Source: Deltaproteobacteria bacterium
Lineage (GTDB): Bacteria > Desulfobacterota > Binatia > DP-6
NCBI GenBank assembly: GCA_005888095.1
Contig: VBKF01000161.1
Span: 1-56,004 of the forward strand
Length of the DNA stretch: 56,004 bases
Direction: 5' to 3'
Below are positions 1-56,004 of the stretch, one piece after another; the stretch's first letter is position 1; every line of letters begins with the position of its first letter. A model generated the notes under the pieces. That model had not been told where the DNA came from, searched no databases, and saw only the letters and a list, made by a program, of their open reading frames with translations. The translations under genes and the position numbers were made by a program.

Positions 1-2090
<2,090 letters not shown>

Positions 2091-2247
2091 CGGGATCTCC
2101 TTCGTCCGTCGGCGCCCCGGCCGCCCGAGGCACCAACGTCGGGTCAGATTAGCCGTTCTCACCCGTCGTTCAAATGCCCGCCAGCCCGGGCGTCATGTCT
2201 CTGGCACCGCAAACGCCACCCGGGCGCGTCTCGACGTGACGATTTGG

Positions 2248-2263
2248 TGGCACGACCGTTGCT
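2248..2263 (+). promoter_or_regulatory. Sigma-54 (-24/-12) promoter, full consensus match
   Basis: TGGCACGACCGTTGCT fits TGGCACG-N4-TTGCW at every fixed position, with the required GG (2249-2250) and GC (2261-2262) ten bases apart. It points into the small gene starting near 2277. Transcription would begin around 2274-2276, so that message would be almost leaderless. Confidence 0.6.
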
Positions 2264-2276
2264 GCCGCCTTCGCCC

Positions 2277-2699
2277 GTGTTCGCAAAGCCCGACGACTGG
2301 CAGCCGCTGACCCCGGAAGTCATTGCCGCCCTGCCCGAATCTCCCGCCGTGTTCGAGGTGTCAAACCTCGTGCGGTCCGTCCTCTACATCGACCGGGCAC
2401 ATGGCAAGCTGCGCGAGCGGCTGACGAGCCTCTGGCAGGACACGGCGAAGCTCCCCGTACGTCCGGGCGGTCACTATTTCCGCTACGAGCTCACCGCCCG
2501 TGAGGACGAGGCGCTCCAGAAACGCCTGGCAGCGTATCGCAAACACCACCGCGAAGCGCTGCCGCCGATCAACCACGAGGCCGAGCGGCAGATGCGTGCA
2601 GCGCCGCCCCCGAAGCGCGACGCCGAAAAGCGGCCGCGCCTGGTCGAGCGGCCTGCCGCCGACGCCGTTATCTTTTCGACTGTCCCGGCACAGGCCTGA
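2277..2699 (+). CDS. Small protein with a degenerate GIY-YIG-like fold (DUF7508-like)
   Basis: A 140-residue protein, not firmly recognised. Residues about 20-100 follow the layout of a GIY-YIG domain: LPESPAVFEV, a beta strand with LYIDRAHGKLRERL, and a final helix ending in LPPIN. The signature tyrosine and glycine positions are altered (AVF for GIY, YID for YIG). This suggests a non-catalytic or divergent member, as in DUF7508-type proteins. The basic tail has no membrane segment. The GTG at 2277 is chosen because it lies just downstream of the sigma-54 promoter; no ribosome site is visible, and GTG 2247 or TTG 2244 are alternatives. The longer open frame extending upstream is antisense to mcmA and was discarded. 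Confidence 0.55.
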   Translation: MFAKPDDWQPLTPEVIAALPESPAVFEVSNLVRSVLYIDRAHGKLRERLTSLWQDTAKLPVRPGGHYFRYELTAREDEALQKRLAAYRKHHREALPPINHEAERQMRAAPPPKRDAEKRPRLVERPAADAVIFSTVPAQA

Positions 2700-2718
2700 A
2701 CGGACCGCCCACGCGGCC

Positions 2719-2736
2719 GGGTCAGGCTCCTGACCC
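2719..2736. terminator. Hairpin between two convergent genes
   Basis: GGGTCAG-GCTC-CTGACCC forms a perfect 7-bp stem with a 4-nt loop, in the 59 bp between the stop at 2699 and the convergent HTH remnant ending at 2759. There is no U-tract. A second perfect palindrome, AGGGTTCGAACCCT, follows at 2746-2759. A bidirectional terminator or a REP-like element are both possible. Confidence 0.4.
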
Positions 2737-2758
2737 GCTCGACGTAGGGTTCGAACCC

Positions 2759-2872
2759 TCAGTCCAGGCCCCAGCGCTTTCGCTTGCGCCACAGGGTCGT
2801 CGAGTTGATCCCCAGGCGCGTGGCGGCTTCCTCGAGCGTCGCCGACTCGGCCAGGACCCGTTGTCGATGGCG
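2759..2872 (-). pseudogene. Remnant: C-terminal Fis-type HTH of an NtrC-family (sigma-54) response regulator
   Basis: The last 37 codons before the TGA encode a complete Fis-like helix-turn-helix (ATLEEAATRLGINSTTLWRK, then RKRWGLD). By eye, 27 of 37 residues match the end of the intact regulator at 10513-11853. Upstream the frame stays open to about 3094 but is arginine/proline-rich filler: there is no receiver, no AAA+ domain and no GAFTGA. I read it as the surviving 3' end of a deleted activator gene. A short independent HTH protein is possible but has no obvious start. Confidence 0.6.
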
Positions 2873-3025
2873 GGCGAACTGGGGCTTGGGCCCACCTGGC
2901 GGCGCCCGACATCGAGGCCCACCCACCCTGCCGAAGGCCCGGCGCACGAACCGGACGACCACCGTACGGTGCCGACCGACCGATAGGCGGATGTCGCTCC
3001 CGGTCGTCGGCCGGTATATCGAACC

Positions 3026-3343
3026 ATGGCGACTCTCGCCGTATTGGCTCTTGCCGCCCTCCTCGAGATCGGAGGGGATGCCGCGATCCGCCACGGTTTG
3101 CTACGATCCGGATGGCCGTGGCTGGCGCTCGGCGGAGCTACCTTGGTGGCCTACGGGCTCGTCGTGAACGCGAACCGGGCATTGGACTTCGGCCGGCTCA
3201 TGGGACTCTACATCGCGGTGTTCTTCGTCGTGAGCCAGTTCCTGAGTTTCGTGTTCTTCGACGAACGGCCGCCTCCGAGTCTCACCCTTGGGGGCGTGCT
3301 CATCGTGTCCGGCGGCATCGTGATCCACCTCGGCGCGCGGTAG
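3026..3343 (+). CDS. Small four-helix membrane protein of SMR/EamA type
   Basis: A 105-residue, almost wholly hydrophobic protein with four predicted membrane helices. The first helix contains LEIGGD, which resembles the region around the essential Glu14 of small multidrug resistance transporters (AEVIGT in EmrE). The last helix (LTLGGVLIVSGGIVI) has the glycine pattern of the dimerising SMR helix 4. The middle helices deviate (LYIAVFFVVSQF in place of the usual AIWSGLG), so substrate and even transport are uncertain. There is no ribosome site. A TATATC -10-like hexamer 8 nt before the ATG suggests a leaderless mRNA. Its 3' end faces uppP. Confidence 0.6.
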   Translation: MATLAVLALAALLEIGGDAAIRHGLLRSGWPWLALGGATLVAYGLVVNANRALDFGRLMGLYIAVFFVVSQFLSFVFFDERPPPSLTLGGVLIVSGGIVIHLGAR

Positions 3344-3360
3344 GCCCTTTCGCGCGCCGC

Positions 3361-4212
3361 TCAGCCAACGCTGACGGCGCCCGTGACGAGCAGCACGGCG
3401 AGGACCGCCGCGAGCGCGAGCCGGTACCAGCCGAACGGCGCCAGCCCGTGGCGGGTGAGGAAGGACACCAGCCAGCGCACGGCGAGCGCGGCGGCAACCG
3501 TCGCCACGGCGAATCCGAGCACGATCGGCAGGATGCCGAGCTGCTGGAACATCGACGGGCCGCCACCCTGGGCCGCGTGCCGCAGGTTGCCGGCGAGGTC
3601 GTGCACGCAGGCCGCGCCCAGCGTCGGCAGCCCGAGCAGGAAGGAAAACTCCGCCGCCGCCACGGCGCTCAGCCCGAGCAGCATGCCTCCCCCGATCGTC
3701 ACCATCGAGCGCGACGTGCCCGGCCAGAGCGCGAGCGTCTGAAAGAGCCCGATGCCGAGCGCCGTCCGCCAGGAGATCGCCGCCACGTCGTCGCGTCCGC
3801 GGAGGCTCCGCCGGCCGAGCCAGATCATCCACAACCCGCCCGCCGCCAGCGCCGCGAGCACGGGCCAGTCGCTGAACAGGGTCGATTTGATGGCCTTGCT
3901 GAGCAGCACGCCGGCCACCGCCGCGGGGACGAAGGCGAGCGCAAGATTGCCGGCCAGCCGCAAGCCGCCGGCATCGCGTCCGAGGAGGCCCCGCACCATC
4001 TGCGCGACGCGGGACCGATAGAGGCCGAGGACGGCCAGGATGGCGCCGCCCTGGACGACGACGAGGTAGGCGTCGAGCGCGTCCTTCGTCTCCGGCCGAT
4101 CCAGGTGCAGGAGCGACGAGGTGAGGATCAGATGCCCCGTCGAGCTGACCGGGAGGTACTCGGTGATGCCCTCCACCAACCCCAGCACGACCGCCTGCCA
4201 CCACGTGAGCAT
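3361..4212 (-). CDS. uppP: Undecaprenyl-diphosphatase UppP (BacA)
   Basis: Inner-membrane enzyme that dephosphorylates undecaprenyl pyrophosphate to recycle the lipid carrier for peptidoglycan and other surface polymers; extra copies give bacitracin resistance. The 283 residues match the family length. Both signature motifs are present: EGITEYLPVSSTGH (residues 14-27, catalytic glutamates 14 and 18) and PGTSRSM with its essential serine and arginine. The other hydrophobic stretches give about eight helices. The start at 4212 follows GGAGGAGGG by 5 nt; a longer frame to 4299 lacks a ribosome site. Confidence 0.95.
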   Translation of the reverse strand: MLTWWQAVVLGLVEGITEYLPVSSTGHLILTSSLLHLDRPETKDALDAYLVVVQGGAILAVLGLYRSRVAQMVRGLLGRDAGGLRLAGNLALAFVPAAVAGVLLSKAIKSTLFSDWPVLAALAAGGLWMIWLGRRSLRGRDDVAAISWRTALGIGLFQTLALWPGTSRSMVTIGGGMLLGLSAVAAAEFSFLLGLPTLGAACVHDLAGNLRHAAQGGGPSMFQQLGILPIVLGFAVATVAAALAVRWLVSFLTRHGLAPFGWYRLALAAVLAVLLVTGAVSVG

Positions 4213-4610
4213 GTCGCCCTCCTCCCCCCGCGCGAACATACCCGCAGCACGCACCAGGTGCCACTGCAGTGGGGAGATCGCGCCTGCCGCAATCTGCAAG
4301 GCAGCATTGCGAACTGCACGACGAGCGCGCTCGGCTCGGCTGAAAATTCACACCCTCGGTCCGCCACGGAACGCGGCACGAGCCCTGCAGGAACGCCTGC
4401 GTGACGCAGGGCGAAGAGAGCGCTGGCCTGTTGGCCTGGCTCGGCCTGATCGGCGGCTACGCGTGGACCGTCAGGTCTCTCGCGCGGGTGCGCCGCAGGC
4501 CAGCGGCCGGCGACGTCGCCACCGCGCGGGGGCTGCGCCTGATCGCAGCGGCGTCGCCTCGCGCGCCGCAGCCGCCGGCCGCTCGCCAGCCGGCATCGGG
4601 GAGGGTGCAG
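4213..4610. other. Divergent intergenic region with a possible small membrane ORF
   Basis: This 398-bp gap separates uppP from the EIIA gene. It holds an AT-richer patch (GAAAATTCACAC, about 4340) and an inverted repeat GCCCTGC...GCAGGGC (4382-4412). A GTG-started open frame from 4401 runs in phase into the EIIA gene. Its first 35 codons encode one hydrophobic helix (LLAWLGLIGGYAW) followed by basic residues. It could be a short single-span protein, or an N-terminal membrane anchor for a long EIIA form. The strong ribosome site at the downstream ATG argues for the short form. Confidence 0.3.
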
Positions 4611-5093
4611 ATGAGGATCACGGACCTGCTCACGAAAGAGCTCGTGCTTCCCGCGCTCGACGCGCGCGGGAGCGACGAGGTGATCGAGACGCTAGGGATG
4701 CGCGTGGCCGCCCAGCATCGCGACATCGAACGCGATCGCCTGGTGCAGGCGCTGCGCGAGCGGGAGCGGCAGGTTACGACCGCGCTGGGCGATGGCGTGG
4801 CGATTCCCCACGCGAGGCTGGCGGGCCTCGAGCGTACCGTCGCGGCGTTCGCGCGCAGCAGGACCGGCATTCAGTGGGAGTCCGTCGACGGCAAGCCGAC
4901 ACACCTGGTCTTCCTGCTGGCCGGGCCGGCCGACCTGCCGGGAGCCTATCTGAAGGTGCTCGCCGGCGTGTCCCGGCTCCTGAGCGACGAGCGCTGCCGT
5001 GCCCGGCTCATGGAAGCCGAGAGCGAGACCGAGCTGCTCCTCGTCCTGCGCGACGAGGAGGCTCGCGGCCACCGCGCCGTCCGCGCCGCATAA
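4611..5093 (+). CDS. PTS EIIA domain protein (PtsN / fructose-type EIIA)
   Basis: A 160-residue single-domain EIIA of the mannitol-fructose/nitrogen PTS fold. The phosphorylatable histidine is in GVAIPHARLAG (His67), in the position of His73 in E. coli PtsN. It begins MRITDLLTKELVLPAL, typical of PtsN-type proteins, and ends in the expected helical region. The ATG at 4611 follows GGGAGG. It lies 12 nt upstream of an APC permease with a Usp-like tail, so it is probably co-transcribed and more likely regulates that transporter than carries sugar. No EIIB, EIIC or HPr gene is nearby; the phosphodonor must be encoded elsewhere. Confidence 0.85.
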   Translation: MRITDLLTKELVLPALDARGSDEVIETLGMRVAAQHRDIERDRLVQALRERERQVTTALGDGVAIPHARLAGLERTVAAFARSRTGIQWESVDGKPTHLVFLLAGPADLPGAYLKVLAGVSRLLSDERCRARLMEAESETELLLVLRDEEARGHRAVRAA

Positions 5094-5105
5094 CCCGCCT
5101 CCATC

Positions 5106-7112
5106 GTGGCCACCCCCGAATCGAAAGCCCCGGCGCCGTCCGGGCCACGGCCCCAGGTCATCGTCGTCACGACGGCGATGCTCGTCTTCATCTCCTACTG
5201 GCGCGCGGCCGCGATCGTCCTCTGCGACATGGCGTCGACGGTGTACTACATCGGCGGCATCGTCGAGCAGGCGATCGGCAAGGCGGCGCCCTGGTACATC
5301 GGGGCCGTCATGCTCTTCGCGTACGCGGTGCGCGGCGTCTACATCGAGTCCTGCGCGATGTTCGTCCGCGGCGGCGTCTACCGCGTCGTCAAGGAGGCGA
5401 TGGGCGGGACGCTCGCCAAGCTCTCGGTCTCGGCCCTCATGTTCGACTACGTGCTGACCGGCCCGATCAGCGGCGTGTCGGCCGGGCAGTACATCGTCGG
5501 GCTCGCCAACGAGCTGCTCCACGTCGTCCACCTGCCGATCGCGATCCCGTCCGCCGCCGGGTCGGCCGCCATCGCCGTCGGCATCACGCTCTACTTCTGG
5601 CACCAGAACATCCTCGGCATCGAGGAGTCGAGCGACAAGGCGATGAAGATCATGGGCGTCACCACGGTGATGGTCGTCGTGATGATGCTCTGGTGCGGCG
5701 CGACGCTGTGGACCCGCGGGGCGACGCTGCCGCCCTTCGACCTCCACTTCAGCAACGAGGCCCTCGGCTGGCTCGGCGGCACGGGCTGGGAGAAGAAGAT
5801 CGGGGCGCTCGGCATCCTCATCGCCTTCGGCCACTCGATCCTCGCGATGAGCGGCGAGGAGTCGCTCGCCCAGGTGAACCGGGAGATCGCCTACCCCAAG
5901 GTGCCGAACCTCATCCGTGCAGGCTTCATCATCTTCCTCTTCAGCATGCTGACGACGGGGCTTATCTCGTTCTTTGCGGTGCTGATCATCCCGGACGACG
6001 TCCGCATGAGCGCCTACAGCGACAACCTGGTCGGCGGCCTCGCGATGTACGTGGTCGGCCCGCTGTCGGTGCGTCTCGTGCTGCGTGCCTTCGTGGTCGT
6101 GGTCGGCTTCCTCATTCTGGCGGGAGCGGTGAACACCGCGATCGTCGGCTCGAACGGCGTGCTCAACCGCGTGGCCGAGGACGGCGTCCTGGCCGACTGG
6201 TTCCGGCTCCCGCACCGGCGCTACGGGACCACGCACCGGATCATCAACATGGTCGTCGGGCTGCAGATCTTCACGATCGTCGCGAGCCGCGGCAACGTCT
6301 ACGCGCTCGGCGAAGCCTACGCGTTCGGTGTGGTGTGGAGCTTCGTGTTCAAGGCGCTCTCCATGGTGATGCTGCGCTTCAAGGACCGACGGCCCCGGGA
6401 GTGGCGCGTGCCGCTGAACGTTCGGGTGGGACGGTGGGAGCTCCCGGTCGGGCTGACGCTCATCTTCCTCGTGCTCCTCGCGACGGCCCTGGTGAACCTG
6501 GTCACGAAGAAGGTGGCCACGCAGTGGGGCGTCGCCTTCACGATCGTGTTCTTCGTCATCTTCTGGATCTCGGAGCACGTCCGGCGCCGGAACAGCGGCG
6601 CCGTCCAGCACCTCGAGAAATTCAACGTCCGCTACACGCCCGAGCTCGAGCCCGAGATCGTCGGGGTGCGACCGGGGTGCAAGGTCGTCCCGGTGCGTGA
6701 CCCGAAGAACCTGCAGCACCTCGACCGGGCGCTCCAGGACGCCGAGACCGAGGACGCCGACGTCGTCGTGCCGACCGTGAAGGTCGAGCGCGAGCTGGTG
6801 GCCACCGGAACCAACCCGAACTTCACGCCCGACGAGCAGGCGATCTTCACGGCGGTCGTGGACCTCGCCGAGAAGCACGGCAAGACGGTGGTCCCGCTCG
6901 TGCTCACGTCGAACGACGTCTACTTCGCGATCGCCCGCACGGCGCAGGAGCTCGGCGCCCGCGAGGTCATCCTCGGCCGCTCCGGCAAGCTTGCCCCCGA
7001 CGTCCAGGCGGAAGCGTTCGCGATCCGGTGGGGCGCGGTCGAGCCCAACCCGGACCGGGAGGTCAAGGTCCGCATCGTCTCGAGCCGCGAAGACCTGCGC
7101 TTCGCGGTCTGA
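5106..7112 (+). CDS. APC-superfamily amino acid permease with C-terminal Usp-like domain
   Basis: A 668-residue transporter. Residues about 20-500 hold roughly twelve hydrophobic helices of the amino acid-polyamine-organocation fold, with a broken first helix region and a glycine-rich GPISGVSAGQYIVG segment. Residues about 520-668 form a soluble alpha/beta domain resembling a universal stress protein, with repeated ADVVVPTV and REVILGRSGKLAP strands and loops that might bind nucleotide. GTG start, no clear ribosome site, 12 nt after the EIIA stop, which suggests translational coupling. The pairing implies that phosphorylation state or nucleotide levels gate uptake. The substrate cannot be read from the sequence. 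Confidence 0.8.
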   Translation: MATPESKAPAPSGPRPQVIVVTTAMLVFISYWRAAAIVLCDMASTVYYIGGIVEQAIGKAAPWYIGAVMLFAYAVRGVYIESCAMFVRGGVYRVVKEAMGGTLAKLSVSALMFDYVLTGPISGVSAGQYIVGLANELLHVVHLPIAIPSAAGSAAIAVGITLYFWHQNILGIEESSDKAMKIMGVTTVMVVVMMLWCGATLWTRGATLPPFDLHFSNEALGWLGGTGWEKKIGALGILIAFGHSILAMSGEESLAQVNREIAYPKVPNLIRAGFIIFLFSMLTTGLISFFAVLIIPDDVRMSAYSDNLVGGLAMYVVGPLSVRLVLRAFVVVVGFLILAGAVNTAIVGSNGVLNRVAEDGVLADWFRLPHRRYGTTHRIINMVVGLQIFTIVASRGNVYALGEAYAFGVVWSFVFKALSMVMLRFKDRRPREWRVPLNVRVGRWELPVGLTLIFLVLLATALVNLVTKKVATQWGVAFTIVFFVIFWISEHVRRRNSGAVQHLEKFNVRYTPELEPEIVGVRPGCKVVPVRDPKNLQHLDRALQDAETEDADVVVPTVKVERELVATGTNPNFTPDEQAIFTAVVDLAEKHGKTVVPLVLTSNDVYFAIARTAQELGAREVILGRSGKLAPDVQAEAFAIRWGAVEPNPDREVKVRIVSSREDLRFAV

Positions 7113-7134
7113 CGCCGCCACGGTGGAGCCTGCG

Positions 7135-7163
7135 TTGACATGCCCCGGCGGGCGGCGTAGCCG
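7135..7163 (+). promoter_or_regulatory. Candidate sigma-70-type promoter
   Basis: TTGACA (7135-7140), a 17-bp spacer and TAGCCG (7158-7163) lie just after the permease stop. The same architecture with TAGCCT occurs before the IclR gene at 44712. It would transcribe the remnant at 7221-7442 and possibly the F420-type oxidoreductase. The -10 match is weak. Confidence 0.35.
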
Positions 7164-7220
7164 GAAATTGGAAGCGCGAACCCGGAGCACGGGGAGAGAC
7201 TGGATGGACGACCCGAGTAG

Positions 7221-7442
7221 CGGACCAAGACCCGTGCGCCGGGACCGGCGGGATGCCGCCCCGCAGCTGAGGCGCGAGCCCCCGAGGGCGGCCTCTCCCT
7301 TTCCTGGCGCACCTCAGGCACCGGCGTCTTCAACACCGTGGACTACCAGTTCATCGCCGATCCCGGCGACAACGCCGCCCGTGGTCCGGTGTCGGTCGTC
7401 TCCCTCCGGCTCCACGTACAACAGGTCGCCGGACACGACTGA
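7221..7442 (+). pseudogene. Possible gene remnant (unidentified C-terminal fragment)
   Basis: Within the 412-bp gap before the oxidoreductase, one frame stays open for 73 codons after a TAG and ends in TGA. It has no start codon. Its second half reads like real protein (SLSWRTSGTGVFNTVDYQF, then VSVVSLRLHVQQ), with alternating hydrophobic residues as in a terminal beta strand. I do not recognise the family. Nothing else supportable is visible in this gap. Confidence 0.25.
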
Positions 7443-7524
7443 GGTGCCGCACAGCCGGCGGCGGTCGCGGGTCGTCGTTCGCCGAGGCTAGAAATCCCCC
7501 GCGGAGCCGAGGTAGTGAGACGAC

Positions 7525-8403
7525 ATGGATCTCGGACGGGTCGGCCTCTGGCATTTCCTCGACGTCTTCCCGGCGTCGATCGCGCGTGCGGCGGCGCGCG
7601 AGATCGAGCACCTCGGCTTCAAGGCCCTCTGGATTCCCGAGGCGCTCGGTCGGGAGGCATTCACGCACGCCGGGTTTCTGCTCGGCGCAACGGAGCGGCT
7701 CATCGTCGCGACCGGGATCGCGAACGTGTGGGCACGCGACGCCATGGCGATGGCGGCGGCGCAGAAGACGCTCGCCGAGGCATACCCCGGCCGCTTCCTT
7801 CTCGGCATCGGCGTGTCGCACGCGCCGCTCGTCGCGGGCATGCGCGGGCACGACTACGCGCAACCGCTCGCCTACCTCCGCCGCTACCTCGACGCCATGG
7901 ACGCCGCGCCGTACATGGCCGCCGCGCCTGCCGAGCCGCCGCCGCGGGTGCTGGCGGCGCTCCATCCGAAGAGCCTCGCCCTCGCTCGTGAGCGCGCGTG
8001 GGGCTCCCACCCGTACTTCGTCCCGCCCGAGCACACGGCGCGGGCGCGCCGGGCGCTCGGCCCGGGGAAGCTCCTCGCGCCCGAGCAGATGGTCTGCCTC
8101 GAGCGGGACCCGCCCACCGCGCGGGCCATCGCCCGCCAGGCGATGCGGATCTACCTCGGGCTACCGAACTACGTTCGCAACCTGCTCTCGCTCGGCTTCA
8201 CCGCCGACGACATCGCGAACGGCGGGAGCGATCGCCTCGTCGACGCAATCGTCGCGTGGGGGGGCATCGAGGCGATCGCGGCGCGTGTCAAGGCGCACCA
8301 CGATGCCGGTGCGGATCATGTCTGCCTGCAAGTGCTGCGTGCGAACCCCAATGAGCTGCCGCGCGAGGAGTGGCGGGAGCTCGCCGCAGCCCTGCTGCGG
8401 TAG
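7525..8403 (+). CDS. Luciferase-like (LLM) F420-dependent oxidoreductase, MSMEG_4141-like
   Basis: A 292-residue TIM-barrel flavin/F420 oxidoreductase of the bacterial-luciferase superfamily. The opening VGLWHFLDVFP, the strand FKALWIPEALGRE, the ATGIANVWARDAMAMA segment and the GRFLLGIGVSH motif match the TIGR03620-type LLM subfamily, known mostly from actinobacteria and soil MAGs. The C-terminal barrel strand DHVCLQVL is also typical. The ATG follows a purine-rich GGTAGTGAGA. The substrate is unknown and no partner gene is adjacent. F420 use is inferred from the family; F420-biosynthesis genes are not in the window. Confidence 0.82.
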   Translation: MDLGRVGLWHFLDVFPASIARAAAREIEHLGFKALWIPEALGREAFTHAGFLLGATERLIVATGIANVWARDAMAMAAAQKTLAEAYPGRFLLGIGVSHAPLVAGMRGHDYAQPLAYLRRYLDAMDAAPYMAAAPAEPPPRVLAALHPKSLALARERAWGSHPYFVPPEHTARARRALGPGKLLAPEQMVCLERDPPTARAIARQAMRIYLGLPNYVRNLLSLGFTADDIANGGSDRLVDAIVAWGGIEAIAARVKAHHDAGADHVCLQVLRANPNELPREEWRELAAALLR

Positions 8404-8409
8404 CGGCGC

Positions 8410-8589
8410 CTACGAGGCCCCTCTGTGGCCTGAGTCGATCGCGCCCCTGGTGGCGCCGCGCCACCCGAGCGCGACACGGCTCCGCCGGCGCGCCGGGTCA
8501 TGCGGGCCCTGCCACCACGCCAGTCGGCCAAGCGACCGGACGCTCAGCGCGTAGCCGAGCGCGACCGCGGCGTACGCGAGGATGGCCAT
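8410..8589 (-). CDS. Putative single-span small membrane protein
   Basis: A 59-residue ORF convergent with the oxidoreductase gene, stops 6 nt apart. It starts MAILAYAAVALGYALSVRS, a single hydrophobic helix followed by a basic tail, a CcmD-like layout. The GYALSVRSLGRL stretch resembles GYAWTVRSLARV in the 4401 frame. A sigma-54-like element (8601-8616) points into it and would make a leaderless message; no ribosome site is seen. Too short for a confident call. Confidence 0.35.
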   Translation of the reverse strand: MAILAYAAVALGYALSVRSLGRLAWWQGPHDPARRRSRVALGWRGATRGAIDSGHRGAS

Positions 8590-8600
8590 GCGAGCCGCCG

Positions 8601-8616
8601 AGCATCGGCCGTGCCA
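8601..8616 (-). promoter_or_regulatory. Sigma-54-like -24/-12 element (one mismatch)
   Basis: On the minus strand TGGCACGGCCGATGCT keeps GG-N10-GC and the full -24 box, with A for T at the first base of the -12 box. It points to the small ORF starting at 8589 and lies between that ORF and the histidine kinase gene. Confidence 0.35.
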
Positions 8617-8666
8617 CCGCAAGCGGCTCGCCAATTCGAATCCCACCTCACGGGTCCTTTGCAGAC

Positions 8667-8685
8667 TGCACGAATCGGCCGTGCA
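8667..8685. promoter_or_regulatory. Inverted repeat upstream of the histidine kinase gene
   Basis: TGCACG-N7-CGTGCA ends 2 nt before the ATG at 8688. It could be an operator or a hairpin covering the start of translation. No known regulator consensus is recognised. Confidence 0.3.
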
Positions 8686-8687
8686 AG

Positions 8688-10511
8688 ATGCATCGTGGGG
8701 CTCGTGGACACCATCCGCCGGCCGTGCTTTCCTCGCCCAGCACGGTGGCCTCTCTTCGTGGCCGACTCCGCCTCCTGACCGTCAGCCTGACGGTGGCGTT
8801 CGGCGCCGCCGCCCTCCTCGCCGTCTCGCACCTGCGCGTCCTCGAGACGTCGGTCACCGAGATCCTGTCGCGGAACTACCGGAGCATCGAGGCGGCCGAG
8901 GGCATGGCGCGCGTGGTGGCCGCCCTGCGGCTGGCGGTGCGCGACGGCCGCTGCCCGAGCGCGTGCGCCGATCTGCGGAGTGCATTCGAGCGCTGGCTCG
9001 CCGTCGAGCACAGCAACTACACCGAGCCGGGCGAGCCGGAGCTGGCCGACCGCATCGATACCAAGGCGCGCGCGCTCTTCGCGAGCGCGACGGCCGGCGC
9101 GCCGATCGAGCGCCTCGAAGGCGAGGCGAACGACCTCGACCACGACCTCGACGCGCTCGTCGCGCTCAACAAGAACGCCATGTTCGCCGCGGACCGCGGC
9201 ACGCGGGCGCTCGCCAACCGGCTCGTCCTCGGCGTGCTCGCGACGCTCGCCGTGCTGGCGCTGGTCGTCGCCGGCACGGGCTGGACGCTCGCCAGCGCGG
9301 TCGCCCGTCCCCTCACCGAGCTCGCGGCGCGGCTGCGCTCGGTCGGGCCGCGGGGCCCCTACCCCGCGCTCGCGCACCAGCCGCTCGCGGAGCTCGAGCA
9401 GGTGGCCGACGAGTACCGCAGGATGGCCGAGCGCCTCGAGGGGTTCGAGCAGCTGAACGTCGAGGCCGTGCTCGACGAGAAGGCGAAGACCGAGGCGGTG
9501 ATCGAGAGCATCGACGACGGCCTCGTCGTCCTCGACCCGGCCGGCAGCGTGCTGCACATGAACGAGGTGGCGCGCGCGATCCTCGGCCTCGAGCAGATCG
9601 AGGTGCCAGGCGTCCCATTCGACCGGCTCGGCAGCGAGCACCCGCATTACCTGCGCCTGCGGGAGGCCGTGCGGGAGCTCCTCACGCACCCCGACCGCGA
9701 ACCCGAGCGCGTCGAGCTCGCGCTCTTCCTGCGCGGGCGAGACCACTACTACGTGCTGAGACCGACGCCGCTCCGGGCGCGCGACGGGTCGCGCGCCGGC
9801 CTCATCCTGGCGCTCCAGGACGTCACCTACCTCCGCGATCAGGAAGCGCGGTTCGAGCAGCTCGTCGCCACGCTCTCGCACGAGCTCGGGAGCCCGCTCA
9901 CGTCGCTGCGCATGGCGGTCGAGCTGCTCGGCCGGGACGACGCGCCCGCGCCGCGCGCGCTCGTCGACGCCGCGCAGGAGGACGTCGCGCGCCTCCAGGA
10001 TCTCGCCCAGCGGCTGCTCGACCTCTCGCGGGCGCGGGCCACGAGCATCCCGCTCGAGCGGCGCAACGTCGATCTGCGCGAGGTCATCCCGCGCACGGTG
10101 AAGCTGTTCGCGCTGCAGGCCCGGGAGAAGGGCATCGCGCTCGAGTCGGCGGTCGCCGATGCCGGCCTCACCATCGCCGGCGACCCGACCAAGCTCACGT
10201 GGGCGCTCTCCAACCTGCTCGCGAACGCGCTCCGCTACACGCCCGCGGGCGGCTCGGTGCGCGTCGAGGCGGCGTCCGCGGACGGGACGGTCGTCGTCTC
10301 GGTGACCGACACCGGCGACGGTATTCCACCCGATCAGCAGGAGCGGATCTTCGAGCGCTTCGTGCAATCCGGCGAGGGCGGCAACATCGGCGCTGCCGGT
10401 CTCGGCCTCTCCATCGTGCGGGACATCGTCCAGGCGCACGGCGGGCGCATCCACGTCGAGAGCACGGTCGGCGCGGGAAGCTGCTTCACGCTCGAGCTGC
10501 CGCGCGGCTGA
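8688..10511 (+). CDS. Membrane sensor histidine kinase (HAMP-PAS-HisKA-HATPase), NtrB-like partner
   Basis: A 607-residue sensor kinase. A first membrane helix at residues about 30-48 and a second around 180-202 flank a roughly 130-residue periplasmic sensor. HAMP (SAVARPLTELAARL), a PAS domain (AVIESIDDGLVVLDPAGSV), the H-box SHELGSPL with His398, the N-box NLLANALRYTPAGG and the G-boxes DTGDGIPP and GLGLSIV follow. The H-box has GSP where RTP is usual, a tolerated variant. The start is uncertain: ATG 8688 is used, while GTG 8724 and GTG 8745 would shorten the N-terminus to the first helix. The stop is 1 nt before the NtrC-type regulator, so the two are surely a co-expressed pair. Confidence 0.9.
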   Translation: MHRGARGHHPPAVLSSPSTVASLRGRLRLLTVSLTVAFGAAALLAVSHLRVLETSVTEILSRNYRSIEAAEGMARVVAALRLAVRDGRCPSACADLRSAFERWLAVEHSNYTEPGEPELADRIDTKARALFASATAGAPIERLEGEANDLDHDLDALVALNKNAMFAADRGTRALANRLVLGVLATLAVLALVVAGTGWTLASAVARPLTELAARLRSVGPRGPYPALAHQPLAELEQVADEYRRMAERLEGFEQLNVEAVLDEKAKTEAVIESIDDGLVVLDPAGSVLHMNEVARAILGLEQIEVPGVPFDRLGSEHPHYLRLREAVRELLTHPDREPERVELALFLRGRDHYYVLRPTPLRARDGSRAGLILALQDVTYLRDQEARFEQLVATLSHELGSPLTSLRMAVELLGRDDAPAPRALVDAAQEDVARLQDLAQRLLDLSRARATSIPLERRNVDLREVIPRTVKLFALQAREKGIALESAVADAGLTIAGDPTKLTWALSNLLANALRYTPAGGSVRVEAASADGTVVVSVTDTGDGIPPDQQERIFERFVQSGEGGNIGAAGLGLSIVRDIVQAHGGRIHVESTVGAGSCFTLELPRG

Positions 10512-10512
10512 C

Positions 10513-11853
10513 ATGGCGTCGATCCTGATCGTCGACGACGAGAAGAACATCCGCAGCCACCTCACGACATACGTGCGCGGGCTCGGCCACACGGCGGAGG
10601 CGACGGCCGACGCGCCGGCGGCGCTCGCGGCCCTCGGCCGGAGCGAGTTCGACGTCGTCTTCTCGGACGTCCGCATGGCCGGGATGGACGGGCTCGCGCT
10701 GCTGCACGAGATCCGCCGCCGGCGGCCGGAAGCCGTGGTCGTGCTGATGACGGCGTACGCCACCGTGGCGCAGGCCGTCGAAGCGATGCGCGCCGGCGCC
10801 TACGACTATCTCGTGAAGCCCTTCTCGCTCGAGCAGGTGGGCCTTCTCCTCGCCCGCGTGCTCGAGGTGCAGACGCTCAAGCGCGAGAACCGCACGCTCC
10901 GGCGCGCCCTCGACGAGCCCGTGCTGCTCGACTCGGCGAGCCCGCTCATGCAACGGGCGCTCGATACGGCCCGGCAGGCGGCCGGCTCCGACGTCACCGT
11001 GCTGCTCACCGGCGAGAGCGGCACGGGGAAGAACGTGCTGGCGTCCGCCATCCACGCCTGGAGCCCGCGGCAGCGAGGCGCCTTCGTCACGGTCGCCTGC
11101 ACGACGCTCGCCGAGCACCTGCTCGAGAGCGAGCTCTTCGGCCACGTGAAGGGCGCTTTCACCGGCGCGTGGAAGGACAAGCCCGGCCGGCTCGAGGCGG
11201 CGGAGCACGGGACGGTCTTCCTCGACGAGGTGGGCGATCTGCCGCTCGAGCTCCAGGGCAAGCTGCTGCGCTTCCTCGAGCAGCATCGCTTCGAGCGCGT
11301 CGGCGGCAGCGACACCATCGAGGTGGACGCCCGCGTGCTCGCCGCCACCCACCGCGACCTCGAGGCCGAGGTCGCCGCCGGGCGCTTCCGCGAGGACCTC
11401 TTCTTTCGCTTGAACGTCATCACGATCAGGCTTCCCGCGCTGCGCGAGCACCTCGAGGACCTGCCGGCGCTGACCGACCACGTGCTGACGACGCTCTGCA
11501 CCCGCCACCGGCGGCCGGCGCTGCGCCTCGCGCCCGAGGCCCGGCGCGCGCTGCACGCGTACCGCTGGCCCGGCAACGTGCGGGAGCTCGTGAACGCGCT
11601 CGAGCGGGCCGTCGTCCTCGCGCGGGGCGACGTCATCCAGGGCGACGACCTTCCCGACCGGCTCCTCGCCCCGGACGCGGGGAGCGCGACGGGCGAGGCA
11701 TCTCCGGCCACGCCGCTGTCTCTCCAGGAGCTCGAGCGGCGCCACATCGAGCAGGTGCTCGCCGATGCCGCGAGCCTCGAGGAGGCCGCGGCGCGCCTCG
11801 GCATCAACGTGACGACGCTCTGGCGCAAGCGCAAGCGCTACGGCATCGACTAG
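10513..11853 (+). CDS. Sigma-54-dependent response regulator (NtrC family)
   Basis: A 446-residue activator. The receiver (1-120) has the acidic pair Asp8/Asp9, phospho-acceptor Asp52 in SDVRMAG and Lys102 in YLVKPFS. The AAA+ domain has Walker A GESGTGKN, the sigma-54-contacting loop GAFTGA, Walker B VFLDEVGDL and an RWPGNVREL sensor region. The Fis-type HTH ends in LWRKRKRYGID. All key residues are intact, so phosphorylation by the adjacent kinase should trigger ATP-driven opening of sigma-54 promoters. Candidate -24/-12 elements occur at 2248, 8601 (minus), 19887 and 41951 in this window. Which of them it controls is unknown. Confidence 0.95.
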   Translation: MASILIVDDEKNIRSHLTTYVRGLGHTAEATADAPAALAALGRSEFDVVFSDVRMAGMDGLALLHEIRRRRPEAVVVLMTAYATVAQAVEAMRAGAYDYLVKPFSLEQVGLLLARVLEVQTLKRENRTLRRALDEPVLLDSASPLMQRALDTARQAAGSDVTVLLTGESGTGKNVLASAIHAWSPRQRGAFVTVACTTLAEHLLESELFGHVKGAFTGAWKDKPGRLEAAEHGTVFLDEVGDLPLELQGKLLRFLEQHRFERVGGSDTIEVDARVLAATHRDLEAEVAAGRFREDLFFRLNVITIRLPALREHLEDLPALTDHVLTTLCTRHRRPALRLAPEARRALHAYRWPGNVRELVNALERAVVLARGDVIQGDDLPDRLLAPDAGSATGEASPATPLSLQELERRHIEQVLADAASLEEAAARLGINVTTLWRKRKRYGID

Positions 11854-11857
11854 ATCA

Positions 11858-11879
11858 GCGAGGGGCTCCCGCCCCTCGC
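11858..11879 (+). terminator. Strong GC hairpin after the regulator gene
   Basis: GCGAGGGG-CTCCCG-CCCCTCGC forms a perfect 8-bp stem with a 6-nt loop, starting 5 nt after the stop codon. There is no U-run, as is common in very GC-rich genomes. It probably ends the kinase-regulator operon. Confidence 0.55.
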
Positions 11880-12030
11880 CCCGTCGGGCGAAGCCCGCCG
11901 GGTCCTCACTCCCCGCTCGCTTCGCTCGGCCGCGCGCGCGGCGCGCGCGGAGATTCCATCTCGAGTCGCCCTCCTAGTCGTTGACCCAGCACCGCGGCTT
12001 CCCCTAATCTCGCTCCGCAGGAGGTGTTCC

Positions 12031-13581
12031 ATGGCCCAAGGCGCAAGACCCGTCGAGGAGCCGCTCGTCCGGCGCACGATCGAGATCCGCAGTCCCGCCA
12101 CCGGCGCGCGTGTCGCCGAGTACCCGATCGCCGACCGCGACGCCGTCGCGGCCGCAGTCGCCCGCGCGCGCGAGGCGCAGGCTCGCTGGGTGGCGCTCGA
12201 CTTCGTGGAGCGGGCCCGCATCCTCAGGCGGGTGCGCGACGCCTTCATCGACGGCAAGGAGCGCATCGCGGATGTCGTCTCGGGCGAGACCGGCAAGCCG
12301 CGGCACGACGTCTTCACCAACGAGCTCCTGATCGTCTGCGACGGGATCGGCTTCTGGGCCAAGCGGGCCGCGCGCTACCTCGCCGACGACAAGGCGCGGC
12401 CGCACCTGATGAAGACCAAGCGCGCCTACACGAGCTATCACCCGCACGGCGTGGTCGGCGTCATCGGGCCCTGGAACTTCCCCTTCAGTTTGACCATCGG
12501 CGAGGCGATCCCGGCGCTCATGGCCGGCAACGCGGTGATCCTGAAGCCGTCGGAGGTGACGCCCGGGAGCGCGCTCGTCGGCTGCGAGCTGGCCGAGGCG
12601 GCAGGGCTGCCGCCGGGCCTCCTGCAGGCGGTCGTCGGCTACGGCGAGACGGGCCAGCACCTGATCGACCTCGCCGACATGATCTGTTTCACGGGGAGCG
12701 TGGAGACCGGCCGAAAAGTGGCGGCGCGCTGCGGGCAGCTGCTCAAGCCGACGACCCTCGAGCTCGGCGGCAAGGACCCGATGATCGTGCTCGGCGACGC
12801 GAACCTCGAGCGCGCCGCGAATGCCTGCGTCTACGGCGGCCTCGTCAACGCGGGCCAGGTCTGCATCTCGGTCGAGCGGGTCTACGTCGAGGAGCCCGTC
12901 TACGACGACTTCGTCCGGAAGGTCGTCGACAAGGTGAAGCACGTGCGCCAGGGGCCGCCCGACGCGGGCGTGGTCGAGGTCGGCTCCATGACCTTCCCGC
13001 CCCAGATCGAGAAGGTCGAGCGCCACGTGCAGGACGCGGTCGCGCGCGGCGCCCGCGTGCTCGCCGGCGGCCAGCGCCGCACGGACCTGCCGGGCCTGTT
13101 CTTCGAGCCGACCGTGCTGGTCGACGTGACGCACGACATGGAGGTCATGCGCGACGAGACCTTCGGGCCCGTGATCCCGATCATGCGCGTCAAGGACGAG
13201 GAGGAGGCCGTCCGTCTCGCCAACGACTCGCGCTACGGCCTGGACGCCAGCGTGTGGACGAAGGACCTCGAGCGCGGCGCGCGCATCGCCCGCCGCATCC
13301 AGTCGGGCGCCGTCTGCGTGAACGACGTCATGGTGAACTTCGCCGTCACCGAGGTCCCGATGGGCGGCGTCAAGGAGAGCGGCGTCGGCCACCGCCACGG
13401 CCCCGACGGCATCCGCAAGTACTGCGTCAAGCAGGCCGTCGTGATCGACCGCTTCGGGATGAACAGCGAGATCAACTGGTGGCCGATCACGCCGACCAAG
13501 GTGCGGCTCTTCCGCCGCGCGCTCGACCTCTTCGGCTCGGGCTGGCGCCGGAAGCTCCTGGGGGCGCCAGCGCGGACGTAG
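12031..13581 (+). CDS. NAD(P)-dependent aldehyde dehydrogenase
   Basis: A 516-residue member of the aldehyde dehydrogenase superfamily, oxidising an aldehyde to the acid. The GPWNFPFS nucleotide-binding segment, the general-base glutamate in LELGGKDP (Glu244), the catalytic cysteine in GQVCIS (Cys278) and the FGPVIPI motif are all present. The C-terminal extension NSEINWWPITPTK is seen in a subgroup near coniferyl and long-chain aldehyde dehydrogenases. A perfect AGGAGGTG precedes the ATG. It stands alone between the regulator operon and a convergent thioesterase; fatty aldehyde is a plausible substrate given the alcohol-oxidase operon nearby, but that is inference. Confidence 0.92.
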   Translation: MAQGARPVEEPLVRRTIEIRSPATGARVAEYPIADRDAVAAAVARAREAQARWVALDFVERARILRRVRDAFIDGKERIADVVSGETGKPRHDVFTNELLIVCDGIGFWAKRAARYLADDKARPHLMKTKRAYTSYHPHGVVGVIGPWNFPFSLTIGEAIPALMAGNAVILKPSEVTPGSALVGCELAEAAGLPPGLLQAVVGYGETGQHLIDLADMICFTGSVETGRKVAARCGQLLKPTTLELGGKDPMIVLGDANLERAANACVYGGLVNAGQVCISVERVYVEEPVYDDFVRKVVDKVKHVRQGPPDAGVVEVGSMTFPPQIEKVERHVQDAVARGARVLAGGQRRTDLPGLFFEPTVLVDVTHDMEVMRDETFGPVIPIMRVKDEEEAVRLANDSRYGLDASVWTKDLERGARIARRIQSGAVCVNDVMVNFAVTEVPMGGVKESGVGHRHGPDGIRKYCVKQAVVIDRFGMNSEINWWPITPTKVRLFRRALDLFGSGWRRKLLGAPART

Positions 13582-13583
13582 GA

Positions 13584-13982
13584 TCACGCGGTCAGCACCG
13601 CCTGCGTCTGCGTCACCTGCGCCACGCGGCGCCCGTCCGCGTCGCTGAGGTCCGTCTGCACCACGATCACCCGCCGCCCGACGTGCAGGGGCCGGGTGAC
13701 GCCCTCCACGTGGCCGCCGCGCACGGCGCGGAAGAAGTTCGTCTTCGACTCGATCGTCGTCGTGCCGGCGCCGGCCGGGAGGTTCAGGAAGGCGCAGATC
13801 GCGCCCAGCGTGTCGCCGAGCGCCATGAGTACCGCGCCGTGGAGCACGCCGCCCGTCGTGCAGCGCTCCGGCGCCCACAGTAGGCGCCCGCGCACCTCCT
13901 CGGGCACGGCCGCCGTCACCTCGACGCCGAGCGCGACGGCGAAGGGCATCGACTGGGCGAGCGCCTGCGGATCGACCGACAT
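13584..13982 (-). CDS. PaaI-family hotdog thioesterase
   Basis: A 132-residue single hotdog-fold protein. The HGAVLMALGDTLGA stretch (the conserved 'HGG..ALAD' helix region) carries the catalytic aspartate typical of PaaI/YbgC-type acyl-CoA thioesterases, and TTTIESKTNFFRAV is the central strand. It likely hydrolyses an aromatic or medium-chain acyl-CoA in the cytoplasm. Its stop lies 2 nt from the stop of the convergent aldehyde dehydrogenase, leaving no room for a separate terminator. It ends upstream of the GMC operon on the same strand, with a 33-nt gap after the GMC stop. Confidence 0.85.
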   Translation of the reverse strand: MSVDPQALAQSMPFAVALGVEVTAAVPEEVRGRLLWAPERCTTGGVLHGAVLMALGDTLGAICAFLNLPAGAGTTTIESKTNFFRAVRGGHVEGVTRPLHVGRRVIVVQTDLSDADGRRVAQVTQTQAVLTA

Positions 13983-14015
13983 GCGGGGTCGCTATCACGA
14001 ACGCGTCGCCGCGCG

Positions 14016-15647
14016 CTACGCGGGATGGAGGCAGCGCCGCCGGCGCATCGCGTCCGTCGTCCCGGGCGGCGGCACGCGCGGGCGCACGCCGAGCCCGAAC
14101 TCCCCCGCGCGCCGGAGCAGCAGCGACGACGCCCGCTCGGCCAGCGCGGCGATCGTGAGCGAGGGGTTGACGCAGAGGGAGGTCGGCACGGACGAGGCGT
14201 CGGTCACGAAGAGGCCCGGATGGCCGCGCAGCTCGTGCTGGTCGTCGAGCGCCGAGGTGGCGGGATCGTCGCCCATGCGGCAGGAGGCGAGCGGGTGGGC
14301 GCTCTGCACGTTCGGCGTCCCCTTCCAGAGGAGATGGCGGGCGAGGCCGTCCTTCTCGACGACGGTCTTCATCGCGGCATCCGAGGCGTCCCAGCCGCGC
14401 TGCGTCTCGGGCGCGGTGTGGAAGGCGAGCTGCCCCAGGCCCGCCGCCGGCGCGATGCGGACGAAGTTGCCCGACGGCGGCGGCGCGCCGAAGACACCCT
14501 CGTTGGCGTCCTCGGTCATGGCGAGCACGGTGAGCCACGATCGCCAGCGGGCCGTGAGCGCCTTCTTGTCGACGCCGAACCAGACCGGCGCCGCGTCGAC
14601 GCCGTCCTCCGGCAGGATGTTCGTGATCGGCGGGAAGTAGATCTGCTGGAGGGAGAAGCGCGTGAACTCGGCCGCGCTCGGGTCGAGGTAGTCGAACGTC
14701 ATCGAGCCGATCGGCTTGCCGATGGCGTAGCCCTCGTAGGCGACGCCCGGCGCCCGTTCCAGGCCGAGCAGCTCGGTCACCTTGCCCTCGTCGAGGAGCG
14801 CCAGGGTCACGCGGTCGCCGTTCGGCGAGAAGTAGCGGCCGACGGCGGCCGGCATGCCGCCAAGGGCGGCCGCCGAGCGCTGCAGGATCACCGGCGTCCC
14901 CATCGCCCCGGCGGCGAGGATCACGAGCTTCGCCTCGATCGTGCCGCTCCCCGTCGCAACCCGGTAGTCGTCCGGGTCGAGCACGAGGTAGGAGACGGCA
15001 TAGCGATAGCCCGACGTGGACGCCGGGCCGATCGACTGCACCTCGTGCAGCGGCCGGATGTCGGTGCCGCACGCCTCGGCCGCCGGCAGGTAGTTGAGCA
15101 GCATGGACCGCTTGGCGCCGAAGCGGCAGCCGTTGACCATCCAGTTGCAGTTCGTGCAGCGCGCGAGGTCGACGGCGACCGGCACGGGGTTACAGGTGTG
15201 TCCGGCGCGCGCGCAGGCCGCCGCCCACACGCCGCCGGGATAGGGCACGTCGTCCCAGCTCTGCTGGCTGACCGGCAGCGTCCGCTCGACGCGCCGGTAC
15301 CACGGGTTGAGCGCTCGCCGGCTGATCGACGCCGGCCAGAGACGGCGGCCGAGCGTGCCGGTCCGCTCGAACACGAAGCTCGGTGCCCGGAGCGAGGCCG
15401 CGAAATAGATCACGCTCGAGCCGCCGACGCAGTTGCCGGCGATCACGTCCACGCCGTCGCCCCGGATGTCGTCGACGATGCGGGTGAAGGTGCCGAGCTG
15501 GAGGTTGTGGGTGAAGTCCTCGGTCGCGAGCCGCGGACCGCGCTCGAGCATCACCACCCCGGCCCCGCCCGCGGCGAGATAGTAGCCGGGGATGGCGCCC
15601 CCGAAGCCGGTCCCGATGACGACGACGTCGGTGGTCTCGACCGCCAT
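14016..15647 (-). CDS. GMC-family FAD-dependent oxidoreductase with a cysteine cluster
   Basis: A 543-residue glucose-methanol-choline oxidoreductase. The N-terminus has the FAD dinucleotide fold (VVVIGTGFGGAIPGYY) and ERGP after the second strand. NCVGGSSVIY is the second FAD loop. AHPLASCRMG and VNPSLTIAALAERAS near the C-terminus carry the catalytic His and Asn region. Residues about 148-170 contain CTNCNWMVNGCRFGAK, the cysteine-rich insert seen in the cholesterol-oxidase and long-chain alcohol oxidase branch. It has no signal peptide of its own. Its ATG overlaps the stop of the upstream Tat-signal protein (ATGA), so it may leave the cell as a hitchhiker with that subunit. Substrate probably a long-chain or sterol alcohol. 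Confidence 0.88.
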   Translation of the reverse strand: MAVETTDVVVIGTGFGGAIPGYYLAAGGAGVVMLERGPRLATEDFTHNLQLGTFTRIVDDIRGDGVDVIAGNCVGGSSVIYFAASLRAPSFVFERTGTLGRRLWPASISRRALNPWYRRVERTLPVSQQSWDDVPYPGGVWAAACARAGHTCNPVPVAVDLARCTNCNWMVNGCRFGAKRSMLLNYLPAAEACGTDIRPLHEVQSIGPASTSGYRYAVSYLVLDPDDYRVATGSGTIEAKLVILAAGAMGTPVILQRSAAALGGMPAAVGRYFSPNGDRVTLALLDEGKVTELLGLERAPGVAYEGYAIGKPIGSMTFDYLDPSAAEFTRFSLQQIYFPPITNILPEDGVDAAPVWFGVDKKALTARWRSWLTVLAMTEDANEGVFGAPPPSGNFVRIAPAAGLGQLAFHTAPETQRGWDASDAAMKTVVEKDGLARHLLWKGTPNVQSAHPLASCRMGDDPATSALDDQHELRGHPGLFVTDASSVPTSLCVNPSLTIAALAERASSLLLRRAGEFGLGVRPRVPPPGTTDAMRRRRCLHPA

Positions 15648-16303
15648 CAGGGCGGGCTGCCCTTGCCCGTCGTCCGCGCGTGCTTGGTCGCCAGCGCCCG
15701 GCGGTAGGAGAACGCCGGGAAGCGCCAGAGGCCGTCGGCATCGGGCGCCGGGAAGCCGATGGCGGCGAGGCCCGGATGCCCGTCGCGCACGGCCTCGGCG
15801 GTCGGGAGATGGCCGGCGGTGTGGTAGGCGAGGAAGACGAGTGCGGCGAGCGCGAAGTAGGCGAGCTGCTCGTCTCCGGTCATCTCGTCGAGCAGCTCGA
15901 CGAGGAGCGCCGTGCGGTCGGCGAAGCCGAGCGAGACGAGCGGCGGCACGGTCGGGTCGAGCAGGATCCCGTGATCCGCCGCATAGGCGGTCGCCCGCGC
16001 GTTCAGCGCGGCCGCGAACCCGGGCAAGGCCGGCGCAACGCCCGCCGGCGGAAAGTTCATCAGGTCGATCGCGCCGGCCTGCACCGCCCCCGCTCCCGTG
16101 TCCGCCCCGGCGATCGCGCGGTCGAGCGGCGAGCGCTTGGCACCCGGGATGAGCGTGTCCGAGAACGCCTCGAGCGTCGGGGTGATGGACGGGTCGCCCG
16201 GCGGGACCTGGGCGAAGGCCGCCGGGGCCCGCACCGGCCATGGCGCGAGCCGCCACGCGGCCGCGGCGGCGGCCGCCGCCTTGAGGAGCTGGCGCCGCGT
16301 CAT
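15647..16303 (-). CDS. Tat-exported small subunit of the GMC oxidoreductase (gluconate 2-dehydrogenase subunit 3-like)
   Basis: A 218-residue protein that begins MTRRQLLKAAAAAAAAW, a textbook twin-arginine signal with cleavage near APAAFA. The mature part (FSDTLIPGAKRSPLD, then helices with DEMTGDEQLAYFALAALVFLAYH) resembles the small gamma subunit of membrane gluconate/sorbitol dehydrogenases and similar DUFs next to GMC enzymes. It lies between the cysteine-rich secreted protein (27 nt upstream) and the GMC gene (overlapping). The likely role is export and folding of the catalytic subunit in the periplasm. Function is inferred from gene order and weak resemblance. Confidence 0.7.
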   Translation of the reverse strand: MTRRQLLKAAAAAAAAWRLAPWPVRAPAAFAQVPPGDPSITPTLEAFSDTLIPGAKRSPLDRAIAGADTGAGAVQAGAIDLMNFPPAGVAPALPGFAAALNARATAYAADHGILLDPTVPPLVSLGFADRTALLVELLDEMTGDEQLAYFALAALVFLAYHTAGHLPTAEAVRDGHPGLAAIGFPAPDADGLWRFPAFSYRRALATKHARTTGKGSPP

Positions 16304-16329
16304 GGCGAAGGTCTCGCCGACGGGCCGGC

Positions 16330-17268
16330 TCACGAGCAGCCGCTCGCGCCGCACGCGTCGCAGCAGCTCGCCGCGGCGCCGACGCAGGCGCGTCCGCCCC
16401 GCGGCGCGCGGCAGGACGCCGAGCGCTTGATCGCGCACGTCGTCGAGCCGGTGGCCGACGTCCGGCAGCAGGTGACATGGTCCGCCCGACCGCAGGTCGA
16501 GCGTGACGCGCAGCGCTCGACGTTGGGCCTGCACGCCGCGGGAAGCTGGCCTCCCTCGACCTCGTCGCCGGCGACGCGCGCGACGCACGCCACGTACTGG
16601 CGGTGCGTCGGCGCCGTCGTGCAGTCGCAGGCGGCGTCGGCGTCGGAGCGGGCATTCGCGACGGCGCAGGCATCGCCCGGGTCGCCGCCGCAGGCGAGTG
16701 GCGTCTCCGCCGCCGCGCACCAGGGCTCGCGGAACCCGAGGCAGAACGTCGCGCCCCCTCCCCCGCCCGCGCCCTCGCCGTAGCGCCGGATCACCATCGC
16801 CAGGTCGGGATCGAGAGGGGCGATCAGGTCGGCCGCCTGGTCGGGTCCGGCTGGCTGGTCGCCGATGGCGAAGTTCCGCAGCCGCGCCGCGCCCGTGCCG
16901 TTGCCCTTGTCGAACCAGTAGCTGCCGTCCCAGTGGACGATCGCGGTGGTGTCCGGCGCCACCTGCACGCTCCAGTGGTCCTGCTGCCAGTAGCGGCACT
17001 TCGGCACCGCGACCGCGAAGCGCGCCGGCTCGGCGGCGAGGAAGCGGATGGCGCCGCCGTCGGTGGCCGTGATGTCGCGCTTGTCGTACTCGACGCAGAG
17101 CGGGTCGTCCGGGAGCCCGCCCGGCGGCGGTGCCTCGCCCTCCGCGAAGTGGTGGAAGGTGCACTGCGCCGCAAAGAGCGGGTCGGTGTACGGCGTCACC
17201 GGATCGGCGCGAACGCCGGATACGGCTCCCAGGACCATCGCCAGGACGGGGAGCGCCGCTCGCCTCAC
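16330..17268 (-). CDS. Secreted cysteine-rich protein, first gene of the GMC operon
   Basis: A 312-residue exported protein of unknown function. GTG start 8 nt after GGAGGT, then a signal peptide (LPVLAMVLGAVSGVRA). Residues about 25-200 form a beta-rich domain with few cysteines (VQVAPDTTAIVHWDGSYWF). Residues about 213-312 hold a dense cysteine module with a regular order: CDCTTAPTHRQYVACVARV, later STCGRADHVTCCR, a central TTCAIK and a terminal SCCDACGASGC. I count about 17 cysteines there, suggesting a disulfide knot; there is no CxxCH, so haem is unlikely. Its position suggests a periplasmic partner or docking protein for the alcohol oxidase. Confidence 0.75.
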   Translation of the reverse strand: MRRAALPVLAMVLGAVSGVRADPVTPYTDPLFAAQCTFHHFAEGEAPPPGGLPDDPLCVEYDKRDITATDGGAIRFLAAEPARFAVAVPKCRYWQQDHWSVQVAPDTTAIVHWDGSYWFDKGNGTGAARLRNFAIGDQPAGPDQAADLIAPLDPDLAMVIRRYGEGAGGGGGATFCLGFREPWCAAAETPLACGGDPGDACAVANARSDADAACDCTTAPTHRQYVACVARVAGDEVEGGQLPAACRPNVERCASRSTCGRADHVTCCRTSATGSTTCAIKRSASCRAPRGGRACVGAAASCCDACGASGCS

Positions 17269-17444
17269 GGACCACCTCCACGCGGGACGTCAATTCGCCG
17301 CGGGCGATAAGTCGTCCGGTCCGCAAGCCCGGGTCAAGCCGCGCGCGCCCGAGAAAGCGAGAAATCTCTGGGGACTTTGGCTGGCCTGCGGACGGGAGAC
17401 CCGGTGGCTGGCCGCGGGCGGCTCGGGACCGCCGTCCGTGTCGG

Positions 17445-18860
17445 TCAGTGGAGGAAGCGCGGCCGGCTCTCGGCCTGCCCGGCAGCCGCCAGCACGCCCG
17501 GCAGGAACACGCGGAACTCGCTGCCGACGCCGGGCTCGCTGCGGGCCGTGACCTCGCCGCCGAGGAGCCGCACGCAGCGTCCGATGAGCGTCAGGCCGAT
17601 GCCCAGGCCGTTGTAGCGGCGCGTCGTCGAGCTGTCAGCCTGCGCGAACAGGTCGAAGACCTGCTGCAGACGCTCGGGCGCGATGCCGACGCCGGTGTCG
17701 CGCACCGTGATGGTGACCGCGTCCCCCTCACCGGGGCGGACCGCGATCAGGACCTCACCGCGCGACGTGAACTTGAGGGCGTTGCCGACCAGGTGGAAGA
17801 GGACCCGGCGCACGAGGTCGCCGTCGACCTGGATGCTCGCGGCCCTGGGGTCGATGTCGATCCGCACCTGCACCTGCTCGGGCTCCGGATGACCGGGGAT
17901 CATCGCCAGCACCTGCTCGAGCAGCCGCTCGGTACGCACCCGCTCGGAGCGCACGAGGACGCGGTCGGCCTCGAGCTGCACGAAGAAGAGGATGTCGTCG
18001 ATGAGCGTATTCAGGTGTCGCGTGCTGCCGAGCACGCGGTCGAGGAAGCCCGAATGCTCGTCGCTCACCGGCCCGCCCACCCCTTCTCGCATGAGGGAGG
18101 CATAGCCGAGGATCGCGTTCAGCGGGGTGCGCAGCTCGTGCGAGACCATGCCGAGGAACTCCGTCTTCACGCGGTTCGAGCAGCTGAGCTCGTCGGTCAG
18201 CCGGGCGATGCGCTCCTCGCGCGAGCGCAGCGTCTCGTCCTTGGCGGAGGCCACCCGGCGGCTGAGGCCGAGCTCGCTCTCGAGCTTGCCGCACAGCCGT
18301 TCGACCGCCTCGCGGCTGCGGGCCGCGCCGAGCGCCTGGCCGACGATCTCGGCCACCAGGGCGAGCGCGTGGCTGCGGGCGAAGGCCTGGGTCGGCGCGG
18401 TGATGGAGTGCAGCACGAGCGCCCCGCCCGGGTCGCCGGCGACGGAGAACGGCAGCACGAGGAACCCTTCGTCCGCGAGCTCGGCCGGGGCGACGGCGAC
18501 GAAGCCGCCGTCCGACACGCGGCGGAAGCACGCCGGCTCGACGCCGGTCCCGAGGAGCTGCGCCAGCAGAAGCCAGCGGCCCTCGTCGAGATCGCCCGCG
18601 CCGCCACCCAGCCGCTGCGACTGCGTCGCGAAGCCCGCGAGCGCGAGCTCGCCCTCGGGCCCGTCGGCGAGCACGATGGCGCAGGTCTCGAACCCGAGCT
18701 GGCGCACCAGGACCTCGGCGATCTCCTGCCCGCACACCCGCAGACCGTGGCCGCGCGCCAGCACGCCGAGCACGAGCTTGATGGTCGAGAGGTAGAGGAC
18801 GGCGTCGTCCCGTTGCTCCTCGACCTCGGCGAGGGCGCGGCGCGTCCGCTCGTCCGGCAT
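17445..18860 (-). CDS. Soluble GAF-domain histidine kinase
   Basis: A 471-residue cytoplasmic sensor kinase with no membrane helix. Residues about 20-190 form a GAF-like sensor, followed by a coiled-coil linker. The HisKA domain has SHELRTPLNAILGYASL (His241). The ATPase domain has N-box VGNALKFTSRGE, G1 DTGVGIAP and G2 GLGIGLTL. No response regulator is adjacent. It follows the HDOD gene with a 6-nt gap, so HDOD protein and kinase are probably made together. The output may be a regulator elsewhere on the chromosome. Confidence 0.9.
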   Translation of the reverse strand: MPDERTRRALAEVEEQRDDAVLYLSTIKLVLGVLARGHGLRVCGQEIAEVLVRQLGFETCAIVLADGPEGELALAGFATQSQRLGGGAGDLDEGRWLLLAQLLGTGVEPACFRRVSDGGFVAVAPAELADEGFLVLPFSVAGDPGGALVLHSITAPTQAFARSHALALVAEIVGQALGAARSREAVERLCGKLESELGLSRRVASAKDETLRSREERIARLTDELSCSNRVKTEFLGMVSHELRTPLNAILGYASLMREGVGGPVSDEHSGFLDRVLGSTRHLNTLIDDILFFVQLEADRVLVRSERVRTERLLEQVLAMIPGHPEPEQVQVRIDIDPRAASIQVDGDLVRRVLFHLVGNALKFTSRGEVLIAVRPGEGDAVTITVRDTGVGIAPERLQQVFDLFAQADSSTTRRYNGLGIGLTLIGRCVRLLGGEVTARSEPGVGSEFRVFLPGVLAAAGQAESRPRFLH

Positions 18861-18866
18861 CCCCTC

Positions 18867-19751
18867 TCAGCCCTCCGCCCGGCCGAGTGTCTCGAGCGCG
18901 CCGTCCTCGGCAAGGGCGGCGATCACCGCCTGCCAGAGCTCGGGCGTCACCCCGCGGGGTGCCTCGCGCTCGAGCGCTCCCGCCGCCTCCGGGCGAAGAC
19001 GTCCCGCCGCGACATCCGTCACGGGGACGAGCCGGTTCGCGATGGCGACGAGATTGGTGGTCCCCGGACGGTCCGGCGTCGCATGGTGCAGGCGCGCCGT
19101 CTCGACGATCGAGGGCGGAAGCCCCCAGGCCTCGAGGAGCCAGCCGCCGACCTCGGCGTGATGCACGCCGAACGCCTCCTGCTCGGCGTCGACGATCGAC
19201 CGGGTGTCGTCGACGCCGGCGGCCGCGGTCCAGTAGGCATCCTTGAAGCGCGTCGCGAGCACCAGTCGTCCGACGTCGTGCAGGAGACCGGCGGTGAACG
19301 CCTCGTCGGGGTCGCCCGCGCACAGCTTCGCGCCGAGGACCTTGCTCGCGACCGCCACCATGACGGCGTGCGTCCAGAGCTCTTCGAGGTGCGCGGGCGG
19401 GATGCCGTGCGCGATGGTGTCCCAGACCTTCACGCCGAGCGCGAGGTTCCGGACGGTGGAGAAGCCGAGCAGCATGACGGCGCGCGGAATGGTCGCCACC
19501 CGTCGCGATTGGCCGAAGAAGGCGCTGTTCGCGAGCCGGAGCATCTTGCCGGTGAGCGCCTGGTCGTGCTCGATGAGGACGACGAGCTCGCGCGTGCTGG
19601 AATCCTCTCGCTCGACGAGCCCGAGGACCTGCGAGAGCACGGCCGGGATGGTGGGCAGGTTCTTGCGGCCGATCACCTCGGCGCGGAACCGCTGGAGCCC
19701 CCCCCGGTCGAGCGGTCCCTTCGACCCCGCATCCGCTGCAGCGTCACCCAT
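18867..19751 (-). CDS. HDOD-domain signalling protein
   Basis: A 294-residue protein with one HDOD domain, an HD-like fold that lacks full metal ligands and acts in signalling rather than catalysis. The start of the domain (NLPTIPAVLSQVLGLV), the DQALTGKMLRLANSAFFG motif and AFTAGLLHDVGRLVLA are classic. The second half includes HHAEVGGWLLEAWGLP. It is the first gene of a two-gene operon with the GAF kinase. In related bacteria such pairs modulate motility, surface behaviour or cell cycle; the target here is unknown. Confidence 0.9.
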   Translation of the reverse strand: MGDAAADAGSKGPLDRGGLQRFRAEVIGRKNLPTIPAVLSQVLGLVEREDSSTRELVVLIEHDQALTGKMLRLANSAFFGQSRRVATIPRAVMLLGFSTVRNLALGVKVWDTIAHGIPPAHLEELWTHAVMVAVASKVLGAKLCAGDPDEAFTAGLLHDVGRLVLATRFKDAYWTAAAGVDDTRSIVDAEQEAFGVHHAEVGGWLLEAWGLPPSIVETARLHHATPDRPGTTNLVAIANRLVPVTDVAAGRLRPEAAGALEREAPRGVTPELWQAVIAALAEDGALETLGRAEG

Positions 19752-19886
19752 GCTCGGCCTCCCGCCTTCGGGTTATCGGCCTGACGGTTGCGGATCTTGA
19801 GCCACCGGGCGTCAAGGATCTGGTCCCCGCGTCGCGCGTGCGCCGGTCCGCTCGCCGGGCGGCGGGCCAATCGGCACGCGCCGACC

Positions 19887-19902
19887 TGGCACGGTTACTG
19901 CG
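19887..19902 (+). promoter_or_regulatory. Sigma-54-like promoter upstream of the DUF4215 protein
   Basis: TGGCACGGTTACTGCG keeps the whole -24 box and GG-N10-GC (19888-19889 and 19900-19901), with C for T at the first -12 base. The predicted start near 19913 gives a 23-nt leader before the ATG at 19936. It sits in the 184-bp divergent gap next to the HDOD gene. Confidence 0.45.
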
Positions 19903-19935
19903 ACCGCCCGGCACCGGCCCATCGTCCGGGCCCGC

Positions 19936-21429
19936 ATGTCGCACGCCCCGATCACCACGCTCCTCCTCACCACCCTGGCTCGGCAGCTTGCCCTTCCTGC
20001 TGCAGTTCATCCAGCCGCGAGCGGTGTCCCCCCCGAGGCCAGGCGCCTCCTCGCCTGCCAGGCGGACGTGGGCCGAGCCGCTCGGCGGCTCCTGGTGCGC
20101 AGGGACCTCGCGATCGTGCGCTGCCTCGACCTTGCGCTCCGCTGCCCCGGAGCGCTCGCCGGTACGCCGACGAGCGCCAACGACGCGTGCTTTGCGGCCG
20201 CCGCCGCAGGCTGCGCCGCCGCGCTCGCCCGGGCCGGCACCGCCGAGCGCCCCGTCGAGGACATGGGGCCGCGCTGCACGGTGGCCGGACGGACCTCCAT
20301 ATCTCCCCAGGCCTTCCTCGGCGACGACGGGCTGGCCCTCGAGCGCGACGCCCCCTTCTGCCCGGACCTGGGGACCGCGAGTCCCGCCGATGCCTCGCGC
20401 TGCCAGAGCCTCGCCCTCGCCTGCCAGGTCGACGCCGCCGTCCGGGCGTCGGTGCCTCGCGCGGCGGAGCTCCTCGGCCGGATCGGAATCGCGTTGGATG
20501 AAGACGGCCGCTGCCTGGGGTCCCCGGCGTGCGGCAACGGCGAGATCGACGGCGACGAGGAGTGCGACGATGGGGCCGACAACTCCGACGTCCTCCCCGA
20601 CCACTGCCGGACCGACTGCACCGAGCCGCGCTGCGGGGACGGCGTGGTCGACTCGGACGAGGAGTGCGACGACGGGAACCAGACGGACGGCGACGGCTGC
20701 GCCGCCGATTGCACCGTCGAGCCCGGGGTGTGCGGCAACGGCGTCGTCGACGACGACGAGGAGTGCGACGACGGCGCCGCCAACTCCGATATCCTCCCGG
20801 ACCACTGCCGCACCGACTGCACCGCGCCGAGCTGTGGCGACGGCGTCGTCGATCCGGCTCACGGCGAGACCTGCGAGCCCCCCGCCACCCTCCTGTGCAC
20901 GGCCGATTGCCGCTCGCGGCTGCCGTTTCCTCCGGGCCCACTTCGAGCGCGTGCTGGCGGGCCCGACGATCTCGCGCGCTGCCAGCAGGGAATCGCGGGC
21001 GAGGCGGCGCGGTTCTTCCGCGACAGCCGCCGGCTCGTCGAGCGCTGCGTCATGGGCGCCACCCGCTGCGTCGTCGGCGGAGGGGACGCCTGCCTCGCGC
21101 GTGCCAGTGCCCGATGCGTCGCCGCAGCCACCCGGCGCGATACGCTCCGCGCGCGTGCCGTCCCGCGCCTCGGGAGCGCGTGCGGGGCGCTCTCCGTCGA
21201 CCGCCTCCTCGACGCGCTCGCCTTCGCGGACACGGCCAGCGCCTGCCCGCTTCCCGGGAGCGGTCCTCCCACCCCCGCCGACCTCCTGGGTTGCGTGCTC
21301 GACCAGATCCAGTGCGTGGCCCAGAAATCGGTGGCGCTGACGGTCCCCCGCGCCTACGAGTTCCTCTCCACCCTCGACCTCGATCCCGACGCGCTCTACC
21401 CCTGCGTCCCCGACCTCGGGGACGAGTGA
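19936..21429 (+). CDS. Secreted cysteine-rich protein with four DUF4215-type repeats inside a duplicated module
   Basis: A 497-residue exported protein. The first about 30 residues are a likely signal peptide (ITTLLLTTLARQLALPAAV). Residues 199 to about 316 hold four Myxococcus-type cysteine repeats (pattern CGxGxxDxxEECDDG). They are flanked by two copies of another module: about residues 38-198 and 318-497. Each copy has a paired-cysteine helical segment (LLACQADVGRAARRLLVRRD against LARCQQGIAGEAARFFRDS) and ends in an ADxxxC...VPRA-EL/F segment. DUF4215 repeats are calcium- or disulfide-stabilised and typical of exported proteins in deltaproteobacteria. No ribosome site is visible. Function unknown; a surface or matrix role is likely. 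Confidence 0.8.
   Translation: MSHAPITTLLLTTLARQLALPAAVHPAASGVPPEARRLLACQADVGRAARRLLVRRDLAIVRCLDLALRCPGALAGTPTSANDACFAAAAAGCAAALARAGTAERPVEDMGPRCTVAGRTSISPQAFLGDDGLALERDAPFCPDLGTASPADASRCQSLALACQVDAAVRASVPRAAELLGRIGIALDEDGRCLGSPACGNGEIDGDEECDDGADNSDVLPDHCRTDCTEPRCGDGVVDSDEECDDGNQTDGDGCAADCTVEPGVCGNGVVDDDEECDDGAANSDILPDHCRTDCTAPSCGDGVVDPAHGETCEPPATLLCTADCRSRLPFPPGPLRARAGGPDDLARCQQGIAGEAARFFRDSRRLVERCVMGATRCVVGGGDACLARASARCVAAATRRDTLRARAVPRLGSACGALSVDRLLDALAFADTASACPLPGSGPPTPADLLGCVLDQIQCVAQKSVALTVPRAYEFLSTLDLDPDALYPCVPDLGDE
20530..20880 (+). repeat. Four DUF4215 units arranged as a duplicated pair
   Basis: Units begin at residues 199, 233, 266 and 300 of the protein. Units 1 and 3 share GDEECDDG or DDEECDDG followed by ...NSDVLPDHCRTDC or ...NSDILPDHCRTDC, and the DNA is nearly identical. 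Units 2 and 4 start CGDGVVD. This indicates duplication of a two-unit block rather than single units; unit 4 is shortened. Confidence 0.75.
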
Positions 21430-22245
21430 TCAGGGCAGCGCCGCGACGGCACGCAGCGGTCCGCCGCTGCCGCCGCCGATCTTCATCGGCAGCCCGATGA
21501 AGACGGCGCCCGTCGGCGGCAGGGCGGCGAGGCCCGCCAGGTTCTCGAAGATCGGCACGTTCGCGTTGGTGAGCGCCCGGTGCGCCCGGAAGTCGCGCGA
21601 CGGTCCCCGGTCGATCGAGGCGGTGTCGATGCCGATCGCGTGGATGCGCCGGGCCGTCGTCAGCCAGGCGGCGGTGTCGGGCGCGACGCCGGGGAAGTGG
21701 AGGTGCGCGGTGTCGCCCGGGACCACGGTCCCGAGGTAGCGCGCCGGATCGTCCCAGTAACGATCCCAGCCGCTGCGCACGAGGACGATCGCGCCGTCGG
21801 GGATGCGGCCGGCGCGGCGCTCGAAGGCGTGGAGGTCGTCGAGCGTGAGGAGCGCATCGGGATCGCGGGCCGCCTTCGCCGTGATGTCGACGACCACTGC
21901 GGCGCCGACGAGCCGGTCGAGCGGCACCTCGTCCGCCGTCCAGCGGTCCCGGGCGAAGTGGATCGGCGCGTCGAGATGCGTGCCGCCGTGCTCGGCCGCG
22001 CAGAAGTTGTTGGCGGCGTACCAGTAGCCGCCCTCGGTCATGCCGTGCGCCACGGGCTCGAGCGTGAAGTGCCGGGCGGTCGGCCAGTAGATGGTCCGGC
22101 TGTCGAAGGGATGGGTCAGGTCGACGAGCCGCGCCGCCGAGAGATCGAGGGCGGCGGCGGGGGCTGCGAGGCCGAGCGTGAGCAGGACTCGGCCGATCAA
22201 AACCCTCATCTGGACCCTCATCTGGACCCTCATCTGGTGGCTCAT
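21430..22245 (-). CDS. Secreted cyclase-family (kynurenine formamidase-like) hydrolase
   Basis: A 271-residue member of the PF04199 metal-dependent hydrolase family, which includes bacterial kynurenine formamidase and cyclases. The metal-binding HGGTHLDAPIHF motif is intact, with VDLTHPFDSRTIYWP at the start of the domain. It has a signal peptide (VLIGRVLLTLGLAAPAAA), so it acts outside the cytoplasm, unlike KynB. The start is complicated by a tandem repeat giving four in-frame ATGs (22245 to 22209); GAGGAG 6 nt before the 22245 ATG supports the first. It begins 9 nt after the pncB stop, which points to one transcript. Confidence 0.85.
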   Translation of the reverse strand: MSHQMRVQMRVQMRVLIGRVLLTLGLAAPAAALDLSAARLVDLTHPFDSRTIYWPTARHFTLEPVAHGMTEGGYWYAANNFCAAEHGGTHLDAPIHFARDRWTADEVPLDRLVGAAVVVDITAKAARDPDALLTLDDLHAFERRAGRIPDGAIVLVRSGWDRYWDDPARYLGTVVPGDTAHLHFPGVAPDTAAWLTTARRIHAIGIDTASIDRGPSRDFRAHRALTNANVPIFENLAGLAALPPTGAVFIGLPMKIGGGSGGPLRAVAALP

Positions 22246-22250
22246 CTGGT
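22203..22250. repeat. 12-bp tandem repeat spanning the translation start of the cyclase gene
   Basis: Four units of CCCTCATCTGGA (plus strand), the last degenerate. On the coding strand each unit reads ATGAGGGTCCAG, so each carries an ATG and a GAGGG that can serve as ribosome site for the next ATG. The unit length is a multiple of three, so gain or loss of units would change the number of starts but keep the frame. Confidence 0.85.
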
Positions 22251-22254
22251 CTCC

Positions 22255-23628
22255 TCACCCCTCCGGGTGGAGGCGCTCGGCAAGCTCGCGGAGCGCCGGA
22301 GTGACGCCCACGCGGTGGGCGTCGGCGTGCTCGAGCCGGCGTACGCCGGGGGGCAGCGCCTCGACCTGCGCGCGAGCGCGCGCACGGATCTCGGAGAGCG
22401 CGGGCAGCGGGGCGCACGGCTCGCCCCCACGGATCACGGCAGTGAGCAGCGGCTCCCCCGCCGGCGTCTCGGTCGCGAGCGCGACGACGTCCTCGCTGAA
22501 GCGTCCGTCGCGGCCCCGCCGGCGGTAGACCTGCTTCGGCTCGGGGTACGTCCCCTTCTCCGCGCCGAGCTTCCGGACTGCCCGGTGCTCGCCGCCGGCC
22601 TCGACGGCGACCAGCTTGTAGACTCCGCCGAGCGCCGGGACGTCGCGCGAGGTCGCGAGGTCGGTGCCGACGCCGTAGAGGTCGATGGGTGCGCCGGCCG
22701 CGGCGAGGGCGGCGATCCGCTCCTCGTTGAGGTCGCCGCTGGCGACGATCAGGGTGTGCGCCAGACCGGCGGTGTCGAGGATCTCGCGCACCGCGCGGCT
22801 GAGCGCGAGGAGGTCACCGCCGTCCAGGCGGACGCCGCGGACCGCGGGGCCGAGCGCGGCCGCGCGGCGCGCGCCCTCGAGCGTGTCGTAGGTGTCGATC
22901 AGGAGCATCGCATGCTCGGGGAACGTCCCGACGAAGGCGCGAAAGGCGTCGGTCTCGTGCGCGAAGGCCATGATGAAGCTGTGGGCCGCCGTGCCGTAGA
23001 CCGGGACGTCGAACATCTGCCCCGCGAGGGTGTTCGACGTACCGATGCAGCCGCCGATGAGCGCGGCGCGCGCGCCGAAGAGCGCGGCGTGGAAGCCGTG
23101 CGCGCGGCGCGCCCCGAACTCGATCACGCCCTTGCCCGCCGCCGCCTCGACCACGCGAGCCGCCTTGGTGGCGATGAGCGTCTGATGGTTGATGGTGGCG
23201 AGGAGGAACGTCTCGACGAGCTGCCCCTCGATGATCGGCGCGCGCACCTGCACCAGGGGCTCACCGGCGAAGACGACGGTGCCTTCGGGTATCGCGTGCA
23301 CGTCGCCGCTGAAGCGGAACGCCGCCAGGTAGTCCCAGAAGCCGCCGCTCACGTGGGAGAAGACCGGCAGCGCGCGCAGGTAGTCGATGCTCCGGCCGTC
23401 GAAGCGGACGGCGACGAGATACTCGATCGCCTGCTCGAGGCCGGCCAGGAGGAGGAAGCCCCGATTCGGCGGCAGGCTGCGGACGAACAGCTCGAAGGTT
23501 CCGACGGCCTCGGCCATGCCGGCCTCGAAGTAGGCCGCGCCCATGGTGAGCTCGTAGAGGTCGGTTGCCAACCCGCAGCGGCCGGGCTCGTCCAATGCTC
23601 CGAGCGTGCGCATCCCCGTCGCGGTCAT
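22255..23628 (-). CDS. pncB: Nicotinate phosphoribosyltransferase
   Basis: A 457-residue enzyme of the Preiss-Handler route to NAD: nicotinate + PRPP (+ ATP) to nicotinate mononucleotide. LATDLYELTMGAAYF opens the family, INHQTLIATKAARVV is the usual core helix, EFGARRAHG carries the substrate-contacting residues, and VASGDLNEERI and YGVGTDLATSRD are the phosphate-binding loops. The length fits the bacterial short form. ATG 23628 has no ribosome site; the ATG five codons on is an alternative. Co-transcription with a formamidase-like hydrolase would suit a tryptophan/kynurenine-to-NAD theme, but that enzyme is exported, so a link is doubtful. Confidence 0.93.
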   Translation of the reverse strand: MTATGMRTLGALDEPGRCGLATDLYELTMGAAYFEAGMAEAVGTFELFVRSLPPNRGFLLLAGLEQAIEYLVAVRFDGRSIDYLRALPVFSHVSGGFWDYLAAFRFSGDVHAIPEGTVVFAGEPLVQVRAPIIEGQLVETFLLATINHQTLIATKAARVVEAAAGKGVIEFGARRAHGFHAALFGARAALIGGCIGTSNTLAGQMFDVPVYGTAAHSFIMAFAHETDAFRAFVGTFPEHAMLLIDTYDTLEGARRAAALGPAVRGVRLDGGDLLALSRAVREILDTAGLAHTLIVASGDLNEERIAALAAAGAPIDLYGVGTDLATSRDVPALGGVYKLVAVEAGGEHRAVRKLGAEKGTYPEPKQVYRRRGRDGRFSEDVVALATETPAGEPLLTAVIRGGEPCAPLPALSEIRARARAQVEALPPGVRRLEHADAHRVGVTPALRELAERLHPEG

Positions 23629-23732
23629 GCATCAACCAACTGCCCCGCGCGATGCAAGACCGGAAGGGGGCCGCCGCGGCGACCCCGCAGGCCCGCGCGC
23701 GCGAGCAGCTGCGGGGGCCGCGCAACGCCCGG

Positions 23733-25622
23733 TCAGGGATAGACCAGCGCCGTCTTCTTCGCCCGCAGCTCCATCGTCGACTGCGAGCACTGGTTCCCCA
23801 CGCGCACCGTGATGCGGACGTTCGTCCCCTCGACGGCCCGATCCGGGAGCTTGCGGCTGATGGCGCGGAAGACCACCCGGCCGTTCCGCCGCTTGACGAA
23901 GCGGCCGTCCCGGAGGCCCCCCGCGAACGCCCCGTCCTTGTCGCAGAAGCTGAAGCGGCGCGGGGTCGGGCGCATCCAGTGGCCGGCCGGGACGGTCGCG
24001 CAGACGACCTGTCCGGTGCCGTCGGCGATCTGCACCGAGGTGTCGTCGCGCGTCGGGTCGAAGCCGGCCGGCGTGAACTGGGAGTAGATCGCCTTCACCC
24101 GCATCCGGTTGCGCCCCTTCGCCGCCGGCCGCTTCAGCATGACGCGCTTGGGCGTCAGGGCGAGGAGCTGCTCGCAGCAGTCCGGGTCCTCCCAGTCGAC
24201 CAGCCCGTCGCCGTCGTTGTCGATGCAGTCGCCGCAGATCTCGACCGGCTTGACCGGCGGGCGGCAGTCGGCGATCACCATGTGCGCGCACACGCCCGCC
24301 GAGCAGCTGTCGCCCGTGCACGGATCGTGGTCGTCGCAGTCGCCCGCCGTGGTGCAGGGCCGCTGGCAGCCCGGAATCGTCTCGTGGCTGCAGCCGCCCT
24401 CGCCGTGGCAAGTGTCGGTGGTGCAGGCGTTGCCGTCGTCGCAGAGGCCGTCGCCGTCGACATGCCCGTCGCAGTCGTTGTCGACGCCGTCGCAGGTCTC
24501 GCGAACCGCGCGATCGACGCCGAAGGTCCCGCTGTAGGTGACCGGCGGCGCGTTCGTGGCCGACGCGGTGATCGACTCCGTGAAACCGTCGTCGCCGCAG
24601 CCGGGTTGCGCGTCGGCCGAGAGCTCGATCGTCACCGTCGACCCGGCCGGCATCAGCGGGACGCTCACCTTCAGGGGATTCACGGACTCGACGATCGCAT
24701 CGTCGGACGACACCGCCAGCGAGGGATCCCCCATGTAGCCCGGGAGCGCGGCCCCCTCGATGGCGACCGCCTTGGCGGGGGCCGGACCGTCGTTGTGCAC
24801 GGTGATCGAGTAGACCACCGGGGTCGTGACGTTGACCGCGGCGCTCTCGGGCGTGAGCGTCGCGTCGATCGAGAGGGTGCCGCTCGGCAGAAAGGCGGCG
24901 CCCCCGAGGAAGCCACAGTCGAAGTGGTCCTTGTTGAAGCTGTTGACGTTCGACGACGTCGCCGGCGCGAAGAGCGAGCTGGCGAGATCGCCGGCGTCGG
25001 CGATCACGCCGTTCGCGACGAGCACGTTGATCGGCATCGCGAAGTCGAGGAAGTAGTCTGGGGTTCCGCCGAACGCGGACCCGTCGCCGGTCGGAACCGC
25101 CCGCACGAGGGGAGTCGCGTTGACGGTCGACCCGTTGGCCGCGTTGACCCCCTGGGCGAAGACGCGGACCTCGGCGCCGTCGTTGAAGTTCGGTGAGAAG
25201 CTCAGGTCCTTGGCCGATGTGTTGGCCCAGAGCTCGAGGCTGTCGGACTTGCCGTTCACCGCGATCTCGTACTGGTACTGCTTCGGGTTCCCCGACGGCA
25301 CCTGCATGAGCGCGGACCAGATGTTCTCGACAAAGCCGCCCTTCGACGTCGGATCGGAGTCGAGGCGGTACCGGAAGTAGAGGTACTTCGCGTCGTAGGC
25401 GTAGTACGTGGCGGGATGCGACGGGTCCCCGACCAGGTCCGCCGACGACGGGCTCTCGTCTCCCGCGGGGTCGCCGCCGGGGGCGCAGTCGAGAGCCGCC
25501 CAGCGAACGGCGCCGAAATCAGGGTCCCCGGCCGCGCCCGCCGCGGTCGCTCCGAGGACGACGAGTGCAACCAGGCCAAAGCAGGCCGTGCGAAGACCCT
25601 GCGCGCGATTCGATCGCTTCAC
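23733..25622 (-). CDS. Large exported protein with MopE-type cysteine motifs and a C-terminal domain shared with its neighbour
   Basis: A 629-residue protein with GTG start 9 nt after GGGAGGGG and a signal peptide (CFGLVALVVLGATAAGAAG). Residues about 30-290 are a beta-rich domain resembling carbohydrate-binding or DOMON-like sandwiches. Residues about 285-390 look like a CARDB/DUF11 repeat (VVYSITVHNDGPAPAKAV). Then comes CDGVDNDCDGHVDGDGLCDD, the MopE metal-binding motif, and several CxxDxC-type disulfide segments. The last about 140 residues (from LTPKRVMLKRP) match the C-terminus of the cytochrome/propeller protein next door. Probably located in the outer membrane or at the cell surface; MopE-like proteins can bind copper or calcium. 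Function unknown. Confidence 0.75.
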   Translation of the reverse strand: MKRSNRAQGLRTACFGLVALVVLGATAAGAAGDPDFGAVRWAALDCAPGGDPAGDESPSSADLVGDPSHPATYYAYDAKYLYFRYRLDSDPTSKGGFVENIWSALMQVPSGNPKQYQYEIAVNGKSDSLELWANTSAKDLSFSPNFNDGAEVRVFAQGVNAANGSTVNATPLVRAVPTGDGSAFGGTPDYFLDFAMPINVLVANGVIADAGDLASSLFAPATSSNVNSFNKDHFDCGFLGGAAFLPSGTLSIDATLTPESAAVNVTTPVVYSITVHNDGPAPAKAVAIEGAALPGYMGDPSLAVSSDDAIVESVNPLKVSVPLMPAGSTVTIELSADAQPGCGDDGFTESITASATNAPPVTYSGTFGVDRAVRETCDGVDNDCDGHVDGDGLCDDGNACTTDTCHGEGGCSHETIPGCQRPCTTAGDCDDHDPCTGDSCSAGVCAHMVIADCRPPVKPVEICGDCIDNDGDGLVDWEDPDCCEQLLALTPKRVMLKRPAAKGRNRMRVKAIYSQFTPAGFDPTRDDTSVQIADGTGQVVCATVPAGHWMRPTPRRFSFCDKDGAFAGGLRDGRFVKRRNGRVVFRAISRKLPDRAVEGTNVRITVRVGNQCSQSTMELRAKKTALVYP

Positions 25623-25953
25623 GATACACCCCTCCCGCAAAACAGCCGACCGTGTCGGTGTGGATTTGGCGGGGGGACAGTCCAATCTCCGTGCCGGACC
25701 TGTCGAACCGGCGTCGCAGCGGCACGTTTTCGCCGCTCCCTGGAGCGACGCGCTCGCAGTGGGCTGCGAAATATCTAGCCTTCAGGACAGACGCCAAAGC
25801 ACGCGCCCGGGATGGCTCCGTGTCCTCCCCTCCGCAGGCGCTTCGGTGCCTCGCATGCGCACCGCCCCGGCGGCGCGCCGCTCCGGCGTGGCGCGGCTGC
25901 ACGAATGCCTGGCCCGTCTCGCAAACCGGCAAGCGCGCCGGGGCGGCGGGCCC
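25623..25953. other. Intergenic region between two large exported-protein genes
   Basis: This 331-bp gap between two minus-strand genes is less GC-rich than its surroundings and includes an AATATCT patch near 25770. On the minus strand CGGCACGGAGATTGGA (about 25685-25700) resembles a -24/-12 element but lacks the essential -12 GC, so I do not call it. The gap must hold the promoter of the MopE-type gene. No hairpin of note was found. Confidence 0.4.
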
Positions 25954-28900
25954 TCAGGGCGGGCAGCTCGCCGGCGGCGGGGTCCTCGGCTGGGCGTTGA
26001 ACCGGTCGAGCGCGTCGTTCGCCGCCGTGGAGGGCGGATTGCCGCTCGCCTTGGCGGGGGCGTTCGCACACCAGGTCCTCGTCCCCACGGTCAGGCGAAC
26101 GGCAACGCTGCCCTGCGGCGGCTGGTCGAGCCTGTAGGTCCAGTTCGAGTGCCCGCCGCGGACCGTGATCCGGTCCGACTTCACGATGACGCTGGAGATG
26201 GGCCCGTCGGGGTCGCGGCTGCTGAAGCGCCAGCCGAGGAAGCTCGTGGCCCCGCCGATGCGCGACCACCCCGAAGGGGGCAGCGACACCGTCACCGCCT
26301 GGCCCGTGCCCGCAGAGTCGGAGACGGTCAGCGACCCGCCGGCGGCCGTCGGGTCGCCGCTGGAGCCGGGCAGCGAGGGGACGATCCGGTTGGCGGCCGC
26401 GTCGGCGCTCGATACCGAGCCGAACGCGACCCGGCGCGCGTCCGGGTTGGGCGCGGGCGTGCTGCGATCCCGCAGCTTCAGGGACGTCGTCTCGATCAGG
26501 GTGGCGGGCGGCAGCGTGGTCGTCGTGGTCGTGCTGGTCGTCGTCGTGGTGCTCGACGTGGTGCTCGTGCTCGACGTGGTGGTGGTCGGCGCCAGGGTGG
26601 TGCTCGTCGTGGTCGTCGCGACGGTCGTCGTCGTCGTTGTCGCCGCCAGCGTCGTGCTGGTGCTCGTCGTCGAGGTGGTGGTCGTCGTCGTGGACGCGGG
26701 AGGCGCCGTCGTGGTGGTGGTCGTGGCGGGCGGCGCGGTCGTCGTCGTGGTGCTCGTCGTCGTGGTCGTCGTCGTGGGCGGCGCCGTCGTGGTGGTGGTC
26801 GTCGTCGTGGTGGTCGTCGTCGTGGTGGTCGTCGACGTCGTGGTGGTGGTGGCGGGCGGCGCGGTCGTGGTCGTGGTGCTCGTCGTCGTGGTCGTTGACG
26901 TCGTGGTGGTCACGGTCGTGGTGGAGACCCCGGGGTTGCTCGCCGGGTCCGCGGGATCCGTGCCGGCATCGAGCTCCGTGCGGTCGAAGAAGCCGTCCTC
27001 GTCGCGGTCGACCCCGATGCGCGTGCCGGTGCCGGGGGGTACCGCGGTATAGGTCAGCTCCTGGCCGACGACGGCCGCCTGTGCCCGCAGGCTCGCCTCG
27101 CCGAGGAGCGGCTCGCTCGCGCGGTCGCTCTGGAACTGGCCCGCGCCCGGCTGGTACAGCCAGCCCCGCGCCGCGCCACCGAGCACGCCCTTCACGACGA
27201 GGTCGCACTCGCTGGCGTTGGCGCGCGCGATCATGAGGTTGATGCGGCCGGTGACGGTCGAATCGCTGAACGTCGTCGACGTGGCCGACACCTGCTGGCC
27301 CACGATCGGGGCCAGTCCCGTGTCGAAGGCCATCAGGAAGGCCTCCACCTGCCGCCGCTTGGTGTCGGGATTGCTGCCGAAGTTGAAGACGCTCGCGTGC
27401 AGGAAGTCGAAGACCGTGTCGATGCTGCCGTCGTGCAGGAAGCCGAAGCCGCGCACCTGGTCGCCGAGGAAGCCGGTGGCCGGCGCCTGCGTGCCGGGCG
27501 GCACGCCGAACATGCCGACCTTCTGGTAGAGGTTCCGCAGGTGGGCGATCTTGAACTCCTGCGGCTCGCCCTCGAAGGAGGAGAAGCCGTCGGTGCCGAG
27601 CGGCACCTTGTGGCAGAACGCGCACTGGAGGACCCCGCCGTCGATCGCCGAGTTCAGGAAGATGTTCTGTCCGGTGGACTGCGTCGCGGTGAGGCTGTTG
27701 TCGAGGGCGCGGATCGGGTTCGGCGGGTAGCGGACGGTCAGGATGAAGTCGGTGTAGCTCTGCATCTCGGCCGTCGAGAGCTGGCCCGCCGCACCGAGGA
27801 GCCCGACGAAGGCCGGGTTGAACTTCTTGAAGGCCTGATCCTCCGCGAGCGCATCACCGCCCGAGTCGTTGCCCCCGGTGCGGTCGCCGCGCCAGTGCAT
27901 GGGACCGGCCGGGTCCGCCATGCCGCGCAGGCTCTGCGTCGTCATCGGGCCCTTCATCGGGTGGAAGACCGGGCTGCCGCTCGGCTTCGGGACCCGGAAC
28001 GGGTTCGGGTTGTTCACCACCGTCCCGAAGGGATCGCCGAGGTCCCAGGCCAGGCTGTCGAAGTCGCCGAAGATGTGGCAGCTCGCGCACGCCGAGTCGC
28101 CGTGACCCGAACGCCTGGCGTCGTACAGGAAGAGACGCCCGTTCCTGGCGGCGGGCGGGGACGGGTCGTAGCGGAGCGGCACGGTGGCGCTCACGGCGCG
28201 CGTCGCCGGGTTCGAGGCGTTGCCGACGATCGAGATCGTGTGGTCGATGCGGTTCATCACGTAGAGCCGGTCGCGCGCCGCGTCGAGCACGACGCCGCTC
28301 GGCCCGTTGCCGACGGCGAGCTGCGTCTCGGTGATGACACCCGCCTCGAGGTCGTCGGCGTTGAAGATGCCGATCTTGCCCGACCCGAAGCCGGCCACGA
28401 AGAGCGTGTGGCCGTCGCTCGAGAACGCCAGGTCGGTGGGGAACGCGAGGCTCCGGTCGATCTCGCTCTGCGGGCCCGGCACCGTCCCGTAGTTGATGTG
28501 CGGGTTCAGGTGATGCGGCGTGGCCGTCGTCCCGCTGATGACCGTGATGCGGCTCTCGGCCAGGTGTCCGCGGACGAAGGGCTCGAAGCGCACCTGGTTC
28601 TGCGCGTCGGTGTTGGCGACGTACACCTTCCCGGTGGTCGGCCGCACGGCCATGTTGAAGAGCACCGTGCCGACGCCCGTGACGAAGCTCGTGCCGGAGA
28701 CGAGTGCCAGCGGCGTGGCGTCGGCATTCAGGAGAAAGACGTCCTTGTCCGGCACGGCGAAGGCCACCGACGCGCTCCAGTCGCGCCCGATCTCGTCCCG
28801 CCACCTCGAGCCGTCGAACTTGACGATGAGACCCGTGTCCGGCGCGCCCCCCGTGGATCCGGACGGCGGCGGCGGCAGCCCGCCGTTGTTGGTGACCACC

Positions 28901-29586
28901 TGCTCGGTGATCGCCGTCGTCTGGTTGCCCGAGTCGAGGATCGCGGCGTACACGACGGTGCCGTCGGGGCTCGCGGCGAGCGCCCGCGGCGTGTCGCCGG
29001 ACAGCGCGAGGGGCGAGCCGGAGATCGGCGTCCCGCCGAGCGCCGCGCCGAGGTTGTTGGCGTCGAAGGCCCACACGTCGGCGCGGCCGACCCCCGCCGT
29101 CGTGAGCTGGGGATCGCCGGGCCGGTTCTGGCCGCGGTGGGCGCACGTGATGAAGGCCCGGCTGTGCGCGCTGCCCGCAAACACGAGGTCGCGCGGCTCG
29201 TCGCCGACGAGCAGCGTGCGGACGACGCGCGAGCGCGTGACGTCGGTCGGGTCGACCTCGACGATGCTCACGCTGTCGGACAGGTGGTTCACCACCCACG
29301 CCTCGGTGCGCCCGGCGAGGTTCGTCCGCGCCGCCACGGCGACCGGCTCGAGGCCGACCGGGACCTCGGCGGCGAGTGTCAGCCCGCCGGCGGTGATCGT
29401 GTAGATGGCGAGGCGATTGTCGGGCGTGTTGACGGCGAAGAGCCGATCGCCCGCCGGCGAGATCGCGAGCGGTCGCACGTGCCCGCTCTCGAAGTTCACG
29501 AATGCCGCTCCGGCGCGCTGCGGCGCCCAGAGGCAGAGGAGCACGGAAGCCAGGCGAGCGAACGACCGAACCGGACCCGACGGCAT
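25954..29586 (-). CDS. Giant exported beta-propeller / di-haem cytochrome c protein with Thr-rich linker
   Basis: A 1210-residue protein with ATG 6 nt after GGGAGGG and a signal peptide (ASVLLCLWAPQRAGA). Residues about 30-480 form a YVTN/NHL-type beta-propeller with repeats such as LFVAGFGSGKIGIF and LYVMNRIDHTISIV. Two haem c sites follow: CASCH (Cys500, Cys503, His504) and CAFCH (Cys655, Cys658, His659), in a layout like di-haem cytochrome c peroxidase/MauG proteins (MTTQSLRG, FLHDGSIDTVFDFL). A calcium-loop motif (DRDEDGFFDRTELD) precedes a threonine-rich linker at about 887-1025. The C-terminal about 185 residues match the neighbour's tail. Periplasmic or surface electron transfer is likely; its substrate is unknown. 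Confidence 0.85.
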   Translation of the reverse strand: MPSGPVRSFARLASVLLCLWAPQRAGAAFVNFESGHVRPLAISPAGDRLFAVNTPDNRLAIYTITAGGLTLAAEVPVGLEPVAVAARTNLAGRTEAWVVNHLSDSVSIVEVDPTDVTRSRVVRTLLVGDEPRDLVFAGSAHSRAFITCAHRGQNRPGDPQLTTAGVGRADVWAFDANNLGAALGGTPISGSPLALSGDTPRALAASPDGTVVYAAILDSGNQTTAITEQVVTNNGGLPPPPSGSTGGAPDTGLIVKFDGSRWRDEIGRDWSASVAFAVPDKDVFLLNADATPLALVSGTSFVTGVGTVLFNMAVRPTTGKVYVANTDAQNQVRFEPFVRGHLAESRITVISGTTATPHHLNPHINYGTVPGPQSEIDRSLAFPTDLAFSSDGHTLFVAGFGSGKIGIFNADDLEAGVITETQLAVGNGPSGVVLDAARDRLYVMNRIDHTISIVGNASNPATRAVSATVPLRYDPSPPAARNGRLFLYDARRSGHGDSACASCHIFGDFDSLAWDLGDPFGTVVNNPNPFRVPKPSGSPVFHPMKGPMTTQSLRGMADPAGPMHWRGDRTGGNDSGGDALAEDQAFKKFNPAFVGLLGAAGQLSTAEMQSYTDFILTVRYPPNPIRALDNSLTATQSTGQNIFLNSAIDGGVLQCAFCHKVPLGTDGFSSFEGEPQEFKIAHLRNLYQKVGMFGVPPGTQAPATGFLGDQVRGFGFLHDGSIDTVFDFLHASVFNFGSNPDTKRRQVEAFLMAFDTGLAPIVGQQVSATSTTFSDSTVTGRINLMIARANASECDLVVKGVLGGAARGWLYQPGAGQFQSDRASEPLLGEASLRAQAAVVGQELTYTAVPPGTGTRIGVDRDEDGFFDRTELDAGTDPADPASNPGVSTTTVTTTTSTTTTTSTTTTTAPPATTTTTSTTTTTTTTTTTTTTTTAPPTTTTTTTSTTTTTAPPATTTTTTAPPASTTTTTTSTTSTSTTLAATTTTTTVATTTTSTTLAPTTTTSSTSTTSSTTTTTSTTTTTTLPPATLIETTSLKLRDRSTPAPNPDARRVAFGSVSSADAAANRIVPSLPGSSGDPTAAGGSLTVSDSAGTGQAVTVSLPPSGWSRIGGATSFLGWRFSSRDPDGPISSVIVKSDRITVRGGHSNWTYRLDQPPQGSVAVRLTVGTRTWCANAPAKASGNPPSTAANDALDRFNAQPRTPPPASCPP
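26514..26927 (-). repeat. Low-complexity threonine-codon tract (linker of the cytochrome protein)
   Basis: About 414 bp of ACC/ACG threonine codons, broken by APP and ST blocks, encode residues about 887-1025. The pattern resembles mucin-like, possibly O-glycosylated stalks. The tract contains repeated hexamers, so its length may vary between strains and assemblies may err here. Confidence 0.85.
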
Positions 29587-29715
29587 GCGAGGCCCTCCCG
29601 AGACGGCGGCGCTGGTCGCCTGTACCACACGCTGCGACGCCCGGGCCAGGGAAAAAGCCGCCTCGGCCCCGGGGTGTTGCGCCCCCCCGAGGGTAGGATA
29701 AGAATCCCGCCGCCG

Positions 29716-30747
29716 ATGGCGCGTGCCCCCGTCGAGGGACCCGAGCAGCTCTTCCACTTCGCCGAGGCCGCGGCATCGGCTCGCGTCGCGCCCGCGTCCG
29801 AACCGCCGCGGGCCGTTGCCGAGCCGGTCGAGACGGTGCTGATCACCGGGATCGCCGGCGGCCAGGGGCGGCTCATCGCGCGCCGCATCGCCGGCGCCCG
29901 ATGCCGGATCATCGGCGTCGATCGCGCGCCGTGGGAAGGACACCCGGCCGACGTGCGCATGTACGTGGTCGACATCCGCAAGCGCAAGTTCGAGGACGTG
30001 TTCCGGACCGAGCGACCCGACGCCGTCGTCCACCACGCTTTCGTCCGTCACTTCCGCGGCGACCCCGAGGTCCGGCACGAGGTGAACGTGCTCGGGACCA
30101 AACGGTTGCTGGAATATGCGATCGCGCACGGCGTGAAGCGCATGGTCGTGCTGTCGAGCGCGTACGTCTACGGCGCGCTGCCCGACAACCCCTACTACAT
30201 GGACGAGGAGTTCCCGCTGAACGTCAGCCGCACCTATCCCGAGGTGCGCGACCTCGCCGAGGTCGACACGCTCGCCACCGCCTTCCTCTGGCGCCATCCC
30301 GAGGTGGCGACCGCCATCCTGCGGCCGGTCAACACCCTCGGCTACTACGTGCAGAGCGCGATCGGCCGCTACCTCCGGCAGCGCTACGTGCCGACCATCC
30401 TCGGCTTCAACCCGGTGATGCAGTTCATCCACGAAGAGGACGTGGCCGAGGCCGTCGCGCTCGCGCTGCAGACGGGCGCGCACGGTGTCTTCAATGTCGC
30501 CGGCCCGGGCGCCGTGCCGCTGAAGGTCGCGATCCGCGAGACCGCCCGCACGGCCGTCCCCATCCCGGAGACGATCGCGCGGGCCGTCTTCAGGCAGCTC
30601 TTTCGCTTCGGGCTCTATCCCACGCCGCCGGGCGCGATGGATTTCCTGAAATACCCCTGCACCATCGACGGCCGGGGCTTCGAGCGGGCGACGGGCTTCA
30701 AGCCGCTCTTCAGCCTCGAGGACATCTTCGCGAGTGTCCGCCACTGA
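29716..30747 (+). CDS. NAD-dependent epimerase/dehydratase (extended SDR)
   Basis: A 343-residue Rossmann protein. After a about 40-residue leader it has the nucleotide loop GIAGGQGR (a GxxGxxG variant) and IIGVDRAPW as second strand. VVHHAFVRH and VVLSSAYVYG follow as in extended SDRs, and NVAGPGAVPLKVAI near the C-terminus. It could act on a nucleotide sugar, sterol or lipid intermediate. It overlaps the acyltransferase gene by 14 nt and heads the probable operon that runs to the carboxylase. The pairing of this SDR type with a PlsC-like protein is common in high-GC environmental bacteria, which points to a lipid role. Confidence 0.83.
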   Translation: MARAPVEGPEQLFHFAEAAASARVAPASEPPRAVAEPVETVLITGIAGGQGRLIARRIAGARCRIIGVDRAPWEGHPADVRMYVVDIRKRKFEDVFRTERPDAVVHHAFVRHFRGDPEVRHEVNVLGTKRLLEYAIAHGVKRMVVLSSAYVYGALPDNPYYMDEEFPLNVSRTYPEVRDLAEVDTLATAFLWRHPEVATAILRPVNTLGYYVQSAIGRYLRQRYVPTILGFNPVMQFIHEEDVAEAVALALQTGAHGVFNVAGPGAVPLKVAIRETARTAVPIPETIARAVFRQLFRFGLYPTPPGAMDFLKYPCTIDGRGFERATGFKPLFSLEDIFASVRH

Positions 30748-31630
30748 GACCGTCACGCAGGCGGTCGGCGCGCTGACGCGCACCGCCACCGAGGTCCTGC
30801 CGGAGACGATCTTCGATCTCCAGCGGCAGATCGAGGCGCGCATACGCCGCATCCCGACGCGCCTCAACGCCTACGGCTACGACCCGTGGGGCTTCCATCC
30901 GGACACGGCGCGGCGCGCGATGCTGGTGACGGCGCTCCTCTACCGCTACTGGTTCCGGGTGGAGACGCAGGGCATCGCCAACATCCCGCCGGGGCGGGTG
31001 CTCCTGATCAGCAACCACGCGGGACAGATCGCACTCGACGCCGCCATGATCTCCTGCGCCTGCCTGCTCGAGGCAGAGCCGCCGCGCGTCATACGCGGCA
31101 TGGGCGAGTACTGGCTGCCGACGGTACCGTGGGTGAACGAGCTCATGGTGCGCACGGGGTCCGTCGTCGGCACGCGCAAGAACTGCATCGATCTCCTCGA
31201 GAACGAGGAGGCGGTGATCGCCTTCCCCGAGGGCGTGCGCGGCATGAACAAGCTCATCTGGGAGCGCTACCAGCTCCAGGAGTTCGGGCAGGGCTTCATG
31301 CGCCTGGCGCTGGAGACCCACACCCCGATCGTACCGATCGCGGTGGTCGGCTCCGAGGAGCAGGCGCCGGCGATCGCCAACGTCCGCTCGCTTGCCCGGC
31401 TGCTGCGCCTGCCGGCCTTCCCGGTGACCCTCACCTGGCCGCTCCTCGGCCCCCTCGGGCTCGTACCGCTCCCGGTCAAGTACCGCATCACCTTCGGCGA
31501 GCCGATGACCTTCGAGGGCAACCCGAGCGACGAGGACGAGGTCATCGGGGAGAAGGTCGAGCAGGTGAAGGCCAGCATCGCCACCATGCTCGCGCGCGGG
31601 CTCGCCGCGCGGCGATCGCTCTTCTGGTAG
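30734..31630 (+). CDS. PlsC-like lysophospholipid acyltransferase family protein
   Basis: A 298-residue acyltransferase. The catalytic motif is NHAGQIALD (variant of NHxxxxD), followed by [11 protein letters not shown] and FPEGVRG (motif III). There is no clear transmembrane helix at the N-terminus, so it may be a peripheral membrane enzyme. GTG start at 30734 inside the end of the SDR gene. Only 5 nt separate its stop from the carboxylase beta gene. It would transfer an acyl group to a lysolipid or related acceptor at the inner membrane; the true substrate is not known. Confidence 0.83.
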
Positions 31631-31635
31631 GCTGC

Positions 31636-33240
<1,605 letters not shown>

Positions 33241-33243
33241 CCC

Positions 33244-34734
33244 GTGCGAAGCGTCCTCATTGCCAACCGCGGCGAGATCGCCGTGCGCGTCGCGCGCGCC
33301 TGCCACGAGGCCGGACTCCGCGCGGTCGCGGTCTACTCGGAGGCGGATCGCGGCGCGCCCCACGTGCTCGCCGCCGACCAGGCGGTGCCGGTCGGCCCGG
33401 CCCCCGCCCGCGACTCCTATCTGAACGTGGAGGCGCTCCTCGCGGCGGCGCGGACCGCCGGTGCGGACGCCGTGCACCCGGGCTACGGCTTTCTCGCCGA
33501 GAGCGCCGCCTTCGCCGCCGCGGTCGAGGCCGCGGGCCTGGTGTGGATCGGGCCGCCGCCCGCAGCGATCGCCACCATGGGCGACAAGCTCGCGGCGCGC
33601 GCCACCGTCGCGCGGGCCGGCGTGCCGCTCGTGCCCGGCACCGCGCTCGTCGCCGGCGACGCGGCGGGAGCACGCCGTCAAGCGGCGGCGCTCGGCTACC
33701 CCGTGCTCGTGAAGGCGGCCGGGGGCGGCGGCGGCAAGGGCATGCGGACGGTCGCGAGCGAGGACGAGCTCGCAGCGGCGCTCGCCGCCGCCGCACGCGA
33801 GGCGGAGGCCGCCTTCGGTGACGGGCGGGTGTACGTCGAGAAGCTTCTCCGCCGCCCGCGGCACGTCGAGGTGCAGGTGCTGGGCGACCGCCACGGGCAG
33901 CTCGTGCACCTCGGCGAGCGCGAGTGCTCGATCCAGCGCCGGCACCAGAAGATCGTCGAGGAGACGCCGTGCCCCGTGCTGACCCCGCGACTCAGGGCCG
34001 AGATGACCGCCGCGGCGCTCGCCGCGGCGCGCGCCGTCGGCTACACCAACGCCGGCACCGTCGAGTTCCTGCTCGACGCCGACGGCCGCTTCTACTTCCT
34101 CGAGATGAACACCCGCGTGCAGGTGGAGCATCCGATCACCGAGTGGGTGACCGACGTCGATATCGTGGCCGCCCAGCTCCGCATCGCGGCCGGCCAGCCG
34201 CTCGGCTTCGCCCAGTCCGACGTCGTGCCGCGCGGCCACGCCATCGAGGTGCGCCTTTACGCCGAGGATCCGGCCCGGAACTTCTGCCCGAGCCCGGGGC
34301 CGATCCTCGCGCTCCGCGAGCCCGCCGGACCCGGCGTGCGCGTCGACTCCGGGGTGGCGGCCGGCGGCGTGGTGCCCGTCGAGTACGACCCCCTGCTCGC
34401 CAAGATCTCGGCCTGGGCGCCGGACCGGACGGCGGCCGTGCGGCGGCTCCGCGCCGCGCTCGAGGAGACGGTCGTGCTCGGACCGACGACGAACCTCCCC
34501 TTCCTGCTCGACGTCCTCGGCCACCCGGCCTTCCTCGCCGCCGACACCCACACCGGCTTTCTGGCCGAGCATCTCCCCGAGTGGCGGCCGGGCGGGCCGG
34601 ACGAGACGGCCGCGGCGGTCGCGGCGGCGATCGCCCTCTCGCGCCCGGCGGCGCCGGGCGGCGGGGACCGCGCGGCGGCGGCGCCCACGCCGTGGGAGAC
34701 GCTCGGGCCGTGGCGTCTCGGGGCGCAGCGGTAG
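33244..34734 (+). CDS. Biotin carboxylase subunit of acyl-CoA carboxylase
   Basis: A 496-residue ATP-grasp enzyme that carboxylates biotin with bicarbonate. LIANRGEIAVRVARA opens the domain; VKAAGGGGGKGMR is the glycine-rich ATP loop, followed by EVQVLGDRHG, ECSIQRRHQKIVEE and FLEMNTRVQVEHPITE with catalytic residues. Domain length is complete, but the biotinyl domain usually fused to MCC-alpha is absent; it is encoded by the next gene. GTG start 3 nt after the upstream stop. Confidence 0.93.
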   Translation: MRSVLIANRGEIAVRVARACHEAGLRAVAVYSEADRGAPHVLAADQAVPVGPAPARDSYLNVEALLAAARTAGADAVHPGYGFLAESAAFAAAVEAAGLVWIGPPPAAIATMGDKLAARATVARAGVPLVPGTALVAGDAAGARRQAAALGYPVLVKAAGGGGGKGMRTVASEDELAAALAAAAREAEAAFGDGRVYVEKLLRRPRHVEVQVLGDRHGQLVHLGERECSIQRRHQKIVEETPCPVLTPRLRAEMTAAALAAARAVGYTNAGTVEFLLDADGRFYFLEMNTRVQVEHPITEWVTDVDIVAAQLRIAAGQPLGFAQSDVVPRGHAIEVRLYAEDPARNFCPSPGPILALREPAGPGVRVDSGVAAGGVVPVEYDPLLAKISAWAPDRTAAVRRLRAALEETVVLGPTTNLPFLLDVLGHPAFLAADTHTGFLAEHLPEWRPGGPDETAAAVAAAIALSRPAAPGGGDRAAAAPTPWETLGPWRLGAQR

Positions 34735-34741
34735 GCGAGCG

Positions 34742-35272
34742 GTGGACATCCGCCTCCGGTACGCGGGCCGCGAGCAAGCGATCCGCCTGGTCCCCGAGGA
34801 CGGCGGCTTCGTCGCGACGGTCGACGGCCGGGTGCACCGGGTGGCATGGGTCGCGTCCGGAGGGCGCACCGCGGCGCCCGGAGGCACGACCGTCGAGGAG
34901 CACGCGCTCGAGGTCGACGGGCGCGTCGTGCGCACCATCGTGGCCCGTAGCCGTGATCGCGTCCTCGTCGCGCTCGCCGGTCGGGTCTACCTCTTCGAGA
35001 CCGGGGAGGAGACCCGCCAGGCGGCCGCCGGCATGGGCACGGGAACCGTGGTCGCGCCGATGCCGGGCAAGGTGCTGGCGGTGCTCGTCGCCCCGGGCGA
35101 GCGGGTCGCGATCGGCCAGCCGCTGGTCGTCCTCGAGGCGATGAAGATGGAGAGCACGCTCACGGCCGACGTCGCCGGCTCGGTGCGCACCGTCGGCGCC
35201 GTCGCGGGCGCCACCGTGGCGGGCGGCGACGTGCTGGTCGAGATCACGCCGGACGGGTCGGAAAACTCGTAG
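34742..35272 (+). CDS. Biotin carboxyl carrier protein of the same carboxylase
   Basis: A 176-residue carrier with a C-terminal biotinyl domain whose target lysine lies in EAMKME. The domain starts VVAPMPGKVLAVLVAPGE, close to the tails of fused MCC/PCC alpha subunits. The N-terminal about 95 residues correspond to the BT domain that docks the carboxyltransferase in the fused enzymes. So this looks like the alpha subunit split in two, with the break between the BC and BT domains. GTG start 7 nt after the biotin carboxylase stop. Confidence 0.9.
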   Translation: MDIRLRYAGREQAIRLVPEDGGFVATVDGRVHRVAWVASGGRTAAPGGTTVEEHALEVDGRVVRTIVARSRDRVLVALAGRVYLFETGEETRQAAAGMGTGTVVAPMPGKVLAVLVAPGERVAIGQPLVVLEAMKMESTLTADVAGSVRTVGAVAGATVAGGDVLVEITPDGSENS

Positions 35273-35327
35273 CTCCGGCCGTTCCTACAGGCCTTGTCGC
35301 GGCGCGCCCAGCCGGTAGTCTGACCGG

Positions 35328-36443
35328 GTGCGACACCCGTCCGTCGTCCTGCTCGCGTCCCTCGTGCTCGCCGCGTGCTCTTCCGCCCCCGCGGGCCCCG
35401 CGGCGCCGACCGCCGTGCCCGTGCGGGTCGCGACGGTCGAGCGGCGCGACGTGCCGGTCGCCCTGCACGCGATCGGCAACGTCGAGGCGTTCCAAACGGT
35501 CACGCTACGCTCCCAGGTGGAAGGCCGGCTCGCGGAGGTGCGCTTCAAGGAGGGCGACGAGATGCGGGCGGGCGACCTGCTCTTCGTCGTCGACCCGGGG
35601 CCCTTCCAGGCGGCGCTCGACCAGGCGAAGGCGAACTTCGCGAAGGCCGAGGCGCAGGCGGCGAACGCCGCCGTCCAGCAGCGGCGCACGAGCGAGCTCG
35701 TGAAGGCCGGGATCGTGTCGCGCGACGAGTGGGACCGGGTGCGCACCGATGCGGAGACGGCGGCGGCGGCGGTCGAGGCGGCGCGCGCAGCGGTCGAGAA
35801 CGCGAAGCTCCAGCTCGGCTTCTGCTACATCGCCTCGCCGCTCGACGGCCGGATCGGCCGGCTCCTCGTGAACCAGGGGAACCTCGTCAAGGCACACGAC
35901 ACGGAGCTCGCGACGATCAACCAGATGAAGCCGATCTACGTGAGCTTCACGGTCCCCGAGAAGGAGCTGCCGGCGATCCGGCGGTGGAACGCCGAGCACC
36001 CGCTCGCGACGCGCGTCGCGTTCCCGGGCGGCGGGAAGCCGATCCCGGGCGAGCTCAGCTTCATCGACAACCGGGTCGACACGGCGACCGGCACCGTCCT
36101 CCTGAAGGCCGTCTTCCCGAACGCGGACGAGGCGCTCTGGCCGGGGCAGTTCGTCGACGTGACGCTCACGCTCACGACGGAGCGCGACGCGGTCGTCGTC
36201 CCCGCCGCGACCGTGCAGGCGGGTCAGGAGGGCCCGTACGTCTTCGTCGTGAAGCCCGACGGCACGGTGGACTCCCGGCTGGTGAAGGTGGAGCGCACGG
36301 AGGGCGACGAGGCCGTCGTCGCGTCGGGCGTCGCGCCGGGCGAGCGGATCGTGACCATCGGCTTCGTCCGGCTCGCCCCCGGGGTCCGGGTGACGGTCGA
36401 GGACGGCGCGCCGGCGCCGGAGCGCGTCGGGGCGGCGCGATGA
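35328..36443 (+). CDS. RND efflux periplasmic adaptor (membrane fusion lipoprotein)
   Basis: A 371-residue MexA/AcrA-type adaptor. The signal ends in LVLAAC, a lipobox with lipidated Cys17, so it is anchored to the inner membrane facing the periplasm. The barrel-sandwich halves (LRSQVEGRLAEVRFKEGDEM and FCYIASPLDGRIGRLLVNQG) flank a coiled-coil hairpin at about residues 95-150. The last part is the membrane-proximal domain. Its stop overlaps the start of the pump gene (ATGA). No TolC-type outer-membrane factor is encoded here, so one from elsewhere is needed. Confidence 0.93.
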   Translation: MRHPSVVLLASLVLAACSSAPAGPAAPTAVPVRVATVERRDVPVALHAIGNVEAFQTVTLRSQVEGRLAEVRFKEGDEMRAGDLLFVVDPGPFQAALDQAKANFAKAEAQAANAAVQQRRTSELVKAGIVSRDEWDRVRTDAETAAAAVEAARAAVENAKLQLGFCYIASPLDGRIGRLLVNQGNLVKAHDTELATINQMKPIYVSFTVPEKELPAIRRWNAEHPLATRVAFPGGGKPIPGELSFIDNRVDTATGTVLLKAVFPNADEALWPGQFVDVTLTLTTERDAVVVPAATVQAGQEGPYVFVVKPDGTVDSRLVKVERTEGDEAVVASGVAPGERIVTIGFVRLAPGVRVTVEDGAPAPERVGAAR

Positions 36444-39400
36444 ACCTCGCCGCGCCGTTCATCCGCCGTCCCATCGCGACGACGCTCGTCATGTGCGCCG
36501 TGCTGCTGTTCGGCATCGGCGCGTACCAGACGCTGCCGACGAGCGACCTACCGAACGTCGACTTCCCGACCCTGCTGGTGCAGGCGTCGAATCCGGGCGC
36601 GAGCCCGGAGACGATGGCGTCGTCGGTCGCGACCCCGCTCGAGCGGCAGTTCTCCACCATCGCCGGGCTCACGTCGATGAACTCGACGAACGCCCTCGGC
36701 TCGACGCAGATCACGCTGCAGTTCGACCTGTCGCGCAACATCGACGCCGCCGCGCAGGACGTCCAGGCGGCGATCACCCAGGCGACGCCCTTCCTCCCGC
36801 CCGGCATGCCGACGCCGCCGACGTACCGCAAGGTGAACCCGGCCGACCAGCCGATCCTCTACGTCGGCCTCACCTCGAAGATGCTGCCGCTCTGGACCGT
36901 CGACGACTATGCCGAGGTGCTCCTCGCACAGCGCATCTCGATGGTGAGCGGCGTCGCGCAGGTGCAGGTCTTCGGCGCGCAGAAGTTCGCCGTGCGCGTG
37001 CAGCTCGACCCGCACGCGCTCGCGAGCCGCGGCATCGGCATCGACGAGGTGGCCGACGCGGTCCGGAACGCCAACGTCAACCTCCCGACCGGGACGCTCT
37101 ACGGGAAGGAGCGTGCGTTCACGGTGCAGGCGACCGGGCAGCTGACGGACGCGAAGGCCTACGGGCCCGTCATCGTGACGTACCGGAACGGCGCCCCCGT
37201 CCGGCTCGAGCAGCTCGGGCGCGTGATCGACAGCGTCGAGGACGACAAGACGGCCTCGTGGTACCTCGACCAGCAGACCACCGAGCGCGCGATCGTGCTC
37301 GCGATCCAGCGCCAGCCGGGAACGAACACGGTCCAGGTGGCCGAGGACGTGAAGGCGCTCCTCCCCGTCCTCGGCAAGGAGATCCCGCCGTCGGTCACGC
37401 TGCGCGTCCTCTTCGACCGCTCGCAGTCGATCCGCGACTCGGTGAACGACGTGAAGGTGACGATGCTGATCGCCTTCGCGCTGGTCGTGATGGTGATCTT
37501 CGTCTTCCTCCGCAACCTCTCCGCGACCGTGATCCCGAGCCTCGCCCTGCCGCTCTCGGTCGTCGGCACGTTCGCCGCGATGGCGCCGCTCGGCTACACG
37601 GTCGACAACCTCTCGCTCCTCGCCCTCACGCTCTCGATCGGCTTCGTCGTCGACGACGCGATCGTCATCCTCGAGAACATCGTCCGCCACATGGAGGCGG
37701 GCGAGCGGCCGTTCGACGCCGCGCTCGCGGGCTCGGACGAGATCGGCTTCACGATCCTGTCGATGACGCTCTCGCTGGCGGCCGTCTTCATCCCGGTGCT
37801 CTTCATGCCGGGGATCCTCGGCCGGCTGTTCCACGAGTTCGCGGTGACGATCTGCGTCGCGATCCTGCTCTCCGGCTTCGTGTCGCTGACGCTCACCCCG
37901 ATGCTCTGCGCGCGCTTCCTCCGCCCGCACGCGCGCGAGCGGCACGGCCGTTTCTACCAGGCGACCGAGCGCGTCTTCGATCGCCTGCTCGACGCCTACC
38001 GGCGGAGCCTCGCGTGGGTGCTCCGCCACCGCCCGGCGACGATGCTCGTCTCGCTCGCGATCCTGGTCGCGACGGTCGTCCTCTTCCGCGCCGTCGCGAA
38101 GGGGTTCATCCCCGACCAGGACCAGTCGGCGATCTTCGCCGTCGCCGAGGCGGAGCAGGGTATCTCGTTCGAGGCGATGGTCGAACGCCAGCAGGCGGTC
38201 GCCGCGATCATCAGCCAGGACGCGAACGTCGCGCAGCTGTTCTCGACGATCGTGAGCTCGACCTCGGGCGCCGGCATGACGGCGAACCAGGGGCGGATGT
38301 TCCTCCACCTGGTGCCGCGCGCGCGGCGCAGATCGATCGCCCGGGTCATCGACGAGCTGCGGCCGAAGGTGGCCGCCGTGCCTGGGCTCCGCGTCTTCAT
38401 GCAGCAGCTGCCGACGATCCGCATCGGCGGCCAGCTCACGAAGAGCCAGTACCAGTTCACGCTCCAGGGCACGAACACGAACGAGCTCTACCGCGCGGCG
38501 CAGGGGTTCGAGAAGCAGATGCGCGCCATCCCGGGGCTCGCCGACGTGACGAGCGACCTCCAGCTCCAGAGCCCGCAGGTGAACGTCGTCATCGACCGCG
38601 ACAAGGCGTCGGCCCTCGGCGTGACGGCCGATCAGATCGAGAACGCGCTCTACGACGCGTACGGCGACCGCTGGATCTCGACGATCTACGCGCCGAACAA
38701 CCAGTATCGCGTCATCATCGAGCTCGAGGAGCGCTGGCAGCTCGACCCGGCCGCGCTCTCGCTGCTCTACGTCCGCTCGAGCAAGGGCGATCTCGTCCCG
38801 CTCTCGACCGTCGCGACCCTCGACGAGGGCGTCGGACCGCTCACCGTGAACCACGCCGGGCAGCTGCCGGCGGTGACGCTGTCGTTCAACCTCCAGCCCG
38901 GCGCGTCGATCGGCGACGCCGTCGCGCGCATCGAGGCGCTCGCGCGGCAGAAGCTCCCGGCGACGATCACGACGAGCTTCCAGGGGACCGCGCAGGCGTT
39001 CCAGTCCTCGCTCGCGAACCTCTGGTTCCTCCTCGCCGCCGCGATCCTCGTCATCTACATCGTGCTCGGCGTCCTCTACGAGAGCTTCGTCCACCCGCTG
39101 ACGATCCTCTCCGGGCTCCCGTCGGCGGGCTTCGGCGCGCTGCTCACGCTCGTCGTGTTCCGCGCCGAGCTCGACGTCTACGCGTTCATCGGGATCATCA
39201 TGCTGATCGGCATCGTGAAGAAGAACGCGATCATGCAGATCGACTTCGCGCTCGCCGCCGAGCGCGAGGAGGGAAAGGCGCCGATCGACGCGATCACCGA
39301 GGGCTGCCTCATCCGCTTCCGGCCGATCATGATGACGACGATGGCCGCGCTGCTCGGCACGCTCCCGATCGCGCTCGCGTTCGGCGCGGGGGCGGAGGCG

Positions 39401-39625
39401 CGCCGCCCGCTCGGCCTCGCGGTCGTCGGCGGGCTCCTCTTCTCGCAGCTGATCACGCTCTATCTGACGCCCGTCTACTACACATACCTCGAGGCGCTCG
39501 TGCAGGCGTGGCGGCGCCGACGTCGCACGCGTCGCGTGCGGCCGGCGGAGCCGGCGCGCCCGGCCGAGAGTCCCGCGGTGGTGCCGTTCGAGCGCCACGG
39601 CGGCGACCAGCGGCAGTCGCGCTGA
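36440..39625 (+). CDS. RND-family multidrug efflux permease (AcrB/MdtB type)
   Basis: A 1061-residue inner-membrane proton-driven pump of the HAE1 family. The length and twofold architecture are normal: helix 1 near residue 12, a large periplasmic loop, helices 2-6, then the repeat. Helix 4 has GFVVDDAIVILENI with the paired aspartates of the proton relay, and helix 10 has the matching IIMLIGIVKKNAIM. LPTSDLPNVDFPTLLV opens the porter domain as in MdtB/MdtC-type pumps. Start overlaps the adaptor stop. Substrates cannot be predicted. Confidence 0.94.
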   Translation: MNLAAPFIRRPIATTLVMCAVLLFGIGAYQTLPTSDLPNVDFPTLLVQASNPGASPETMASSVATPLERQFSTIAGLTSMNSTNALGSTQITLQFDLSRNIDAAAQDVQAAITQATPFLPPGMPTPPTYRKVNPADQPILYVGLTSKMLPLWTVDDYAEVLLAQRISMVSGVAQVQVFGAQKFAVRVQLDPHALASRGIGIDEVADAVRNANVNLPTGTLYGKERAFTVQATGQLTDAKAYGPVIVTYRNGAPVRLEQLGRVIDSVEDDKTASWYLDQQTTERAIVLAIQRQPGTNTVQVAEDVKALLPVLGKEIPPSVTLRVLFDRSQSIRDSVNDVKVTMLIAFALVVMVIFVFLRNLSATVIPSLALPLSVVGTFAAMAPLGYTVDNLSLLALTLSIGFVVDDAIVILENIVRHMEAGERPFDAALAGSDEIGFTILSMTLSLAAVFIPVLFMPGILGRLFHEFAVTICVAILLSGFVSLTLTPMLCARFLRPHARERHGRFYQATERVFDRLLDAYRRSLAWVLRHRPATMLVSLAILVATVVLFRAVAKGFIPDQDQSAIFAVAEAEQGISFEAMVERQQAVAAIISQDANVAQLFSTIVSSTSGAGMTANQGRMFLHLVPRARRRSIARVIDELRPKVAAVPGLRVFMQQLPTIRIGGQLTKSQYQFTLQGTNTNELYRAAQGFEKQMRAIPGLADVTSDLQLQSPQVNVVIDRDKASALGVTADQIENALYDAYGDRWISTIYAPNNQYRVIIELEERWQLDPAALSLLYVRSSKGDLVPLSTVATLDEGVGPLTVNHAGQLPAVTLSFNLQPGASIGDAVARIEALARQKLPATITTSFQGTAQAFQSSLANLWFLLAAAILVIYIVLGVLYESFVHPLTILSGLPSAGFGALLTLVVFRAELDVYAFIGIIMLIGIVKKNAIMQIDFALAAEREEGKAPIDAITEGCLIRFRPIMMTTMAALLGTLPIALAFGAGAEARRPLGLAVVGGLLFSQLITLYLTPVYYTYLEALVQAWRRRRRTRRVRPAEPARPAESPAVVPFERHGGDQRQSR

Positions 39626-39686
39626 TAGGCGGAGGGCCGGCGGATGTGCGGGCCGATGCCTGGCTGACAGCGGCTGTTCGCCCGAC

Positions 39687-40310
39687 TCAGCGGCCGTGCG
39701 CAGCCACTTGAGCGAACAGGTCGTCCACCAGCGGCGCCAGCTCCGGCAGCTGGGAATGGGGCGGAAGCCGCTCGTGCTCACGGTGTCGGCTCTCGCCCAC
39801 GCCAGTGAGGACGAGAACCTCGCGCCTCTCGGGGAAGAGACACCAGACGACGGCCACGCCCGCGTCGAGATACCAGTGGGCCTTCTCGCGCAGCTCTGCC
39901 TCCGACTCGTCGCGGCCCGCCACCTCGGCGGCCAGCACGGGGGGCACCCGCGCGAACCCGCTGTCCGCGCCCAGCCCCGCCCGGCGCCAGACGGCGGCGT
40001 CGGCCGCCCGCACTGCTCCGGCGAGCGCCATGCCCGCCTCGTTCGTCCCGACCTCGAACTCCGGGTGCCTTCGGCCCCAGTTTCCGAGCGTGGTGACGAG
40101 ATCGGCGACCGTCACCCACTGCAGCCTTGCGCACGGCGGCATGTAGAGGAGCCTCCCGCCCACCCATTCGAGCCGGCCCGCGACCCGCGGCCACGTCTCG
40201 AGCCGCACCGGGTCGAAGCCGTCGGGGGGCACCAGCTCGACGGGGAAGCGCACCGTTCGCGGGACCGGGATCGTCTCCTCGTCGAACTCGCTGGGGGCGG
40301 GTCTCACCAT
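39687..40310 (-). CDS. Uma2-family (DUF820) putative nuclease
   Basis: A 207-residue protein of the Uma2 family, which has a PD-(D/E)xK nuclease fold. The domain shows the conserved order WVGGRLLYMPP, then ADAAVWRR (Asp), PPVLAAEVAGRDES (Glu) and LREKAHWYLDAGV (Lys), consistent with an active site. These genes are abundant in cyanobacteria and in some deltaproteobacteria and planctomycetes, and their role is unsettled. ATG 40310 is chosen; a GTG nine codons upstream is possible. It is convergent with the RND pump and probably monocistronic. Confidence 0.8.
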   Translation of the reverse strand: MVRPAPSEFDEETIPVPRTVRFPVELVPPDGFDPVRLETWPRVAGRLEWVGGRLLYMPPCARLQWVTVADLVTTLGNWGRRHPEFEVGTNEAGMALAGAVRAADAAVWRRAGLGADSGFARVPPVLAAEVAGRDESEAELREKAHWYLDAGVAVVWCLFPERREVLVLTGVGESRHREHERLPPHSQLPELAPLVDDLFAQVAAHGR

Positions 40311-40452
40311 CGCGGCAGAGGCTAGCCCTCGCGCCACGGGAAGGTCAACGCATTGGACAGGAAGCGCGCCCCTGACGTCGTCCGAACGTATTCTCGAGCG
40401 AGACGTCCCCGCAGCCCTCCATCGGATCGGAAGTCGCCCGGCCCGCAGCGCG

Positions 40453-40487
40453 GCCCGGCGCGCGGCGCCAGACGGCGCGCGCCGGGC
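40453..40487 (+). promoter_or_regulatory. Large GC hairpin upstream of the orphan activator gene
   Basis: An 11-bp perfect stem (GCCCGGCGCGC pairing with GCGCGCCGGGC) closes a 13-nt loop, 62 nt before the GTG of the activator gene. It lies in the 239-bp gap between divergent genes. It may be a leader structure of the activator mRNA. There is no U-run and no gene ending here, which argues against a terminator. Confidence 0.35.
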
Positions 40488-40549
40488 TGCGACGTCGGCG
40501 CCGAGCCGCGCTTGCGACGTCCGCGTGCCGCGACCTACGTATCGGCCCC

Positions 40550-41896
40550 GTGCGTATCCTCATCCTCGACGACGAGCCGCTCCGCGTCGCGGCGCTGACC
40601 GCGGCGGCGCGGCGGGCGTGTCCTGCGGCGCACGTCACCTCGACGGCGGGCGAGCCCGGAGCCGCGACGGACGACGCCCGGCCGCGTCTCCTCGTCATCG
40701 GCCCCGCACGGGCGGACCAGGCCGGCGGAGCGGATCTCGTACGGGCGCTGCGCGCCCGCTGCCGCGACCTCGCCGTCCTCGTGGTGAGCGGTCGGGACAC
40801 GGCCGACGCTGCCGTCGAGGCCATGAAGGCCGGAGCCGGCGACTACGTGGTGCTGCGCGATGCCGAGGGGCTCGCGCGGGTGACGGAGGCCGTCACGCGT
40901 CTGGCACGCGCCGCAGCGCCCGCCGGTCTCAGCCGTCACGCCGCTGCCGCGCGCGGCGAGGGACTCTCGGGCCTCGTCGGCCGCAGCCGCGCGATCGACG
41001 AGGTGCGCACGCTCGTCCGTACGGCCGCGCACACCGAGGCGCACGTGCTGATCGAGGGCGAGACGGGCACCGGCAAGGAGGTGGTCGCGCGCGCGGTGCA
41101 CGGCCTCGGCCGGCGCGCCGCGGGCCCCTTCGTGCCGGTCAACTGCGCGGCCGTACCCGAGACGCTCGCCGAGAGCGAGTTCTTCGGCCACGCGCGCGGC
41201 GCCTTCACCGGCGCCCTCCAGGAACGGCCGGGCGCGCTCCAGCTGGCGGACCGGGGCACGCTCTTCCTCGACGAGGTGGAAGACCTCCCCCTCGCCCTCC
41301 AGGCGAAGCTGCTGCGCGTCGTCCAGGACCGCGAGGTCCGCCCCCTCGGCGGCAGCGTGGCGCGCCGGTTCGACGTCCGCCTGATCGCCGCTTCCAACCG
41401 TGACCTCGCCCGCATGATCGAGGCCGGCACGTTTCGCAGCGACCTCTACTACCGGCTCCGCGTGTTCACCATCCAGCTGCCGCCGCTCCGCCAGCGGCGG
41501 GACGATGTGCCCCTCCTGATCGAGCACTTCGTCGGGCGCTTCAACCACCGCCACGGCACTGCGTTCGGCGTGCCGGGGGCGGCGGCGCTGCGCCCGCTGC
41601 TCGAGCACCCGTGGCCGGGCAACGTGCGCGAGCTCGAGAACGTCGTCGAGTCCGTGCTGATCCTCGCCGGCGCCACCGGGGCGTCCATGGCCGAGGTGCT
41701 CGGCGCGAGCCAGAGGCCGGTCGGCGGCTTCCAGCTCGACGAGCGGAGCCGCATCGTGCGCATGCTCGACGAGCACCGCTGGAACCGGCAGCGAGCCGCG
41801 GCCGCGCTCGGCATCTCGCGCGTCACACTCTGGCGGCGCATGGAACGGCACGGCATCCGGGACCCCCTCGGCACACCCGCGCGTGAAACGGCCTGA
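40550..41896 (+). CDS. Orphan sigma-54-dependent activator with a degenerate receiver
   Basis: A 448-residue NtrC-family protein. The AAA+ domain is intact: Walker A GETGTGKE, sigma-54 loop GAFTGA, Walker B LFLDEVEDL and the HPWPGNVREL sensor region; so is the Fis-type HTH (RAAAALGISRVTLWRRME). The receiver keeps the acidic pair (ILDDEP). However, the phospho-acceptor position reads LLVIGPARADQ, Gly51 where Asp is expected, and the conserved KP loop is replaced by YVVLRDAEG. It should therefore not respond to phosphorylation; ligand binding, partner proteins or constitutive activity are alternatives. No kinase is adjacent. A -24/-12 element lies just downstream, before a secreted-protein gene. 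Confidence 0.9.
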   Translation: MRILILDDEPLRVAALTAAARRACPAAHVTSTAGEPGAATDDARPRLLVIGPARADQAGGADLVRALRARCRDLAVLVVSGRDTADAAVEAMKAGAGDYVVLRDAEGLARVTEAVTRLARAAAPAGLSRHAAAARGEGLSGLVGRSRAIDEVRTLVRTAAHTEAHVLIEGETGTGKEVVARAVHGLGRRAAGPFVPVNCAAVPETLAESEFFGHARGAFTGALQERPGALQLADRGTLFLDEVEDLPLALQAKLLRVVQDREVRPLGGSVARRFDVRLIAASNRDLARMIEAGTFRSDLYYRLRVFTIQLPPLRQRRDDVPLLIEHFVGRFNHRHGTAFGVPGAAALRPLLEHPWPGNVRELENVVESVLILAGATGASMAEVLGASQRPVGGFQLDERSRIVRMLDEHRWNRQRAAAALGISRVTLWRRMERHGIRDPLGTPARETA

Positions 41897-41950
41897 GCGC
41901 ACCGGCTTCAACCCCAGGCGCGCTGATCCCCGCCGGCGGGCCCTGGCATG

Positions 41951-41966
41951 TGGCACGGCCGCTGCA
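41951..41966 (+). promoter_or_regulatory. Sigma-54-like promoter of the secreted protein gene
   Basis: TGGCACGGCCGCTGCA has the full -24 box, GG (41952-41953) and GC (41964-41965) ten apart, and one -12 mismatch (C for T). It lies 55 bp after the orphan activator. The predicted start near 41977 leaves a 30-nt leader containing AGGAGGTG before the ATG at 42007. Confidence 0.55.
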
Positions 41967-42006
41967 ACTCGCCGTGCCGCCCCGGCTCCCCGCCCCAGGA
42001 GGTGTC

Positions 42007-42945
42007 ATGGCGAAACGATCCACACTCGTCTCGGGCGCGACTGCCGTCGCGGTGCTCGCTGCGCTCCTCGGCCGGGCGGTCACCGTCCACTCGGTCGGCC
42101 CCACGCCGCTCATCTACCGCGTGATCGCGAACAACAACGACCTCGACGCCGTCGAGGGCCTGGCTCCGCCCGGCCGCACGGTGGAGCTCTGGTACCGGCA
42201 GAGAAACTTCATCGAGGGGGATCTCGTGGCGGGCAGCGCCGACCCGTTCTCCTGGTGCGCCTGGAAGAACAACGGCAACCGCGTGATGCTCGGCTGGACA
42301 CAGGCCGACGCGAACGGCCTCTGGCGCTTCCAGCACCTCCGCGACCGCAACACGGTGATGATCTTGCCCGCCGGCCCGGGCGCCAACCGCTGTCTCGGCG
42401 GCATCTACACCGAGCTCCTGCCCCGCGCCTGCGACAGCCCCGGCGTGAACTGCACGGCGTGGTCGGTGCCCGTCCTGCACAACCTCAACGTGCGGAAGAT
42501 CACACCCACGGTCGGCGCCGCCGCCGGCTCGGTGTCGGGTGCGTTGCAGACGGCCATCGCCGTAGCCGACGGTCCGAACGACGGGACCGAGCCGACCGAC
42601 GTCGTCGACGTCGATCAGAACGGCATCGACACGACGCTGCCCGGCTTCGTCGCGGGCCAGCGGGTGACGTGGAAGTGCGGTGCCGGCGGCACGGCGGTCT
42701 GCCCGAGCGTCGCGATCCACGACGCCTCGACGGCGGTCACTCCCGACCCGGAGTACCCGTTCGTCCTCGGCACCATCCAGGCCCACCGCGACGGCGGCTC
42801 CGTCATCGCCGCCGCCGCCATCGCTCGCGGCGAGCCGCTCGGCTTCGCGGTGAACGTCAACGTCAGGTTCCGCGGCCGCCTGGACGTGAACCTCGGCTGC
42901 GACCGGAAGCTGCCCTTCGACTTCGGGCTGGGCTACCTCTTCTAG
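42007..42945 (+). CDS. Exported protein of unknown function, likely sigma-54 dependent
   Basis: A 312-residue protein with a perfect AGGAGGTG before the ATG and a signal peptide or uncleaved anchor (LVSGATAVAVLAALLGRAVT). The mature part is beta-rich with scattered cysteines. Its opening half (TPLIYRVIANNNDLDAVEGL, ELWYRQRNF, then RNTVMILPAGPG) reads like an Ig- or collagen-binding-type sandwich. The end holds GEPLGFAVNVNVRF and a final aromatic-rich FDFGLGYLF. I do not recognise a family. It is the first gene after the orphan activator on the same strand, which suggests it is a direct target. Confidence 0.65.
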   Translation: MAKRSTLVSGATAVAVLAALLGRAVTVHSVGPTPLIYRVIANNNDLDAVEGLAPPGRTVELWYRQRNFIEGDLVAGSADPFSWCAWKNNGNRVMLGWTQADANGLWRFQHLRDRNTVMILPAGPGANRCLGGIYTELLPRACDSPGVNCTAWSVPVLHNLNVRKITPTVGAAAGSVSGALQTAIAVADGPNDGTEPTDVVDVDQNGIDTTLPGFVAGQRVTWKCGAGGTAVCPSVAIHDASTAVTPDPEYPFVLGTIQAHRDGGSVIAAAAIARGEPLGFAVNVNVRFRGRLDVNLGCDRKLPFDFGLGYLF

Positions 42946-43859
42946 CCCCCGAGACGGGCTCCAGGCTCGAGCCCGATGGTCTGCGCCAGCGCCGCGGCGG
43001 CGGCCTTCGTGCCGCCGTCGCGGCCGCGCGCGCAACGCACCGCGCCGCCGTCCCCGCAGGCGACGGTGATGCCCTCGGCGTCGATCGCGAGGACCGTCCC
43101 CGGCGCCGCCCCTGCCTTCCCGGGAACCCGCCTCGGCTCGTAGAAACGCAGGCGCCCGTCCCGCCAGACCGTGTGCGCGCCCGGCTGCGGATCGCAGCCG
43201 CGGATCAGGTTGTGGACCTCGGCCGCCGGACGCGCCCAGTCGACGGCGGCGTGCTCGTCGCGACAGAGCGGGTCGTAGCTCGCCCGGGACTCGTCCTGCG
43301 GGATCCGGGGCGCCCTCCCCTCGCGGATGAGCGCCACCGCGTCGACGACCGCCTGGACGCCGAGCGGGTAGAGCGTCCGGTAGTAGAGCGTCCCGGCCGT
43401 GTCGTCGGGATCGACCGGGGCCTCGCGCTGCAGGAGGATCGGCCCGGTGTCGATGCCGGCGTCGGGCCAGAAGACGGTGACGCCGGTCCGCGTCTCGCCC
43501 CGGATCAGCTGCCAGGCGATCGCGCTCCCGCCGCGGTAGCGCGGCAGCAGCGAGGGGTGGAAGCAGATGCTGGTGAGCCGCGGGATGCGGAGCAGCGGCT
43601 CGGGGACGATCTGCGTCGCGTAGACGAGGGCGGCGAGGTCGGCCCGCGCGTCCTCGAAGGCGCGCCTGGCGTCGGGCGTCTTCAGCGAACCGAACTGATG
43701 GACGGGGACGCCGCGCGCCTCGGCCGCCTGCTTCAGTGGATCCGCCTTGCCCGGCGCGTCCGGCGGACAGACGACGCCCGCCATGGCGTCTCCCGCGGCC
43801 TCGAGGCGTTGGAGAACCTCGGCGGCGAACGCCGCCTGGCCGACGAGGAGGATGCGCAC
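42942..43859 (-). CDS. Formyltransferase-family protein (10-formyl-THF hydrolase-domain type)
   Basis: A 305-residue protein with the formyltransferase N-terminal fold and a C-terminal OB-like domain. The signature HPSLLPRYRGGSAIAW and VFWPDAGIDTGPILLQ are closer to the hydrolase domain of 10-formyltetrahydrofolate dehydrogenase than to methionyl-tRNA formyltransferase, which has RGPSPI. The catalytic Asp in DTGPIL is present. It may use or release formyl groups from 10-formyl-THF. GTG start 7 nt after the dienelactone hydrolase gene, in one operon. It overlaps the convergent secreted-protein gene by 4 nt. Confidence 0.8.
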   Translation of the reverse strand: MRILLVGQAAFAAEVLQRLEAAGDAMAGVVCPPDAPGKADPLKQAAEARGVPVHQFGSLKTPDARRAFEDARADLAALVYATQIVPEPLLRIPRLTSICFHPSLLPRYRGGSAIAWQLIRGETRTGVTVFWPDAGIDTGPILLQREAPVDPDDTAGTLYYRTLYPLGVQAVVDAVALIREGRAPRIPQDESRASYDPLCRDEHAAVDWARPAAEVHNLIRGCDPQPGAHTVWRDGRLRFYEPRRVPGKAGAAPGTVLAIDAEGITVACGDGGAVRCARGRDGGTKAAAAALAQTIGLEPGARLGG

Positions 43860-43866
43860 CCTGCCC

Positions 43867-44562
43867 TCAGCGCTTCAGGTGCGTCGCGAGGAAAGTCTTG
43901 AGGTGCTCCCAGGCGTCGCGCGCGGCCTCGGGCCGGTAGGAATCGCGCTCGTTGCAGAAGAAGCCGTGCGGGGCCTTCGGGTAGACGATCACCTCGGCGT
44001 GCTTGCGGTGCCGTGCGAGCTCGGCCTTCAGCCGCTCGACGGTGTCGAGCGGGATGAACGGGTCGTCCTCACCGAAAAAGGCGAGGAGCGGGGCCTTGAG
44101 CTTCGCCGTCTTCTCGATCGGGATGCCGCCCCCGTAGAACGGCGCGGCCGCCTTGATCTTGTCGGGCAGCTCGCAGGCGACGAGAAAGCTCACCCGGCCG
44201 CCCATGCAGAACCCGGTGATGCCGATCCGGTCGCCGCGCACGAAGGGCTGGCGCTCGAGGTACCCGACCGCGCCGCCGACGTCGGCCACCACCTCGTCGT
44301 CCTTGAGGCTCTGCATCAGGGCGATCGCCTCGGGGAGCTGGTCGTACCGGACGGCGCGTCCCTTGCCGCCCCGCCAGTACAGGTCCGGTGCGAGCGCCAC
44401 GTAGCCCTCGGCGGCGAGGCGGCGTGCGACGTCCTTGATGTGCGCATTGAGGCCGAACGCCTCCATGATGACGAGCACCGCAGGGGCTGGGCCTTCGCCG
44501 GGAGGTCGTGCGAGGAAGGCGGGGAGCGCGCCGGCGGAGGTCGGAACCTCGATCGTCTCCAT
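43867..44562 (-). CDS. Dienelactone hydrolase family protein
   Basis: A 231-residue alpha/beta hydrolase. The nucleophile is in GFCMGGR (Cys119), the acid in GEDDPFI and the base in PHGFFCNERD, the Cys-Asp-His triad of dienelactone hydrolases. VIMEAFGLNAHIKDVARRLA carries the glutamate that poises the cysteine. It could hydrolyse a dienelactone from chloroaromatic breakdown or another small ester or lactone. ATG 44562 (METIEVPTS) is preferred to the upstream ATG 44583. It precedes the formyltransferase gene in the same operon and is divergent from the IclR gene. Confidence 0.88.
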   Translation of the reverse strand: METIEVPTSAGALPAFLARPPGEGPAPAVLVIMEAFGLNAHIKDVARRLAAEGYVALAPDLYWRGGKGRAVRYDQLPEAIALMQSLKDDEVVADVGGAVGYLERQPFVRGDRIGITGFCMGGRVSFLVACELPDKIKAAAPFYGGGIPIEKTAKLKAPLLAFFGEDDPFIPLDTVERLKAELARHRKHAEVIVYPKAPHGFFCNERDSYRPEAARDAWEHLKTFLATHLKR

Positions 44563-44711
44563 GTGGCGCCATATAGGAAACATCCCCCGGCCTTTTCAAT
44601 CGAGGCCCGGCGAAAGACGCTGTTCCGGCGTCGAGCGGCTCGCGTCCGGCGCCGCGCAACCGTCTACAATCGCAAGGATTTCGCTGTCTTGGGCCGATCC
44701 ACCGACCGCCG

Positions 44712-44740
44712 TTGACTCCCCTGGAGGTGCGGAATAGCCT
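44712..44740 (+). promoter_or_regulatory. Sigma-70-type promoter of the iclR-etfBA operon
   Basis: TTGACT (44712-44717), a 17-bp spacer and TAGCCT (44735-44740), followed by a likely start near 44747 and the IclR ATG at 44762. The rest of the 199-bp divergent gap shows no clear operator. Confidence 0.5.
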
Positions 44741-44761
44741 AAACCCCCGTTTTGTGAAGAC

Positions 44762-45562
44762 ATGCGACGCGAGAAATCCAACTACATCATCCAGTCGGTC
44801 TCCCACTCGCTCGACGTCCTCGAGCAGTTCTTCGGCGAGGCCGACGAGCTCGGGGTGACCGAGCTCTCCAAGCGTCTCAAGCTCCACAAGAACAACGTCT
44901 TCCGCCTGCTGGCGACCCTCGAGTCGCGGGGCTACATCGAGCAGAACCGGGCGACCGAGAACTATCGGCTCGGCATCCGCTGCCTGCAGCTCGGCCAGAG
45001 CTACGTGCAGCACATGGGCCTCCTCCACCAGGCGAGGCCGATCATCGCCGACCTCGTCCGCCAGGTGCGCGAGACGACCTACATCGCGGTGCTGCGTCGC
45101 GAGTCCGTCGTGCCGATCGAGGTCGTCGAGGCCGACCGCCCCGTGCGCATCGTCTCGCCGCTCGGCGAGGCGCTGCCCCTCCACTGCACCGCGGCCGGCA
45201 AGGCGCTCCTCGCCTTCGAGCCGGACGACGCCCTCCGCACGCTCCTGCCCGACGGCCTGCCCCGCTTCACCGAGCGCACCGCCGTCGAGCGGCAGGCGCT
45301 CGTCCAGCAGCTGCGCAGCGTCGCGAACGCCGGCTACGCGGTCGACGCGGGCGAGCACCTCGAGGACGTGCGCGCGGTGGCCGCGCCGGTCCGCGACTAC
45401 ACGCGCACCGTGGTCGGCACGCTGGCCGTGGTCGGCCCCGCCTACCGCCTGCCCCCCGAGCGCATCGAGAAGGAGCTCGCGCCGCTCGTCGTGAAGGCCG
45501 GTCGCGAGCTGTCGAGCCGCCTCGGCTTCGACCTCGGCCGCCGCGCCAGCGCCGCAGATTGA
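44762..45562 (+). CDS. IclR-family transcriptional regulator
   Basis: A 266-residue regulator. The N-terminal winged helix (SVSHSLDVLEQF, then VTELSKRLKLHKNNVFRLLATLESRGYIEQ) is followed by the IclR effector domain with PLHCTAAGKALLAF, GYAVDAGEHLEDVRAVAAPV and the C-terminal dimer helix. IclR proteins bind small organic acids. It is 69 nt upstream of etfB on the same strand, so it very likely controls the electron-transfer flavoprotein operon, in a position often seen in deltaproteobacteria. Only a GAAG precedes the ATG. Confidence 0.92.
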   Translation: MRREKSNYIIQSVSHSLDVLEQFFGEADELGVTELSKRLKLHKNNVFRLLATLESRGYIEQNRATENYRLGIRCLQLGQSYVQHMGLLHQARPIIADLVRQVRETTYIAVLRRESVVPIEVVEADRPVRIVSPLGEALPLHCTAAGKALLAFEPDDALRTLLPDGLPRFTERTAVERQALVQQLRSVANAGYAVDAGEHLEDVRAVAAPVRDYTRTVVGTLAVVGPAYRLPPERIEKELAPLVVKAGRELSSRLGFDLGRRASAAD

Positions 45563-45631
45563 CTGCTCTTGCCGCGCTGTGTAAGGAACCCGAACCCGCC
45601 CTGAGAGCAGCCCTCCGGAGGAGAGCCCGAC

Positions 45632-46387
45632 GTGAAGATCCTCGTCCCCGTCAAGCGCGTCCCGGATCCCGAGACGGTCATCAAGCTCGCGCCCGACGGC
45701 ACCTCGATCGTGACCGACAACGTCAAGTGGGTGATCAACCCCTTCGACGAGATCGCGATCGAAGAGGCGCTGCGCATCAAGGAGAAGCTCGCCGGCACGG
45801 AGGTCGTACTCCTGTCGATCGGGCAGAAGGCCGCCCAGGAGCAGCTCCGCACGGGGCTCGCCATGGGCGCCGACCGCGCCATCCTCGTGCTCGCCGACCG
45901 GCCCCTCGAGCCGCTAACGGTGGCGCGCGTGATCCACAAGCTCGCCGGCACGGAGAAGCCCGACCTGATCCTCCTGGGCAAGCAGGCGATCGACGACGAC
46001 TCGAACTGCGTCGGTCAGATGCTCGCCGAGCTGCTCGGCTGGCCGCAGGCCACGTTCGCGTCGAAGGTCGAGATCGAACCGGACCAGAAGTCGGCGCGGG
46101 TGACGCGCGAGGTGGACGGTGGGCTCGAGACGGTCGCCATTCCGCTGCCGGCGGTGGTCACGGCCGATCTCCGCCTGAACGAGCCCCGCTACGCGTCGCT
46201 GCCGGGCATCATGAAGGCGCGCAAGAAGGAGCTCAAGGAGATCCCGCTCGCCGACGTCGGCGCGGACGTCACCCCGCGGACGAAGGTCGTGAAGCTCGAG
46301 ACGCCGCCCAAGCGGACGGGCGGGCGCAAGGTGGCCTCCGTGCAGGAGCTCGTCAAAGTGCTGCACGACGAAGCGAAGGTGATCTGA
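45632..46387 (+). CDS. etfB: Electron transfer flavoprotein beta subunit
   Basis: A 251-residue AMP-binding subunit of ETF, which takes electrons from acyl-CoA dehydrogenases. It starts [20 protein letters not shown] and has the family sequence [21 protein letters not shown] and [25 protein letters not shown] start 8 nt after GGAGGAGA. etfA follows after 2 nt. It belongs to the classical respiratory ETF group by sequence; a bifurcating type is not indicated. The membrane acceptor is probably the quinone oxidoreductase encoded at 52209-54275. Confidence 0.95.
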
Positions 46388-46389
46388 GC

Positions 46390-47361
46390 ATGGGCAACGT
46401 CCTGGTCGTCGCCGAGCATCTGCACGGCAAGTTCCCGAAGACCACGCTCGTCGGCCTGCAGGCGGGGACGCAGGCCGCGACGCTCGTCGGCGGCAAGTGC
46501 CTCGCCGCGGTCCTCGGCAAGGGAATCGACGGGCTCGCCGCCGAGCTCGCCGAGTACGGCGTCGACGTCGTCGGCGTCGAGGGCGACGCCTACGAGCACT
46601 ACCTGGCCGATGCCTACACGGCCGCCGTCGCCGAGATCGTCGCGCGGAAGGACGTCGAGATGGTGGTCGGCGCCGCCACCGCCGTCGGCAAGGATCTCCT
46701 GCCGCGGGTGGCCGCCCGGCTCGGCGCCGGCATGGCCTCCGACGTCACGGCGATCGTCGACGCGCACACCTTCAAGCGGCCGATGTACGCCGGCAACGCG
46801 ATCGCGACGGTCCAGGTCGAGGCTTCGCCCCGCGTCGTCTCGGTGCGGACGACGGCCTTCGACGCCGCGTCGAAGGGCGGCCAGAAGGGGACCGTCGAGA
46901 AGCTCGCGATCACGCCGGATGCCGCGCACGCGCAAGCCAAGTTCGTCGCGTTCGCGGAGACCAAGTCGGACCGCCCGGTCCTCACGGAGGCGAGAATCGT
47001 CTGCTCGGGCGGCCGCGGGCTCAAGAACGGCGAGAACTTCACGATCTACCTGGAGCCGCTCTGCGACGCGCTCGGCGCCGCGATGGGCGCCAGCCGGGCC
47101 GCGGTCGATGCCGGTTTCGTGCCGAACGACCTCCAGGTGGGGCAGACGGGAAAGGTCGTCGCCCCCGCGCTCTACATCGCCGTGGGCATCTCGGGCGCCA
47201 TCCAGCACCTGGCCGGCATGAAGGACTCGAAGGTGATCGTCGCCATCAACAAGGACGAGGAGGCGCCGATCTTCCAGATCGCCGACTACGGGCTGGTCGC
47301 CGACCTGTTCAAGGCGGTGCCCGAGCTCACCGAGGAAGTGAAGAAGCTGAAGGGCGCGTGA
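46390..47361 (+). CDS. etfA: Electron transfer flavoprotein alpha subunit
   Basis: A 323-residue FAD-binding subunit. The C-terminal FAD domain has the signature [52 protein letters not shown] and [17 protein letters not shown]. It pairs with EtfB to form the soluble flavin dimer. Its stop codon overlaps the start of the glycosylase gene (GTGA). Confidence 0.96.
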
Positions 47362-47969
47362 GCGCGCGCGCCCTGCCGCGGCGCCTCTACCTCCAGCCAA
47401 CGCTCCGGGTCGCACGCGCGTTGCTCGGCAAGACGCTGGTGCACGACGGCCCCGAGGGCCGCACGGCGGGCCGCATCGTGGAGGTCGAGGCGTATCGCGG
47501 CCCGGCCGACCGCGCCGCGCACAGCTCGGGCGGCCGCCGCACGCCGCGCAACGAGGTGATGTATGGGCCTCCGGGGTACGCTTACGTCTACTTCATCTAC
47601 GGGATGTACTTCTGCATGAACGTCGTCTGCCAGCCGGCCGGCGTGCCCGAGGCGGTGCTGCTGCGCGCGCTCGAGCCGCTGGAGGGCGTCGAGCTGATGC
47701 GGCGCCGGCGCGAGCTGGCCGAGGGGCCGGAGTGGCGCCTCTGCCGAGGCCCGGGGGCGCTCTGCCGGGCGCTCGGCATCGGGCGGGCCGAGAACGGCGC
47801 CGACCTGGTCCGCGGGCCGTTGCGGATCGTCGACGCGCCGCCCGTGCCGGCCGCTCGGGTGGCCCGGACGGCGCGCATCGGCGTCGCCTACGCGGGGGCG
47901 GACGCGGCGCGTCCCTGGCGGTTCCTCGTGCGCGGCAGCCCGGCGGTGTCCGGGCCGCGCGTGCCGTGA
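47358..47969 (+). CDS. mpg: DNA-3-methyladenine glycosylase (AAG/MPG family)
   Basis: A 203-residue base-excision enzyme that removes alkylated purines. [19 protein letters not shown] carries the catalytic glutamate (EVEAY), followed by [20 protein letters not shown] and the [13 protein letters not shown] motif. All are standard for the bacterial AAG family. GTG start overlapping the etfA stop by 4 nt means translational coupling to ETF, an unusual partner. It is the last gene of the iclR-etfBA operon. Confidence 0.92.
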
Positions 47970-47987
47970 CCCGCCCCCAGAATCGGA

Positions 47988-48650
47988 TCAGCCGCCGAAC
48001 CAGGAGCCGTGAAAGTAGCGCACGATGGCGGCGAGGAGAATCCCGAGCCCCGCCGCGGTGGGCACGAGCTCGCGGACGCCCTGCCAGGCCGATCGCCCCG
48101 TGAACGGCAGGAACGGCGTCTCGTCGTAGAAGGGGCGGAACCTCGGGTCGGTCGCGAGCTTGCGGCGGTCCTGGTGCGCGGCCCCGACGACCGCGAAGAG
48201 CGGGAACCCGCCGAAGAAAGCGACGTCGGCCGTGCTCCCGTTGGGCACGAGGTGCAGCAGGCCGAACAGCGCGATGCCCATCATGAGCGGATGGCGCGTG
48301 ATGCGAAACGCGCCGCGCGGCGTCGGGTTGCCCGGCACGACCGCCGCCGGGCTCGGCCGAACGAGCGCCGCCACGATGAGCACGAACGCGAGCCCCATCC
48401 CCGCGTAGATCGTCCAGCGGAGCGCCGTGCCGAGCGGCACCGTCCACAGCCACGGGCCGGCGTGCTTGTGCGCGAAGTAGGTCCACACGAGCGGGATGAA
48501 GAAGGCGAAGGCGACGAGCGAGTAGAGGCCGCGGAACGCGTTCTCGCCGATCCGGGCGACGAGGCCCCGCCGCACGGGCAGGCTCGACAGCGTGAGGTGA
48601 GATCCCGCGAAGCCGAGCCAGAGGAGGATGATCCGCATCGCTGGGGACAT
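47988..48650 (-). CDS. NnrU-family integral membrane protein
   Basis: A 220-residue membrane protein with about six helices. ENAFRGLYSLVAFAFFIPLVW, the conserved HP pair in RITRHPLMMGIALFGLLH and the final GRSAWQGVRELVP fit the NnrU/isoprenylcysteine-methyltransferase-like family. NnrU is known from denitrification and nitrite clusters, and some homologues act in carotenoid or phospholipid chemistry. ATG 48650 follows GGGAGG. It is divergent from a TetR gene whose operator lies in its promoter. Confidence 0.85.
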   Translation of the reverse strand: MSPAMRIILLWLGFAGSHLTLSSLPVRRGLVARIGENAFRGLYSLVAFAFFIPLVWTYFAHKHAGPWLWTVPLGTALRWTIYAGMGLAFVLIVAALVRPSPAAVVPGNPTPRGAFRITRHPLMMGIALFGLLHLVPNGSTADVAFFGGFPLFAVVGAAHQDRRKLATDPRFRPFYDETPFLPFTGRSAWQGVRELVPTAAGLGILLAAIVRYFHGSWFGG

Positions 48651-48700
48651 GGCGCGCCTCCCGGCGCCAGCGGCTGGCGCCTCGATGATGACGGCGTCAA

Positions 48701-48730
48701 CATCTAGCGCCACAAGTTGACTCTGTCAAC
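48701..48730. promoter_or_regulatory. nnrU promoter with overlapping TetR operator
   Basis: On the minus strand TTGACA (48729-48724), a 17-bp spacer and TAGATG (48706-48701) form a sigma-70-type promoter for nnrU. The perfect palindrome GTTGAC-TCT-GTCAAC (48716-48730) covers its -35. A further GTCAAC half-site lies at 48696-48701. The divergent TetR protein is the natural binder. Confidence 0.55.
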
Positions 48731-48752
48731 ATTCCCTGGCAGGACGGACGGC

Positions 48753-49397
48753 GTGCGGAGGGCGGCCGCCGCGGGCGCGCCGGCAGGCCGGCGTCGGGCT
48801 TACCACCACGGGAACCTGCGTGCCGCGCTGGTGGCGGCAGCCACCGCGCTGCTCGAGGCCGGGGGCCCGCTCGGGGTGACGCTCCGGGGAGCGGCCCGCC
48901 GGGCGGGCGTCTCGCAGACGGCGCCCTATCGTCACTTCCCCGACAAGAGCGCCCTCCTCGCCGCCGTCGCCGAGGAGGGATTCCGCGGGCTCGGCCGGGC
49001 GATCGTCCGGGCCGCCCGGCCGCACCGGGGCGATCCCGTCCCCGCCCTCCAGGCGATGGCGGTGGCGATCGTCCGCTTCGCGGCGGCGCACCCCTCGCAC
49101 TATCGCCTGATGAGCGGGCCGGCCGTCCGGGGCCGGGACCATCCTCCGCTGCGCGAGGCCGCGGTCGCGGCCTGGCAGCTGCTCACCGGAGCCGTCCGGG
49201 ACTGCCAGCGCGCGGGGAGAATCCGGGCCGGCGATCCCGCCGAGCTCGCCTTCGCGCTCTGGTGCCTCGTGCACGGCCTCGCGGTGCTCGCGGTGGATGA
49301 CCAGATCCCGGCGGAGGTCCTCCACGCCGTACCCCTGGAGCGGCTGGCCGAGCACGCCACGCGGTGCCTGCTCGAGGGGCTGGCCCGGCGCGGCTGA
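48753..49397 (+). CDS. TetR-family transcriptional regulator (TetR_C-WHG type)
   Basis: A 214-residue repressor. RAYHHGNLRAALVAAATALL is the usual opening of this subgroup, and VSQTAPYRHFPDKSALLAAVAEEGF is the helix-turn-helix. The C-terminal ligand domain has HPSHYRLMSGP and ELAFALWCLVHGLAVL. GTG 48753 is preferred; an in-frame TTG at 48717 would lie inside the operator palindrome. Likely represses nnrU and itself. Confidence 0.85.
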   Translation: MRRAAAAGAPAGRRRAYHHGNLRAALVAAATALLEAGGPLGVTLRGAARRAGVSQTAPYRHFPDKSALLAAVAEEGFRGLGRAIVRAARPHRGDPVPALQAMAVAIVRFAAAHPSHYRLMSGPAVRGRDHPPLREAAVAAWQLLTGAVRDCQRAGRIRAGDPAELAFALWCLVHGLAVLAVDDQIPAEVLHAVPLERLAEHATRCLLEGLARRG

Positions 49398-49404
49398 GGC
49401 GTCC

Positions 49405-50814
49405 CTAGCCCGGCCGCCGTGCCTCGAGGACGACCGGCATGCCGGCCGAGGGCGCAACGGTGACGGTGCGCAGCACGGGGCGCATCCGGTAGCCGGGCGC
49501 GACCCGCAGGTCGACGCGCGCGAGCAGCTCGGCGAGCACGACCTTCATCTCGTAGGTCGCGAACGCCGCGCCGAGGCACCGCCGGTCCCCGCCCCCGAAC
49601 GGGAGAAAGGCGTAGGGGCTCGGCCGGGCGCCGACGAAGCGCTCGGGCGCGAAGCGCTCGGGGTCGGGCCAGAGGTCGGGCCGGTGGTGGGTCAGGTAGA
49701 TCGACGCCGAGACGCCCACGCCCGCGGGCAGGTCGAGGCCGCCGATCCGGGCCGGTGCCTTCAGCACCCGGAGGACGTTGGTGGCCACGGGCGTCAGCCG
49801 GGCGGACTCCTTGATGACGGCATCGAGGTACTCGAGCTTCACGACGTGCTCGGGCCCCACGGGTCCCCCGTCGAGGACCCGCCCCAGCTCGGCGCGCATC
49901 TTCTCGAGGACGTCGGGCCGGGGGAGCACGTGATGGAGCACCCACGCAAGCGACGTCGCGGTGGTCTCGTGGCCGGCCATGAGGAGCGTGAACATCTCGT
50001 CCAGCAGCTCCTCGTCCTGCATCGCCTCGCCGTGCTCGTCACGGGCCTCGATCAGCATCGACAGCACATCGGAGCGCCCGCCCGTCCCCTCCCGGCGGCG
50101 CCGCGCGATCTCGGCCAGGAGGATTGCCGCGAAGTCCCGCCGATCCCGCACGAAGCGGCCCCACGGCGAGAAGCGCCCGAGGTCGATGCGCAGCGCCGGG
50201 ATGAAGAGGAATGCCGCTGCCGAGCTGTTGGCGAGCGCGAGGAGCCGGAGGAGGCACGCCCGCAGGCGCGCGAGCTCCTCTCCTTCGTCGATTCCGAAGA
50301 CGGCGCGCAGGATCACGTCGAGCGTGATCGCCTGCAGCTCGCGGTGCACCGGGAACGGACGGCCGAGCGACCAGGTGTCGATCACGCGGCGGGTGATCTC
50401 CCGCATGATGCGCCCGTAGACGTGGATGCGTTCGCCGTGGAACGGCGGCAGCAGGAGCTTGCGCTCCCGGAAGTGACGGGCGCCGTCGAGCACGAGGAGC
50501 GAGTGCCAGCCCAGGATGGGGCCGAGCACCCAGGCATTCCCTTCGCCGCCGCGCAGCTCGTCGGGGTCGCCCGCGAAGATGTCCCTGATGGCCTCGGGGT
50601 CCGCGAAGATCACCGTCGGCGGCTGCCCGAGGGCGCGCGCCGTGAAGCAATGGCCCCAGCGGCGCCCGCTCTCCTCCACGGCCTCATACGGCCGGCGAAC
50701 GTAGCGGAGGCTCTGGAAGAGCGGCGGTCGCCGCGGCCCGGGGGGAAGAGCCGCGCGTGGGGACGGACCCGCCGTCCGAGCGGGCGGCGCCTGGAACCGG
50801 GGTTCGGCCAGCAT
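49405..50814 (-). CDS. Cytochrome P450
   Basis: A 469-residue soluble P450. The I-helix AGHETTATSLAW has the oxygen-activating acid-threonine pair, ESAR is the ExxR motif, DPERFAPERFVG is the PERF segment and FLPFGGGDRRCLG contains the haem cysteine (Cys413). No membrane anchor. ATG 50814 follows GGAGGT by 8 nt. It is the second gene of an operon led by a TetR regulator, 23 nt apart. Redox partners are not encoded nearby. Possible substrates are fatty acids, alkanes or terpenoids, not decidable here. Confidence 0.92.
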   Translation of the reverse strand: MLAEPRFQAPPARTAGPSPRAALPPGPRRPPLFQSLRYVRRPYEAVEESGRRWGHCFTARALGQPPTVIFADPEAIRDIFAGDPDELRGGEGNAWVLGPILGWHSLLVLDGARHFRERKLLLPPFHGERIHVYGRIMREITRRVIDTWSLGRPFPVHRELQAITLDVILRAVFGIDEGEELARLRACLLRLLALANSSAAAFLFIPALRIDLGRFSPWGRFVRDRRDFAAILLAEIARRRREGTGGRSDVLSMLIEARDEHGEAMQDEELLDEMFTLLMAGHETTATSLAWVLHHVLPRPDVLEKMRAELGRVLDGGPVGPEHVVKLEYLDAVIKESARLTPVATNVLRVLKAPARIGGLDLPAGVGVSASIYLTHHRPDLWPDPERFAPERFVGARPSPYAFLPFGGGDRRCLGAAFATYEMKVVLAELLARVDLRVAPGYRMRPVLRTVTVAPSAGMPVVLEARRPG

Positions 50815-50837
50815 GGGATCTACCTCCCGGGCCTGGC

Positions 50838-51434
50838 TCAGCGCGGGAGCAGGCCCTGCATGGTGATGTCGGCGTAGAGCGGCAGGACGGTCTCGTACGG
50901 GTAGTAGCGCTGGTTGTGCACCTGGTTCAGGGCGTCGCCGCCGACGAACAGGATGAACGCCGCGCACTGGGGGTCGACGTCGCGCAGCGTCCCCTCGCGG
51001 ATGCCGTCGCGGATGACGTCGGCCATCATGGCGACGTTCTGCGTCACGAGCTGCTCGTGCAGCTCGTCGACGAGCGGCGCGAACACGATCTCCTCGTCAC
51101 GCCGGAAGACGGAGTTGATCAGGGAGTTCTCGCGGTTGAACGCGACGCTCGCCTGGGCGAGGCGTCCGAGCCGCTCGACCGCGGTCCCCGGGCCGGCGAG
51201 CGCCCGGCGGGCCCGCGCGAGCCAGGCCTCGTGCAGCTCGCGCACGACCGCGCGAAAGACGTCTTCCTTGCTCTCGAAGTAGCGGTAGATCGTGCCGGCG
51301 GAGACCCCCGCCTCGCGCGCGATCTCGGCGATGCCGGTGCGCCGGTAGCCGAAGGTCGCGAAGCGCCGTTCGGCCGCGGCGAGGATGCGCTCGCGCGCTG
51401 CGGAAGCAGCCTCGGCGACCGCCGTCTTTGGCAT
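50838..51434 (-). CDS. TetR-family transcriptional regulator of the P450 operon
   Basis: A 198-residue repressor with the helix-turn-helix TGIAEIAREAGVSAGTIYRYFESKEDVF. The C-terminal domain has FNRENSLINSVFRRDEEIVF and a tyrosine-rich end. No ribosome site precedes the ATG, so the transcript may be leaderless. An operator palindrome and promoter lie immediately upstream, which implies autoregulation together with the P450. Confidence 0.9.
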   Translation of the reverse strand: MPKTAVAEAASAARERILAAAERRFATFGYRRTGIAEIAREAGVSAGTIYRYFESKEDVFRAVVRELHEAWLARARRALAGPGTAVERLGRLAQASVAFNRENSLINSVFRRDEEIVFAPLVDELHEQLVTQNVAMMADVIRDGIREGTLRDVDPQCAAFILFVGGDALNQVHNQRYYPYETVLPLYADITMQGLLPR

Positions 51435-51436
51435 AG

Positions 51437-51470
51437 TGAACGATTAATTCAGTTGTTCATTTCGTGTCAA
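51437..51470 (-). promoter_or_regulatory. Promoter with palindromic operator of the TetR-P450 operon
   Basis: The minus strand has TTGACA at 51470-51465. The inverted repeat TGAAC-N13-GTTCA (51437-51459) sits between it and the start codon, where a bound TetR dimer would block initiation. The stretch is much AT-richer than its surroundings. Confidence 0.5.
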
Positions 51471-51512
51471 TAGCCTTGGAACGGGCTCCTTGGGGATGGC
51501 CGGACGTGGACG

Positions 51513-51567
51513 CCTTGCAGGCGCGTCCGCAGCTCGTTACGGTATGCAACTGAGTATTACTGCAAGG
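51513..51567 (+). promoter_or_regulatory. Inverted repeat at the toxin-antitoxin promoter
   Basis: CCTTGCAG (51513-51520) and CTGCAAGG (51560-51567) are exact inverses 39 bp apart. The second arm contains the AAGGAG ribosome site of the antitoxin gene. Together they could be operator half-sites for the RHH antitoxin, or an mRNA hairpin masking the ribosome site. Confidence 0.4.
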
Positions 51568-51574
51568 AGTACCG

Positions 51575-51832
51575 ATGGCGCATCGAAAGACGGCGATTGC
51601 CATCCCCGAGGACGTCCTCGACGAGGTCGACCGGGCGGCGCGCGCGCGCGGCGAATCACGCAGCCGTTTCATCAGTCGAATCCTCCGCCTGGCAATGCGG
51701 GCACGCCGCGACGCCGAGATCACCCGGCGCCTCGACGCCCTGTTCGCGAACGAGCCCCTTGCCGAGGAGCAGCGCCGCGAGGCTGAAGACCTCGGCGGGC
51801 TCGCGGTCGACTGGAGCGACGAGCACTGGTGA
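51575..51832 (+). CDS. Ribbon-helix-helix antitoxin (MazE/CopG-like)
   Basis: An 85-residue protein. The first about 45 residues (KTAIAIPEDVLDEVDRAARA, then SRSRFISRILRLAM) are a ribbon-helix-helix DNA-binding domain; the acidic tail (EPLAEEQRREAEDLGG) should wrap and neutralise the toxin. Good AAGGAG site 6 nt before the ATG. Its stop overlaps the toxin ATG (TGATG), the usual coupling of such pairs. Probable autorepressor with the inverted repeat upstream. Confidence 0.85.
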   Translation: MAHRKTAIAIPEDVLDEVDRAARARGESRSRFISRILRLAMRARRDAEITRRLDALFANEPLAEEQRREAEDLGGLAVDWSDEHW

Positions 51833-52182
51833 TGCACCAAGGCGAGGTCTACTGGCTCCGCTTCACCGGTGAAGGTTCAGAACCGCGCGGACGGCGACCC
51901 GCCGTCGTCGTACAGCATGATCGATTCAACCGGAGTGCTATCCGGACGACGGTGGTCGCGGCCGTCACCTCGAACCTGCGACTGGCCGCGATGCCCGGCA
52001 ACGTCCGGCTCCGCAGGGGTGAGGCGAACGTACCTCGCCCGAGCGTCGTCAATGTGAGCCAGCTCCTGACCATCGATCGCGGGCGGCTCACGGAATGCCT
52101 GGGGACTCTGGGCAGCGAACGTCTCCGCGACGTTCGACGCGGTCTTGCACTGCTCTTCGGAATCGAGTCCGCCGACACCTGA
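51832..52182 (+). CDS. mazF: MazF/PemK-family endoribonuclease toxin
   Basis: A 116-residue toxin. GEVYWLRF opens the SH3-like barrel, RRPAVVVQHDRFNR has the catalytic arginine region, and TTVVAAVTSN and NVSQLLTIDRGRL complete the family pattern. It would cleave mRNA unless bound by the antitoxin encoded just upstream. Lies between the P450 operon and the ETF:quinone oxidoreductase with a 26-nt gap to the latter's convergent stop. Confidence 0.9.
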   Translation: MHQGEVYWLRFTGEGSEPRGRRPAVVVQHDRFNRSAIRTTVVAAVTSNLRLAAMPGNVRLRRGEANVPRPSVVNVSQLLTIDRGRLTECLGTLGSERLRDVRRGLALLFGIESADT

Positions 52183-52208
52183 TCCGTCGGAGCCAGGCAC
52201 CGGGCCTT

Positions 52209-54275
52209 CTAGCGCGTCACGCGGTCGACGATCTCCATCACGTCCAGCGTCTGGACCTTGTCCTCCAGGTCCTTTGCCTTGATGCCGTCGGACAGCATCG
52301 TCATGCAGAACGGACACGAGACCGCGATCACCTCCGGGTCCGACTCGAGCGCCTGGTCGGTGCGCAGCAGGTTGACCCGCTTGTCCGGGTCCTCCTCGAT
52401 CCACATGCGCCCGCCGCCCGCGCCGCAGCACATGCCGAAGCGCCGGTGGCGCTTCATCTCGACGAGCTCCGCGCCCGCGCTGCCGAGGACCGCCCGCGGC
52501 TCGTCGTAGACCTCGTTGAAGCGGCCGTAGTAGCAGGAGTCGTGGTAGACGGTCTTTTTCCGGAACTCCGCCGGCACCCGGAGCCGCCCCTCGGCGATCA
52601 AGCGCCGCACGAGGTCGGCGGCGTGGATGACCTCATAGCGGCCGCCGAACTGCACGAACTCGTTCTTCACGGTGTTGAAGCAGTGCGGACAGTTCACGAC
52701 GATCTTCTTCACGTGGTAGGTGTTGAAGGTCTCGATGCAGGCCTGCGCCATCGACTGGTAGAGGTACTCGTTGCCGAGGCGGCGGGCCGTCTCGCCGTTG
52801 CACAGCTCTTCCTTGCCGAGGCAGGCGAAGTCCACGCCGGCCTTCTTGAGGAGCCGGGCGAAGGCCTGCGTCGTCTTCTTGTTCCGGTCGTCGAAGGCGC
52901 CGGCGCAGCCGACGTAGTAGAGGTACTCCGCCTCGGGCTTCTCGGCGAGCGTCGGGACGTCCAGCCCCGCGGCCCAGTCGAAGCGCTTCTCGGCGCCGAT
53001 GCCCCACGGGTTCGACTGCGTCTCCATGCCCTTGAAGGTCCGCGTCAGCTCGGCGGGAAAGCGCGCCTCCTCCTGCACCAGGTGGCGGCGCATGTCGACG
53101 ATCTTGTCGACGTACTCGATCATCACCGGGCAGGACTCCTCGCAGGCGCGGCAGACGTTGCACGCCCACAGCACCTCGTCCGTGATCACCGGCCCGACGA
53201 CGTTCTCGCCCACCGGCGGCGGCTCGGCGCCGTCGCCATCGGCGCGGTGGTGGACGCGCTTCTCGATCACCTCGTCCTGGTGCGCGTAGAGGTAGTCGCG
53301 GAGGTCGAGCAGCAGCTGGCGGGGCGCGAGCGGCTTCTTGGTGGCCGTCGCCGGGCACTGCGACGAGCAGCGCCCGCACTCGGTGCAGCTGAACATGTCG
53401 AGGACCTGCTTCCAGTCGAAGTGGTCGACGTGCGAGCTGCCGAAGCGCGTCGCGTTCTCGAGGTCCTGCTTGGAGAGCTGGCCGATCGGCTCGAGCTTGC
53501 GGAAGAAGACGTTGGGCAGCGACGTGATGATGTGGAAGTGCTTCGAGCGCGGCAGCAGGTTCAGGAAGACGAGGACGACGAGGTTATGGACCCACCAGGC
53601 GACGTTGCTCGTCCCCGCCGCCACGCCGGGCCCCGCTGCGGCGAGGAGGGGGGCGACCCGGCTCGAGATCGGCTCCCACGCCCCCTCGCGCGCCACCTCG
53701 GGATCGGTGGCATGGACGACGAGCCGGCCGCCGTCGTAGACGAGCCCCGTCACCATGATCGTCGCGATGAACCCGAGGATGACGTACGCCTCCCAGTGCG
53801 AGTGGCCTTGCAGCCGGCGCTCCGCGGGCGCGTAGCCGAAGAGCCGCGCGGGCCGGGTGACGAGCCAGCGGGCGAACGCGACGGCGACCCAGAAGAGCAC
53901 GATTGCCTCCATCAGGTCGCGGAGGGCCAGGTACGGCCCGCCCAGCAGCCGCATGCTGAAGCCGGGGAGGTAGAACCGGTCGCTGTAGCCGCGGCCGAAC
54001 ATCGTCATGATCTGGAGGCCGAGGATCGTGAAGCCCCAGAAGATGAAGAAGTGCATCCAGCCGGCGCTGGTCTCGTTCACGGACGCCACCTCGGGCCGCA
54101 CGAACTTCTGCTGGCCGAAGAAGTAGACCGCGACGGCCTGGAGCCGCTCGGCGATGCGGTCGAAGCGGTTGACCGGGGCGGCGGCGCGGAGGAGGTTGAA
54201 GCGACCCCAGAGCTGACGGACGAAGACGCCGAGCGCCACGAGGAGGCAGAGGCTGAAGACGATCGCCGTGGCCAT
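52209..54275 (-). CDS. ETF:(mena)quinone oxidoreductase, membrane HdrD-like iron-sulfur protein
   Basis: A 688-residue membrane-bound electron carrier. The N-terminal about 290 residues have six membrane helices like NarI/HdrE haem-b subunits (HFFIFWGFTILGLQIMTM; WWVHNLVVLVFLNLLP). Two 4Fe-4S sites follow: CTECGRCSSQCP and CNVCRACEESCP. Two CCG cysteine domains of the HdrD type end the protein (VGCAGAFD, CPHCFNT, DSCYYGR, MCCGAGGG). This is the domain order of the deltaproteobacterial EMO enzyme, which passes electrons from ETF to menaquinone during acyl-CoA oxidation. The etf genes are 5 kb away. ATG 54275 after GGGAG, divergent from the DUF192 gene by 31 bp. Confidence 0.9.
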   Translation of the reverse strand: MATAIVFSLCLLVALGVFVRQLWGRFNLLRAAAPVNRFDRIAERLQAVAVYFFGQQKFVRPEVASVNETSAGWMHFFIFWGFTILGLQIMTMFGRGYSDRFYLPGFSMRLLGGPYLALRDLMEAIVLFWVAVAFARWLVTRPARLFGYAPAERRLQGHSHWEAYVILGFIATIMVTGLVYDGGRLVVHATDPEVAREGAWEPISSRVAPLLAAAGPGVAAGTSNVAWWVHNLVVLVFLNLLPRSKHFHIITSLPNVFFRKLEPIGQLSKQDLENATRFGSSHVDHFDWKQVLDMFSCTECGRCSSQCPATATKKPLAPRQLLLDLRDYLYAHQDEVIEKRVHHRADGDGAEPPPVGENVVGPVITDEVLWACNVCRACEESCPVMIEYVDKIVDMRRHLVQEEARFPAELTRTFKGMETQSNPWGIGAEKRFDWAAGLDVPTLAEKPEAEYLYYVGCAGAFDDRNKKTTQAFARLLKKAGVDFACLGKEELCNGETARRLGNEYLYQSMAQACIETFNTYHVKKIVVNCPHCFNTVKNEFVQFGGRYEVIHAADLVRRLIAEGRLRVPAEFRKKTVYHDSCYYGRFNEVYDEPRAVLGSAGAELVEMKRHRRFGMCCGAGGGRMWIEEDPDKRVNLLRTDQALESDPEVIAVSCPFCMTMLSDGIKAKDLEDKVQTLDVMEIVDRVTR

Positions 54276-54306
54276 GCGGCTCCCGCTTAGTCTACGGTCG
54301 GCGGTC

Positions 54307-54759
54307 ATGCAACCGCGCGGCGCTCGCACCGCCGGCGCGGCGCTCCTCGCGCTGGTCGCCTGTGGCGCGCGCGAGCCGGCGGCCGTCGTCCACACCGCCG
54401 GCGGGGGGCGGGCCGAGGTCGCGGTGGAGGTCGCGGCCACCCCCGAGGCGCAGGCGCGCGGCCTCATGTACCGGCGCGTGCTCGCCGACGGGCAGGGCAT
54501 GCTGTTCGTGTTCCCGGCCGAGGCGCCGCACCAGTTCTGGATGAAGAACACCTTCATCCCGCTCGACATGATCTTCATCGCGGCCGACGGCCGGATCGTC
54601 GGCATCCACCCCAACGCGACGCCGCTCTCGACCGCACCGCTCGGCGTCGAGCGCCCGTCGCGCTACGTCCTCGAGGTCCCGGGCGGCTGGGCGGCGCGGC
54701 GCGGCGTCGCGCCGGGCGACCGCGTCGAGCTGCGCGGCATCGCCTTGAATTCCCCATGA
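54307..54759 (+). CDS. DUF192-family exported lipoprotein
   Basis: A 150-residue protein with a lipobox-like signal (LLALVACG), so probably membrane-anchored. The mature domain is a complete DUF192 barrel: [16 protein letters not shown], the MLFVFP strand, [15 protein letters not shown] and the [10 protein letters not shown] end. DUF192 proteins are widespread periplasmic proteins of unknown function, sometimes next to haloarchaeal or secretion genes. A longer frame from 54268 would read across the divergent start and was not used. Confidence 0.85.
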
Positions 54760-54790
54760 GCGCATACTAGACAACGCTGCTTTCAGCCCG

Positions 54791-56004
54791 ATGGGCATCA
54801 AGGAGAATCTCGAGGAGCTCGAACGCCGCACTCGCGACGCGCTCCTCGGCGGCGGCGAGGAGCGGCTCCGCCGCCAGCACGAGGAAGGCAAGCTCTCCGC
54901 TCGCGAGCGCGTCGAGCAGCTCCTCGACCCGGGCAGCTTCGTCGAGCTCGACCGCTTCAAGACCCATCGCTGCAGCGACTTCGGCATGACCGAGCGCCGG
55001 ATCCTGGGCGACGGCGTGGTCACCGGGCACGGCACGATCGACGGCCGCCGCATGTTCGTCTTCTCGCAGGACTTCACGGTGTTCGGCGGCAGCCTCTCCG
55101 GCGCCTTCGCCGAGAAGGTGTGCAAGGTGATGGACCTCGCCATGCGCACGGGCGCACCGGTGATCGGCCTCAACGACTCGGGCGGGGCGCGCATCCAGGA
55201 GGGCGTGGTGAGCCTCGCGGGCTACGCCGACATCTTCCAGCGCAACGTCATGTCCTCGGGCGTGATCCCGCAGATCTCGGTGATCATGGGGCCGTGCGCC
55301 GGCGGCGCCGTCTACTCGCCGGCCATGACCGACTTCATCTTCATGACCAAGTCGAGCGGCTACATGTTCATCACCGGGCCCGACGTCATCAAGACGGTCA
55401 CCCACGAGGAGGTCACCAAGGAGGAGCTCGGCGGCGCGGACACCCACAACCAGCGCAGCGGCGTCGCCCACTTCGAGGGCGAGAACGACGCCGACACCCT
55501 CGCCATGGTGCGCGAGCTGCTCTCCTTCATCCCGAGCAACAACCTCGAGGACCCGCCCTTCGTCCCGACCGACGACGACCCCAACCGCCGCGACCCGAGC
55601 CTCGGCACGATCATCCCCGACAGCCCGAACAAGCCCTACGACATGCACGACCTCATCCGGGGGGTGATCGACGACGGCTACTTCTTCGAGGTGCAGCCCG
55701 CCTTCGCCCGCAACATCATCTGCGGCTTCGCGCGGCTCGGCGGGCGCTCCGTCGGCATCGTCGCCAACCAGCCGGCCTTCCTGGCCGGCGTCCTCGACAT
55801 CGACGCGGCGGTGAAGGCCGGGCGCTTCGTCCGCTTCTGCGACTGCTTCAACGTGCCGATCATCACGTTCGTCGACGTGCCCGGCTTCCTGCCCGGGACC
55901 GCGCAGGAGTTCGGCGGGATCATCCGGCACGGCGCCAAGCTCCTCTACGCGTTCTGCGAGGCGACCGTCCCGAAGGTGACGATCATCACCCGCAAGGCCT
56001 ACGG
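54791..56004 (+). CDS. pccB: Propionyl-CoA carboxylase-type carboxyltransferase beta subunit, 3' end cut off by the window
   Basis: 404 codons are present of a family that is usually about 510-520 long. The first half has [23 protein letters not shown] and [16 protein letters not shown] (acyl-CoA oxyanion loops); the second half begins [20 protein letters not shown] and [24 protein letters not shown] distinguishes it from the MCC-type subunit at 31636. It would carboxylate propionyl-CoA to methylmalonyl-CoA, feeding the mutase encoded at the other end of the window. No ribosome site is visible before the ATG, so leaderless translation is possible; TACTAG at 54772-54777 could be the -10. Confidence 0.92.

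Follow-up and report, generated by a model that had tools for sequence, protein, structure and literature searches.

The window, a stretch of 56,004 nucleotides on contig VBKF01000161.1, carries two neighbouring minus-strand genes for exported proteins, here called A and B, each with GGGAGG upstream of its start codon. Protein A (25622-23733, GTG start) is of the MopE type. It begins with a stretch judged by eye to resemble a signal peptide (25524..25622; VKRSNRAQGLRTACFGLVALVVLGATAAGAAGD), followed by a DUF11 domain (24555..24860; Pfam E 2.5e-6) and by a Dicty_CTDC repeat with a MopE motif (24375..24500; Pfam), the latter scoring 19.9 bits, below its cut-off of 27. Protein B (29586-25954, ATG start) has weak Pfam/NCBIfam matches to a propeller, CCP_MauG and TSP3. 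It carries two CxxCH haem motifs, CASCH (28075..28089, where the weak CCP_MauG match also lies) and CAFCH (27610..27624), and a stalk of 137 residues of which 71% are Thr (26515..26925). Profile matches and AlphaFold models delimit a terminal module in each protein, comprising the last 148 residues of A (23736..24179) and the last 184 of B (25957..26508); all of these features lie on the minus strand.

Two tails of one domain family

The tails of A and B are diverged members, A-type and B-type, of a single domain family, so far undescribed, whose members span about 110-180 residues. An earlier note on this DNA had proposed a shared end domain on otherwise unrelated proteins, and the stretches it quoted were all found in both sequences: a K/R-rich opening, GTGQVV in A and GTGQAV in B, VPAGHWMR and LPPSGWSR, RRFSFCDKDG and WRFSSRDPDG, and VRITV and VRLTV. 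BLASTP of whole A against whole B gave only one match with E under 1 (E 0.004; 27% over 102 aa), so the remainder of the two proteins is unrelated at that sensitivity, and their N-terminal parts differ in domain content as described above. The resemblance of the tails exceeds chance. Scored with a profile built from 30 B-type copies, the A tail gave 19.6 bits; 2000 shuffled versions of it peaked at 14.3, and the best of 73 other exported C-termini scored 7.0. An hhalign comparison of eight A-type with 30 B-type rows gave E 6.7e-8 and a probability of 94.6 over 115 columns. The reverse test was weaker: with the eight-row A-type profile the B tail reached 8.8 bits, compared with 5.7 for its highest-scoring shuffle out of 2000, and one of the 73 real C-termini scored 11.2, above the B tail. 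Iterative searching seeded with nothing but the A tail (E 0.001) gathered 9, 16, 52 and 71 ORFs and reached the B family, within loci that had been picked for B-type hits. One match from the A-tail search, the aldehyde-dehydrogenase-like ORF L039, was set aside by eye as a chance match from outside the family.

The module is predicted to be an Ig-like beta-sandwich of ten strands (pLDDT 78.2 for the A tail and 91.5 for the B tail). Comparison of the two AlphaFold models gave an identical strand order, which does not count as independent evidence. B-type members would add a C-terminal hook with a cysteine near each end (C144 and C179 in the numbering of the modelled tail); the pair probably forms a disulfide. 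The best matches among solved structures, SgrA for B (Z 5.2) and CTLA-4 for A (Z 7.2), were weak and within the range of common arrangements, and Foldseek gave no match below E 0.092. When the B-type profile was searched against PDB sequences, only chance-like matches came back, the best being an enoyl-ACP reductase (E 0.086).

That the shared domain lacks a model proved right, as no Pfam or NCBIfam entry matched more than one of 30 B-type members (E up to 0.1). The listed Pfam matches of these 30 included neither a carbohydrate-binding module (CBM) family nor SLH or another catalogued wall-binding domain. Por_Secre_tail/TIGR04183 was absent from the matches listed for whole A and B (Pfam and NCBIfam, E up to 1), for the 30 B-type members (Pfam and NCBIfam, E up to 0.1) and for eight A-type members (Pfam). 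Neither protein end (...ELRAKKTALVYP in A, ...TPPPASCPP in B) has the hydrophobic helix of a sortase or exosortase CTERM signal (LPXTG, PEP-CTERM, MYXO-CTERM), and no NCBIfam CTERM model matched whole A or B. A word search of the literature, which could miss a paper, found none on such a module, and searching the Binatota genome paper (PMC8262859) by word turned up nothing on it.

Copies, position and partners

The module recurs in about 30 places of its own genome (16 B-type and 15 A-type, one place being common to both) and in 14 of 19 related genomes, with up to 36 places per genome. Separate scans of genome contigs used a set of seven closer rows; one further search scored 12 candidates per genome, and two others 14 and 15. 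The own-genome carriers begin with a signal-peptide-like stretch, called by a hydrophobic-stretch rule and not by a trained predictor. Both the many further copies and their presence on signal-peptide proteins had been named in the earlier note as support to look for.

To classify position, 99 B-type ORFs were drawn from five genomes: G000 (16 places), G003 (regions covering 28 listed of 29 places), G005 (11 regions, 36 places), G316 (20 regions, 31 places) and G318 (20 regions, 24 places). Refinement of the B-type profile drew on the very ORFs that were counted. Every one of the 99 carried a single copy. Eight were fragmentary or unclear and were left out; among the remaining 91, the module was C-terminal in 59, directly behind the signal peptide in 24, alone in 5 and internal in 3. 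The first 56 ORFs had pointed to a strictly terminal module, a description dropped once the three internal copies were met in G316 and G318. A-type copies lay within 12 residues of the C-terminus in 27 of 30 loci, out of 103 A-type matches. The expectation of an always C-terminal domain therefore holds well for the A-type and fails for the B-type, where GSDH enzymes carry the module at either end (N-terminal in L073, L094 and L127; C-terminal in L082). Some C-terminal copies continue into a linker and a tag.

The module is a movable single-copy unit found at either end of propellers, di-haem proteins, GSDH enzymes, phosphatases, lipases and esterases. Partners in 38 C-set proteins were Lactonase (12), SGL (6), PQQ_2 (4) and CCP_MauG (3). 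In 21 N-set and stand-alone proteins they were GSDH (3), DUF4215 (3) and Exo_endo_phos (2), with PhoD, GDSL lipase, carboxylesterase and DUF3089 once each.

Charge of the module

The module is cationic and the adjoining part of the protein is acidic. Both window proteins show the change of sign: the A module has a net charge of +18 against -48 in the preceding 452 residues, and in B the final 180 residues sum to +6 and the 1002 ahead of them to -24. In 84 of the 99 B-type ORFs, those with near full-length matches and at least 80 flanking residues, 82 modules were net positive (two were not), compared with 3 of the 84 neighbouring 300-residue stretches. Lysine made up 5.7-9.8% of B-type modules and 0.6-1.5% of their flanks. 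Wilcoxon p values for the contrast between module and flank ran from 1.5e-8 to 0.016 in four groups. A-type modules were net positive in 23 of 28 cases (five were not) and their flanks in 3 of 28 (p 2.3e-6). For comparison, among 73 exported proteins that lack the module, the C-terminal 165-residue stretch was net positive in 22 and held at least 5% lysine in 4. Part of the acid/base contrast may be a product of partner composition.

Since the B module of the window has only three lysines, we call the module cationic rather than lysine-rich, and lysine richness was dropped as a defining trait. Lys/Arg-rich columns alternate with hydrophobic columns in strands 1, 2, 6, 7 and 8, an alternation that suggests one charged face. 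Conservation is highest at DP, W, G and C...C, residues that look structural.

Candidate roles

B-type copies that are N-terminal, alone or internal, and GSDH enzymes with the module at either end, make a C-terminal sorting signal less likely and favour an accessory module for binding or anchoring. Of the two roles that the earlier note had offered, sorting or anchoring, the first thus becomes unlikely for the B-type, while anchoring, by charge, stays the preferred reading. We infer, with a probability of roughly 45%, that the module is a putative non-covalent electrostatic anchor on an anionic surface polymer. The proteins would leave by Sec export and then cross the outer membrane, and a presumed Lys/Arg-rich face of the sandwich would bind a negatively charged polymer at the surface or in the matrix of the same cell, for which phosphorylated LPS, capsule and exopolysaccharide are candidates. 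Such binding would keep enzymes and stalked redox proteins at the cell, and in some proteins a Thr/Pro-rich linker would let the acidic passenger stand off. The structural look of the best-conserved residues, the few modules without net positive charge and the mild charge of the window's B module (+6) speak against an anchor, and internal placement, seen in the three copies, is less usual for one. The A-type alone, being C-terminal, may have a sorting role.

A possible but doubtful alternative is a CBM-like accessory module, in which the sandwich would direct each enzyme to a substrate outside, not to its own cell, through an equally putative binding. CBMs usually occur in one copy at either end of many enzymes and also stand alone. 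The module shares this habit, occurring singly, at either end of many hydrolases and oxidoreductases and in stand-alone copies, and its predicted sandwich is of a generic kind. CBM/FN3-like accessory domains are likewise movable single beta-sandwiches on secreted enzymes, but the module had no family match beyond one of 30 members and only weak matches to solved structures. The lack of a CBM among the listed Pfam matches also counts against this alternative, as do partners whose substrates are unrelated to one another and conserved surface residues that are Lys/Arg and not aromatic.

It is unlikely that the module is a ligand-free structural cap or spacer, its positive charge balancing acidic passengers for solubility or intramolecular docking. 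The change of charge sign within each protein and the scarcity of stand-alone copies (5/91) fit such a role; yet stand-alone copies do exist, and the same pattern recurs on unrelated passengers and from genome to genome. Least probable of all is that the module is a C-terminal signal for secretion or sorting, recognised at the outer membrane by machinery of its own like that of the type IX secretion system (T9SS). The C-terminal domain of that system (Por_Secre_tail) is an Ig-like sandwich that closes many exported proteins, the fold predicted here too, and the C-terminal position is shared by 59 of 91 B-type and 27 of 30 A-type copies. The 24 N-terminal, five lone and three internal B-type copies, the GSDH enzymes, the linker and tag beyond some C-terminal copies and the lack of any Por_Secre_tail-type match all oppose such a signal.

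Other systems bear on the preferred electrostatic anchor. Listeria GW modules (InlB) are basic and hold proteins on lipoteichoic acid; they are SH3-like repeats in tandem, whereas the module here is a single sandwich, never found twice in 99 ORFs. Lactobacillus S-layer proteins have a cationic wall-binding region, placed at the C-terminus in one group and at the N-terminus in L. brevis, according to two papers (PMC2571106, PMC11181022). Like the module, these SlpA regions are cationic and can lie at the N- or C-terminus; they tether the exported protein to an anionic polymer of the wall, as the module may do at its own cell surface. They differ in serving only the S-layer protein of a Gram-positive wall, whereas the module is a predicted ten-strand sandwich on many proteins, and no sequence relation between the two was found. 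A Gram-negative counterpart of SLH/SlpA anchoring is undescribed as far as literature searches show.

If correct, the anchor would show how uncultured Binatia-like bacteria retain many exoenzymes and haem proteins on the cell surface, would give annotators a family for a stretch that today carries no annotation in dozens of proteins of each genome, and would offer a small display tag for Gram-negative cells that is cheap to test. Whatever the mechanism, membership of the family reliably marks a protein of these genomes as exported.

A broader proposal, which we hold only tentatively, is that in this diderm lineage one cationic beta-sandwich serves as a proteome-wide, end-independent handle for surface display by charge alone, beside a separate short tag, GS[PA]SxAF[LV], as the possible real signal for sorting. 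A literature search on the tag found no relevant paper; the tag is C-terminal and fits the term sorting signal better than the module does. A search for SprA_N, as a sign of T9SS machinery, gave no match in the own genome, and none in 14 control genomes either, and is thus uninformative. The own genome holds four secretins, compatible with a type II secretion system or type IV pili.

Homology and predicted fold of the two tails

The earlier note proposed that the MopE-type exported protein A (23733–25622, minus strand) and the neighbouring propeller/di-haem/Thr-stalk exported protein B (25954–29586, minus strand) share an end domain, and this was borne out by BLASTP, profile scores and a profile-profile match. 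BLASTP of whole A against whole B gave a single match, located in the tails (E = 0.004). When scored with a profile built from 30 B-type copies of this cationic module, the A tail gave 19.6 bits; shuffled A tails reached at best 14.3 bits (0/2000 reached 19.6), and the highest score among 73 unrelated exported C-termini was 7.0 bits. With the small A-type profile, the B tail scored 8.8 bits (best shuffle, 5.7), which alone proves nothing, as one of the 73 real control C-termini scored 11.2 bits. Profile-profile comparison of the two types gave a probability of 94.6 (E = 6.7 × 10−8, 115 columns), and an iterated search begun with the A tail (E cut-off 0.001) arrived at the B family. On these sequence comparisons we take the homology of the tails as shown. 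A and B are distinct subtypes, since searching their own genome with the B tail did not place the A tail among the matches listed, and in the reciprocal search the B tail came up at no better than E = 1.3. Two further C-terminal stretches of this genome, L014 (G000:C177, ~45533–45739) and L041 (G000:C209, ~13745–13873), share the K-rich opening and, read by eye, a conserved D-x-x-G / P-A-x-x-x pattern. They were listed at E = 3.4 by the B-tail search and at E = 1.0 by the A-tail search, respectively, and may represent a more distant, third subtype.

No Pfam or NCBIfam model lay over either tail when whole A and B were scanned (E up to 1). No such model matched more than one of 30 B-type members, the best single-member match being DUF7092 (E = 8.2 × 10−4). 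Eight A-type members gave no Pfam match; the NCBIfam scan of the A-type covered A itself. The B tail (17 rows) was predicted as an all-beta fold of eleven strands (pLDDT 91.5, pTM 0.87), the last (166–169) within a C-terminal hook, and the A tail (14 rows) as ten strands (pLDDT 78.2, pTM 0.73). The first ten strands follow the same order in both models, as do a short helix ahead of strand 3 and a three-residue helix ahead of strand 5. The structure comparison that had been suggested therefore agrees with a shared domain, but the A model was built from 14 rows of which 13 are B-type, so that the agreement does not count as independent evidence. The best matches to solved structures were SgrA adhesin (Z = 5.2) and then FlaF (5.0) for B, and CTLA-4 (7.2) for A, with none at Z of 8 or more for either tail; for the predicted models, these are matches to a generic sandwich only.

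Gene pair, position and spread

The genes for A and B lie head to tail, 331 bases apart, with GGGAGG preceding both start codons. Two sister species have kept the pair, each with a B-type gene upstream of A. A matched there in two separate pieces (identity 70–81% in L216 and 74–77% in L217) with a break near residue 410–470, which means that at this point the Cys-rich middle either diverges or carries a frameshift. Eight paralogous large propeller proteins (L071, L072, L090, L092, L093, L097, L102 and L120) start like B, with F-V-N/T-F-E-S-G-x-x-R-P-L-A, and each carries a C-terminal B-type module; in these genomes the architecture of B forms a separate family.

It had been expected that the module would always be C-terminal. 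This nearly held for the A-type, which lay within 12 residues of the C-terminus in 27 of 30 loci and within 37 residues, with the profile end unmatched, in two more; in L197 it follows the signal peptide and precedes a Pro-rich tail. It did not hold for the B-type. Among 91 classified ORFs (8 of the 99, fragments or unclear, were set aside), the module was C-terminal in 59, directly after the signal peptide in 24, accompanied by a signal peptide and little else in 5, and internal in 3. None of the 99 ORFs carried two copies. Among GSDH enzymes it follows the signal peptide in three (L073, L094 and L127) and is C-terminal in L082. Partners in the C-terminal set (38 proteins) were Lactonase (12), SGL (6), PQQ_2 (4), CCP_MauG (3) and others (1–2 each); those in the N-terminal and stand-alone set (21 proteins) were GSDH (3), DUF4215 (3), Exo_endo_phos (2) and, once each, PhoD, GDSL lipase, carboxylesterase, DUF3089 and others. 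In three GSDH proteins the module at the N-terminus is followed by DUF4215, a Cys-rich repeat. This repeat also recurs in the window in a 497-residue exported-looking protein (19936–21429, plus strand; Pfam E = 8.7 × 10−14), in which neither inspection by eye nor the own-genome A-type and B-type searches found a module.

The proposed search for further copies in the own genome (5.46 Mb, 271 contigs) yielded 16 B-type and 15 A-type places, one of them shared; a single interrupted gene accounts for two of the B-type places, and the A-type places with the poorest scores (E near 10−3) may be chance matches. The B-type occurred in 14 of 19 related genomes (7/7 in the own family, 7/12 in the remainder of the class), with as many as 36 places in a single genome, and the A-type likewise in 14 of 19. 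An even sample of the phylum gave 6/297 positive, all six from the own class. Sampling around a 'Myxococcota bacterium' MAG yielded 13/235, and thus the module occurs in more than one class; named carriers include 'Candidatus Binatia bacterium' (L134) and the MAG 'Deltaproteobacteria bacterium isolate DP_26' (L130). Ten genomes reached via named loci, each picked because it already had one place, held 2 to 31. The module was present in 5 ORFs of 800 kb of genome G003, a stretch chosen irrespective of the module, and in 3 ORFs of 400 kb of genome G011.

Charge and a reading of function

B-type modules were net positive in 82/84 cases, versus 3/84 of the adjoining stretches (up to 300 residues), with Lys contents of 5.7–9.8% versus 0.6–1.5%. 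The A-type was net positive in 23/28 (adjoining stretches, 3/28); the last 165 residues of 73 module-free exported proteins were positive in 22. A itself carries +18 across the 148 residues of its module versus −48 across the 452 before it, and B +6 across 180 versus −24 across 1002. Across an alignment of 87 B-type modules, columns rich in Lys/Arg take turns with hydrophobic columns along strands 1, 2, 6, 7 and 8, from which we infer one charged face. A single copy at either end of unrelated passengers of opposite charge is best explained by an accessory binding module, which most likely retains its protein at an anionic polymer. The nearest precedent comes from Lactobacillus S-layer proteins, whose cationic wall-binding part is alike in how it works and not by descent; it sits at the N-terminus in L. 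brevis and at the C-terminus in the others (PMC2571106, PMC11181022).

A short C-terminal motif

Some proteins terminate in GS[PA]SxAF[LV] plus 1–11 residues, an ending that A and B lack. The strict pattern matched 19 of 5774 distinct closed ORFs of the loci (shuffled, 0); one of the 19, in L174, falls within the module and probably matches by chance. The motif stands directly after the module (for example in L058, L093, L128, L147 and L168) or comes after a stalk rich in Thr or Pro (L116, L150, L156, L158, L163, L171 and L183). L218 and two adjacent small Cys-rich exported proteins of G003 (G003:C1, ~50101–52163) have the motif but lack the module. The 800 kb of G003 gave 2 matches in 4828 ORFs (shuffled, 0), and the 400 kb of G011 none in 2382 with one shuffled match, so that the motif is uncommon and its background above zero. 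No NCBIfam CTERM model matched eight motif-bearing proteins. GS[PA]SxAF[LV] resembles a sorting tag more than the module does, and it is a candidate for one.
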